The translations under genes were made by a program, and so were the position numbers. This document shows positions 1 to 64,000 of a stretch of 64,000 nucleotides of DNA, piece by piece. Below the pieces are notes generated by a model that saw only the letters and a list, made by a program, of their open reading frames with translations, was not told where the DNA came from and ran no database searches. Numbering within the stretch: position 1 is the stretch's first letter; the number at the start of each line of letters is the position of its first letter. Origin of the DNA: Branchiostoma floridae. Taxonomy: Eukaryota > Chordata > Leptocardii > Amphioxiformes > Branchiostomatidae. The DNA is taken from positions 9,734,779-9,798,778 of the forward strand of contig NC_049983.1 of assembly GCF_000003815.2 (NCBI RefSeq). Direction: 5' to 3'.

Positions 1-3000
1 GACAACAACCTACTGACACAACTGCCGGAAGCAATCACTACTCTACCTAATCTAAATCACATTGACCTGTCAAAGAACAGTATTGACACATTGCCTGCTG
101 GATTCTCGAAGTTAACACTCCACAGGCTACACCTCCACAACAATAAATTCAAAGAGATACCAGAAGAAGTTTGTTCACTACTTCAGCTCCACACCTTTTC
201 CGTGACAAGCAACCCACTCAAGTATCTCCCTGACAATATATCTCAACTAACAGGACTGAGAACCATGTACATCGGTAGATGTCAGTTTTTAGAGTTCCCC
301 AGACAAGTGCTGCAGTTGGAGGGTCTACAGGAGCTATATATGGGGACCTGGACTGGTAAAGGCAAACCATCACCCGTACCTGAAGACATCGGCAGACTGA
401 AGAACTTACAAGTCTTGGACCTGCAGAATAGTAGCTTGGCGTCACTGCCTGATAGTGTTGGGGAATTGATGCAGTTGAGGCACTTAAATATCTCTGCAAA
501 CAAATTCACATCAGTTCCTGACTCAATCATGAACCTGTCCAACCTTGAGAAGCTAAACATGTCAGGTAACAGAATTTCCCACCTTCCCCTGACTCTGATC
601 CGATTGGCCAAACTAAAGGACATGGGCATCTCTGAAAACCCCCTGACATACCCTCCTCCTGATGTCTGTCGGATTGGTACAGCCGCCATCATGGACTTCC
701 TGAGAAGAAAGTTGAAGGAAAAAGAAGATGGTATGTAATATGAGGATTCTGGAGAAAAGTTTGATAAAGGGTCAATCAATTAGAAAGACGTAATGTAAAT
801 GTATTAGTTACTATGCATGTGCCACAAGCAACATTTGTAGCTTTTTGTTGATGTAGAACAAGTAGTTATAATATGGATCATTATAGATATGCCTCAATAT
901 AGATATAAGGTGAGAAACTGTGACTGATAAGCTGTGTTACCGTGTAGATTATATGTAGATAAGATCATGCAATATGCTTTAATGTAAAAGTTGTCTGAAT
1001 ATGAAAGCTTATTACTCTCTTTAATGCAGGCTAGAATTGCTCGCTCGCATCTAACCACAGTCATATCGATGTTTCAGGGAAAGACCTGAGGAAACGTCTC
1101 CACCATTTCTCACAAAACGTGACTGAAACGCGCGAGGTGGAAGGTCTCGGTGTCGCACTTCAACTTACGGCAGATGAGATGACGTCCATTACCCAAGTAA
1201 TACTTTTGGTCACTTGAGCATTTGTGCATGAAAACTCTATACATCACTCAGAAACGTGGTGTATACAAACTCTCAGAACAACGTATGCCTGTAACAATGT
1301 TGTTGCTTAGCCTACGTTTTATAACTACATGAGTAACTAGAATAGAACATACCTCCTACAAAATACAACAACCATTGTGTCACAGCGTCCAATGTAAACT
1401 CTTATACTTTAAGGGTTCAAGCAACCAAACCCCGAGTTACCAGGCCTATAGCGTGCTGTTGAAGTGGATGGAGAAAGACCGAGAAGCGTCGGTGGACAAG
1501 CTTCAGCAAGAGCTGAGTGACTTTGGCATGGACCTGCTAGCACAGGAGGTTGGCAGGATTGAGGTATTGGCACCAAGTTGTTTTCAAGGTCTAAAAAAGT
1601 AAGTTTGATATAAAAGTCTGTATTTTCACCTTTAGCTGACACGTTTCAGTAACGACGGACTTTGTTTTACAGGCTCGGCCAGGTAAGCGACCGGCAGAAA
1701 CATCAGCTGGACCGCCAGCCAAGCGATCGGCAGCCGGAGAGTTTTATCTTGACGGGCATCAGGACGAACAGCCACCGGAGGAAAACTGCACTTCGAGAGC
1801 CCTGGTGGAAGAACAACAAGGCAAGAAGCCAAGAAATCGAGGTAAGCTTGCTGGACATGAATGCTACCTGGAAAAGGCACATTGCTTTCTGAATTACTTC
1901 GGCAGGAACACATGAAAAAAATGATTGATTGATTGATAGATAGATAATGACGATAATAATAACAAAAAAATTGAAACAGCTTCCAACTATCCTAGTTAGA
2001 GAGCTTAGCTACTGTCAATATTTACATGTGCTGCGTGTGAAGTGAGACAGATAATAAGTCGAAATTCTCACTAAATTTACACAGCTCTCTGCAGCTTGTA
2101 TTATGTAGCTTGTATTTAAGACGTCTTAAGATTTAAAAGATAGCAAAGGTTTCTCAGCGTCCATACAAATACATGACATGAAAAATACTCTCAACGTTGT
2201 CATCCATGCTTTGTTTTCAGGATCTGGAGCTAAGCCTATAGTGTTGCTGCTCAACGATGAGTATGGGACTGCAAAGGGCGGCATATCCACCGTCCACTAC
2301 CAGATGACGTCACTACTGGCTTTCAAAGGTGCAGAGGTCTATTCTACAGTCCTGAGTGCCACAGAAGACGATAAGAAGGATGCAGCTGCTGATAGCGTTC
2401 AGCTCATCTTTCCAAAAACATCCAAACGTGACAAGAGAGAGCCCTGCCTTGATTGGCTGACCTTTGACCATAAGGCTCGTTATCCAGACCTTCCTCTAGT
2501 CGACTTCATCGTCGGTCACGTGCCCATCACAAGCCATGCAGCAAGACAAATCAAGGAGCAACGTTTTCCTGACGCTAAACTCGTCCAAGTCACGCATGTG
2601 ATGCCAGAAGACACCAACCAGTACAGGAGCGATGAGAGGGTGTTGAGCATTGGAGACGAGCAGAAAAACATTCTTGAAGACCTGGAACATGCTGACGTAA
2701 TCATCTCAGTAGGACCATACTTGCATGACTACTACAAGCATGAGACGAGAGATTTCAAACCTCACTTCGAGTTCCTTCCTAAGCCCTCCGATATCTTCAG
2801 CACAGCAAAGTGCAAATACGTTGATACCAGTGTGAAAGTGGTTCTATCCATCGGCAGGGTCAAGGGTGTGGAGAAGCTGAAAGGATACGATCTGGCCGCA
2901 ATGTCCATGGGCAAGGTCATCGTAGCACACCCCGACGCCAAATGGCGAGCCCACGGCATAAGTGCTGAAGATTTCCAGGAGAGCAGGGATATCATCCAGG

Positions 3001-3407
3001 CCAACGCGAGTAACATCCATTTCACCCCCCTGAAGTACGGCACACAGGACGAGCTGCACAAGGACATGGAAAAGGCAAACGTCGTGCTGATGCCGTCACG
3101 TGCAGAGCCATTCGGCCTGATTGGTCTGGAGGCCATCGCTGCAGGGGTGCCGGTCCTGGTTTCCCACAAGTCTGGTCTTGCGAAGTTCCTGAAGACACAA
3201 GACCCCGAGTTCGACCGCACGATCGTAGAGATCGAAGATGATGACGATGAGGCCGCCAAAACCCTGTCCAAGCGCATCATCAAGATTCTGTCGGATGGAC
3301 ACAGAGAGTTTCGGGCCGCACAAAGTTTGAAGGAGAAACTTTTGGCCTCGAAGTACTGGGCTGCATCACACACCAGTTTCCTCGAAACATTTGGTCTGGA
3401 AGGCTAG
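1..3407 (+). CDS. LRR - Death domain - GT4-type glycosyltransferase fusion protein (5' end outside window)
   Basis: Five exons join in phase: 1-730, 1078-1196, 1414-1563, 1673-1841, 2221-3407 (stop TAG). Exon 1 gives about ten leucine-rich repeats of the LxxLPxxI type (e.g. NLQVLDLQNSSLASLPDSVG), ending in a basic FLRRKLKEKE stretch. Exons 2-3 form a Death domain: LRKRLHHFSQ, then LTADEMTSI, and the helix pattern LLKWMEKDREASVDKLQQEL followed by DLLAQEV. Exon 4 is a Pro/Lys-rich linker with PGKRPAE and PPAKRSA, which could be nuclear localisation signals. Exon 5 (395 residues) is a GT-B fold glycosyltransferase: it opens VLLLNDEYGTAKGGISTVHY and carries the GT4 donor-site signature EPFGLIGLEAIAAGVPVLVS with the E-x7-E spacing. 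Known: LRR and Death domains sense and relay innate-immune signals. Inferred: an intracellular immune receptor or effector using sugar transfer. The start codon lies upstream. The acceptor before exon 3 (TTTAAG) is ordinary but not strong. Confidence 0.88.
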
Positions 3408-3855
3408 CTTATAACCACATTGCTTTGATGCCTGCCAACATGTTACATCTGCCTGTTGATTGTCTCTTTTAAAGTTATATCATGGCCTTCAGAACCCAAA
3501 AATATTCATGTAGGTACAAATCCTGACTCTTGATCAAACTTATATCATCTTACCACCTATTCATACATTCTGAACTCTTGCAAACATGGCAATGAGGAAA
3601 ACAATTGATATAACATAACATCCACGCTTTGTAATTTAGAAGAGAAGAAGCTTGCAATCATATAGGTCTAAGGGTTCTTACAGTTCATTCCATTTTTATT
3701 GGCACTGCTGAATATTGACTTCCAGCTGGATTCCATATCATACTTTATATTTAAAGTTGTCAATCTAGTGCAAAACTATGATTTTAGAGTTGGTTGAAAT
3801 TAGAGATATGGTAGTATTCTTTATGTATTTTTAGAATGATGATTGTAAAGCTCCT

Positions 3856-3882
3856 AATAAAGATTGGAAAGCTTGAAATAAA
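3856..3882 (+). promoter_or_regulatory. Two AATAAA polyadenylation signals
   Basis: AATAAA occurs at 3856-3861 and 3877-3882, about 450 bases after the stop codon of the LRR-Death-glycosyltransferase gene, in AT-rich DNA without open frames. They are the likely 3' end of that transcript. Confidence 0.5.
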
Positions 3883-4691
3883 AAATATTGCTTATGAAAT
3901 ATGCCACATATGCCAGGTTGTATGGTTTGAGCTGCCTCTACCTGTACGTCTGCTCAGCAAGGAATGTAGTTTTGTACAGATGGTGTGAGACAATGTAATT
4001 ACTGTATATCTATTGTGGAAGAAATATGTGATTGACATTTGTTGTAGTTGATTTTTTCAATTGAATCTAGTCTTCTTCAAGGAATGAACAGATGTCAGAT
4101 GACAGATGTAAGTCATGGTGTCAGACAAAATCATGCAATCTTGGCGACGACATAAGATCTACAGCCTTATAACTTCTTTAGAATAAACTCAACAAACACA
4201 TTCAGAGGAAGGTCACAAATCCCTGAAAAATCCGATTTTTCATAGATAAGTCTTTATAGAAGGTCAAAGCTAGACAATCAGTCGTTTGAAAATTCCTGCT
4301 ATCTTATCACGAATAAAACCTCAGAGAAGACAACTTATTGGCTTCTCAGCTAAACATCAATGTCCCCAAATCCCTTTGGAGCCAAAACTCAAAGACATAC
4401 ATGTACGTGTTCCAAGTCAAGACAATAAGTAAACTAAGATATTAGGTTTGCCAAAAAGACTAAATTTAAAAGCCTAATCCCATATAAGCCACAAACGCTG
4501 ATAGAACTCTGACATAACAACAAGCAAAGACTCGTTCAAGGACCAGATTACAATCTTTGGCAAAAATGAAACTAAACAAAGGAGCAGCGGTAGGCTGATT
4601 GATGTCATGGTTATAGTCTACGGTGTGCCCTAGTTTACTAAGAGTACTCAAAAGCTTGTAACAGAACCACAGATACGTAGCTGGTATGTAC

Positions 4692-7600
4692 ATGGTGTCT
4701 CGTACAGTTCGGGCCATAGCTGAAGACCTCACCTTCGACATCGCGTCAGGGATCACCATGGATGACTCTTTGAGGGACGGTATGACGGGAGTCAGTTCAA
4801 ATCCTGCACAAGGAAAAGCTGCTCTTAGGCCGGTTAGTTGTGATGGCAATCGCTGCATCGAGCCTTACGCTGTTAGTTATCACGAAGGTGGTGGTAATGG
4901 CGGAAATAGCGACTTGTCCACAGAGAATGGTGCTACGGCTTGGAATGTAGAAACAATAACCAACATAGTCCCGGGCAATGCAGATATTCAACCGTACGCA
5001 TTTTCATACATGTGTCAGGACCACATCGTATCCGTCGAGACAAGTTTGGAAGAGACGAAAGAACCGTTTCACCAAGGTGATGGCAATGGTGGAAATAGTG
5101 ACATATTCTCAGAAAATGGTGCTACGGCTGGAAAAGGACAAACAATAATCGACAAAGCACCGGGCAATGCAGATATTGAACCATATGCTTTTTCATACAT
5201 GTGTCAGGACCATATCGTATCCGTCGAGACAAGTTTGGAAGAGGCAAAAGAACCGTTTCAGAAAACAATCACGGCTGTAAGCAGCATCAAGGATGTTTCA
5301 ACTAAACTGGTGATATGTCACTCATCCAGGGTTGATGATGGCACTACTTTTGCCAGGGATAACCGTAATGTCCAACGGCTTCGACGTCCTCCAATTTCAC
5401 TTCATCCAAATCAGATGTACGCACAAAAGGACATTGCCGAGCTAAACGTTCATACCGAACCTCCACTGCAGAAAACAAGAATGGCTTTAAGCAGCAGCAA
5501 TGATGTTTCAACCGAACTGGTGGTATGTCACTCATCCAGGGTTGATGTAGACACTACCATCGCCAGGGATGACCGTAATGTCCAACGGCTTCGACATCCT
5601 CCAATTTCGCTTCATCCAAATCAGATGTACGCACAAAACGACAGTGCCAAGCTAAACGTTAATACAGAACCTCCGTTGGGGTCAGCAAATAGTGGTGGCA
5701 AAAGCTGCACCAAGTCATGTGTTGTTCAGTATCAGACCGGAGATAAAAATGGCGATGTTGAAATACCTACCAAAAGCAATTCTGCATCCGAAGACGAAGA
5801 AACATTCCACATCGTAAATTTTCATGTTGATATCATTGAACCATATGCCGTAGCTTACACCTACCATGATGACATTGAGGAATCTCCAGAAGAAATGACA
5901 ACCATGGAACCCTGTCAGAAAGCTAAAACGGCTTCAAGCAGCAACGATGATGTCTCGGCCAAATTGGTTAGATGTGACTACAGGAATGACGATGACACAA
6001 TGGGCTTTCCTGGGAATGACAGTGCAAGGCATGACATTCTTCATCCACCGAGTAGACTCCAACCAAATTCGATATGCGACAGTAACACACGGGACCCGAA
6101 TCTGTTGTACCATACATCAACTCTGAACTCGAATCCAACTAGTAAAGAGCAAAACAACCCGAGCTACGACTCACTGTCCCCGCAAAATGCCGAAAAGTCT
6201 AACTCGGCTTACGGGCAAAATAATCAACCTGACTTTCGCAGCACTGAGGTATCACAAAGTGAGGGCATCCTCCGAATCGACCCATATGCTATTCGATACC
6301 AGGAAGACGATGACATTAGCAGTGACATACGAACGCGTGGCCCTGTCGCTGAAAACGGACAAACAGTCGACATTGACCTTGGTGATAATGCGAATATTGA
6401 ACCCATTCAACCGTACGCTGTTGCTTTCGGATGCCAAGGCGACATGCCGTCTGACAAGAAGACAAAAGAGACTCATGACAAAGAATCGTCTAAGAAAACA
6501 ACTTCAGATAGCAACACCATCTCGACCAGCATGGCAGGAGGTGACTCACACCAGAATGATGCTGTAGACTCAGTGTCTAAAGGACAGGACAAGTGTAACA
6601 ATCTTCGACGTTCTCCGGATACATTTCATGCAAATCCGATGTACGCACGGAGCGACCTCATCCCTAATCCCATGTATGCACCAAACGTTGGCCAGCAAGC
6701 AATTAGAGGTAAGAAATGTCTACATGTATTTAATTAGCCTTTTGTTTTAGTTATTTAGCCCTGTGGGTTTGAGTGATGTATGTAAAAACCTCATTATAAT
6801 GTAAAAAAATGACATTTTTCTGAAGTTTTAGAATATGATGTCCACTTCAGTTTTGTTCATCATCAGAGAGGTGACACCAGCTGAAATCCACTTCTATCGT
6901 GAAATCAAATTAATGTCTCCCCAGCTAAAGCGCTCGTTATAATGTATTTCATTTGAAATGTTACAGGTGGAGAGAGATTTGTACGCTTTGTTTATTTTCT
7001 CTTCCTGAGAAAGTATTCTTTTGATTTTGTTTGCTTTCGTCTTGACGCTTTGAGATAGACTCTAAAGCCCTGCTTTGTACTCCAGTACAGTTCAATGGCT
7101 AATCATTGGTTCACAGCTGCCAAGTGCTCTTGCATATTCTCCAAGCTTTTAAGATCAACGCGAATTTGGGGGGCCACTTTCAATGATATCTGTGACCACA
7201 TTGTCCAGGAGCTGTTGCAGGAAGAAACGGGTACATGAATGAATGTCCTGCCAGTTGAATGTGTTTTTGAGACCGCTTCAGAGGTAGTACGTGTAGGAGT
7301 AGCTTGGCTGGTATGTGTTGTTTCCCTACAGGGAAGAGATGTTGCCTTGCTGTAGTGGCAGCTATTGTACTTCTGGTATCATTGACCACTGCTGGAGTCA
7401 TTCTTGCGATGTTCTTGAGTACACACGGTAGTCCACTGGTAAGATAGTTTATGTCTTTCTCGCTATTTTCTCCATCTGTTAGATGTTCCAGGAACCATTT
7501 TATACGAAGAGTCTCCTTACTTGTCATCACTAAAATAGACTTACAGCCAAATTTTGTACCCGTAGTCTTTATTTGTCAAGGAAGAAACAGTGGACCAGAC

Positions 7601-9342
7601 GTTGGCAATTGTAGTTCCATTATGATTTGACGTCCACCAACACCGATGGACTTCGAAGCTATGAAAAGTCTGCGTGAAGCTTCAAACAACAACGTGTACT
7701 TGCGAATAATTGTATTTTGGCGTAGTATGAATCTGACATGACATTTTAAAGTATACAGCAAAATCAATCCAAATGTTATTTTCCATGTTTCTATCGGCAG
7801 CATTGTGCACTAATTGTTGTTTTAGAATTAAAATTAGAGCATCGCATGAAGAAATGTATAATTAACAACATAGTTCCCTATCTAAAGGTGGCACAAACTG
7901 TGAACACCACCTACACAACTGGTCAGTCCGATATGAACACTACCTACATCCCTGGCCAGTCTGATCTGAACTCTACCTACATCCCGGGTCAGTCTGATGT
8001 GAACACTACCTACATCCCTGGTCAGTCTAATGTGAACACTACCTACACAACTGGTCAGTCTGGTGTGGACACCACCTACACAACTGGTCAGTCTGATGTG
8101 AACACTACCTACACAACTGGTCAGTCTGATGTGAACACTACCTACGCAACTGGTCAGTCAGATATGAACATTACAGACACAACTGGTCAGTCCGCAATCC
8201 TGTTTCAGTCTGATGTGAATACCTACATCCCTGACCACCCTGCTATCAGCAGTTCTATGGGAACGACAACATTAAAGCCCGTTTCAATTTCCACGGTGAG
8301 TATAATCTTCGAGTTATTCTTCCGTAAACGCATGAAGGTCTCAAACTAATTTTTTTCATCACCAACTCACTAATCCTTTCCACATTTGCCTTACCGAATG
8401 AAAGGTATACAAAAAAATGTAATGACTGTATTATAGCTATATAGCTTGATCGATGAAGGCACTCGATGGTCACCAATTTCAGCTACTCCTACCGGTAGAA
8501 ATGTCAATAGTCCACATTTTGGTATTATTTGATATTATCATATAGCCAGGCGCCGCGGACCAATCAGAAGGCCCCGTTCCACGTTGGTTATAACGCCGTA
8601 ACACATAGATTCCGGCCAGGCCGGTGTGTATCGCTCATCTGGTTGGTCAGAATGAATCGACACCGGCACCAGTGTCGATGCAAATCAACACCGGTGCCGG
8701 TGTCGATTCATTCTTACCAATCAGAAGGAGCGATACACACAAGAAAGTAAGGGATATGCAGGCATTGGCCAATCAAAGGAGCAAAACATTTGCCAGAGCA
8801 GAGGTAATAAGTACAGACTCCAAGGGGAATGGCTCCTGACATTGATAATTAGTTTTGTTGTTCTAAAAAGCCAAAGATTGCAATGTTTGGAATATTTTCT
8901 GTGGAAATTTTGGTTTAAAAATGCAATCTGTAATCTCCTCACAAATGTAAGTACCAAAGAACAAATGTGAAATTCGACAAAGGAATTCAAACGTATAGTA
9001 CCAATGGGATCTATGCGTCATACAGGAGTTTGCAAGTTTGGGTAGGCTATATGATAATAACGATAATGACCCGCCTGTTCCTCGGTGTACATGGTGTTAC
9101 AACGCCTGGTCCTTTGCTATAACCACCTCATAAAACCACCTCGTTCGCTTCGCTCACTCGGTGGTTTTATTCGGTGGTTCTAGCAAAGGACCAGGCTTTA
9201 TGACACCATATACACATCGGGGCGGGTCATTAACCCTTATTTAATCCACAGGTGAGTTCTACCGATGGCTCATCTGGTAATGGCTCTTTGGGGGAAGCAT
9301 TAACCACCGTGATGCCATGGTTGAAAAGAAGACGTCCAACAG
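4692..9342 (+). CDS. Single-pass membrane protein with tyrosine-motif N-terminal tail and 11-residue repeat stalk, paralog 1
   Basis: Exons in phase: 4692-6708, 7332-7438, 7888-8295, 9252-9342; the 3' end is open. The ATG at 4692 is chosen because paralog 2 conserves this one; another lies two codons upstream at 4686. Exon 1 gives about 672 hydrophilic residues without a signal peptide. It carries repeated IEPYAFSY/IEPYAVAY/IDPYAIRY motifs and NPMYA, NQMYA, NNPSY sites, resembling SH2/PTB docking tyrosines. Exon 2 is KRCC then a helix (AVVAAIVLLVSLTTAGVIL), so lysine/arginine precedes the membrane span. Exon 3 is about ten copies of an 11-residue unit like VNTTYIPGQSD with many N-x-T/S sequons. 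Exon 4 ends MPWLKRRRPTG, a furin-like site. Inferred: type II receptor, tail inside. I recall similar tails on amphioxus lectin-like proteins, but no lectin domain follows here. Confidence 0.8.
7897..8230 (+). repeat. 33-bp coding repeat (stalk of paralog 1)
   Basis: About ten tandem 33-bp units encode variants of NTTYIPGQSDV or NTTYTTGQSDV. The last units are decayed (NITDTTGQSA). Two subtypes, IPGQ and TTGQ, are grouped rather than mixed, suggesting local unit spread. The paralogous array is at 14852-15115. Confidence 0.9.
8624..8740. repeat. 117-bp imperfect palindrome in intron 3 of paralog 1
   Basis: Arms GTGTGTATCGCTC (8624-8636) and GAGCGATACACAC (8728-8740) are exact inverses. A second inner pair, GAATGAATCGACACCGGC (8650-) and GCCGGTGTCGATTCATTC (8696-8713), extends the stem. 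No counterpart was seen in the paralogous intron, so it is probably a small inverted-repeat insertion. Confidence 0.7.
9064..9232. mobile_element. Inverted-repeat (MITE-like) element, 169 bp
   Basis: Ends TAATGACCCGCC (9064-9075) and GGCGGGTCATTA (9221-9232) are perfect inverses. Further in, GCCTGGTCCTTTGCTA pairs with TAGCAAAGGACCAGGC, and CCACCGA-type arms surround the centre. It sits 19 bases before exon 4 of paralog 1, so its 3' end is next to that exon's splice acceptor. It is absent from paralog 2. The family was not identified. Confidence 0.75.
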
Positions 9343-9670
9343 GTAATTTTGATCTGCTTTCGAAACAATAGTCTGGAAGAGAGATTTAGCTTTTTTTAAT
9401 ATCACTTGAAATATTGTCTACCCCTCTCTCCTTTCAAAGGGTAGTTTTGACTGCACTTGAAGGGAAGGGGAAAATGGACATTACATCTAGAAATATAACT
9501 TTTCGTTCATTTCTTTCTATACGTCTCCTAAAGGAAATCCCAAATTTAAGATTTGTACTTTCCGAAAACGAATATTGAGTCTTTTTCATGTCATGTTTCT
9601 GTTATTATCCACCACCTACAGAGGGGTTTTAGCATTTCGCTTACGTCGCGTTAATTTTGTATCCTTCCAG

Positions 9671-9861
9671 GATTGGTGAAGGGTGTTGGGGAAGTTGGGC
9701 TGAGGAATTTTATTGAAAGTGTTAGACGTTGGGTGAGAATGACTGTTCCTTTGCTAGTATGTGCAGTATGTCCTATCACGTATAACTTGTTAAGTTCTGC
9801 TGGTGTCCGGCCACGCACGCAAATAACTGGTATACTCCAAACGAGTTATTTTCAGCAATGA
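9671..9861 (+). other. Possible fifth or terminal exon of paralog 1
   Basis: After ATCCTTCCAG a frame in the right phase (G + GA) runs LVKGVGEVGLRNFIESVRRW to a GT-GAGA donor at 9733. If not spliced there, it continues through a hydrophobic VPLLVCAVC stretch to a stop at 9859-9861. There is no recognisable domain. The equivalent place in copy 2 has a different phase-compatible frame (18007-18071), so neither is secure. Confidence 0.3.
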
Positions 9862-11584
9862 ACAATTTTATCACAATCGTTTCTTGTACAACGGCCATAC
9901 TGGGTAACATTCTGCACCGTGTAAAATTCTATGAACATGAGTCTGTGACAGAAATTTAAAGTTTGAACACTCAGCAGCACGATATGTTTATCACGAATCA
10001 TTTGATACCAAAAACACTTTCAAGAAAACTGGGGAGTTTTCGAAGACACTTCTGAGCTTGTATACGAATCATGTAACATTTGCTGTAACAGTTACAAATC
10101 ATTGGTTATTAACTGTCAACGGTGAAGTTTGATTATTGTGATGATGCGAGCATGGCCAAAAGGTCAGGAAGGATTATTTACGGTTCTCATTTTGATCATT
10201 TCCAGTTGAGCAGCAAAGAAAACCGGAAAAAGCCTAGCGAGGTGGTGATGACTTGTAATTTGACAGGTAGCCACAAGTGGTCGTGTCTGCTACCAATGTC
10301 GTAATTGTAACTGAGATGGTCAACAAGTGACTCCAAGCCCTTTGCTTGGAATAGAAGATACCCGTCTTGCCTGTTTCACATGCGCCAACGTTCCCTTATG
10401 TAAAGGAAGAAAGGAAAGCTCTGATCAATATACTTCGAACATGGTTCAAAAGACTGCGGCCACAGAAGAGAACTCTTATGAAATGACTGTGTTTGTATAT
10501 GGCGCGCGTGGGAGTGTGTGTGTTGTGTGACCACTGTGTGTACTGCTTCAGTGACCACTTCATAGTATAGATGTCTTAAAAAGGGCCAAAATATTGTGTT
10601 TTGACAAAATGTCAAGTTTATTCTCTGCACTCACCAAGGTAACATTTTATGGGCACTATTCAAGAAACTGGCTTCTTCTTAAAGAGGTCAGAACCCCGCG
10701 TGTAATAGTGACTTGTGATTGGAAAACATGGCACAGTGGTGTACGAAGCCAAAGCTTGTTGGGGGCATGCTTCTTCCCTGAGGAATGATTATAACGCCCT
10801 GTAACGCCCTGATGTTAATATCCTCTTTACAACATTTTTTAGGAAATCTGATTCTGTGTCTAGGATTCTTCGTCCAATGACACTAAGTGTCCAGGAGTTT
10901 CAATATGTCAATGTTGTTGAACTTTGGCTTTTATTTCATATTGCAACATCCAACAATGGAATTTCAAAGGCAAAGATCATAGTCTCTTTAGACTAGAAAC
11001 GTTTGCAGACGTAAGTCATGGGGTTAGACCATAATCATGCAATCTTGGCGTCAACATAACATCTATATACTAAAGCCTTTTAACTTCTTTAGAACGAACT
11101 CAACAAACATATCCATATGGAGTGACAGGTCCAAGGAAACCCCTTGTAGAAAGCCAAACCTACACAGTAGTTAGAATTGTCTAGGTTTGACATAGAATAC
11201 ACCCGTTTTATTTTCGCGACGATTCAAAGTTTCACTGACAACACACGTACTTCTCAGCTACATATCAAGGCCCTTAAATCACTTTGGGGCTAACATACCC
11301 AGACAATACATGCTTGAAGTCAATATGTAATAGATGTGATATGTAAAAAATCAAAGTTTGCCAGAAAAAGTATAGCTAAAGCATAATCTCATATAAGTCC
11401 CAGACGCTGTTAAGACTCTTTAAAAACAAGCTAAAAGTTCAATTGACATATTGTGAACCTTGGCAAATAACAAAACTGAACAGGGGAAAAGTGGCAACCG
11501 GTTTAATATCATTGGCATAGACTCCCTGTGTGTGCTCGAGTGTACTCCAGAGTAGTCACTTCATTTTAACCAGTAGTTGTGTAC
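9862..11584. other. Between the two paralogs: duplicated flanks, no gene seen
   Basis: 9880-10560 is alignable with 18690-19330 in copy 2 and is probably the old 3' flank or 3' UTR of the duplicated gene. 10995-11584 matches the 5' flank of paralog 1 and should hold the promoter of paralog 2. Short open frames here are not conserved between the copies. Confidence 0.55.
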
Positions 11585-14500
11585 ATGGCCTCCAGTATCA
11601 GTGCAGTCGGGACCATGGCTAAAGACAACACCAACATGGCATCAAGGATCACCATGAGGGACGGTATGACGGGAACCAGTTCAAATCCTGTACCTGGAAA
11701 ACCTGCTCTTAGGCCGGTCAGTTGTGATGGCAATCACTGCATCGCCCCTTACGCTGTTAGTCATCACGAAGGTGATGGCAATGGTGGAAATAGCGACGTG
11801 TCCACAGAGAATGGTGCTACGGCTTGGAATGTAGAAACAATAACCAACATAGTCCCGGGCAATGCAGATATTGAACCATACGCTTTTTCATACATTTGTC
11901 AGGACCATATCGTATCCGCCGAGACAAGTTTGGAAGTTGCGAAAGAACCGTTTCACGAAGGTGATGGCAATGGTGGAAAAAGTGACGTGTCCACAGACAA
12001 TGGTGCTACGGCTTGGAATGTAGAAACAATAACCAACATAGTCCCGGGCAATGCAGATATTGAACCATACGCATTCTCATACATGTGTCAGGGCCATATC
12101 GTATCCGTCGAGACAAGTTTGGAAGAGGCAAAAGAACCGTTTCGGAAAACAAGAACGGCTTTAATTAACATCAATGAAGTTTCAACCAAACTGGTGAGAT
12201 GTCACTCATCCAGGGTTGATGTGGACACTACTATCGCCAGGGACGACCGAAATGTCCAACGACTTCGACATCCTCCAATTTCACTTCATCCAAATCAGAT
12301 GTACGCACAAAAGGACATTGCCGAGCTAAACTTTCATACCGAAACTCCACTGCAGAAAACAAGAATGGCTTTAGACAGCAGCAATAATGTTTCAACCGAA
12401 CTGTCGGGATGTCACTCATCCAGGGTTGATGTAGACACTAACTTCGCCAGGGATGACCGTAATGTCCAACGACTTCGACATCCTCCAACTTCGCTTCATC
12501 CAAATCCGATGTACGCACAAAACGACAGTGCCAAGCTAAACGTTAATACAGAACCTCCATTGGGGTCAGCAAATAGTGGTGGCAAAAGCTTCACCAAGTC
12601 ATGTGTTGTTCAGTATCAGACCGGAGATAAAAATGGCGATGTTGAAATACCTACCGAAAGCAATTCTGCATCCGAAGACGAAGAAACATTCCACATCGTA
12701 AATCTTCATGTTGATAACATTGAACCATATGCCTTAGCTTACACCTACCATGATGACATTGAGGAATCTCCAGAAGAAATGACAACCATGGAACCCTGTC
12801 AGAAAGCTAAAACGGCTTCAAGCAGCAACGATGATGTCTCGGCCAAATTGGTTAGATGTGACTACAGGAATGACGATGACACAATGGGCTTTCCTGGGAA
12901 TGACAGTGCAAGGCATGACATTCTTCATCCACCGAGTAGACTCCAACCAAATTCGATATGCGACAGTAACACCCGGGACCCGAATCTGCTGTACCCTGCA
13001 TCAACTCTGGACTCGAATCCAACTAGTAAAGAGCAAAACAACCCGAGCTACAACTCACCGTCCCCGCAAAATGCCGAGAAGCCTAACTCGGCGTACGGGC
13101 AGAATGATCAACCAGACTTTAACAGCACTGAAAGTGAGGGCATCCTCCGAATCGATCCATATGCTATTAGATACCAGGAAGACGATGACATCAGCAGTGA
13201 CATACAAGCGCGTCACCCTGTCAGTGAAAACGGACAAACAATCGACATCGACCTTGGTGACAATGAACCAATTCAACCGTACGCTGTTGCATTCGGATGC
13301 CAAAGCGACATGCCGTCTGTTAAGAAGACAAAAGAGACTCATGAAAAAGAATCATCTAAGAAAACAACTTCAGATAGCAACACGATCTCGACCAGCTTTG
13401 CGGGATGTGACTCGCTCCAGAATGATGCTGTAGACTCAGTGTCTAAAGATGAGGGCAAGTGTCACGTTCACAATCGTCGACGTTCTCCGAATACACTCCA
13501 TGCTAATCCGATGTACGCACGGAGCGACCTCATCCCTAATCCCATGTATGCACCAAACGTTGGCCAGCAAGCAATCAGAGGTAAGATATGTCTCCATGTA
13601 TTTCATTAGCCTTTTGGTTTTAGTTATTTAGCCCTGTGGGTTTGAGTGATGTATGTAAAAAAACTCATTATGATGTAAAAAAGTGACATTTTTCTGAAAT
13701 TTTAGAGTATGATGTCCGCTTCAATTCTGTTCATCATCAGAGAGGTGACACCAGGTGATAGGCATTTTCAATACTTTTCCCAAATCAACTTGGTGTTTTG
13801 AGCTGAAGCGCTCGTTACAATGTATTTCATTTGAAATGCTGGAAGTGAATAATAGACTGGAGAGATTTCTAGCCTAGGTTTTGTTTCTTTTCTCCTCCTG
13901 AAAAAGTATTCCTTTGATTCTGTTTGCTTCCGCCTTGACGCTTTGAGATACTGTACTTGACAATAGCCACGAATTGAAAATTATTAAGAAGCTTAATAAG
14001 ATATGCTCTAAAGCTCTGTATTGTTCTTCATTTCAGCGGCTAATCAATTGTTCACAGCTGTCAAGTGATCTCCCATCTTCTCCCATCTTTTAAGACTCGG
14101 GGCATTTGGGGCCCCTTTCAGTGATACCTCTGATCAACATTGTCCAGAAGCTGTTCCAGGCAGAAGCTGTTACATGAATGAATGTCCTGCCAGTCGACTG
14201 TGTTCTTGAGACCGCTTCAGAGGGAGCTTGTCTTGGCATAGCTTGGCTGATATGTGTTTTTCTCCAAAGGGAAGAGATGTTGCTTTGCTGTAGTGGCAGC
14301 TATTGTACTTGCGGTGTCATTGACCATCTGTGGAATAGTTCTTGCGATGTTCTTGAGTACACACGGTAGTCCACTGGTAAGCTAGCTTATGTCTTTCATG
14401 CTCTTTTCTCCCCCTGGGCCCTGTTAGATGTTCCTGTAACCATTTGATACGGAGAGTCTCTTTCTGAATGAAAGTTGCACTGTAATTACCATGACAAAAA

Positions 14501-15689
14501 TGGACTTAGCCAAATTGTCTACTGCCCACGCGTAATCTTTGTCAAGGAATGAACAGAAGTTGGCGATTGCAGATCCACTTGGATTAAGAATGACTTCCAA
14601 CAACACCGATGGACTTTAAAGCTTCTTCGTGTAGCTTCAAACAAGTTATACTTGTGCATGATTGTATTTTGGCGTAGTGTGAATCTGACATGACACTTTA
14701 ACGTATATAGCAAAATAAATCCAAATGTTATTTTCAATTTTTCTATCGGTAGCATTTTTGCTTTAATTGTTGTTTTAGAATTTAGAGTCAGTCAGAGCAT
14801 CACATCAAGCACATAATTAACAACATAGTTCCCTATCTAAAGGTGGAACAAACTGTCAACACTACCTACGCAACTGGCCAGTCCGATGTGAACACTACCT
14901 ACATCCCTGGTCAGTCTAATGTGAACTCTACCTACATCCCTGGCCAGTCCGATGTGAACACTACCTACATCCCTGGCCGGTCTAATGTGAACTCTACCTA
15001 CATCCCTGGCCAGTCTGATCTGAACTCTACCTACATCCCTGGCCAGTCTAATGTGAACACTACCTACATCCCTGGTCAGTCTGATGTGAACACTACTTAC
15101 ATCCCTGGCAACCCTGCCTTCAGCAGTTCTAAGAGAACGACAACGCTTAAGCCCATTTCAATTTCCACGGTGAGTATAATCTCGGAGAGAATTTTGAATA
15201 AACGCCTCAACGTCTCAAATTAAATTGTTAGTTTTCTGCATCACTAACCCACTAATCCTTACCCAGAAAGATGTGTGCAAATCAATGGAATGACTTTGTA
15301 CTATATCTTGATCTAAGCACCCACTGAGACCACTGGTCATCAATACCAACTACTCTTACCGGTAGAAAATGGCAACAGCCCACCAACAGCCCACATATTG
15401 GTAAAAAATGGGATAGCGGGGGTGTTATCCATTTATTTTACCAATAGGAGATTCAAGAATTAACTTCTGGTGAAAGATGAGTTTTATTTTGCACCCATGC
15501 ATTAGAACACCTCTTTGTAGTTAGCACGTGTTTCCAAAATGATTATTTTCAGGACTAAAAAACATGGGATTAATAACCAATCCTATCCACAGGTAAGTTC
15601 TACCGATGGCTCATCTATAGCTGGCAATGGCCCCTTTGGGGAAGCATTGCCCACCGTGATGCCATTGTTGAAGAGAAGACGTCCAATGG
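11585..15689 (+). CDS. Single-pass membrane protein with tyrosine-motif N-terminal tail and repeat stalk, paralog 2
   Basis: Exons in phase: 11585-13580, 14270-14376, 14843-15169, 15593-15689; the 3' end is unresolved. The ATG at 11585 opens MASSISAVG. The 665-residue tail matches paralog 1 nearly throughout: IEPYAFSY, IEPYALAY, IDPYAIRY and IQPYAVAF motifs, NQMYAQ, NPMYAQN, NPMYARS and NPMYAPN sites. One internal block (PYAFSY...KEPF) is repeated, as are two HSSRVDVDT...MYAQ blocks. The TM exon reads KRCCFAVVAAIVLAVSL. The stalk has about eight 11-residue units, nearly all of the IPGQ subtype, against ten mixed units in paralog 1. Exon 4 ends MPLLKRRRPMG, keeping the basic cleavage-like site. 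Inferred topology: N-terminus cytoplasmic, stalk outside. A transposon lies four bases inside the following intron. Confidence 0.8.
14852..15115 (+). repeat. 33-bp coding repeat (stalk of paralog 2)
   Basis: Eight tandem units encode NTTYIPGQSDV-like sequence with N-x-T/S sequons. They are more uniform than the array at 7897-8230, which suggests recent homogenisation. Confidence 0.9.
15396..15446. repeat. Short hairpin in intron 3 of paralog 2
   Basis: TATTGGTAAAAAATGGGATA and its near inverse TATCCATTTATTTTACCAATA face each other around a G-rich centre. No further sign of a mobile element. Confidence 0.5.
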
Positions 15690-15693
15690 GTAA

Positions 15694-17157
15694 TTACCTC
15701 CATGAAATGTCATGGAATGGAGGTTATATTTTCTGTTATGTGTCTCTGTCTGTGTAGATGATTACTCAAGAACGGCTGGATGGATTGGTTTCATACTTGT
15801 TGTGTTGGTGGGGTGTGATGAAAGCTCGAATCGATGAGAACTTGGGAGCCGTATCTGTCGTTATAATCGATGTAATAATATCAGAAATCACCCCTATATT
15901 TGAGATATATTGGTACAGGCATCGTGCTGTATGTGTTTGTTAATGGGCTTAGCTGAGAGCAGATAGTGAGGTGACAGCTGTTTGGGGAACCCCCAGTAGT
16001 TTTATTTATGTCTGCTTAGGACTGTTTGAAATATTTGTAACAGTTGGCACAGTAGTTACCTCCATGAAATGTCATGGAGGTTACATTTCCTGTTATGTGT
16101 CTCTGTCTGTGTACAAGATTACTCAAGAACGGCTGGATGCATTGGTTTCATACTTGTTGTGTTGGTGGGCTGTGATGAAAGCTCGAATCGATGTGATTTT
16201 GGGCGCCGTATCTGTCGTTATAATCGATGTAATAATATCAGAAATCCCCCCTATATCTTCGATATATTGGAACAGGCATCGTGCTTTAAGTGTTTGTTAA
16301 CGGGCTTAGCTCCAAGCAGATAGTGAGGTGATTTGTATGACAGCTGTTTGGGGAACCCCGAGTTTTTTAATATGATAATTAGTTTTATTTATGTCTGCTT
16401 AGGATATCATGGAGATGTGAAGCGTAAGTATAATTGTAAGAAGTTGAGGTACATTTAACGGTAAGGTATGGATGTCTCACATACTGTACTGCTGATTTGA
16501 GTGACATGGTGATTAAAATGCCATTAGGTCCTCTCATCTTAGATGGGTTGGGTGTCAGAAGTTTTATGGGCGATACAGATGTTCTGATTTCGTTACGATA
16601 AGGGACAGTTGTTAGTTGTCTCTTTCGTAGCCAATGGTACTTGTTTTTTAGCAGACGGGGTTGGCGCCAAGTATTCATCTTACAGTTGATGTAGGGCTAT
16701 CAGAGGAAAGTGTGCATCTCATTTTTGTACCGTGTGAACAGCTGATGTTATGACATATTGGTGGAAAATCAAATCACCATCTGACTAAAGTTGGCCACAT
16801 CCCTTCTTCTTTCTGAGTTTCCCAACTTCCTCCCACCACACCGCTCTGAGGCACATAGTCGAACCTCAATAATGCTGACAACGTTAACCTTAGACAGTTT
16901 AAATGCCAAACATCAAGCTTAAGGAACACCACGCTACCATATGCCGTCGACCTCTTAAACGCACATTACACAATTAAGTGTCACATTTTAATAATTACTA
17001 ATCAGATGGACATCCTCTGTGTCATTAAATAAATACACCACTACTTCCCCATAACATTTATAACCATTACTCTCAAATACAACCGAATATAAACATACAT
17101 ACCATCCACAAAAAAACAATAAATATTTCATGGAGGTATGAGGTCCCCGAACTCTAG
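15694..17157 (+). mobile_element. Non-autonomous Helentron/Helitron2-like element, 1,464 bp
   Basis: The paralogous intron reads GTAA-TTTTGATCTGC (9343-). Here TTACCTCCATGAAAT...ACTCTAG lies exactly between GTAA and TTTTGATCTGC. The 5' end TACCTCCATGAAAT is inverted near the other end as ATTTCATGGAGGTA (17125-17138), followed by about 19 more bases ending CTAG. Such asymmetric repeats plus a CTAG end without target duplication are typical of Helentron-type rolling-circle elements. The first 362 bp are tandemly duplicated (15694-16055, then from 16056). No Rep/helicase is encoded. Confidence 0.75.
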
Positions 17158-17204
17158 TTTTGATCTGCTTTCTAAACAAAAGTTTGGAAGAGAGATTTAG
17201 TGTT

Positions 17205-17490
17205 TTTTCAATAAAAATAAAAATAATAATGATAATGTTTTATTACAAATTCAAGCCCATGGGGCTAATTGGAAGTGAACAAAAATCAAATACACAAAAT
17301 GAATGAATGTGGTCTAAATGCAGGTAGATAATCTAAATTCTAACATACAAATATTAAATGGTTGAATGTACATACGGTAGTAATAGAGTAGGTATTAAAC
17401 CTACGCTTCAATTGCGAGGTTTGGCTGGTTCTTTGAAGACAGTTGAAATGAAACGTCCCATATATTCTATAATAGATTGATTCGATGTCA
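17205..17490 (-). mobile_element. LINE 3'-end fragment (minus orientation)
   Basis: On the minus strand this ends ...GGCTTGAATTTGTAATAAAAC followed by an (ATT)-rich tail, the usual look of a CR1/L2-type LINE 3' end. Copy 1 of the duplication lacks it (compare 9385-9420). No coding sequence remains. Confidence 0.5.
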
Positions 17491-20386
17491 CTTGAGATGT
17501 TGTGTACCCCTCTCTCCTTTCAAAGTGTAGCGGCACCTTCAGTGGTTTTGACTGCACTTATTGTGTTTGAGTTTTAAAGACTGAAGGAGTTCTGGCAATA
17601 GAGCCGTCATCTATTTTTCTCTCGAGACGGGACGCAAGTCTCAGGACTGTCCGACTTAGGAAAACTCAATCTTAACACTCTGCACTACTTTCCGAAAACA
17701 AACCATCAATTTTTTTCCTACCTCAGCTTACTGCACTTGAGGCACCGGTGCAGCACTGCGGGGTTCGTTCACTGTGGCGCTGTTACGTTATTTTCGCCGA
17801 TTTCCTTTATTATAATTTAGATATTACGTAATACGCAAAAGTATTACTTAGAAGACAACAAAATACACAAAACTTCATTCTTTATCACTAAAATTCGTTG
17901 AGTATCTTTCGAACCCCGTAGTGCCACACCGGTGCCGCAGGTGCAATGAGATACCACCTTTTCAGACACATCCTGATTATGTCTCCGTTGTTACCCTTTA
18001 TTTCAGAGGGCTTTGCTCAGGTCGGTGTACCCGTAGTGAACGTTTATGTGGGTCCGAATCAGGAAAGCCTGGTGAGATTAACCGTGTCTGTTTCGTTTTA
18101 TGAATTTATCACATAGACCGTATTGGCTCGTTCTCATTAAATTAAAATGCCAAAAATGCTGTCGCCTGAGTTTACGCCTTGATATGGAGAAAATTATAGA
18201 CAACATCACTGGTTCCTTCATTTTTCCACAACCCTTGTAATGTTTTACAAAAGATACACCACAACATTCGTATTGGTTGATGGCTTAGAAGATTATTATA
18301 GCCACGGGTGGGATTTCACCACCTTAAAATTGGTTGTCGCCTGAAAAGAAACGAAGAATTCAAATAGTAGCCAAAAATGTAACAATTAATTTCCCAGAAT
18401 GATTGTTCGGTAGGTGAAACCAGCTACCCAGGCCCTCTGACCGATCACGAAAATAATAAGTTGCCATTTTTTGGCTATGGTTTAAAGAAGAATTTTCCTA
18501 AACAACCACGTAGTTTTCATTGAAAATAAAGCCGATTTATTTTTCGACCAAAAAAAATGCATTTTTTTTTACATTTCAATGAGAACGAGTGTATTACGTT
18601 CTACACGTACCACTCCACATATATATGTATATGTCATATTTCATGCGAATGATTTACAGTGCGGAAAATTAATATTGTTTGTCAAATATTTTCTATACAG
18701 TCTAACAATTCTATGAACACGAGTTCGTGATATGAACTCTCCACAAGATCATTTATCACGAGCCCCTTCTTAAGAGAAACACTAATTTCAAGAACAATAT
18801 ATTTGTTGACAAGATTTCTGTTCTTATAAACGGATAATATGCTACTGCATAGAATATGTTACATTTGGCATGTGATCACCAACTGTCAACGGCGAACTTT
18901 GATTATTATAATAATTATGAAATCCAGGAGAAATATTTACGGTTCTCATTTCAATCATTTTCAGTTTCAACAATTGAGAAATCTACTCTCAACCTCTGGC
19001 AAAGTTGTTGACAACAGAAGAGTGGAAGTGTCTGATGACAATGAGGTAAATGTATTTGTAACTGAGAAGGTCAACCCTTGAATTCAATCCCTTTGCTTCG
19101 AATAGGAGATTAGAATATTCCAACCCAGGATACCATAATCAATATTCCGATCACGTCTGTTCAACAAGAAATCCGAACGCCAACGTTCCCTCATGTAAAG
19201 GACAAAAGGAAGATTGATCGTCTGAGACTTTCCTTTCACTCAGACGTTTGGTTTATACTTCAAACATGCTTGAAAAGACTCCAGTCGTAGAAGAGAACTG
19301 TTGTGAAGTGAGTGTATGTGTATTTGTATGTGTATGTGTATGTGACAAAAGTACATAAAGACTTTGATCATATATTTCATGGAGATATGAGGTCTCCGGA
19401 ATCTAGCCTGACTGAAATCGCGCTCCTAGCGGCCGGTCCTATAGTATTGTCGCCGCTCTCGGGGAGGGGGTCATTAACCCCAGCCAGCAAGAGATTACAC
19501 AGGCTATCCGGAATCCTGCATTGTATGGATTTCTGCATTGTATGGATTCAAAGGGGTCACGAGGGCTTGGTATTGTTCATCATATTTTCTTCTAATCATC
19601 AGTATTGTTTGCTATCTTTGGAAGTGCCTTTGGAACTGTTTTGGATCGATTTGATGACATTGTTTGTAGTGATATGAATGTGGACTAAAACTTCGTAATG
19701 ACATACATTGTTGTAAAACATGGACTACTTTACATGACCTTAATACAATGTACGGAGCACAGTACAATGTACAATGTACGGAGCACAGATATTGACGAAG
19801 CACGTATAGTTTTCTGGGCTTTCTTGTAAAATAAGGCAGAATACAAAGCTGCGATTCACTTCATGATCATGACGAACTTCATTTTACATGTACCCTAAAT
19901 GCACATTGTGGAAAATAAACATTAATCAACGTAAAACTAATTTGTTAACATCTCTGTCTGACTTCTGGATTAACATCAATCTGATGGCCTGGTATCTTAA
20001 TTAGCATGCAGCAAGCATGAACTATCTATTTAGATCACCGTTAGTGTTTATGTTGCCTTCAAGATAGTAAAGACAAACCATTAACACAAACAAGGTTTAT
20101 TAGATTGGACAAAGTAATGCAAAATAGGTGAGATGTTTGTTTCCTTGCCTGCACTATTCTTATTACAGAGCTTAAAGCACACCAGTAAGAGCTACACTGA
20201 ATTCTCAGAGTGAGTCATATACACTACATCACTATTAAAAAATGCTAAGGAATGACGCTTCAAATGTCCGCTTTAAGATCCTATGCTTAAGTTTCTGGCG
20301 TACGGTCACTTTACGATCAATGCAAAGAAACAAGATTCATACTAGATGTCTAAAAAGGGGGCGGGGGAGGATGCCATTGATTATGT
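17491..20386. other. 3' flank of paralog 2 and intergenic DNA
   Basis: A phase-compatible exon-like frame after TTATTTCAG at 18007-18071 (EGFAQVGVPVV...) could continue paralog 2, but has no clear match in copy 1. 18888-19330 matches the end of copy 1. 19376-19414 looks like the 3' end of the element family seen at 15694-17157. 19748-19790 holds a short duplicated ACAATGTACGGAGCACAG. No other gene seen. Confidence 0.45.
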
Positions 20387-23300
20387 CTATGTGTCTGCTA
20401 AGTCTCCTTGGTCAAAGTATCTGCAGAAAGAGAAAAACATTGTCTGACCAAACTGCAAAATGGCATTTACAAAGGGCATGGTTGGTCACCTGTGCCAAGT
20501 TTCATAAAATCATGCAAATGAGAGCAACTCCTCACAATCACATTGCATCAAATTAGATCCGAAATCCAATGTATAACAGACATGCTGTACTTACCTAGAT
20601 ACCAAACATATGAGAAGGTTTAAAGGAGCCAGTCTGTCATCCTCTTTACTATCCTGTAACAAAAACACAATAAAGATAGATGTGTATATGTTACATCTTT
20701 TCATTTTGCCTTTAATAAAAAGTGCAAGGCCACTGTGACCATGGCAAATTTTCTGTAAAGTCTAATACTGAAAATTCTACTTACTATTTTTAATAGTTTA
20801 AAAACAAATTCGATTTTCCAAATCTTTATATCTATGGATCTTTAGTGCAGTCCCTTCAGTTAACTTGGTAACAGATTTTTAAGGGAGCTGTTATTCATTA
20901 TCAAAAAAGTCATTACTAGCTTTGCAAGGGCATCTTTTAGTTAAAATATATGCTAAAACATTATCAGGTATACATGTTGCTCAATCTAATTCAATGTTCA
21001 ACCTAAAGGAGTGTATGGAAGTTACTGTTATAGTAATAAGACAGTGGGGTCATGTGGCAAAACAGCAAGGTGTTAGGTCCAAAACCTAGAGGTCCTGGGT
21101 TTGAATCCGCTGATAGGGTACTGATCTTGTGACATTCGGAAAGGCACCTAAAATAAGTTTCTTCACTTCACTCAGGTGGACATGAATACCTAGCTTCAAC
21201 TAGGTATGTTCCTTGAATAAGACATTGAATGGAGGTCCCATGTTTTAGGAAAGCCACACTTCAAGCATGTTAAAGAATGTGCCACAATTCTTGAAAAGAG
21301 TCCTTCCCAGTGTGAGTGGATCAAACCTTACAGTCCAGTCTATATGACTTGAAAAGATAATAGTCATCTGCTTCCAGAAATGTTAAATCTCATAGACAAG
21401 AAAGGAACTCACGAGTGTGGCTCGTATAGCACTACAACATCTGGACAGTGTACGTAGGGAAGCAGCCGTGTCAGGGTACAGGGGCTTCTCTAAACACACC
21501 ATCAGGGCATACAACCACTGTGCCTGCGTGGGGGAGGTAGAGGAAAAATAACAAATACCATACTGTGTCTACCCATTTGTAAAGGTGCACTCTCACTGCA
21601 CTTGCATCAAGCTTGTATCACTGCAGGCTTTGAAAGATACTCAATGACATAAAGAACAGATTTTCTTACATTTTGTGTTTTTTGCTTCTAAGCCATACTT
21701 TTATGTATTACACAAAATCTAAACTATAAAAAAATCGGAGAAAATAACAAAACAGTGATGCAGTGAATAAACCCTGCAGTGCCACAAGCTTGATGCAAGT
21801 GCAGTGAGAGTTCACCTTAAGGGGTCAAAGGTCTTAGAAAGTAATTGTTCTATGTATGTTATGTTACACAATCTATAGCAGTCCTTACAAGTGACCTTTA
21901 AAGTATAATTTCAATTTGTCAAAATAAAGGATAGTCAGTAACATGGTGTGCACCATATGGCATGGCTTCTGGGACTACATTTCTACATACTAGTATTTAT
22001 TTCCTGAAACCTATCTTCATTGGTGGTATGCTGCATATGTTTTGGAATGTGTGGCATATTTTAGACTGACGGACAAGCAACACATATTACATACAGTAAG
22101 TACATTCCTATATACAGGAGACTTTTAATGAATAGCAATATTTACCTGTATTGTTGAGAATCCATGTCTCTGTAACCATGTGATGTGAAAGTCCAGAACT
22201 TGTATCACAGTCCACTGTAAGTATATTGAAAGTCATTAGAGTATTACACTTCTGGCCAGTAAGGTTTGTAGTGTGTCTTTCTGACATTTTGAAATGATAC
22301 GCTGCATACGATAAATCTAAAAAAATAAAAATCTCTATAGCCAAATTGCATGGTAAAAACACTAAAAACACTGACCAAGTTGATCTGCTGTGCTGGTAAT
22401 CAAATACTTGCAAAATTGCTGATGCAGTTCTGACAACATTGATAGGGGGCATCACTGCACCATTGCCAAAACTTACCTGGTCCATGGTTATCAGAATGTG
22501 TAAACTTGGTGGTCTGCCCTCCTGTAACAATAAAATAACAGTAATAACAGTAACAATAAAAACCAGTTAATAAGAACAGTTGAATTCAAAACACTCATCT
22601 TACTATTGGGCTAAAATACATATAGGTCCTTAATACATACATGTATGCCATGAAACTTCTTTACGCAATGAAGATACTGACAACTACATTACAAGTAAGT
22701 CAATGAAGGTAAGACATCCAGGTAATAAGACATGCCAAAAAGCAATTACTCAAGCAACTGGATATGATTTGGAAACGGTCAGACGTTCAACTNNNNNNNN
22801 NNNNNNNNNNNNNNNNNNNNNNNNNNNNNNNNNNNNNNNNNNNNNNNNNNNNNNNNNNNNNNNNNNNNNNNNNNNNNNNNNNNNNNNNNNNNTTTTCGAC
22901 CCGTACGCTAAACTGCTTTCAGTGAACAGTGAAATCTGACGAAAACTGGTGGATACCAGTTGAAACGTCTGACCGTTTCCAAAATCATATCCAGTTGCTT
23001 GAGTAATTGCTTTTTGGCATACATTACAAGTACATACGTACTCCAGAATACATTGTACAGATAGGAATCATTCTTCATGTTTTTTTTTTACATAAAATCT
23101 ATACAATGGTAAATAATGGATCACCAAGTCTATGTCTGACCTTTTAGATCTTATTTTCTAGGTAAATACAATGCAAATATATATCACCTTCTTGCTGTCT
23201 GTAGTGGCCCCCTGTCCCTCCCCTTGCCTTCCCTCCTCTCCTTCCTCTACAGACCCCTCTGGAGACACACCACAGCCCAGGCACAGCTGCTTCCACCCAC

Positions 23301-26226
23301 TCTCATCCTTCATGGCTGGCTACATACAGACCAACAGGCATGGGCCAAATACATAGAGATGTTAACAGTCATTCCTTGACTACAGAGGGTCTGTATGCTC
23401 TTTTCCGTAAAGCACCTTGTTCACATAATTCATAGCAAGGCAAGCAAATTTTTTAGCAATTGCCTTACTTGATGTTGGCATAATACTTTGGGGGATCTTC
23501 TGAATTTAGCATAAAGCATTGTGGGGGACCCCCATATAGCAGATCGTCACTACAGAATAACAAAGTTCTGTGTACAGAGCAAGTTTTTTTTTAACTTAGC
23601 CAACATTTCCATGACCATCTGCAACCTTCCAAAGAGAAGCAATGACTAGTTCCACTATGCACTATATGGAATTATAGAAACTGACTGTAAATAACATTAT
23701 CTAGGTTCAAGTTTGGAAAATCATACCAGCTTTAATTTTTGCTCTTGTTCTGCTTTTTCTTTCTTCTTCTTATGTAGATGCCTTCTATATGCCTGTAACA
23801 GTGTAAGTGAGAATAGAACATACATGAATACAAGTATTGGGAGAATGATACACATTGTAATAATTCAGACTTTGGATTAAACTGATGTCCACTATGTTGA
23901 ATTGAAAGGACATACAATGTACTTAGTCTAATAGGAAGAAAAAAAAAGTTCCATGCGCCTATCTCACTAGGACTTTAATGACTAGGTGTGACATTTTCTA
24001 ATCACCTTGATAGATTTTATTCATTGTTTCCATATAATTAGAAGATTGTTTTGTATGACTCCACTTTTTATGAATCAATATGTGTGGCCAAGTGGCTAGG
24101 CTAGGGCAGCCATTGCGGAGGTGAGATCAACAAGTCACATGTTCAAATTCTGGCATTCCTAGCTAAATACAGAATACAACACGGTGTATTCCGATCACCC
24201 GGGGTACCAGCCCGACCGTGGTTCGGATAGCCCGACGGCCGAAGGTCATACCCACCTGAGAAAACCCATTATGATGCGAAATGCGCCAGAAGTTGAACAA
24301 ATTTGGTGCCCTCGAACAAAAAGTGTTGCAATAGTAATGTTCCAACGTCCAAATCAGGTATTCGAACTTTCGATGGCGCCGCACTCGTCCCGCTCGAAAC
24401 AGTTCAATTTATTCGAATTGAGCCCGTGTGATACGACTTAGAGCCGGTCTGATACGGAAGTTATCACCCGGTCCGGAACACCCATATCGAACGTTTTCGC
24501 GCCACAGGTATGACATAAATACTGTTACTGTACAGCGTCTACACTCCACCCAGGTGTAAAATTGGTAACTGACTTCAGTTGGGAAGGTAAAAGGCAGTGA
24601 AAGGAGACAATTGGGCTCCAACTTCTCATAAATATACAATACCCAAGATGGATAACAACTTACGGGTACTGCAGCTACAGCTTTAAAAAGGCTATGGGTC
24701 TACATTTCTATACATCTGAGGAACTACAGGACTACTTTTAATCATCTGAAGACCTACAATCACACTTAAACACACTTACTTGTCTAACATTTGAAAACTG
24801 GGCAGCTAACTTCCTCTGAGCTGGAACTGTTGGAGCAAAACCTTCCTCTGCTGGAATAAAACCTGTGGACTAGAGGGGAGGGAGGGGAAGGAAGGACAGC
24901 ATTATCTCTGGATCCAGACCCTTTTCTAAGTTATAATGTCAAATAACAACACAACTGTACCTATACTTGTACCTATGTAACAATATATCTTTACATTTTT
25001 ACAAGTCACTGTACGACTTTGCATTGCTACAGCAGTGCCGAAATAAGAACAAAGAACCTTTGTTCAAATGTCACCTTCCAATGTCAAACTATATATCAAC
25101 ATGTACAATGTAATGTCACACGTAAACAGTACTAATAACCACATAACCTTATGTACTGTTCCCTTTACTTTGAATGAATAATGATTATTGTTGATCATGT
25201 ATTGCACATTTCATAATCCTGTACATGTACATACTGGAGAAACCAGAACAGTCTGTTTATCCTTGAAGGTGGTCACGTCGATGTCAGCCACGACTACAGA
25301 AGGACACTTCTCTGCCTCACGTCTGTAGCAAAAAAATAAAGCACAGATTACTTGATCTTGTCAGCAATGATTCAGGTCATCAGAGATTGCAGACTTTATC
25401 CCCTAGTTCAAACGGTCCAACAGAGGAAAATAGCAGTATGGCAAATCTGTATTGTATACAGTGTAAAATTTAATGCATAAATGTTTGTGTTGTTTTTATG
25501 TTCATGTTTTTTGTTCTGACTTCTAATAAATTAAAGACAAGTGGACAGAGAGACAGGTGGACAGAGAGACAGGTGGACAGAGAGACAGGACTGGTGGACA
25601 GAGGGACAGGTGGACTGAGAGACAGGTGGACAGAGAGACAGGTGGACTGAGAGACAGGTGGACAGAGAGACAGGTGGACAGAGAGACAGGTGGACAGAGA
25701 GACAGGTGGACAGAGAGACAGGTGGACTGAGAGACAGGTGGACTAGGAGACAGGTGGACAGAGAGACAGGTGGACTGAGAGACAGGTGGACAGAGAGACA
25801 GGTGGACTGAGAGACAGGTGGACTGACATTGTCAAAAATGAAAGACAGCCTGGCAGACAGACAGACTGGTACTGGTAACCAGACAGACAGGTATAGGCAG
25901 ACAGAATTATGTGAAACTTTCTAAGGTCTAAGTAAATACGGACAGAAGAAAATGGGTTTGGACTTGATATGACTTTCAACACATAGGAAAATCAGGCTTA
26001 TTCATCATCACGACGCGAAATAATGGAGACGCCCGAAGACAACAGTGTGGCAAACATAATGTATGTATATAATTTATAAATATGAGACCCACCGAACTCT
26101 TTGAAGATATTCCAGCGGATTTGACGCTGGTATGTCTGGATCATATTCTTCCAGGATCTCCACGTCAGGATCTTCCAGTAAAAACGCTGGCATCTGTAAG
26201 TCTCCCAATTCCTCCCTTTCATCCAT
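20387..26226 (-). CDS. gemin2: Gemin2 (SMN-complex component), complete ten-exon gene
   Basis: Exons on the minus strand: 26226-26093, 25322-25235, 24869-24780, 23792-23727, 23319-23188, 22521-22477, 22214-22146, 21523-21413, 20653-20595, 20420-20387. All phases fit and sum to 828 nt (275 residues plus stop); human Gemin2 has 280. Recognisable family segments: EEYDPDIPASNPLEYLQRVR, CPSVVVADIDVTTFKDKQ, AQFSNVRQ, DESGWKQLCLG, PPSLHILITMDQ, AQWLYALMVCLEKPL, LNLLICLVSRYFDQGDLADT. Known role: Gemin2 binds SMN and holds the Sm ring (SmD1/D2/F/E/G) during snRNP assembly in the cytoplasm and Gems. The ATG at 26226 gives MDEREELGDL. The short stretch between KK (exon 5) and EGRPPSL (exon 6) is shorter than in human, and the intron there contains the assembly gap, so a tiny exon could be missing. 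Exon 5 has a Glu/Gly-rich insertion. Confidence 0.95.
21040..21350 (+). mobile_element. tRNA-derived SINE in a gemin2 intron
   Basis: The head contains a B-box-like GGGTTTGAATCC about 50 bases after an A-box-like TGGCAAAACAGCAAGG. The body (CTTCACTTCACTCAGGTGGACATGAATACCTAGC, split here only by reading) recurs in part at 28125-28275 with the shared end CCTTCCCAGTGTRAGTG. It is not a functional tRNA: no acceptor stem closes. Confidence 0.6.
22732..23020. repeat. Inverted repeat around the 100-base assembly gap
   Basis: 22732-22792 (ATGCCAAAAAGCAATTACTC...) is the near-perfect inverse of 22958-23020. The N-run 22793-22892 lies between the arms, just after the left one. A short direct ACATTACAAGTA occurs outside both arms (22685, 23021), possibly a target duplication. 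Part of the arm motif (GGATATGATTTTGGAAACGG) recurs at 57849. Confidence 0.7.
24085..24160 (+). repeat. tRNA-like (SINE head or tRNA pseudogene) fragment
   Basis: GTGGCCAAGTGGCTAGGC resembles a type-II tRNA A-box region and ACATGTTCAAATTCTGG a decayed B-box. Stems do not close well, so it is taken as a relic in a gemin2 intron. Confidence 0.35.
25541..25827 (+). repeat. 16-bp minisatellite in gemin2 intron 1
   Basis: About 18 copies of GTGGACAGAGAGACAG, with a GTGGACTGAGAGACAG variant scattered among them. It creates spurious open frames of Ser/Leu/Pro repeats on the minus strand. Confidence 0.95.
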
Positions 26227-27158
26227 GGCTGTTAATAGTAATTTCGACTGTACACTACTGTTTACGTCTTGGACACGTTGTGGGGAGGGGGGCACATAAA
26301 TATAAGTCTATAAACGCAGAAGTCCGATAGCCAATAACCAAACACGTACTGCAAAATGAGCCTAAGATACGGTTCTGACTCAGAGTAATACACCTTTGTC
26401 TGTACCTGCGCAGTTTCAGGAGAATTCAGCTAAAACTCCACACGTACACAAAAGTTTTAGCCAACGGCAGCCATGACAGTTTTGTTTTCTCGCCACCTCT
26501 CGTTCCAAACTCTCGCGAGACAGTATTTGCAGTGATGCCGTCTGACTCTGAGCATATATTTGTCAAAGTTCATGATTATCGGCTGAGCGTTAAATCTATA
26601 TTTTCTCCGTATAAAGTTACACTTGTTGGGTTACATCTTTGGAAAGTGTTTAGTTAGACCAAGGTATCACATACGTTAACTTATAGCCCAAACACGGTTC
26701 GAAACGACTTGGTGACCAAGGACAGTAACAGTTAACGTTACCCGTTAGGTGTAACGTTATCATTACCCTTTACCTTATCATTGCCGTTTCCCTTAGCCAA
26801 GACGATTATGTTTTAAGTGCCGTTTATTACCTCCATGAGAAATGGGGGCATTGTTTTTGGTATGCGTGCGCTTTAAGTGGTGAGAGTTTGGGCCACCTAC
26901 ATTTAGTCACTATTTTTGGAACGACAGGAAGTGATTTTGAGATTGTAAAGAAGATACTCTCTGGGGTTGACAGATCATCCGGTAATGTTTGGCATAGCAT
27001 ATAGGATTACTCCTAATATTCCTAGTTAAAAGTATAAGCCTATTTTTAGGTGACTCATACCATATGATTATACGATTATTCCAGCTCTTTACCCTTTTGA
27101 AAGTCAATGTTTTCCACGTGGATAGCTTTATCCTGCGATGATCGTGCCCTGCGTTAGA
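26227..27158. other. Intergenic region between gemin2 and the receptor cluster
   Basis: Should hold the gemin2 promoter (26230-26530), which has no obvious TATA box. 26826-26909 begins TTACCTCCATGAGAAATGGGG, like the 5' end of the element at 15694-17157, and may be a fragment of that family. No coding sequence seen. Confidence 0.5.
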
Positions 27159-28542
27159 ATGGCCAGTATGAGGATCTTTCTTGGCTTTTTACTCCTTACA
27201 ACACTATTGATATTAATACCAGGTATGTACTTACATGTTAAGACCACAGAGATCACTCTTGTGTTCTAATTGATTGGCTGTACGAAGATTTGAGGGCGCT
27301 ACTAATTAGGAGCTACACGTCGTTGTTACGTGTGGGTGGTTGTCAGTGTGTTGATTTCCCTGGTATGTTATCCCTATAGTTAAGACATTGTGAGGCAATT
27401 GTGGGCAGACGAGTTATTTTTGTAGTTAAAATGGTGTACTTATTGAGTTTTAGGATAGCACAAATTGACTTTTTGTTTTGTCTTGAACACGTAAACTTTG
27501 TATACAAACCATTTACGTAGAGGAGGGTTTCAGAATCACAGGCAACACTGTTTCGTTTTTCTGTGTGTTTATTTTATGCAACATAAACGAATTTTCCTGG
27601 TGGGTTTCAGCACGAAAGCCACAACATTTGACCACCACGAAAATGTCAACATTTACAGTAGCTGATACTGTAAATTCCCTTAAATTCACGGGGACTTAAT
27701 TTGGCAATAGCAGGGGAAATGAGGTGTTCGAGATGGTATCAAGTTCACTGTGAGAAACATAAACTTGTACAGAGTCGAATGGAACAAATCACAGCGCGGG
27801 CGGAAATGTAAACAACGCAAGCATCAGATTGTACTAGGAAAACTTCAGGAAAGCTCTAAGTACTTAACGTTCCTTTAATAGGGGTTTGTATACCATACCA
27901 GGGGGTTACACGAGAGGTCAAAGGAAGTTTGGTTTCTATTGTTATCTATTGTGATTTATGATTTTGACGATGACCTCACGTGTTCGCCAGTACAGGTGCC
28001 TAAGGCTAGTGTTTTGTGCGCCAAGGCAGTTATTTTTTTAACTTTGCCACATTTAGAGCTAAAGAGGGAAAAGATAAAGACGAAAGGCTACGGAAATACA
28101 GAAACAAATTTACACCAATTCCTTAGTTTAACTCAGGCGTAAATGAATACCTAACTTCGGCGTGGGCCGTCGCTTGGATAGGACGTTAAATTGGAGGTCT
28201 CGTCTTAGATAGAGGAGAGCCACATGTCGAACCCATTACACTTAGCGAAAAGAGTAGGGGGTCCTTCCCAGTGTAAGTGTGTCACATAAATGTCCGGATG
28301 ATATGTAGCTTAATTGTACTGTATAGTTCTCAAGCTCGATGTGTTACGCTACAGTATAAGCGGGCGTATACCGGTTATGCAATACAAACAACGATTGCAT
28401 TTTTAGAGTCTGTCGGCCAAGATACGGCTGTGGCCTTGAAAGCGTCCCTGTTGGCTATGACAAAAGTTTGCGGCCGGTCAAGTCAGCGTCTACACCAGTG
28501 AATGTGGACTTCGACGTCTCCCTCAAACCGATCATTGAATTG
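27159..28542 (+). pseudogene. 5' fragment of a nicotinic receptor-like gene (exons 1-2 only)
   Basis: Exon 1 (27159-27222) is intact and gives the signal peptide MASMRIFLGFLLLTTLLILI with a GTATGT donor. Exon 2 (28407-28542) is 136 nt against 140 nt in the other copies: a CAAC is missing where they read GTTGGCCAACTATGAC, which shifts the frame. Also SVGQDTAV replaces SIAQDAAV. No exon 3 follows before the next exon 1 at 28860, so this is a truncated tandem copy. Confidence 0.88.
28125..28275 (+). mobile_element. 3' part of the tRNA-derived SINE family
   Basis: AACTCAGGCGTAAATGAATACCTAACTTCGG through CCTTCCCAGTGTAAGTGTG (read in pieces) matches the body of the element at 21040-21350. The tRNA-like head is missing. 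Confidence 0.55.
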
Positions 28543-28859
28543 GTGAGAGAGCTCTGGAGACAAAGAATAAATAATGAAGGTTTGGGCCCCTAGCGCCTTT
28601 TTTGGAGGTGCAGAAACCTATATTGTAGAGAGAACAAAAACATTACACATTGAGGTCGGGGTCCACGGATTATCGTAATGTTACCATTATGTAATATAGA
28701 CAAATTGACCAATGATCACACAGAATTACCCTCATGATCAGAGATAAAAATGATAAGCATAAGCCAATTTTCATGTGACTCACGTCGTATGTTTAGTCGA
28801 GGGCATTACTCGTTTCCACGCGGATAGCTCTAATCGTGTGATTTTACTTCTACGTTAGG

Positions 28860-31800
28860 ATGCCAAATATGAGGATCTCTCTAGGCTTTTTACTTCTTAT
28901 AACACTACAGACATTGATGCCAGGTATGTACATATGAATTAAGACCAGTTCATTTGCTGTATGACGAATCGAATCGAGGGGGCTGAAATGTTGTTAATAT
29001 TAGGTGTGAGTGGTTGTCAGTGTTGATTCCCCTCGTATGTTGCCCCTAGCTAAGATACGGTGAGACAATTGTTGGCAGACTAGACCTTTATGTGTATAGT
29101 TAAACATGTGTACGTATTGAGTTCACTATAGAATACCGGGACTTGTCTTTTATTCTTGTCTTGGTCATATTAACCTTATTTGTCAATGAGGCAGCGTTTT
29201 AATGGTATCAGTACTACTGTAGTTGCATTCAAACTCATTTGTTTCCGGAGGACTTCCTGGTGAGCTTTCCCTCACATGATTCATATCATGATCATGTTTA
29301 CGATAAATGTACATAATCATAGGGCATCCTGGTTTGTATTTTAGTGAGTTTGTTTCATGCAATATACAAGCATATTCGTGGTGGTTTTACGTTTGCGACC
29401 AAACGGTCATCGCGGGAAAACAATGGACATTAAACCACCGCTATAATGTCAACATTTACAGTTGTAGACACTTATCTTATAGATGTTAACATACTGTAAA
29501 TTCCTTTACAATCGCAGGACCAAGGACGTTATATCCTTGGCAGGACTAAATGTTACGGTAGGAGGTGAAATAGGGTGTTCGAGATGGTATCAAATTCACT
29601 GTGAGAGACATAAAAAATGTACAGAGCCGAAGAAAACAAATCAATGCGCGGGCGCGAAAATAAACACACGGCCAGTACTAAGATTTACTATATGCCGCAC
29701 ATGGAGGTTACACGAGAAGTCAAATGAGGCGTGGTTCACTCGACAAACTAGCGATCTCTAATGCGATATCGTTTTGACGATGACCAGACATATTCGCCTG
29801 TACAGACTAGTACAGATATATAAAGCTGAACATGCATATTTGAAGTACTCTCCAAGCAGAGTTTAGGTTCTGGCTGTTTTTTGAGTCGTTTTTATCGGGC
29901 TGTCTGTTTTGTACCCTTTCTTGATGTCTCGCGGCCCACAGAGTATATTCAAAGTGTATTTTGCACTAATGCAAGTAGTTTTAACTTTGAGGCACAGATG
30001 AAAAAGATAAAGAAGAAAGGCTATGGAAACGCAGCTATATTTGATATTTCAACAGAGATTGCATATGATAAGTGTGTGTTGACTGAGTGAGCAAGTTCGT
30101 CAACCATGTCGATTTGGAGCAATGTCTATTTATCACTATCACAGTATTTTAGTTCAAAAAATTTTTTTCAGTCGAAAACTGTGTTAACTACTTTTACATG
30201 TGATAATGGTTGTCACAATGATATCACATTATTTCACTAGTACACAATCTCTGTACTCTTACTAGTGAATTAATTGGATAGAGGGGTGCTATCACATGTT
30301 TCACTGATAGACACAATCTCTTTCCTCTAACTAATGAAATAAAGTGATAGAGGAGTGCTATCACATTTTTCATTATAATGGACACAATCTTTGTACTTGT
30401 AAGAGGTTGTGTATATTAGTGAAATATGATAGCACCCCTCTATCACAGTATTTTTCCAGTAAAAGTAAAAAAATGTGTCTATTAGTGAAAAGAATGTGAT
30501 AGCACCCCTCTATCAAACTATTTCTCTAGTAAGAGTACAAAAATGGTGTCTATTAATGAAAAAAATGTTAAAGCACCCCTCTATCACGCCATTTCACTAC
30601 TAACAGATTAAAAAACGGTTTAAATGTGTGTCTACTAGAGGAAAAAACGTAATAGCACACATGTATCACATTAATTCACAAGTATACAGACAATTATTGA
30701 AATAGTCGTTCGAAAACAAGTTATCACAACTTTTCCAACTATCACGTTTTCCATCGGCTAAATAAATGTGTTAGATAATCAAGTCTTCGATTTGTTTAAG
30801 TTTTTTTAACTAGCATCGAATGATCTACTAACTTCCTCCATCCCTTCGCTAAGAGAACCTCGAATGGTTGACCTTAAGTCTTGCAAGTTTGGACATTGTT
30901 TTGATAATATTGTTGAACTACTGTACCTTTTCTGTATATATTTTTCTCTGTTTGTGATTTGTTTATTCAGCGGGTATCTCACTGAGGGAGTGGTACATTG
31001 GCGATTTGACAGACAACAGAGTTCCACGAACCCATACCTTCGACAAATGATTTTAACCATTACATCTGAATATGTTTATCATTATTATCATTATTTTCAG
31101 AGTCCATCGCCCAAGATGCGGCTGTGGCCTTGAAGGCGTCCCTGTTGGCCAACTATGACAAAAGTTTGCGGCCGGTTAAGTCAGTGTCTACACATGTGAA
31201 TGTGGACTTCGACGTCTCCATCAGACAGATTATTGAGTTGGTGAGAAAATTTCATTGATATTTCAACAGAAGCTCAATTATCAATGTGGGCTGCATCTTC
31301 ATATTTTCCCGTGATAAATGGTTAACATGTTACATCAATGGTTAAATAAATGTTTACGATAATAGGGCACAATTACTAGCTATAGGTGATTTCCATTGTA
31401 TTACAATGCTCATATGTTGACTAGTACTATGGCGCTGTAGTTCGAGCTATCGAAATCGTATGCAAGATTAGACCGTTTTCATAGGGTTGTTGATAAAACA
31501 AGTTTACTATCTTCGCCAAGAAGATTTTAATGTTTTCAGTTGTGCCACGATAGAACACGAATTCGAAGCTTTGTTAAATCTACAATAGGACTATCATAGC
31601 ATCCACAATTTCTAAGGTCGCATAAACGGGCACTCATCAAAATAACCATTGTTAATTTGACAAAGATATGTGTTCGTGGAACTCTAGTTGCAAATGCATG
31701 ATTTAGAGCACAAGTACATGTAACAAAGATATAAGAAGGATAGATACAATGATGGTATAAGAGCTTTGCGCTACATTCTATATTTATTTGTCCTTTTCAG

Positions 31801-34800
31801 TCGGAAAAAGATCAGATATTCCGAGTCAACTTATGGCTTCGTGTGGTAAGTATTACTGACAGCTCATCATATAATGACTTTCCTCCTTTAATTAAGACTA
31901 TATCATTGCAGCAGTGAGTATTTGTTAATAATTAATTGCACCGATATTCATACTTGATCATTTAGTAGATTTATTTAGCCCTGAATAGTATTTTAGAACA
32001 GAAGCGTGATAGTAGGAAGAGTTGTGACAACTTTTTTTAACGGTTATTTCAATAATTGTCTATATACTAGTGGGTTAATGTAATAGATGGGTGCTATCTC
32101 GTTTTTTCTCTAGTAGACACAAACTTTGACCATTTTTAAAAATATTTTACTAGAAAAATAATGTGATAAAGGGGTGCTATCATATTCTGCTGTCACTGAT
32201 TAGTAATACGCAATTTTAATTCTCTTATTAGTGAAATAATGTGATAGAGGGGTGCTATCACATTCTTTCACTAGATTATATCACATTATTACACCGAGAG
32301 CGAATTTACTCAAGGCGATTTTGGGAAAGGGAAGAATCCGAGGGAACTCCGAACATGCGTGCATTTTTTCTGCGAAATAAGTTACTTGCACTAAGTCCTT
32401 GCCAAACAAACACTGTTATAATTATTTTTATTATCATGACTATCATCATTATAATGTATATACAGTACTGGAATGATGAATACCTGACGTGGAACGCCTC
32501 AGAACACGGCGGTGTGGACTCATTAAGCATCCATTCTTCTGACGTATGGAGGCCTGACATCTTTCTCTACAACAAGTGGGTAGAACTGAAGTTTTAAAAT
32601 GATGATGGCACTTCACACGTCTCTGCAACTGTTGCCTAATTACAACCATTGATATTCAACTACGATGCATCAAAATTTAATTTTCCATTGGTACTGCATA
32701 ATGGTTTTATTTTATATCTTATTGTTTCACCAGTTTTTTTTTTTTTTGAAAGTTCCCGAGTTCTTTTTGTTGCGTACAAAAATCCTCTATCTTTTTATTC
32801 GCCATGACAGCATAGCCGAAACGTATGGTAACATAGAAGCCATCACTGACGTCACAGTGACCAGTACAGGACGGGTGACGCACCTCCAGCCCACCATCTT
32901 CACCAGCGCATGCCCAGTGGACATTACTAGGTTTCCTTTCGACAAACAGGTAGCTGCAGATTTCATTTTATTGGAGATTATTGCTATTATTTGTTCTTTT
33001 GGAAATGACGTGTGTACTTGGAAGGGAAACATTATTTTTGCTCAGTTTCTTTTCCAAACTCGGTTCAATGGCTTGCACCAGACGGCTGTCACCATGGTTA
33101 CTGATAAAGTAGCAGACACCCTGTGGTATTTGATTACACTGTATAGCAAGTGGCAGGACAGAGCTAGAGGGGCACCATGTATATCAATGTGTTAGAATAA
33201 AAACAAATAGAGCAGTGGTTTGATAGGCTAGACCATACATGTGTCTTGTGAACGTAAACATAATATCATGTTTCCAAATACTACATTTCTAGTGAAACTT
33301 GTATTATGGCCTTTGAATAATCAAAGTTGTAGATATTTTTCTTTCTTATTCTTACTGACCTTTCCAGCGGGAGACACTTTACCGTTTGTTTTCTAGCTCA
33401 AAAATAGGCACCATTGATATTTTTCGCAGGAATGCATTCTTGATTTCGCGTCTTGGATCTACACTGGAGACAAAGTGAACATGTCCCAAGTGAATCCCGA
33501 GGCAGGCCGCAGTACCTTCACTCCAAATGTGGAATGGATTCTGAATGGAGCGCCTATGAGTAGAAAGGTAACAGACAGGAACAAATTATTTGATAATATG
33601 ACAAGAAAGCTTCTTGCGTACTCATGGCAACATGGGCCAAATGCATTACGTCAGATACTATGGGAGTAAGCAGAAGTAAACAATATGTCTCATCAGGTTG
33701 GTAAAATACTGAATGATACAGTCCTCTACTTAAGTACTTTTGGTACCGCATTGTAGAGACTCCCATTAACTGTGTTATATGTATTAAATATTTAAAATTT
33801 TCGACAGCATTTGTATCAAGCAGCGACATCAATGCTGCAGTGCAATTTGAACCAGCTACAATTGACCCGAGAAAAAGTCGGTAAAGGTTAAATAAAATGG
33901 TTGTGTTCAAAGAATCTTGTAATGGGATATTAAACGAATTTACAGAGGTTTTTTTTTCATTTCAACGCTGTTGGATGCATGTGTTCAAAGGTGGAAATCC
34001 ATCCCTGCTGCCCCCACCCCTTTGTCAGTATCATTATTACCCTACAACTGGAACGTCGGTCCTTCTTCTACATGTTCAACATGGTGCTGCCCTGCGCCAT
34101 CCTGATGATTCTGAACGTGTTCGGCTTCTACATCCCCCCTGACAGCGGGGAGCGACTGGGCTTCTTCATGACCATACTGCTGGCTCTCGTCGTCTTTCTT
34201 CAAGTTTTGTCGGGGTCCTTGCCAAAAACGTCAACGACTACTCCACAGCTGGGTAAGCCTTCTTTCATATGGCGTTTGGCTGTTCTGTTGTTCACCTTGT
34301 AGTGCCTGGTGGCACATGAGGCTATTATAGTAAGGTTATTAACCAAATTCGAACTCACTTTCAACGTGTCGTCGGTGTCTATAAGACACCATCATCACAG
34401 TTAGAATGGCTGCATTTGATTCTCGCTGCTACTTATAATCGATGTAGGTGGCGCTGCAGCAGCAAGAATGCCGTCCCAAACGGGACTCAGTTTATATTCC
34501 CCCTCATGCCCTTCCCAGGATTTGAACAAGGGTTCGGTCCAAGGATCGGAACCAGGAGCTCAACTGTGAGGCTGAAGTTGAGCTACAGGGACATTCGTAT
34601 TTTGTGTAAGGGGGGCAACGGAAACAGCACAATCCACCCTTATTTGAGTTGCAGTCCGGTCCTCTGATCACTTCCCAGCAGAATATTCTGTCTTCAAATA
34701 GAATGGACTAGAATAGCACGGATTCCAGGCTACAGCAAAAAATAGAATTGTTGGCTGAATATGTTGATGTTCAGAAGCTAAGCATTTTTTTATCCTCCTT

Positions 34801-35250
34801 CCAGGCCTGTTCTTCGCCGCCACCATCGCGCTGGTTGGCTTCTCGTGCCTGGCCTCCATCGTGGTGATCCGCATGTCCTACAGCGGCCCGGCCGCCCACC
34901 CTCTGCCCCGCTGGCTCCGTCTGCTCCTGCTGCGCTACCTGGCTCGCCTCTTTTGCATGGACACCATCGCGGAGGAGAAGCACGTAGATGAGGGGAAAGA
35001 GGGCGTCTACAATCCTTTCGATCAAGAAAATCAGACCGACCTGCAGGGGAATACGCCGAATCTCGCGCTCGACCTGTCTGTACACGAGATCCTACGCTAC
35101 AGCCGGGAATATTCGGCCGGAGCACGGGAGAAGAAAGAGGAAGAGGCAGACCAGGATGAATGGAAGATGGCGGCTCTTGTGTTGGACCGGGCTTTGATGA
35201 TTTTAGTCGGCCTCGCATCCATTGTTGCTTGTGTTATACTGCTCCGTTAA
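28860..35250 (+). CDS. Nicotinic acetylcholine receptor alpha-type subunit, copy A
   Basis: Eight exons in phase: 28860-28923, 31101-31240, 31801-31845, 32466-32575, 32811-32949, 33430-33567, 33991-34252, 34805-35250; 447 residues, no break. Order: signal peptide (MPNMRISLGFLLLITLQTLM), ligand-binding domain, four TM helices. Visible landmarks: WNDEYLTWNASEHGG (with an N-glycosylation site), loop A RPDIFLYNN, the Cys-loop C-PVDITRFPFDKQE-C with exactly 13 residues between, WIYTG in loop B, and loop C vicinal cysteines HPCCPHPF. M2 follows GERLGFFMTILLALVVFLQV: Glu at -1', Thr 6' and Leu 9' are kept and no -2' proline is inserted, so a cation pore is expected. 20' is Gly, not Glu. M4 ends WKMAALVLDRALMILVG. 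Odd: loop C Tyr is His (IHPCC; IYPCC in copy C), and the exon 7 acceptor is TTCAAAG instead of CACAG. Confidence 0.93.
30140..30690. repeat. Palindromic minisatellite array 1 (intron 1 of copy A)
   Basis: Units of about 60-80 bp contain the near-perfect palindrome TGATAGAGGGGTGCTATCA flanked by CACTAGTA / TACTCTTACTAGTGAAAT. Up to about 30400 the core reads GAGGGGTGC; after that it reads GCACCCCTC, so the array changes orientation. Confidence 0.85.
31504..31687 (+). mobile_element. Short Helentron-like element (CTTCGCC family)
   Basis: Begins TTACTATCTTCGCCAAGAAG, with a 5' hairpin (ATCTTC/GAAGAT), and ends AAGATATGTGTTCG...AACTCTAG, the same termini as the larger minus-strand element 51325-53662. 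Only a decayed 5' piece remains in the equivalent intron of copy B (about 42639-42675). The element is therefore older than the duplication. Confidence 0.6.
32080..32290 (+). repeat. Palindromic minisatellite array 2 (intron 3 of copy A)
   Basis: At least three units with GATAGATGGGTGCTATC, GATAAAGGGGTGCTATC and GATAGAGGGGTGCTATC, separated by ACTAGT-containing spacers. The corresponding intron of copy B has the same repeat at 42890-43070. Confidence 0.85.
33808..33880 (+). pseudogene. Relic exon-like segment in intron 6, copy A
   Basis: Between CGACAG and a GTAAAG donor lies a 73-nt segment whose frame FVSSSDINAAVQFEPAT resembles the copy B and C equivalents, and resembles the start of exon 7 (DIYPCCPEPYV). 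Its phase does not fit the upstream exon (phase 0), so it is probably not spliced in. Confidence 0.45.
34400..34680 (-). mobile_element. tRNA-derived SINE, minus strand, intron 7 of copy A
   Basis: On the minus strand CTGTAGCTCAACTTCAGCC looks like an A-box, followed by GAGCTCCTGGTTCCGATCC as a B-box. The same insertion sits in intron 7 of copy B (46445-46640), so it predates their duplication. Confidence 0.5.
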
Positions 35251-35289
35251 ACATATTCCGGGATTTTTTTTTCAATCTTGAGGCCATGC

Positions 35290-35930
35290 TTAGCACCCTT
35301 TTTCTCCATTATTTCACTGATAAGAGGTATTAAGAAGGTGTCTATTAGTAAAAGTATGTGATAGCTTTCTTCTATCGCATTATTTTACCAGTTGGAGACA
35401 GAAAGGATTGGTCTATTAGTGAAATATTGTGCTAGTACCCCTTTAATTTTTTATCCAATTATTTTACCAGCAAGAGAAATTAACAAAGTATCTATAGTGA
35501 AATAATGTGATAGCACCACTCTATTCCATTATTTTACTAACAGAAGTTAAATTGCGTGAAATAATGTAAAGCTAAGATTTACCTATTATTGAAATAATGT
35601 GATAGCACCCCTTTATCCTATTATTTTACTAGTAAGGGAAGTTAAGATTGTATCTATAGTAGTAGTTGAGTAGTAGTCGCTTACTATACTTTATTTGTAT
35701 TTGTATATTATCATTATTTGTAAGTCATTTTTTGTCACTTGCAATTAGCCCTCGGGCAAGAATTTGCAACAAAACTTATAAAACTTATATCTATATTGAA
35801 ACAACATGTGATAGCACCCTTTTACTAGTAAGAGATGTTAAGATTGTATCTAAAGTGAAAGAATGTAATAGTACCCCCCCCCCCCATCCCATTATTGTAC
35901 TAATAAGAATATAAAGATAGCTACTGGTAA
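35290..35930 (-). repeat. Palindromic minisatellite array 3 (3' flank of copy A)
   Basis: About seven to eight degenerate units, cores mostly as GATAGCACCCCTTTATCC or similar with ATTATTTTACTAGTAAGAG spacers; many cores are only half-palindromes. A LINE-like insertion (about 35660-35790) interrupts the array. Confidence 0.75.
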
Positions 35931-36101
35931 AAATATCATGAGGCATCATTCTGCCCACCATTATCACGTGTGAAAGTAACTTAACACGGTATTCGATAGA
36001 AACACTTTTCTGAACTAAAATAATGTGGTGAATATAAAGTGCTTTCAGTCAATTTTTTCCACGTGGATAGCTTTATCCTGCGGTCGTGTCCCTGCGTTCG
36101 A

Positions 36102-36155
36102 ATGACCAGTATGAGGATCTTTCTTGACTTACAACATTGTTGACCTTAATACCAG
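36102..36155 (+). pseudogene. Broken signal-peptide exon of a lost receptor copy
   Basis: ATGACCAGTATGAGGATCTTTCTTGA matches exon 1 at 27159, but a ten-base deletion (54 nt against 64 nt) brings a TGA in frame after LQHC. The donor GTATG and about 900 bases of intron 1-like sequence follow; exon 2 is absent before the next exon 1 at 37257. Confidence 0.85.
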
Positions 36156-37256
36156 GTATGTGCTCTCGTATTCTAGTTGATTGGCTGTACGAAGATTCGA
36201 GGACACTAAACGTTGTTACGTGCGGGTGTTTGTCAGTGTTATTTCCCTGTTATGTTTTCTCTATAGCTAAGACATGGTGAGGCAATTGTGGGCAGACGAG
36301 TTATTTTTGTATCTAAAATAATTGAAAAGTTGTGCTTATTGGGCTTTAGGATAGCACAAATTGACTTTTTGTTTTGTCTTGGACATGCAAACTTTGTATA
36401 CAAACCGTTTGTTTACGTCGTATACAAACCGTTTGTTTACGTCGAAGAGGGTTTACTTATCGGTTTTCCTTATAAATACATTAAATGTAAATTCATTGTC
36501 ACGTGTTTTTTGGGTGTTGATTTTATTTTACGATACATGCACGCATTTTCCCGGTGGTTTTTAGCACGAAAGCTATATCATGCAACCACCACTAAGATAT
36601 CTACATTTACAGAAGTAGATAAGGTACTGTAAATTCCTTTAAATTCACCGGGACTTAATTTCGCGATAGCAGAGGTGTTCGAGATGGTCCAATATAAAAA
36701 AAAAATTAGAATGTTCACAGTGGAACGAAACAAATCACTGTGTGGGCGCGAAAATAAACGACACTTACTTTTCAAGGATCGGATACACTGTCCATAACAA
36801 ACTTCAGTAAAGCTCAGTATATCATACCTGTATATTACACGTGGTCAAAGGAACTATTGTGACATGGTTTAGACGATGACCTCACGTGTTCACCTGTACA
36901 GGTGCCTAAGGCTAGTGTATTTTGCACCGAGGTAAGTGTTTTGAACTTTGCCACATTCAGAGAATGGAAAAACAGAAAAGGCCACAGAAAAGCAGAAACT
37001 CTAGTTGATATTTCTGGTAATAGAGTTTGTAGACTGTACTGAGTGCGTTATCATCGTAATGTTTGGCATAACGTAATATAGACTAATGATCACAGAAACC
37101 TACCCCTCATAGTCAGAGATAAAAATGATAAGCATGTTAAGCCAATTGTTAGGTGACTCATATCGTATGCTTCAATGCTTATGCGAGCTCATTATCCTGT
37201 CACTGAATGTTTCCACGTGGATAGCTTTAATCATATAATTTTACTGCTACGTTAGG

Positions 37257-40200
37257 ATGGCCAGTATGAGGATCTTGCCTAGGTTACACATAGCCGAATT
37301 TGGCTCCCGACTCTCCCCCGACTATGGTTTAGGAGTGATTCGGGAGCTAGTCGGCTGTAGTCGGCTGGCGTTCGGCTGAGTCGGCTGGCGTTCGGCTGAG
37401 TCGGTTGGTGTTTAGCTGCCTCAGCCGAATGTTTTGAAATGTTCAAAACATTCGGCTCTGCACGGCAGGTCTGGAATGGGTCGGTTGGTGGTCGGCTGGT
37501 GTTCGGCACGGTCGGCTAGTGTTCGGCTGTTGTTCGGGACTAACTCAGCAGTCAAGTTTTAACTGCTTAACCAACACTGCTAACTACTCCCGCTTGTTTC
37601 CAACCTAGTAACGATTCACCCCAAACCCTTAGACAAATCTCTGCTAACTCAATCCCAAGAAAAATGACTATTACCAGGGCGTAGGCGAATCACCCCCGAA
37701 CTTCAGACGACCGACATCCAGCTGAAAACAAACAGAACCATAAATACCATATTAGAGCTATCTGTGATCCAAATTTGATCTCTTGGTGATGTTTACAAAA
37801 TAGAAGAAATGATAATTTTGATTAAAAACGAAATTGACCACTCTTTTGAAAATCGTGATTATGTCTATTTCCAGTCGTGAAAAAGTCGGCAATCGGTTGG
37901 GGATCAGTCAGGAGTGATTCGGCAATTTGCGTCCAGAGGTCGGCATGGTTAGATGGCATTCGGGACACAGTCGTAGGGAGGCCCACATCTCAATTTTATC
38001 ACAATTACCATTTTTGAAAGGCTGGAATTTTTATTTTTGACATCTATTTGTCATTCTGTATAAATTTCCTGGTAGTACAAAGTAAGGGTTGTATGTCCTG
38101 AAACCCTTCTACGATATCGGGAAGGTAAAAAATTGGTCCTTTAACATGCTTCCGAGAGCATTTTTGCCCCATAGTTAAGCATTGAATTGACAGTGACCCA
38201 AAGCGGCCAGTCGGGAGTAAGTCATTTACTGTTCGGAAGATGTTCGGGACATGTTCGGCGCTAAAAAATAGGCGTGGCCTAAACTGGTCAGACTACTCCC
38301 GAACTACTACCATTCGGCTATGTGTAACCTAGGCATCTCTCTCGGCTTTTTGCTTCTTATGACACTAATGACGTTAATTCCAGGTATGTACATTTGAGTT
38401 AAGACCACAGAGGTCACTTTACTAGACCAGTTCATTTGATGTATAAAGGAAAGAGGGAGTTAAACCGTTGTTTAGATTTGGTATGAGTGGCTATCATTGT
38501 TGATTCCCCTGGGACATTGCCCCCAAGACACGGTGAGGCGATTGTTGACAGACATGTCGTCTGTGTACTGTACGTAATGAGCTTTAGAATACAGGACTCG
38601 TCTTTTTTCTTGTCTTTGACACACCGACCTTGTGTGTCGAAGAGGAAGCCTTTAAATCGTATCAGTAGTTGCTTTCAAACTCATTTGTTAGAGCTTCCTT
38701 GTGAGATTTCCTTATAGTTTATCATGTTTACGATAAACGTGCAAATTCTTAATCAGAATCACAGGGAACGCTGTTTTGTGTTTCGTGAGTTTATTTCATG
38801 CAGTATACATGGATTTTCACAACGAACATTAAACCAGCGCGAAAATGTCAACATTTACGGTTGTAGATCCTTATCTTATAAATTTAGACATACTGTAAAC
38901 TTCTTTACGTTCGCGGGACGTAATGCCACGATAGGAGATGAAATAGGGTGTTCGAGATGGTATCAAGTTCACTGTGAGATACATAAAAAATGTACAGAGC
39001 CGAACGAAACATATCACGCGAAAATAAACGCCGCCTGCGACATACGAACCGGATTCTAGTAGACAAAATTCAGTAAATCTCGGTACAGACGTTCAATTCT
39101 GCATACAACGTCTAGAGGTTGCACGAGAAGTCAAAGTAGGCATGGTTTACCAAGGACGTTATAACGTCTCTATTGCGATATCGTTTTGACGATAACCAGA
39201 CATGTTCAACTGCACAGTCTAGTACACCCAAAGCTATCTAGCATATTTGACGTACTCTCCAAGCAGAGGTTAGGCTCTGGCTGTTTTTTTAGTCGTTTTT
39301 ATCGGGCTTTCTGTTTTGTTCTTTTTATTTTCACTCCGCGTACCGTAGGTACGCTTCGAGTGAAAATAGTGTTTTCATACTGTTTCTTCTTTCTTTCTTT
39401 CTCCTGTCGCGACCTTTAAAGTGATTCCTCTCCGTCGTTCCTGGACCAAATGGCCTGAAATTTGGCACAAGGGTACAGTGGGCCAATACCCAGACCCGTT
39501 TTTCTCATTTTTTTGATAGATACCTTTACAATGATTTTAGGGATGTTTTAAGGTCATTTTCTGGCCCGGCTGTATATTCATGTCTCCCGTGCCCAGGTAT
39601 TACGTCCAGATGACTTGAAAGTTGGTATGATACTGCGTGAGATACTTATTAAAAGGACCCCGGTATTATTTTTGGCCAAACGTCACTTCAAAATCATTTA
39701 AAAGCCAATTTGGCGGGGTATCTACGCATATTTTCACCGAGCTCGCGTTTCGCGCGTGTAACCATATATGGTCACGTTTGCACGTGCGTCCGTTGCACCA
39801 TATATGGTTATGGACGTTTCCGCGCGTGGCGTAAGCTGTTTACCTGCAGCTGTGCATTGTGGCTAATTGAATTTAGAAGGGAACCAATATGCGCCCGACA
39901 CTTAGCGGAAGCGATGACCTGATTGGTCAGCTCGGGTACAGCCAATGAGGAAGGGTTTTTCAACTTAGCGGCTGGGAGTACATATATGTCGCCGGGAAGA
40001 AGTCCGTTAAAAGTAAGTGAAAAATTGTACTGTTTATCTTAAAATTGGCAACAATACACAAACGCAGTAACAAATTTGGGTAACTTGTCGTCGTTATTGT
40101 GTAGTTTTTGTTTGATTTACCCACGTTTAGAGTGTCTGGATAAGCGATACCGTAGCGTCAGAATGCCGCGGTAAGTGGGAGCGCATGCATGGAATATTGT

Positions 40201-43200
40201 TGCGCTTTGCAGTGACTGATGAGACAGTACTAGTATTGTATCATCAAGCTTTATTGTCACGACAAAAAGTACAGTCAATTTTGTATGGCCAACTTTAAAC
40301 TGCAACGAAAAAAGAAAGAATACAGAGTATATCTTACAATTCTACTAATTAAACATTATGATATGATTCTACTAATTATCGGTGAAAAGTGTACAGTAGT
40401 TCTCTTCCATAGTAACGTTATATGATAGTACAGATTTTCAAGGGCAAATCTACTAGTACAAACGTTACACTATGTTGTGAATTGTCCATTCAGGTTGGTT
40501 GTACAAGAATATATGTAATCAGGTGTGGCTTTTTTTCTAATCAACAAACAAAAAGGATCTTCCTTTTACTCTGGGTGGCAGTACATGAAATTACACAAAG
40601 GAAATACTAATTATTGTATTCTATTCTATTTTCTACTGGAGGAAGATGAAGCACCAACAGGACTGTTGTGCAGACAGGTGGGGTTGTGCCTTGATAGAAA
40701 GTGTCAATTTGACAGTGCTAAATTCATTATTGGTCGGGTGCTCGAACTCAACTAATTCCACAAAGTCTGGCCTGTCAGAGAACACAATAGTCAACTGGCT
40801 ACAAAGGTGGCATCAACAGACACCAAGGAGAGGATAGCAAAGTCACGTACAAGAAGTGTTACTGTGACAGAAACACCAGCTTTATGTATGATTAGGCTAT
40901 TTGGGACAATATTGTAACTATTAAACTAAGTGACAATTAGAGATATTATTATACCAACCATGAGTTCAAACATTGTATTTCATGACAGACATGAATAAGT
41001 TTTTATGACTTTTCAGACACCAAGTCATGGTATATGCTGTGTAATTTAGTAATGCACTGTACTACAAACAGTTAATCAGAATAATTAGATAATCATAAAC
41101 TGATTAGTTTATGTGGAAAATAAATGGGACGTTAAGTTTATAACAGACGTATAATAACTGCAACTGCTGCATCCTTTTTTCAGACAAAAAGCATGCAAAA
41201 CATTTAGATATGCAAAACAGACTCCGTGCAAACATACAGTCGCTAATTAGCTTTGTTCATCAATATAATGTATTAGCTGATTAACTCTAAGTATAAAAAC
41301 AGAATGCGATCCTTTTTGTCTGAATACAATGTGCATAAATTTATATGTATTTGTAATGATAATGTAATTGCAGTGCAGCCATGATATCCAATTGGATTTT
41401 TTTTTAAATTGCACTTCGCTAAAAACGGCTAATAAGCATATCTTGGTAAAGAGTTAAAAGTGTAGTGCAGTTTGTTTGGAGAGGTCTGCTTGTATGAAGA
41501 TTAGTTATGCTTGTGACAACCTTGAATAAGTGCAGTAATTGCCCTTGCCTTGTGTAAATAAGCAGGAAAACTTTAGTCATAACCACGCTATTGTCTGCTG
41601 TGGGTACGTAATACTAACGTTTAGGGTCGCATAACGTGTTGCATCTGTAGAAAATTTCCGTTTGTGACATAATTTTTTTTTCTTGAAGTAAAACGGTGCT
41701 TGCTTTGTTAATGTGTGAAACATTAGCATGCTGTGCGCGTGTTGTAATAAAGAAATAAAAATTTGATTGCCGTACAGTACTCACATTGGATTTTTCAAGT
41801 TCAATTTTGGAAAAGTCCATTTTTGCATAAAGGGGAGAGCGGAGTGAAAATAGCTGAATTTGCTCCTAAGCAAATACCGGCCTTTCTAGTTTCTTGATGT
41901 CTCGCTGCCCGGAGAGTATATTTGAAGTGTATTGTGCGATGATGCAGGTGTTTTGAACTTTGATGGACATATGAAAAAGATAAAGAAGAAAAGCTATGGA
42001 AACACAGCCATAATTGGTATTTCAACAGAGATTACATCTGATAAGCGTTTGTTGACTGAGTAAGTTCGTCAATCATGTTGATTCGTTAAAATTTTCAACT
42101 AACATCGCATTATCTACTAACTCCCTCTATCCCTTCGCAAAGACAGTCTTGGATGGTTGATCTTTTTGCACGTTTTGACATTGTTGAATGTAGCGCTACA
42201 CTTTTCTACGTTTTGTCTGTATATATTTATCCCTGTGTCTCACTGAGGGTGTAGCATATTGGCAATTTGACAGTGCGCTCAACGAATTCATCGACAACTA
42301 GAGTCTGGCGAATATTTGGTGAAGGTGATATACCTTCACCAAATGATTTTAACCATTAAAACTGATTTGTTATATGTTTCTCATTGATTATGCAAATAAG
42401 GACCTGATTTGAATGCATTATTTTCAGAGTCCATCGCGCAAGATGCGGCTGTGGCCTTGAAAGCATCTCTGTTGGCCAACTATGACAAAAGTTTGCGGCC
42501 GGTCAAGTCAGCATCTACACCTGTGAATGTGGACTTCGACGTCTCCATCAGACAGATTATTGAATTGGTGAGAAAATGTCATTGTTGTTTTAATAAAAGC
42601 CCAATTATTAATATGGGATTCATCTTCAACAAGTTTATCATATTCGCCAAGAAGATTATAATGTTTGTTTTCTTATAACAATGATGTTATAAGAGATTTG
42701 CGCTACATTCTATCTTTATTTGTCCTTTACAGTCGGAAAAAGATCAGATATTCCGAATCAACTTATGGCTGCGAGTGGTAAGTATTACTGTCAACTTATC
42801 ATCTGTAAAGACTTTTCTCCTTAAATTAAAATATATCATTGCAGCAGTGAGTATTTGTTAATGATTAAGTGCAGTGATATTCAGACTTGATCATTCTTTC
42901 ACTAATTAGTAATACACAATTTTAATTCTCTTACTAGTGAAATAATGTGATAGACGGGTGCTATCACATTCTTCTTGCTCTAGTGATAAAAGACACAATC
43001 TTAATTCCTCTAACTAGTGAAATAATGTGATAGAAGATTGCTATCACATTATTTTACTAGATTACATCACATTGTTGTCCCGAGACCGAATTTACTCAAA
43101 GCGATTTCGGGAAAGGGTACTTAAAAATCCGAGGGAACTCCGAAAATACGTGTGTAAACCCAGCATTTTTCTGCGAAGACGTTACTTGCAACATGTCCTT

Positions 43201-46200
43201 GCGAAACAAACACATTGTTATAATTATTGTTATCATCATTGACTATTATCATCATAATGTTTACAGTATTGGAATGATGAATACCTGACGTGGAACGCCA
43301 CAGAACACGGCGGTGTGGACTCATTAAGCATCCATTCTTCTGACGTATGGAGGCCTGACATCTTTCTCTTCAACAAGTGTGTAGTTTTGAAATGATGATA
43401 GCACTTCACACCTCACTGTAACTGTTGTAAAATTAAGACCATTAATATCTAAATACGATAAAGGGTTGGTTTTCCATTGGCACTATGGTGGTTTTATTTT
43501 GTATCTTAAATAAAGTCACCGAGTTCGTTTTGTTGACTTAAATTATCGTCTCCCCTTTTATTCGTCGTGACAGCATAGCCGAGACGTACGGTAACATAGA
43601 AGCCATCACTGACGTCACAGTGACCAGTACAGGACGGGTGACGCATCTCCAGCCCACCATCTTCACCAGCGCATGCCCAGTGGACATTTCAAGGTTTCCT
43701 TTCGACAAACAGGTAGCTACAAACGTCCTGTTCTTGGTGATTATTATCATTCTTTTAGGATGCTAAAGCGACGTATGTACCTGGAAGGGCAACTTTGTTT
43801 TTGCTCCGTTACTTCCTGTTCGTCTTCTCCAAACAAAGTTCATTGACTTGCACCAGTGACTGATAAAAAGTCACTCAAGGTGTATGAAGGTGTGTGTCTG
43901 TGGAGGGGGGGGGGTAAAAGTACCCGCGGCAACTTTGACGTCGGATCACTGCCGAAAGTGTGCTAGGACTACAAAACTTGGTGCCGTTTTCTAAACAATT
44001 TTTAAAAACGTTAACAATGGTACGAAAAAACTATGAGTTTGTGATTTGTCGTGTTGCCATGGCATATTTTAGCAAATTTACTAAATTCACTTTAAATAAT
44101 GTTTCAATGTTTTGTTGCTAAACCACCTGTTTTCCGACATCATCAACATTATATGTAATTTCTATGTTACATTTATGATTAAATACTCATGATATATGGT
44201 AATGAGTATATCATCCCTGCAAATTTGGTGATCGTAACCCAAGACGTTTTGAAATTACGCGGGGGGGGGGGCACCACCCCATCACCCCCGGCCCAGGTCT
44301 AGATAGAGTTAATAGGCTAGAACATATTTTGTGAAGGTAAACATAATATTATGTTTGCAAATACGATATTTCTAGTGAAACTTGTATAATGGCCTCTGAT
44401 AAATCAAATTTGTATATATTTCTGCTTTTTGCTCACCTTTATAGTGGGAGACGCATTACAGTTTGTTTCCTCGCCCAAAATTATTCGACATTGCCTTTTT
44501 TCACAGGAATGCACTCTTGAGTTCGGGTCCTGGATCTACAATGCAGGCAAGCTGAACATGTCCCAAGTGAAGTCCAAGGCAGATCGCAGTACGTTCACTC
44601 CGAGTGTGGAATGGATTGTGAATGGAGCGCCTATGAAAAGAAAGGTAACAGACAGGAACGCAAGGTTTTACAATGACAAGAAAGCTTCTTGCATATACTC
44701 ATGTCCAACATAGGCCAAATGCATTATGTAAACGATGTGCTTTGTCGACATGCATATTTTACATGCATCTCCTCTCTTCTTAAGTGTAAACGAATAAGTT
44801 TCGTCAGGTTGGTAAGTTACTGAATTCGTGACTCCTTTATTTTTGGTAACGCATTGAAAACCTAATTAACCACATAATGTATAAATACTTAACATTTGGG
44901 ACAGCATTTGCAAGCGGCGACATCTACGCTGCAGTGCAATGTGAACCAGTCAGAATTGCCCTGAAGATGACGACAGACGGTACTAAACGGATTTACAGAG
45001 GTTTTTTCTTTCATTTCTACGTTGTTGGATGCATGTTTCCACAGGTGGATTTCTATCCCTGCTGCCCCCACCCCTTTGTCACTATCCTCATCATCCTACA
45101 ACTGGAACGTCGGTCCTTCTTCTACATGTTCAACATGGTGCTGCCCTGCGCCATCCTGATGATTCTGAACGTGCTCGGCTTCTACATCCCCCCGGACAGC
45201 GGGGAGCGGCTGGGCTTCTTCATGACCATCCTGCTGGCTCTAGTCGTCTTTCTTCAAGTTTTGTCGGGATCCTTGCCAAAAACGTCAACGACTGTTCCAC
45301 AGCTGGGTAAGGCTTCTTTCATATGACGTTTGATTGTTTTCTTGTTCACCTTGTGGTGCCAATTGGCACATATATGGGGCTCATATAGTAGGAGCCTAAA
45401 AGTCCGCGGTGGCCAATTTCACGCCTCTGCCGGCTGAAGTCCTTCCCCAGTTTATGTTACTGTTTTATGCCACCGGAGGAATCTGCTTGGAGATTAAGGG
45501 AGATATCCTATCTCCCATTCTGTTTCTGATTGTGATTGATTGAGTTATGCGAGAAACAACATCAGAGCATCTTAGAGGTATAAAGTGGACCCCCAGTACC
45601 CACCTCGAAGATCTTGATTTTGCTGATGATCTCGCAGCCCTATGCCTAGCTTCTATGCATCACCAGTTACAGGAAACTAGTCTCCTTGATAAACATGTCA
45701 AACAAACTGGTCTGTACATCAATAAGAAAAAGACCCAAGTAATGTGCATTAACACACCTACAGTGCCTCCCATTTGTATTGATGGGGAGCTTCTGGAGTG
45801 TGTGGAAGACTTAACATATCTAGGCAGTGTTATGAGTGCGGATTGTGGAGCACAAAAGGATATCCAGGCCCGACTTGGCAAAGCTAGAGGTTCCTTCAGT
45901 CGCCTCCGTGTTATTTGGAAATCCAAATCATTTAGCCTGAAAACCAAGCTCAAATTGTATAACAGCAATGTAAAGTCTGTCCTTCTGTATGGCTCTGAGT
46001 GCTGGAGAGTTACAAAGTCAGACATGAAGATAATTGATGTATTTCACAATAGTTGTCTGCGTAGAATATGTGACTTCTACTGGCCAAATAAGATCAGTAA
46101 TGAAGAACTGTATAGAAAAACGAACACAAGACAGTTGTCTACTGAAATTGCCATCTGAAGACTGAAATGGTTGGGCCATGTTCTGCGGATGTCGGGTGAC

Positions 46201-47334
46201 CGTATTCCCAAAGTTGCTCTACATTGGGCACCTGAGGGAAAGAGAAAACGGGGACGTACTAAAACTACATGGAGACGTACTGTGGCTAAAGGTCTAGAGC
46301 CATTGGGATCCCCTGGGATGCTGCTCAGCCCCTAGCACAGAACAGACCCCAATGGAGGAAACTTATCACGGCCTTATGTCCCACATGGGATGAAGAGGAT
46401 AAGTAAGTAAGTAATAGTAGGAGCCTAAGAGATCATCGTCAGGGTTAGAATGGCTGTATCCGATTCTCGCTGCTACTTATAGCCGATGTAGGTGGCACTG
46501 CAGCAGCAAGAATGCCGTCCCAAACGGGACTCAGTTTGTATCCCCCCTCAGGACTTGAACCAGGGTCAGTCCCAGGATTGGAACCGCGAGCTCAACTGTG
46601 AGGCTGAAGCTGAGCTACAGACCATGCAGGGACATTCCTGTTTTGGTGTATGGGGGGGGGGGGGGTAACGGAAAAAGTACAATCCACCACTATTCGAGTT
46701 CTAGTCCGTCCTCTAATCACTTCACAGCAGAATATTCTGATAGTGTTCGAATATAGAGTGGACTAGAATAGGAATAATTCCAGGCTTCAGCACAAAGATT
46801 CGAATTGTCGGCGTATCTTAATGTTTATATTTTTCTGTTGTTTTAACAAGTCTGTTGTTCTAACAAGTCTTTAACATCCTCCTTCCAGGCCTGTTCTTTG
46901 CCGTCACCATCGCGCTGGTTGGCTTCTCGTGCCTGGCCTCCATCGTGGTGATCCGCCTGTCCTACAGCGGCCCGGCCGCCCGCCCGCTGCCCCGCTGGCT
47001 CCGTCTGCTCCTGCTGCACTACCTGGCTCGCCTCTTCTGCATGGACACCATCGCGGAGGAGAAGCACGTAGATGAGAAGAAAGAGGACGTCTCCAATTCT
47101 TCCCACCAGGATAGCCAGACCAACCAGCCGAGGAATACGCCAAATCTCGCGCTCGATCTATCTCTGCGCGAGATTGTACGCTACAGCCGGGAATACTTGG
47201 CCCAAACCTGGAAGAAGAAATTAGAAGAGGCAGACCAGGACGAATGGAAAATGGCGGCTCTTGTGTTGGACAGGGCTTTGATGATTTTAGTTGGCATTGC
47301 GTCCATTGTTGCTTGTGTTATCCTACTTCGCTAA
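37257..47334 (+). CDS. Nicotinic acetylcholine receptor alpha-type subunit, copy B, signal-peptide exon split by a transposon
   Basis: Exon 1 is in two parts, 37257-37275 and 38339-38383, around an insertion. Exons 2-8 are intact and in phase: 42428-42567, 42733-42777, 43267-43376, 43574-43712, 44507-44644, 45045-45306, 46889-47334, with the same sizes as copy A. Landmarks: WNATEHGG, DIFLFNN (loop A Tyr replaced by Phe), ACPVDISRFPFDKQEC as the Cys-loop, WIYNAG, loop C FYPCCPHPF, M2 GERLGFFMTILLALVVFLQV, M4 to CVILLR. With the insertion the predicted signal peptide reads off-frame after MASMRIL, so the mature channel could not be made from this start. Either the copy is dead in this haplotype, the element is spliced out, or another first exon is used. 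The seven open downstream exons suggest the break is recent. Confidence 0.88.
37276..38335. mobile_element. DNA transposon, 1,060 bp, non-autonomous, 24-bp perfect terminal inverted repeats
   Basis: Ends start TGCCTAGGTTACACATAGCC and are exact inverses over 24 bp. They are flanked by TCT on both sides (37273-37275, 38336-38338). Removing the element with one TCT gives GGATCTCTCTCGGC, against GGATCTCTCTAGGC in copy A, which proves the insertion site. The ends inside are rich in repeated GTCGGCTGGCGTTCGGCT-type motifs and a hairpin around ATTTTGAAATGTTCAAAACA. No transposase frame. A 3-bp target duplication suits PIF/Harbinger or CACTA-like families, but the family was not identified. Confidence 0.9.
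39325..41889 (+). mobile_element. Helentron/Helitron2-like element, 2,565 bp, in intron 1 of copy B
   Basis: Starts TTATTTTCACTCCGCG. The inverse GCGGAGTGAAAATA lies internally near the 3' end (41837-41850), followed by the hairpin ATTTGCT-CCTA-AGCAAAT and then ACCGGCCTTTCTAG. The flanks rejoin as TGTTTTGTTCT/TTTCTTGATGTC, matching the uninterrupted TGTTTTGTACCCTTTCTTGATGTC at about 29908 in copy A. A smaller relative with the same 3' end is at 61744-62552. No Rep/helicase frame was found. Confidence 0.75.
42890..43070 (+). repeat. Palindromic minisatellite array 4 (intron 3 of copy B)
   Basis: Two to three units with GTGATAGACGGGTGCTATCAC and GATAGAAGATTGCTATC cores and CTCTTACTAGTGAAATAAT spacers, at the same intron position as array 2. 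Confidence 0.8.
43880..44305. repeat. G-rich insertion in intron 5 of copy B
   Basis: About 425 bases bounded by a G-run near each end (43904- and 44260-) are absent from intron 5 of copy A. No terminal repeats could be fixed and no frame is present. Confidence 0.35.
44905..44979 (+). pseudogene. Relic exon-like segment in intron 6, copy B
   Basis: After GGGACAG the frame FASGDIYAAVQCEPVRIAL matches the copy A and C segments. In this copy the frame happens to run on, without a stop, into exon 7. A GTACT donor could end it at 44980. Confidence 0.45.
45400..46413 (+). mobile_element. 5'-truncated non-LTR retrotransposon with 15-bp target duplication
   Basis: ATAGTAGGAGCCTAA occurs exactly at both sides (45385-45399 and 46414-46428). 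Inside is the end of a reverse transcriptase: GDILSPILFLIVID, then a TGA where Trp is usual, FADDLAALC as the catalytic box, and ICDFYWPNKISNEELYRKT. After another TGA comes LKWLGHVLRMSGD. The 3' end is a (TAAG)n tail. This looks RTE-like, but the clade is uncertain. It lies in intron 7 of copy B and is absent from copy A. Confidence 0.85.
46445..46640 (-). mobile_element. tRNA-derived SINE, minus strand, intron 7 of copy B
   Basis: Minus strand reads CTGTAGCTCAGCTTCAGCC, then GAGCTCGCGGTTCCAATCC and CTGGTTCAAGTCCTGA. It is orthologous in position to 34400-34680. Confidence 0.5.
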
Positions 47335-48395
47335 GTCAGTGGCTTATCCAGTTGTACAACAATGTAAGGTGTCCTACTGTAGTAGCTAATGGGATGAATT
47401 GTTATGAGGACATTTTAAACCGTTGAAATTGTAGCAGAGAACATACGTTTGAAAATACGGTAAATGCAAATATGTTCGCGGTGGCAATACAACGTAGCAA
47501 GTATTTCAAACTATTCTTGTTTCATATGTAGACCGTACACAATAGCATCGTAACAAACTTTTGACTATTCAGAATTCAAAATGACAGAAATGGAACAGAC
47601 GCTATGTAGCTAACGTACACAGGGCAAACTCTATCTATATTAGGCTCTTATGTACACAAACAAAGTACATTTGTGTAGGTTGTGTAACTTTGTGTATGTA
47701 GCTTGAATTACTTCAATGGTAGCTTCTTGAATGAAAGCACTTTTTTTTCAATGTTGCATATAACTGCAATATGCTTCTGATTATCTAAATACATTTATCG
47801 CGGCAATGAGGATTATTTATGATTGAAAGGGATGAGAAATGTAAGAGGCTGTCCTACAATATTTCATACATTGGGAACATCAGCACTGTTACGATATGTA
47901 TAGTGAAACTTGGATTCAACAAAAACTCAAGGAACTGAGGGAAATGGAAGCCTTCTTCGCGGTCGGTTATTGTGTGTATGGGGGAGGGGGGCGCTGATTC
48001 GCCATTTTCAACACACGGGCCATGGTATTATGCCAAAAAGATCATGTCTGCACCTACCAGTGCTCGTTGAGAGCCGCGAAAGGGAGTTTTTGTTGTAGTT
48101 CCTAAGTGTTAAAAATTGATCAGAAATTATTTCCTCTGCCGAAACGAAAATATGGGAAAGTTCGAGTCGTCACTTTAGTCATTGTTATTTTCTACTACTG
48201 TTTCTTCTTAATAACATGGGGGTTTCTGGCGATAAAAATGAGAATAAATAAATGTTAGTATCCTATTGTCTTCGTGTCTACTGTCTTCAATCTTGTAAAG
48301 GTCCACGGTAGTTCGATTCTATATTACTCTTCACGCATCGTTCAAAATCGAAAAATCTTGAGATTTATACCATAGATGTTGAGACTTTGTGTTAA

Positions 48396-48512
48396 AACTT
48401 GATCTTGATTTTGAGATGTTTTGACTTGATCTTGAGATGTTGTTTTGACTTGATCTTGAGATGTTGTTTTGATTCGATCTTGAGATGTTGTTTTGATTTG
48501 ATCTTGAAATGT
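48396..48512 (+). repeat. 23-bp minisatellite
   Basis: Four to five copies of TTGATCTTGAGATGTTGTTT-type units, slightly diverged. Confidence 0.85.
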
Positions 48513-48654
48513 TTAAGAAATTTCGTAAGATGCTTTGCAAACATCTCAAGACATGTTGAAAGTTGCTTTGAAAAAGTCCCAATGTCTTGAGATGTCTGTA
48601 AATAATCTTGAGATCATTTCAAAGAAAAACCTTGAGACTTTCTGAAAAATCATT

Positions 48655-48765
48655 GTGTCGAAAGATCTCGAGATTGTGTCGAAAGATCTCGAGATTGTGT
48701 CGAAAGATCTCGTGATTGTGTCGAAAGATCTCGAGATTGTGTCGAAAGATCCCAAGAGTGTCTCG
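48655..48765 (+). repeat. 21-bp minisatellite with internal palindrome
   Basis: Five near-identical units of TGTCGAAAGATCTCGAGATT plus one base. Each contains the self-complementary AGATCTCGAGATC-type core. It shares the GATCT(T/C)GAGAT motif with the array just upstream, suggesting common origin. Confidence 0.85.
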
Positions 48766-49309
48766 AAAATTCGTGTGATTTACTACAAAATCTCATGATT
48801 TTTTTAATTTTCAATGGAGCGCGGAGACCTCCACTGGAGATCATTTATTATGATCCACTATGTCTAGAGCGATTTTTTCTCAAAATATAAAAAGTGTACC
48901 ATTAAGCTGCAAACGTTCAAAAGTGCTCTGCTTTTAGTATTTTCTCATTGAGTTTGCAAATGACATCATGAAGGTATTCATTTGCATGTTCTATATTGAC
49001 GTTTCTCTCTTTCTCAGTTACAAATACATACCCCATCTTGTAATATTCCTTATTTAAATATCCTTTTTTTGTCCTAGCAAGGGCCTATATATAGGGGCCC
49101 TCTCACATGGCTGTGGTGTGGTTGAAAGATCAACGGTCTTTTTTGTTTACTTCCCCGGATGTTTGTGCCGTAAGATTCTTGACGAGTACAATTGTTAATT
49201 TTATTTGTTTGAATTGTTTTGAACCATTGTCAAGAGGCTGTACATTGAATGCCCATGAATGATTAAGTTGACTTCTTAAAGTACAATGCTGACAATTTTT
49301 CCCATGTTC

Positions 49310-49680
49310 TCACAGGCTTGGTTATCAGCGTTTACATATACAGAGAATAGTTTCATCAGTTTGGTAAATCGATACATACAAATTCCTTTAAACGTAAGCA
49401 TTTTTCACAGATCGACGTTAAGGTGATCGTTTGTTACCTTCCTCATGTCGATACTAATTGGTCCTATTTCGTCCTACAGCCAGGTTTTGCTGTTGCAATT
49501 AATCCAGTTATAAATCGTGATGAGAGGGGATATGAATTCAGTCACGTTTGGGACCGCATTGTTCATATTGCAGCAGCGACACTTAGCTGCAGTGCGATGT
49601 AGAACCAGTTAGCATTACCCTGAGGAAGTGACAGACGGTACACTATTTTAACTACAAAATTAACTTCGTACAGCGAATCA
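49310..49680 (+). pseudogene. Remnant of a further receptor copy (intron 6 region, plus strand)
   Basis: GTTTGGGACCGCATTG (49547-) followed by CAGCAGCGACACTTAGCTGCAGTGCGATG and TGACAGACGGTAC (read in pieces) matches the relic exon region of copies B and C. No intact exon remains. It points plus, opposite to copy C next to it, so the inversion breakpoint lies at about 49680-49720. Confidence 0.6.
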
Positions 49681-49728
49681 AGCAGATAATGAGAATGACC
49701 TTTGTGGTATTCACTTATAAGTACATAC

Positions 49729-49776
49729 CTAGTATTAATATCAGTAATGATCAAGAAAGATCCTCATGCTGGCCAT
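49729..49776 (-). pseudogene. Broken signal-peptide exon overlapping the end of copy C
   Basis: On the minus strand ATGGCCAGCATGAGGATCTTTC, then TTGATCATTACTGATATTAA and a CTAG-GTATG donor, matches exon 1 of the other copies with about 16 bases lost. Its start overlaps the last codons of copy C in a different frame. Confidence 0.85.
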
Positions 49777-52700
49777 TCCTACGGAGCAGTGTAACACAAA
49801 CAACAATGGATGCCAGGCCAACAGAAAACATCAAAGCACGGTCCAACACAAGAGCCGCCATCTTCCATTCGTCCTGGTCTGCCTCCTCCTCTTGCTTCGG
49901 TCGTGCTGGGGCTGAGTATTCCCGGCTGCAGCGTACGAGCTTGAGCTGGATGTGGCGCAGATTTTGAGACACGTCTAGTTCAAAATTCGTCGTATTCCTA
50001 TGCTGGTTGGTCTGATTTTCCTTGTGAAAAGGATTGTAGACGACTGCTTTCTCCTCATCTTCGTGTTTCTCCTCCGCGATGGTGTCCATACAGAAGAGGC
50101 GAGCCAGGTAGCGCAGCAGGAGCAGACGGAGCCAGCGGGGCAGCGGGCGGGAGGCCGGGCCGCTGTAGGACAGGCGGATCACCACGATGGAGGCCAGGCA
50201 CGAGAAGCCAACCAGCGCGATGGTGTTGGCGAAAAACCGACCTGGAAGTGGAATATAGAACATTTGTTTAAACAACACATAAACATCTTGATCTTTTATA
50301 CATCAACATACACGTGAGACGACATTTCGATTTTTGTGCATCCATCTTTTATCCACCCTACGTTCCACTCTATTTGATCACAGAATGATTTGTTCTTGCG
50401 ATCAAAGGAGAGGACTAGGACTAACATACATTCGCATAATTCCACCAGGTGCCGTTATAGAAGCCTTGTCAAGATTGTTTCAACACATAAATATCTGAAT
50501 TGTATTGCATTTAGGATATTTAACATTCAGTGTTCAAGACAATCTTGGGAAGACCTCTGTACTAACGTTTTTTTTAGGTGGCGTCGTTATGGCACCTGGT
50601 GGAATTATGATAGTCGATGTTAGAGTAGGGTTGGATTTAGTGCTATTTCCGTTGTTCCACAATCGCAAAAACAGGAATGTCCTTGTGGCTCATCAACTAG
50701 TAGCAGCCTCACAGCTGAGCTGATGTTTAATTAGTTATTAACTGGCAAACCCTGGTTCAAAGATCTTCAAATCCTGGCAATGGCATCTTGGTTGGGGCTG
50801 CAACCGTCTTTCGGAAAATGGGTCCTTTGTTTGAGTACATGCTTCGAGCATGCTAAAGATAAGGGCCAGTAAGCCATTTCTGCAAAAATATAAGCTGCTA
50901 GTGAAAAAAAGGAAACTTGCTGCCTTGTGTGCTAGAGTCGATTCCACATTACCAAGAAGGTCTTTCTTGCCTTTTGTTCCAACATTTGAAAAATCTTTTT
51001 AACATTCTAAATGTGATAAGTAACTGTTTAGAACTATTTATAACATCTGTGTGATGTTCTAAATATTTTCTATAGTGTTCATACATGTTAGAAACATTTC
51101 TAACATCAAACCCATTATTTCTGTTAGTTTCTTAACTGTTCCAACATAGATTCATCATTTGTGATCACATGTGATCATATGTTCGAACAGCGAAACAAAA
51201 TGATGAAACCGGGTCAGTGGGCTGGGAAGAGGGCAATTCACACATCCCTGCTAAGTACAGGAAATTGTGTCTGTCTCACAGCTTTTCACAAAAGAGCCAC
51301 TAGTGTCTACGAAAGAAAATCTAACTAGAGTTCCTCGAACACATATCTTCGCCAAATAAACAATTTCTATGGAAGATAGTTCTTTTTGAATGATTAATGT
51401 GTATAAGTCCATATGTTATCTAGTCACATCATGTAGTGGTTGGTTGGATTATGAACATTGTGAGTAGATTAGTCTATTCTGTCGGTGTACATAATGCAGC
51501 AAATGTTTTGGCGATGTGAATGAATGTCTTTGCATAATCAGAACAATTTGTACAGGTATGAGGTTACTGTTCTATTTTGTGTTGTCATAATTACTTTCGG
51601 AGAGCTGGTTATGTTTTGGGTAGCGTTTGTATGTATGTATGTATGTATGTATGTATGTATGTAGAAACCAGCAAATTGAAGACTGGCTGAATGGATTGAA
51701 GTGATATTTGGTATGTGGGTAGGTCTTGGAAACCTGGAAACCACAGGAAGTCACGCCGATAATTGCATTCGTCACTCACCAAACCCCGGCCACTGTAACA
51801 GTTGTTCCTTCCAATTTACGGAACTTTTTAACTCACCAAGGGTCATCTAAGGGCCATATGTAAGGATTGCTACGACCCCCGCCTTGGTGAACGTTTGTTT
51901 CAATCTCATGAAAATAGAAAGTAAAGTTTTGCAGTCGCGAGTTAAGTCAGAGGTATTTTACAGAGTCCAAGGTTATGATTTCTGCGACTGTCCGATGACA
52001 GCCGCCTGTCACCTTTGGCGATTTGTATTTCTCGCAATGATGTCAGTTCTTTCTAGCCGACCTTTCCCTTACAACATGACATTTCTGTTAAGAGTTGAGG
52101 AATGCGTGGATAATTGACGGTGACCCTTTTGACCTAAGTGCTGTTCTTCAACATGTTGGGTTTGTCTTGTCCCAGCACTTGGTCACTTGTTGTTTTAACC
52201 TAGTTCACAGATGTAAGTACTATGTGTTACAAGCCGTCATTGTTCAATTATGTTATATTACTGACTTTACATAGTACTTATTCGTTTGTTTAGACCCATG
52301 TAGTGTTACTGGCACATGGAACACCAAGTTTCCTTGCAGTCCATCATAAGAAAATACACCTGAAGTGTCTCGTAGATATTAGCTCTACATCTTTATATCA
52401 AGTGATATTCGTCAAGTTCCCTCTACTACATTTTTACCGTTCCCATGATATAGTGTTGCTTTTATTGTTGATCTGTATATAGATATAAGCAACACTTGTA
52501 TATAGATATGTTATATTTCAACTGCTATGAATCCTTTGCTGTGTGCCGTCGTATTGACATCAATTCAGCAAGCTATTTAATTGCTTAATTTTATAGATAC
52601 GTGTTGGACACGGTCAGGCTTTGTATTTTGCTGACATGAACCATGACCATTTATAGGCATTTTTCAGCCAGTAGTCTCTACCAGACTCCATCCTGGCGGA

Positions 52701-55198
52701 ATAGTACACGGATGACCTAGTAACATCCCTGGTCAATCAGAATTTCATGCTTCCAAGACAACGTCTGTTTATCAGGGAGCCCCTGCTTCCACTGGCTCCT
52801 TTTACCTAATTCTTCTCTATTTTTAGACATCTATGGGTCGATTCAAGTCCTTTCAGGTGACTCCGTCACAAGTATTTTTCAACCGTTATAGAAGTTTCCC
52901 TAAGTAATTATATTAAATACAGAGTGATTTATATAATTTGCATCTCATTATGTTGATAATCATCCAAAGTACCTACCTACCAAAAAACAAAAAATATCCA
53001 TCAATCCCCTCAGGAGTTATCCATCTAAAAAGTTACGAAATATAACACCCACTGCAATTCCAAACAAGCTGCTAGGGGGCCCAAAATTAGACCATTGACT
53101 CCTAGTACCAACAGCTATCCACCAGTAAAAAATCACGAACCTGGCACTTCTGGAAAATTTAGGCGCAAACTTTGATGCTCACTTGCAGTACCAAAACAAT
53201 TTGCCAGGAGGCCCATTATCGAACTTGACCTTCCTTTCTGTGTCCCCTACCTATCAACCAAATATCATTAACATCCATCAAGAACATCTCGAGTTATCTT
53301 GCTTACAGACAAACGCACTTACATACAAAGCCAGCTACAGCACCATAGGTAAAAGGTAGCTAAACCATTCTCGCACATGGCAATCCTTTCCACAGCCGCT
53401 ACAGACCTGCCAAATATCGTGGAAATCGCCCAGCTACATTTTGACTTATGCCTCCCGAAAAAACACCAAAAAAAATACCAAGCTCGCTAATGTACCATAG
53501 GAAAACGCCAGGTAACCCATTTTCGAACTAGGCATGCCTTTAAACAACCGCTACACACCTGCAAAAAATAAAAAAGTTCCATCCACAATTTCTCGAGTTA
53601 TATCCTGTTGACCTACATACAGACCCAAGTCGGCAAAAACATAAGCTTCTTGGCGAAGCTAAAAATACAAGACCCAAACAAAAGTCCCATATTAGCAGCT
53701 TTGTTTATTGGGGTAATAAAAGTTTTTATGGAGGAAAAACATGACGCAAATTGTTGGAACATATGATCACATGTTCCAACAATAACAAAAACACATAGAT
53801 GTTTCTAAATTTTTCTAAATAAAGAGATATTTGTACCATTAATTTCCCAATGTTTCCAACATATGTAGATAGGTTCAAACATGTTCAAACTTTCATTTGC
53901 AATTGTTTGAACAATTTAGAACTTCAGTGACTGAAATGTTCTTTTGCTTAGAATAGTTCAAACTTATTACAAATATTATTTCAAAACCCTCTCGGTGACT
54001 TGGAATCCACTCTACTAGGCACTACAACTTAGTAAACAAAAGAAAAGCCAAACGTCAAATGAAAGAAGCCTTACCCAGCTGTGGAGTAGTCGTTGACGTT
54101 TTTGGCAAGGAGCCTGACAAAACTTGAAGAAAGACGACGAGAGCCAGCAGGATGGTCATGAAGAAGCCCAGCCGCTCCCCGCTGTCCGGGGGGATGTAGA
54201 ACCCGAACACGTTAAGAATCATCAGGATTATACACGGCAGAACCATGTTAAACATGTAGTAGAAGGACCGACGTTCCAGTTGTAGGACAAGGAGGATAGT
54301 GACATAGGGTTCGGGACAGCAGGGATATATATCCACCTGTGGACACATGCATCCAACAACGTTAAAATGGAAAAACTCTGTCTTCGTTTAGTATCCCATA
54401 ACAAGGGTCTTTGAACACAACCAAGTATTCTATTCAACCGACGTTCCGGTTAAAGTCTTTCATCTTCCTCGGGGCAATTTTGACGGGTTCACATTGCACT
54501 GCAGCATAGATGTCGCTGCTTACAAATGCTGTCCCAAATGTTAAGTATTCAATTTATATTACACATAGTTAGTAGTAGAGTCATATGGTGTATTATAGCA
54601 CCATTGAGGTTATTAAATAGTTAATGTGAGTATTTACAATGCGGTCCCAAACGTAAAGGACTGTATTATTCAACAACGTACCTGATGTAACTTATTGAGA
54701 AGAAGCATGTAGAATGTACATGTCGACAAAGCACATCGTTAGGTAGCCTTCTTACCATTTCCTTGGTATCTAACGTAATGCATTTAGCCCATGTTGAACA
54801 TGATGTGTACCTGTCTCTTACCTTCCTTATCATAGGCGCTCCATTCAGAATCCATTCCACATTCGGAGTTACATAACTGCGTTCTGCTTCGGGATTTACA
54901 AAGGACATGTTCAGCTTGTTTCCAGTGTAGATCCAAGACCCAAACTCAAGAATGCATTCCTGCCAAAAATCAATGTCGACTAATATTGAGCGAGGAAACA
55001 AACTGTAATGCGTCTCCCGCTGGAAACGTCAATAAAAGTCAGAAATATATTATACAAATTTGACTAAGTAGAGGCCATAATTATACAAGTTTAACTAGAA
55101 ATGTCGTACAATGTATTTGCAAACATGATATTGTGTTTAAATTCACAAGATATGGTCCAAACTATCCCTGTTCTGTTTTTACTCGAACACCCTAATTT

Positions 55199-55235
<37 letters not shown>

Positions 55236-57831
55236 CACCAGCCCTTCTAGCTCTGTCCTGCCACTTGCTATACATTTTAATCGCTGGATGTCTGATACTT
55301 TATCAGTAACCATCGTGAAAGCGGTGTGGTGCAAGTCATTATTGAAACTTGTTTGTTTGCAGAAAAGGAAGAGGAAGAAACGGAGCAAAAACAATGTTTC
55401 CGTTGCCACGAAAGCAAACATGATGAATGTTAGCAAGTGATCATGCCAACACGCCCCCCCCCCCCACGCACATACACCCTAAAAACATCACCAAGAAAGC
55501 GGAGATTTGTAGCTACCTGTTTGTCGAAAGGAAACCTAGTAATGTCCACTGGGCATGCGCTGATGAAGATGGTGGGCTGGAGGTGCGTCACTCGTCCTGT
55601 ACTGGTCACTGTGACGTCAGTGATGGCTTCTATGTTACCATACGTCTCTTCGCCTATGCTGTCATGGCCAATAAAAGGAAGAAGATTTTTGCACGCAACA
55701 AAAATAACTCGATGACTTTCGTAAAAAGAATTGAGATGAAAAATAAAACAATAGTAGTACCAATGAAAAATTAACTTATTGTGCATCGATACAGTTGAAT
55801 ATCAATGGTGTTAATTTTGCAACAATTGTAGTGTAAAGTGCCATCGTCATTTCATCAAAACTTCAGTTCTACCCACTTGTTGAAGAGAAAGATGTCAGGC
55901 TTCCATATGTCAGAAGAATGGATGCTCAATGAGTCCACACCGCCGTGTTCTGAGGCGTTCCACGTCAGGTATTCATCATTCCAGTACTGTAATACATTAT
56001 GATGGTAATAGTAATGATTATAGCAATAATTATAAAGGTGTTTGTGTTGGAAGACAAATGCTAAAATTGCACGCACATGGATATTTCAGTCCTGTATACT
56101 GAATGTCGCTGGAATTAATGAATCAATATCAAGTACACACTGCTACAATAATAATGGCAAAAAATAATGAATAATGAATATCCCTATTTTAGTGATTATG
56201 AGCCGTCAGTAATACTTACCACACGCAGCCAGAGGTTGATTCGGAATATCTGATCTTTTTCTGACTGAAAAGGACAAATGAATATAGAATAAATATAGAC
56301 ATATAGACATAGAAATGTCTTCGTCAAATTATGACGAATGCCAATTTCTGTGACCTTAGAAATCGTTGATAGTCCTGTCCTATTGTAGATTTAGTTGGAG
56401 GGGGGATTATAGATCTATAGAATTCTAGGATAAATTATGCAAATTGAATTTTATCTGGTATGTAGCAAATTCATAACACGAGATATTGAAAGCTGAAGCT
56501 AGATGATAAGTTCAGTTGGTAGACATAAATGTATTTACATTACAAACTAACAAACAAGACAAGTTCATCAACCCGTGCTCGAGTTATTGCCTTCTAAAGA
56601 TGGAAATAAAAACGCCCACTGGAGGTCAAAACAACCCGCTAGGGGGGCAAAACTTACACCATCTACTCCCTGTATTCACCACTAAAAAATCATGGACAGG
56701 ACATTTGAGGAAAATTTGACGTCCAAATGTGAGGCTCCGCTGCAGTGCTAGGAGGCCCGGTCATTAAAAAAAAACTTGACCTTCGTTTTTGTAACTCCTG
56801 TGCATTCACCAAATATTACGTATAACCATTGGCATTTTAATTCTCGATTTATGTCGTACACAACCGCACAGTACCAACGGAAAACGCCAGATAAACCATT
56901 CACAAACATGAAGATGCAACCCACATTAGTAATTGAGCTTCTATTGAAATAATAATAAAATTTTCTCACCAATTCAATAATCTGTCTGAGGGAGACGTCG
57001 AAGTCCACATTCACAACTGTAGACGCTGACTTGACCGGCCGCAAAGTTTTGTCATAGTTGGTCAACAGGGATGCCTTCAAGGCCACAGCCGCATCTTGGG
57101 CGATGGACTCTAAAAATAATGCATTCAAATGAGGTTTTTATTTTCACAATCAATGAGAAACATACAACACATCAGTTTAAATTGTTGAAATCACTTGGCG
57201 AAGGTATGGGCTCGTGGACTCTAACTAGTTATCGATGAATTCGTTGAGCGCTCGGTCAAATTGCCAATGTGCTGCACCCTCAGTGAGATACAGAGACAAA
57301 TATACAAACAAAACGTAGAAAAATGTAGCGCTACTTATAATCAACAATATCAAAACGTGTAAAATTTACATCAACCATTCAAGGCTGTCTTTACAAAGAG
57401 TTGGATGGAGTTGGTGGTACTAAAACACAAACCGGGAAGCCGTATGGCTGTGCATTTATCGTGAACATGAAGGGAAGCTCACAAGGAAGTCCTCCGTAAA
57501 CAATAAGTTTGAAGACAACTGCTGATACAATTTAAAAGCTGCCTCATTGACAAATAATGTTGATATGACCAAGACAAGAATAAAAGATCCCGGTATTCTA
57601 AAGCTCAATAAGTACATGTTTAACTATACATAAAGGACAAGTCTGCCAACAATTGTCTCACCGTATCTTAGTTAGGGGCAACCGCTCGCACCAAATATAA
57701 ACAATATTTTAACTCCCTCAATTCTTTATGCAGTAAATGAACTCGGGTGTTGTGTACATACCTGGCATCAACGTCAGTAGTATCATAAGAAGCAAAAAGC
57801 CTACAAAGGTCCTCATAGTCATACTGGCCAT
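49751..57831 (-). CDS. Nicotinic acetylcholine receptor alpha-type subunit, copy C, with chimeric C-terminus
   Basis: Eight exons on the minus strand, all in phase: 57831-57762, 57109-56970, 56264-56220, 55986-55877, 55658-55517, 54959-54822, 54336-54075, 50241-49751; 465 residues. Signal peptide MASMTMRTFVGFLLLMILLT; WNASEHGG; DIFLFNN; IGEETYGN (one residue longer than A and B); Cys-loop ACPVDITRFPFDKQEC; WIYTGNK; loop C IYPCCPEPYV, the most canonical of the three; M2 GERLGFFMTILLALVVFLQV; M3 FFANTIALVGFSCLASI; M4 WKMAALVLDRALMFSVGLAS. Copies A and B end at LLR; here the frame continues RNGQHEDLS into signal-peptide-exon DNA of a deleted neighbour. The M3-M4 loop is also longer (RHIQLKLVRCS). 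Inverted relative to A and B. The best candidate for a working channel. Confidence 0.93.
51325..53662 (-). mobile_element. Helentron-like element, 2,338 bp (CTTCGCC family), in intron 7 of copy C
   Basis: On the minus strand it starts TTAGCTTCGCCAAGAAGC (5' hairpin GCTTC/GAAGC) and ends TTTGGCGAAGATATGTG, then GTTCGAGGAACTCTAG. CTTCGCCAA at the 5' end and TTGGCGAAG internal to the 3' end form asymmetric inverted repeats, and GTTC-GAG-GAAC gives a small 3' hairpin before CTAG. It explains why intron 7 is 3.8 kb here. Internal diverged repeats (about 53000-53600) recur at 56590-56890. No Rep/helicase frame. Confidence 0.65.
51629..51663 (+). repeat. (TATG)n microsatellite
   Basis: About eight perfect GTAT/TATG units inside the Helentron-like element. 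Confidence 0.95.
54455..54528 (-). pseudogene. Relic exon-like segment in intron 6, copy C
   Basis: After GGGACAG on the minus strand the frame FVSSDIYAAVQCEPVKIAP is closest to the presumed ancestral form. It stops before exon 7. Confidence 0.45.
55203..55232. repeat. (TA)n microsatellite
   Basis: About fifteen TA units in intron 5 of copy C. Confidence 0.95.
56510..56900. mobile_element. Fragment related to the interior of the 51325-53662 element
   Basis: Phrases such as ACGCCCACTGGAGGTCAA, CGCTAGGGGGGCAAAAC and TTCACCAAATATTACGTATA parallel repeated blocks at 53040-53290. It lies in intron 2 of copy C. Ends are not defined. Confidence 0.4.
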
Positions 57832-59041
57832 CCTAAAGTACAGGTAAAATGGATATGATTTTGGAAACGGCCAGGTGTTTAATACCACATCCGTTGCTTT
57901 CCTTCAATGGCAATGGAGAAATCCTGTTGGTGACAGATCTTATATCCTAATGAATTGACATGCTGTAGATAGTTGAAGAACAGGTTTATCTTGTTCTTCA
58001 ACCAGGACATCTATTCTTTAACTAGGGCAACTGATCTAGTTGAAGAACGGGTTCATCCTATTGATATGCAAAATGGGGAGGAGGACAAAGACAACAAGGA
58101 TAAGACAAGTTTAGATTACGTTGATGCAACCTGAAGCCCCTGTTGTTGAAATTGGTGTAAAATGCCTTTCCCGAGGGCACATACTTATCCGGGAACCGTA
58201 AGGTCATATTTAGTACCTCCAAGTTCTGAGTCATCAGATGCACCCCTAACCACAAGGCCAAGTATGCCTCCTGCTGCATTCGTTTAATTTAACTGTTGAT
58301 GTGTAGGATTCCCTTGCAGCTATAGCAGACGTTTAGGGGACGTATCCAAGTACCCTTTTCAAGGGATGGACTTGAGTGACTTCGAAACCACGCCCGAGTC
58401 TTTTAGGGTGAGAGGTGTGGGGAGGGGGGCAGTCGCATTTTCTTGTGGTTCCAGTACACAGTTTTTCGCCTATGGGGATTTACATGGTTACTGAACCCAA
58501 AGTGAAGAGGTTTGGCGCCCCAAAAAATTATAGCAGGGTGCAGAAATAATTACAAGTATTTGATATGTTGAAGTGCAGGACGCAGCCTACAAAATATCTA
58601 AAAATGAGCATAAATTTGCCTGCTCGTTTTCCTATCGAAAAGCCACTTTGATTTTACCCCCAGCGGAGGTCATGGAACTGCAGACGACGCACAGGAAGTG
58701 CCGGTAACAGAGTCGAGGCGCAAATTCCTGCCGGCCGAAGAAGCAACGTAATCCAACTTATACAGTATTAACAGTGATGCATTCCTCTACCGTTCACCAC
58801 AGTTTCCACCTCGCTGTTGTGCACGGAAGAATAACTACGGCCTTTGCTAGTACTGTGGTGCACAATATTATAAAATACTGTGTTCTGAGACCTTGAAGTG
58901 GAATCGTCAACTCCAGGTCTCCTAGCCTTAGTATCAGTCTGGTAAGCACCCATTTCGTTCCTGTAGGTAACATTAACGTTTCGTTCGTTTCTAGCTTCAT
59001 ACAGAACATACATAGAATTATGTTTTCTTAGCGGTTCTGTT
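57832..59041. other. Upstream of copy C, no gene
   Basis: Probable promoter side of copy C. 57849-57880 repeats the GGATATGATTTTGGAAACGG motif of the gap-flanking inverted repeat. Frames between 58058 and 59009 have no codon or domain support. Confidence 0.5.
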
Positions 59042-62000
59042 TTTTTTTTTTTTTTTTTTGTCAATATGACTTTATTCGGGTCCAACAGCAGTACATTATG
59101 ATTGTTACAAATCTAACGTCCGTACATGAAGTAGTGGCTGGATACATATAGCTTATTGTCTAGCCCAGAACCAAGGTGGTTCATACAGTATAGAACTTAC
59201 ACACAAGCCACGTAAATTGCTTAACAAAGCAAGTAGCAAATAAACATTTTGTTGTACACAGTTTCTCTACTCAATGATTTTACAAGTTTGCACATCTTGA
59301 GTGAGAGCTGTAAATAAATACAATACATTGTGGTTTCTAAGTAACTCCTTGTTGTCTTTATATCTGATCCACGATATGGCGTATTTTGCAAGAGTAACAT
59401 AAAAGTTACCTCCAAAAAGTACAGAAGCTGTAGTATTGATGGCTATGTTAATGCCAGATTGGGAAAGCAAGTGTTTAACTTCGTCCCAATAGCCTCTTAA
59501 CCTTACACACTCAAAGAACATATGTGAATAATTTTCGTCTTGGTTACAGATCGCACATTTAGGGCTGTAGATAGTCCCAGAGGTGTCTACTATTTTCCAT
59601 TTATGAAGTAAGAATCTGCAAGGGAGGATTTTGTGCAATAATTTAAAGTTAAACTCTTTCAACTTATTCTCTTTTAACTTCAGGGTGTGAGATCTCCATA
59701 TATTCGTCCAATTTAAGTTAGGAAATATGCTATCCCAATAAGCTTGAGAAGAAGGTTTTGTTAGGGTTTTGGCGAGACAAAGAGAATACAAATATTTACT
59801 ACTGAGTTTTACTACTGGTATTTTACAAAAATTAATCCAAATCATGTAATCCTCCTTGCAAACTTTTCTCTTAAAATTTTTATTTGACCAAATTCTATCA
59901 TCATTAATTTTTGCAAGATCCCTCCTCCCCCCTCCAAGTTCCTGCCAGGCCATGACTACCTCCCTATAAAAGGGTGGTAGTTGTGTCAGGGGTGGGGCAT
60001 TTCTTTTAACATTAAAGTTACATCTAAAAATATTACAGTATTTTCCGAGTTTTTCAATAAAGTGTAAGGGTATTACTTGCCATCGTCTTATGTTATCTTG
60101 ATTTGTCTGTAGCAATCTCTTTACCCATGACGCTTGTAAGCTTTTACACTTGGAATATATGTCTGTCATTTTGATTCCCCCGTCGGTATAACTGGAATAT
60201 AGTGCTGTACGCTTTATTTTGTCAGGTTTGTTGTCCCAAAGAAATGAGAAGGTTAATTTCTGAGTTTTCTTAAGTACCCATTCTGGGGTTGGAATCATAA
60301 ACATGTTGTAGATAATTTGAGACAGGGCTAAAGTTTTTATAACATAACATTTTCCATATAAAGTTAATTTGCGTTTCTGCCACCTTCGAAACATATTTTC
60401 AATTTTATTTATCCGTTTGTCCCAATTTAAGGTTTCGCATAGTTCTTCTGAAAGGCTGAAGTATAGTCCCAGAGACTTGATAGGTGTCCCCGGCCATGTG
60501 ATACCAAAGGGTTTGTCTCTGCGGTGTTGGAAGGACCCTATCCATAGTGCTTCGCACTTTTTAAGGTTCAATCTGGGTCCTGCGACTTTACTAAACTTAT
60601 CTACAATGTTAAGGGCAGTTTGTATTGAAAGGTCATCCGACAGTGTAAGTGTAGTATCGTCAGCAACTTGACTGATCTTTACTTCATACTCAAGATCGTG
60701 AACCTTGACCTTGATTCCTTTAATTAAATCGGTATGTCGAATTTTAAGTGCCAGTATTTCTACAACTAAATTAAATAAAAGAGCAGAGAGTGGACAGCCC
60801 TGCCGGATGCCACGCTGCAGTTTGAAAAAGGCTGTCTTCCAGCCGAAGTTAGTCAAACAACATTCAATATCTGTATACATCATTTTCACCAAGGAAATAA
60901 AATTTGGTCCAAAGCCAAATTTCTGAAGGGTTTTGAGCATGAAGTTCCAGTTCACCATATCAAAAGCCTTTTGAAAGTCGAGGCAAATAATGGCTCCAGG
61001 AATGTTATAATGGTTGCAGTAATATATAACATCATGTATAACACGGACATTCTGACCGATAAATCTGTTTTTCAAATACGCTGTTTGGTCGTGTGAAATA
61101 AGGTTGGGTAGAGCTGCTTGGAGTCTTTTCGCCAGAGCAGCTGCCAACAACTTATAATCAGTATTAAGGAGACTAATGGGTCTCCAGTTAGCGAGATCTT
61201 TTCTGTCTCCCTTCTTAAAGATAAGTTTAAGGACTGCTCTTTTTTGAGACGGAGACATACATCCCTTTTCCATAGATTCTTTGAGAGCATCAAAAACAAA
61301 GTCTCCAATACTGTTCCAGAAAGTAAGATAGAATTCGGCGGGAAGTCCGTCCGTTCTTGGGGATCTATTTGTTTTCATAGCTTGCAAGGCCTCAAAATAT
61401 TCCTCCTTTTCTAGAGGTTTCTCAAGAATCAATTTTTTATGTTCGGAAAGGCTGGATTCTAGCTCAACAGTCTCTAGGAACATATCAATTTCCCTGTCAG
61501 AGACTGAACAGTCGCTGGTATATAGACGTTCATAGAATGATTTTTCTAACTGTAAGATTTTCCCCTGGTCTGTTACATCAGTGTCTCCATCACTCAGTTT
61601 TGTAATATTATTGTTTGCAGCTTGCCATTTTTCAAGGTTGAGAAAATAAGAGAGAGATTTTTCTCCCTTCTCAGTCCATTCTGCCCGTGCTCTAATTTGT
61701 GCACCTCTGGCTTTTGACTGGTAGATTTCCTCAATCTCAGTTTTTATATTTCAGCCATACCATAGGTATGGTGAAATATATTGTATTCGTAATGTTTCTT
61801 TCTTTCTTTCTTTCTCCTGCCAAATCTTCAAATCGAATCAACTCCGCCGTTTTTTAACCGATTGACTTGAAATTTGGCACAAAGGTAGAGTAAGTCAATA
61901 CCCTCAGGTGTTTTTTTCATTTTTTTCATATCTGCCTTTGAAATGATTTTATTGAGGTTTTTGTCAATTTTTATGTATATTTTGGGCTCCTGTACCCTGG

Positions 62001-63063
62001 TATTACAGCTGAATGACATGAAATTTGGTACAGAGGTGCCCTGATCATATGCCCACCCAGATTTAATAACAGTTTTGGTATACGGTACAACAAAATGCTT
62101 AATTTTGTGATTTTTGGCCATTTTTTGACAAAAAAAGGACATTTTTGCCTCCTGTACCGTCGTTTTACAACCGAATGACCTGAAATTTGGTATAAAAGTG
62201 CCCTTCAATTTTATGCACATGAATTCAATAACAGTTTGTCCATACAGTACAACATAATGCTTAATATTGCAATTTTATGGCCATTTTTAGACAAAAATTT
62301 GACATTTTTGGCTCCTGTTCCCTCGTTTTACAACCAAATGACCCGAAATTTGGTAAAGGGGTGCTCTAGATATTTATCCAAATGACCCATGTATAATTTT
62401 TGGCATGGAACACTTTAAAATGATATATTTGGGAATTTTTTGGGTCATTTTCCAAAGGCCAAAGGGGTCAACGACCTCAAGACCTATTGTTGCATGAGGG
62501 AGATGGCTGAAATATGCTGTATTTGCTCTCAAGCAAATGTCGGCCTTTCTAGTTACAGTGGTATATTCGTTTAGAGTTGTCTCATTCAGGTTTTCGTCTA
62601 TTTTCTGATCTAATTCCAATAATCTTTTTTCTAAGTAGATAAGATTTCCTTTCATTTGAATGGCTTTCTGTTTACAGAAGCCAGTTGAGAATTCCTTGAT
62701 TCGTTTTTTGATAAGTTCCCATAGGAGCTGTTTAGAAATAGTCGTGTTCTTGTATTCCAAATTAACATCTAATATAGAATTTTTGACGCCATCCATGTAA
62801 TCCTGATCGGAAAGATATGCGGTATTTAAGCGCCATAGTCCTGGTCCGCGCTTTTCTTTGTTTAATCGTATTTTTAGAAAGATAGCTTTATGATCGGATT
62901 TGATGGATGGTTTGATGGTGCACTGTAAAACGTGGTCAACCAAAGATTTTTGAATAAGCCAAAAGTCTATTCTGGTGGACACTGGATAGGGATTCTTCCT
63001 TGTCCAGGTGAATTGTTTGCTCTGGGGATAGTTTTTCCGCCAGATGTCAACAAGTAAAAGATT
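59042..63063 (-). mobile_element. Tx1/L1-like LINE, 5'-truncated, with 11-bp target duplication
   Basis: GCGGTTCTGTT flanks both ends (59031-59041 and 63064-63074). The T-run 59042-59059 is the poly(A) tail. The minus strand encodes ORF2: the end of the endonuclease (VDIWRKNYP, FTWTR, STRIDFWL, SDHKAIF; 63060-62553), then ARAEWTEKGEKSLSYFLNLE, and the reverse transcriptase (LANWRPISLLNTDYK, ICLDFQKAFD, RQGCPLSALLFNLVVE, VADD) to a C-terminal CAICNQDENYSHMFFEC knuckle; stop at 59267. Apart from truncation in the endonuclease and the insertion at 61744-62552 the frame is open, so it is young. It is not mobile on its own. Confidence 0.92.
61744..62552 (+). mobile_element. Helentron-like element, 809 bp, nested in the LINE
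   Basis: Starts TTATATTTCAGCCATACC. The inverse ATGGCTGAAATAT lies internally near 62505-62517, followed by the hairpin ATTTGCT-CTCA-AGCAAAT and GTCGGCCTTTCTAG. The hairpin and last ten bases match the element at 39325-41889. The LINE frame rejoins as ...TTV|KTEIEEI when it is removed, with no target duplication. A (TTTC)n tract and repeated CCTGAAATTTGGTA-like motifs fill the interior. Confidence 0.75.
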
Positions 63064-63347
63064 GCGGTTCTGTTGTTATAACCATCATAATCTGCACTCA
63101 CATGTGTTTGAGCAGCATAGAATACTAGAAAGCTAATCCCTGTGTGGTTACGACACCGACTTAAAACAGCTAAAACGATCCAGTTAAAACAGAGGCATTA
63201 ATCTCCAATACCGACATGTGTGGGAACATCATTCCCACTCATTTTGGTAGTCGAGAACTGCGCTAGCCACTCTAGGTAAAGCAGAGCCGTTCCAAGATTG
63301 ATCCAAACCCTTCTCCTAGTTTTGCGTTAATTATCGTGACCCTGACA

Positions 63348-63526
63348 ATGAGTGCTGCTTGCCGCATGTTGACAACTCCTCCGTTATGTTGGACCCATCT
63401 CCTGGCCTGTACCAGTGGAGCCGGAGTGTTTGCTGTGGTGTTCTTCTGTTCCGGACGGCTGTTCTCATGGGTGTCACCGGGGTACCGCACTTTGGGCACG
63501 AACAAGCAGACTGATGTCAGATATAA
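63348..63526 (+). CDS. Probable first coding exon of a TLC-domain protein (TLCD4/TMEM56-like)
   Basis: ATG at 63348 opens MSAACRMLTTPPLCWTHLL, then a hydrophobic GAGVFAVVFF helix and WVSPGYRTLGTNKQTDVRY. It ends at a strong donor (ATATAA-GTAAGT). TLCD4/TMEM56 proteins begin with a membrane helix followed by VSPG(F/Y)xxL...(I/V)xW/RNSR; the split codon here would give RYN. Family TLC domains are multi-pass ER/plasma-membrane lipid-associated segments. Only this exon is in the window, so the call rests on a short match. Nearby DNA upstream is the LINE. Confidence 0.45.
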
Positions 63527-63739
63527 GTAAGTACTGTCAGGGGTATCTATCTATAGTATCCGTCTGATATACCTATCTCTCTAGTGTATATTTGACTTTA
63601 TCTGTACACGTACCATGTAAATATGCATGTATAGATTTCTAGTTGTATATTTCATTTGCATCTATTTTATCAAGCTCACACACAATCCTACACCATTAGG
63701 CTCGCCCTATATAGTGTTATGTGCGAGTAAAAAAACTGT

Positions 63740-64000
63740 TACAAAAAATCAAACATGCATACGAAAGACTCAAAGAGAACAGTACCTAAATATACACAAT
63801 TTCAACCAATGCCGAGCCATGACTAGATTAAGAATCAGTGATCCCCAACAAATTGAGTGGAAAGATACCACCGGACTACTCCGAATGAAAGACTCTGTAC
63901 ACTTTGTAATTCCAACCGTATAGAAAATGAAGTCCATTTTCTAGTAGTGTCCTATATACAATGATATTCGTGATCCTTTTAGTGGTGCTCTCAATATCTA
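63740..64000 (+). mobile_element. Decayed LINE C-terminal fragment
   Basis: QREQYLNIHNFNQCRAMTRL then, one frame later, ERLCTLCNSNRIENEVHFLV: the terminal zinc-binding pattern of many LINE polyproteins. Frameshift and stops show decay. It lies in the presumed first intron of the TLCD4-like gene and runs off the window. Confidence 0.55.

Follow-up and report, generated by a model that had tools for sequence, protein, structure and literature searches.

The window analysed here is a stretch of 64,000 nucleotides from the amphioxus Branchiostoma floridae (assembly GCF_000003815.2, contig NC_049983.1, positions 9,734,779 to 9,798,778, read on the forward strand). Its first 3,407 bases contain a predicted gene of five exons, the conceptual product of which joins leucine-rich repeats (LRRs), a Death domain and a family 4 glycosyltransferase (GT4) domain. 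The features of this region, in window coordinates, are the following.

1..730, + strand: exon 1, encoding the LRRs; frame open from base 1, 5' end cut by the window edge
1078..1196, + strand: exon 2, first half of the Death domain; phase 1 start
1414..1563, + strand: exon 3, second half of the Death domain; phase 0
1673..1841, + strand: exon 4 (169 nt), coding for a linker of about 57 residues and continuing the exon-3 frame into exon 5
1842..2220, + strand: intron 4, phase 1, at the join between adaptor and enzyme
2221..3407, + strand: exon 5, the entire PF20706 (GT4-conflict) glycosyltransferase domain and the stop codon
3090..3131, + strand: donor-site motif MPSRAEPFGLIGLE, with the E-x7-E pair at residues 295 and 303 of the exon-5 peptide
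3856..3882, + strand: two AATAAA poly(A)-type signals (3856 and 3877) downstream of the stop, from a pattern scan of bases 1-4600

Once joined, the exons amount to 2,355 bases and encode 784 residues, with a single terminal stop at 3405-3407. All four introns run from GT to AG, with phases 1, 0, 0 and 1, and the five phase-matched exons proposed in the first-pass annotation were recovered at the same coordinates in one open frame. Domains and exons coincide: the LRRs correspond to exon 1, the Death domain to exons 2 and 3, the linker to exon 4 and the enzyme to exon 5, which starts close to the start of the enzyme domain. Since base 1 falls within the LRR exon, the N-terminus and anything upstream of the LRRs remain out of view. 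tblastn searches of the window with the LRR, Death and glycosyltransferase parts matched the gene itself only; they revealed no paralogs, and hence no local family with which the exons could be confirmed.

Splice sites were scored with a simple scheme of the textbook type, its weights taken from general knowledge, and percentiles are relative to the sites in the window. The donor (GTAAGC, score 6.6) and acceptor (score 7.4) of intron 4 are both at the 99.8th percentile; they are the best sites in and around this intron, and the pair ranks first of 17. In intron 1, the donor GTATGT is at the 97.8th percentile of window GT sites and the acceptor at the start of exon 2 at the 96.4th. Weak sites were found at both ends of intron 2 (donor at the end of exon 2, 82.7th percentile; acceptor at the start of exon 3, 82.8th) and at the donor of intron 3 (end of exon 3, 87.3rd), the acceptor of which is at the 96.4th. 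For introns 1-3, the proposed pairs rank 6th of 23, 13th of 17 and 9th of 18, respectively, and competing sites score higher. Given these weak donors and acceptors and their better-scoring neighbours, we tried 119,646 combinations, built from the best-scoring sites of each intron with the proposed sites added where missing. Only 16 of the 119,646 kept the frame open from base 1 to the stop at 3407. Among the nine of these 16 that were listed, all share the joins 730/1078 and 1841/2221 and vary in the extent of exons 2 and 3 that they retain, the proposed five-exon model being ninth by summed splice score. In most alternatives, exon 2 stops at 1136, or exon 3 begins at 1444 or stops at 1548, with slightly better scores. 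Nevertheless, we kept the five-exon model, because these alternative ends would trim the stretch behind the full Death match. It is very probable that all five exons form one mRNA.

Pfam matches to all three components were obtained in the joined frame, so that the placement of LRR, Death and GT4 in one predicted chain, already suggested by the first-pass annotation, holds. In the N-terminal part, LRR_14 (E 2e-25), LRR_8 (E 5e-20) and LRR_4 were matched. The repeats of exon 1 are spaced by 22, 23, 23, 50, 23, 23 and 23 residues, that is, mostly 22-23 with one 50-residue gap, and extend to about residue 215. The Death domain (PF00531, cut-off 22.6) begins at residue 248 and ends at 331, scoring 27.1 bits when the whole chain is scanned, 30.5 in a 146-residue piece and 32.6 in an 89-residue piece. 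The match needs the join between exons 2 and 3, since exon 2 alone gave no Pfam match and exon 3 alone stayed below the cut-off (21.1 bits), whereas the two joined passed the gathering score with 32.6 bits over positions 1-84 of the 86 of the profile. NCBIfam returned no match for the Death piece, and a PDB sequence search with the Death part retrieved no relative, with a single designed protein at E 0.12. Exon 1 also matched LRR effectors of plant pathogens in NCBIfam (for example XopAC, 113.9 bits, cut-off 450), and these matches were discarded as shared LRRs only. PIDD1-type proteins also have LRRs followed by a Death domain, with ZU5/UPA in between. The order is alike here, but no Pfam match to ZU5/UPA was found between the LRRs and the Death domain, and an enzyme is added. 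Pfam did not match TRADD-N or a NACHT or NB-ARC NTPase in the visible 784 residues either, the region before the LRRs being outside the window.

The best Pfam family of exon 5 is PF20706, 'Family 4 Glycosyltransferase in conflict systems' (249.5 bits, cut-off 26, E 3e-73). The match covers positions 1-381 of the 385 of the profile and residues 398-772 of the chain; scanned as part of the whole joined chain, the domain scores 247.4 bits. The first-pass annotation had proposed an HMM search of exon 5 against GT4 families, and this search confirmed the assignment and refined it: Glycos_transf_1 (PF00534) reached only 57.2 bits, so the enzyme is more specific than 'a GT4'. Three ordinary GT4 controls scored 36-61 bits on part of the PF20706 profile, values that are also above the 26-bit cut-off. 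Every NCBIfam match of exon 5 was below its cut-off, the PADLOC defence models matched neither exon 1 nor exon 5, and PHROGs yielded three weak, partial matches. An AlphaFold2 model of the exon-5 domain (pLDDT 88.5, pTM 0.88) has a GT-B fold, and the PDB entries that match it best are enzymes such as MshA, BshA and sucrose-phosphate synthase, which we take to be GT-B enzymes. The GT4 donor-binding signature noticed earlier is thus borne out by the conserved E-x7-E pair and by the fold of the model.

To assess conservation, exon 5 was aligned with 29 bacterial domains, drawn from 80 kept bacterial loci (the 29-row set leaves out L053, L059, L061, L062 and L064-L110 (47 loci)). E295 and E303 are invariant in 29/29 aligned bacterial relatives and kept in the amphioxus domain, and both align with Glu of the solved GT4 chain 2jjm_A. 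Overall, 28 columns are invariant in the 29 bacterial domains. The animal domain keeps 21 of them, including the GG at 19-20, R212, K220 and the two glutamates, and differs at W14, R26, L28, G104, G187, R244 and W348. Near-invariant columns (at least 90%) are kept in 12 of 15 cases, the changed ones being N25, P93 and G296. With 7/28 invariant and 3/15 near-invariant residues changed, the acceptor or the activity may differ from those of the bacterial enzymes. Split by half, the conserved positions that are kept number 13 of 20 on the N-terminal side and 20 of 23 on the C-terminal side, which is a small difference. Donor binding in GT-B enzymes is the task of the C-terminal half, and the acceptor is bound by the N-terminal half; a conserved donor site combined with a changed acceptor side would therefore be a possible but weak reading of these counts. 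We consider it likely that the enzyme is active.

Bacterial relatives were sought with an alignment-led scan of GTDB genome contigs, which matched 195 stretches; a relative is encoded in 117 of them, and the best 80 of these were retained as loci. Identity with the bacterial PF20706 proteins over the domain is 24-32%. Among 32 of the best 80 of 117 relatives, a set to which L061 does not belong, the enzyme lies 106 residues or fewer from the C-terminus in 26 and is N-terminal in five, with an in-frame stop in the remaining one. Pfam detected PF20706 in 20 of the 20 relatives scanned, accompanied above the cut-off by NB-ARC (L034, L037, L046), AAA_22 (L041, L048), CATRA-N (L031, L045), VMAP-M0 (L037), TIR (L046) and TPRs. 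EAD1 in L033 was sub-threshold, and several relatives have no recognised partner domain (such as L035, L040, L052, L055 and L063). LRR or Death (PF00531) matches were absent from all 20 at E 0.001 or 0.01. A tblastn search with exon 5 additionally retrieved seven plasmid records, all below 60% identity, and one partial phage match. Two rhizobial plasmid proteins are longer than 1,600 residues, with an N-terminus that by eye is NTPase-like and the enzyme at the C-terminus. Single-protein scans of genome contigs and viral contigs detected no close relatives; the alignment-led scan of viral contigs gave 27 loci, and the three scanned with Pfam were ordinary GT4s.

With a profile built from the 29 bacterial domains, the window domain scored 246.7 bits, below all 29 builders, and the 28 rows first labelled ordinary scored 20-206 bits, below the window domain. 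However, five bacterial rows first labelled ordinary (L064, L082, L098, L065 and L076) matched PF20706 itself at 256-289 bits, slightly above the 249.5 bits of the window domain. As these rows also belong to PF20706, the fair outgroups of the tree are only L005, L009, L015, L016, L018 and L020, of which L005, L009 and L015 were scanned with Pfam. In the maximum-likelihood tree (58 rows, with L053, L062 and L023 left out), the window domain groups with the bacterial conflict rows in a set of 31 rows (93/90), and six viral-contig GT4s stand apart (100/100). A seventh viral-contig row, L004, falls in the second bacterial branch. The branch of the window domain is long (2.38) and meets another long branch, which makes its exact neighbour unsafe.

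Proteins of comparable composition have been described in animals. According to the text of Kaur et al. 2021 (PMC8195603), GT4-TRADD-N-LRR proteins are common to cnidarians, hemichordates and cephalochordates, Acropora digitifera has more than 500 GT4 paralogs, and the nearest relatives of metazoan GT4 conflict domains are found in bacterial conflict contexts; the proposal made there is that the metazoan GT4s act by modifying molecules of the invader or by blocking interactions. Immune proteins with GT4 domains from invertebrates, among them cephalochordates, are thereby already on record (PMC8195603). The amphioxus protein shares with these a conflict-type GT4, Death-type adaptors and LRRs, with cephalochordates among the carriers, but its order is different: the text of PMC8195603 gives GT4, TRADD-N and then LRRs, whereas here the LRRs come first, followed by Death (PF00531), with GT4 last. 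Coral NACHT/NB-ARC proteins with a group-1 glycosyltransferase (Hamada et al. 2013 as cited in PMC4083563; PMC12314368) likewise combine, in the descriptions given in these texts, immune-receptor parts and the enzyme in one chain, with LRRs in some. They carry a NACHT or NB-ARC NTPase, whereas none was found in the visible amphioxus part, the 5' end of which lies outside the window. These coral receptors, together with the GT4-TRADD-N-LRR proteins, support the earlier suggestion of an invertebrate theme. Glycosyltransferase enrichment is given as a general coral feature in the text of PMC6214176. The amphioxus literature, in the text available, reports other domain fusions in immunity, such as LRR-caspase (PMC2575513), and that among the dispensable genes of two Branchiostoma species no domain is more over-represented than Death (PMC12373286). 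The order LRR-Death-GT4 was not found in the passages covered of the open-licence literature, those of PMC8195603 included, figures and supplements being outside that scope. The bacterial PF20706 proteins (for example L034, NB-ARC-TPR-GT4; L046, TIR-NB-ARC-GT4; L031, CATRA-GT4) have the same enzyme family, mostly in C-terminal position, but join it to NTPase, CATRA, TIR or TPR modules or to no recognised partner, where the amphioxus chain has LRRs and a Death domain. The GT4-conflict identity of the enzyme makes the finding more coherent, yet keeps it within the published theme.

We interpret the gene as coding for a predicted intracellular animal conflict (immunity) protein with a sensor-adaptor-effector layout, in which LRR sensing and Death clustering direct a GT4 enzyme, and assign this reading a probability of roughly 0.6. 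The LRRs would recognise an invader-derived or damage-derived molecule, and the Death domain would cluster the protein or dock it into a Death-domain complex. The C-terminal GT4-conflict enzyme, which shares its family with the enzyme that closes bacterial STAND, CATRA and TIR defence-like proteins, would then move a sugar from a nucleotide-sugar donor onto a nearby target, which could belong to the invader or be a host protein located there. The order from sensing through clustering to glycosylation is one that we infer. The role of the enzyme is probably defence. The first-pass annotation had spoken of sugar-based signalling, which is not supported as stated; PF20706 points first to a conflict effector shared with bacteria rather than to a signalling enzyme. 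Its comparison with bacterial effectors that glycosylate Death domains is an analogy.

It is quite unlikely that two neighbouring genes have been joined here, one coding for LRRs and Death and finishing after exon 4, the other an independent GT4 gene whose start would lie within predicted intron 4. An ATG at 2178, within that intron, is in frame with the enzyme, the open frame of which runs from 2130. However, the strongest donor and acceptor of the region lie exactly at the 1841/2221 join with fitting phases, the pattern scan found no AATAAA between 143 and 3855, exon 4 carries the frame, and exon 5 begins near the start of the enzyme domain. Since the window begins within an LRR exon, the visible chain might instead be the C-terminal part of a larger NLR-like receptor, with, for example, a NACHT before the LRRs. 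We regard this as rather unlikely: NLR-type LRRs have 28-29 residues per repeat, against 22-23 here, NLRs do not usually place a Death domain behind the LRRs, and the 784 visible residues contain no NACHT. A parallel for such a receptor comes from coral proteins with glycosyltransferase group 1 and LRRs, in which, according to the text of PMC12314368, NACHT is often in the middle.

The remaining alternatives concern what the enzyme does. It could be catalytically dead and work as a sensor of sugar or nucleotide-sugar or as a scaffold, and the several changed bacterial-invariant residues, more of them in the N-terminal half, would fit this. Nevertheless, E295, E303, R212, K220 and the GG loop are all kept, and we give this possibility a rather slim chance. 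Alternatively, the enzyme might glycosylate Death domains, its own or those of partners, the sugar mark itself being the signal. With enzyme and Death domain in one chain, a Death-domain partner would be brought close, but none of the 20 bacterial PF20706 proteins scanned with Pfam has a Death (PF00531) match, and this alternative appears very unlikely. A bolder version of the sensor-adaptor-effector reading is that Death-domain clustering itself switches on the fused bacterial-type glycosyltransferase, that the immune output is the sugar mark left on the Death domains of partners or on the invader that was sensed, and that the protein is an NTPase-free animal counterpart, arisen by exon shuffling, of the bacterial STAND-GT4 proteins; this is a speculation that we hold to be unlikely.

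Regarding function, a measured activity or target of any animal GT4-conflict enzyme was not found in the literature passages covered, and the role in the text of PMC8195603 is a prediction. With its own sensor and its own Death adaptor in one chain, the amphioxus protein would allow the question of whether clustering leads to sugar transfer, and onto which target, to be tested in a single protein, and bacterial relatives of the enzyme would be available for comparison. If clustering through the Death domain does turn on sugar transfer, glycosylation would rank with proteolysis, phosphorylation and NAD cleavage among the outputs of innate immune complexes in animals.

The gene structure also bears on the origin of the fusion. 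A single exon holds the enzyme, and phase-1 introns flank the Death-linker block on both sides. In this single gene, such an arrangement fits, and is suggestive of, assembly by exon shuffling, the enzyme being ultimately of bacterial kin. The linker of exon 4 is rich in A, P, E, R and G and contains one spaced basic pair (KR...KR); as a candidate nuclear signal this was left as weak, being a single spaced pair in 57 residues.

Two bacterial proteins that carry the GT4 domain (PF20706) have architectures closely parallel to the adaptor-enzyme chain of the predicted LRR-Death-GT4 gene. In Pfam scans, the protein encoded at bacterial contig locus L046 (4657-7173) was TIR-NB-ARC-GT4, and that at locus L033 (5194-7194) combined GT4 with an EAD1 match under threshold.

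Downstream of the LRR-Death-GT4 gene, the window contains the same stretch twice (4103-8145 and 11006-15100), with 82% identity between the copies. Each copy has a long single open frame and, further downstream, short tandem repeats:

4662-6734, long single open frame of the first copy, 691 aa
7899-8192, 33-bp tandem repeats, first copy
11570-13606, long single open frame of the second copy, 679 aa
14854-15109, 33-bp tandem repeats, second copy

Both frames contain tandem repeats of 189 bp and 210 bp, two copies each, and in the 691-aa frame motifs with tyrosine, EPYA and NPMYA among them, were seen by eye to recur. A Pfam scan of the two frames retrieved no family above cut-off. They may be repeat-rich signalling tails. 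The 33-bp unit corresponds to 11 residues and is present in about 8-9 copies.

At about 22900 lies an assembly gap, a run of N that translates to X.

Genes for neurotransmitter-gated ion channels are represented on both strands of 30800-57850 by several pieces that repeat one another. Four contained Neur_chan_memb above the Pfam cut-off and one Neur_chan_LBD slightly under it; apparently, these pieces represent several copies, on both strands. Retrotransposon remains were detected at two positions:

45544-46155, (+), smaller retrotransposon piece, DUF6451 and a weak RVT_1 match
59270-61750, (-), reverse-transcriptase frame of 827 codons

In the latter, zf-RVT fell under the Pfam cut-off, and RVT_1 scored 113 bits.
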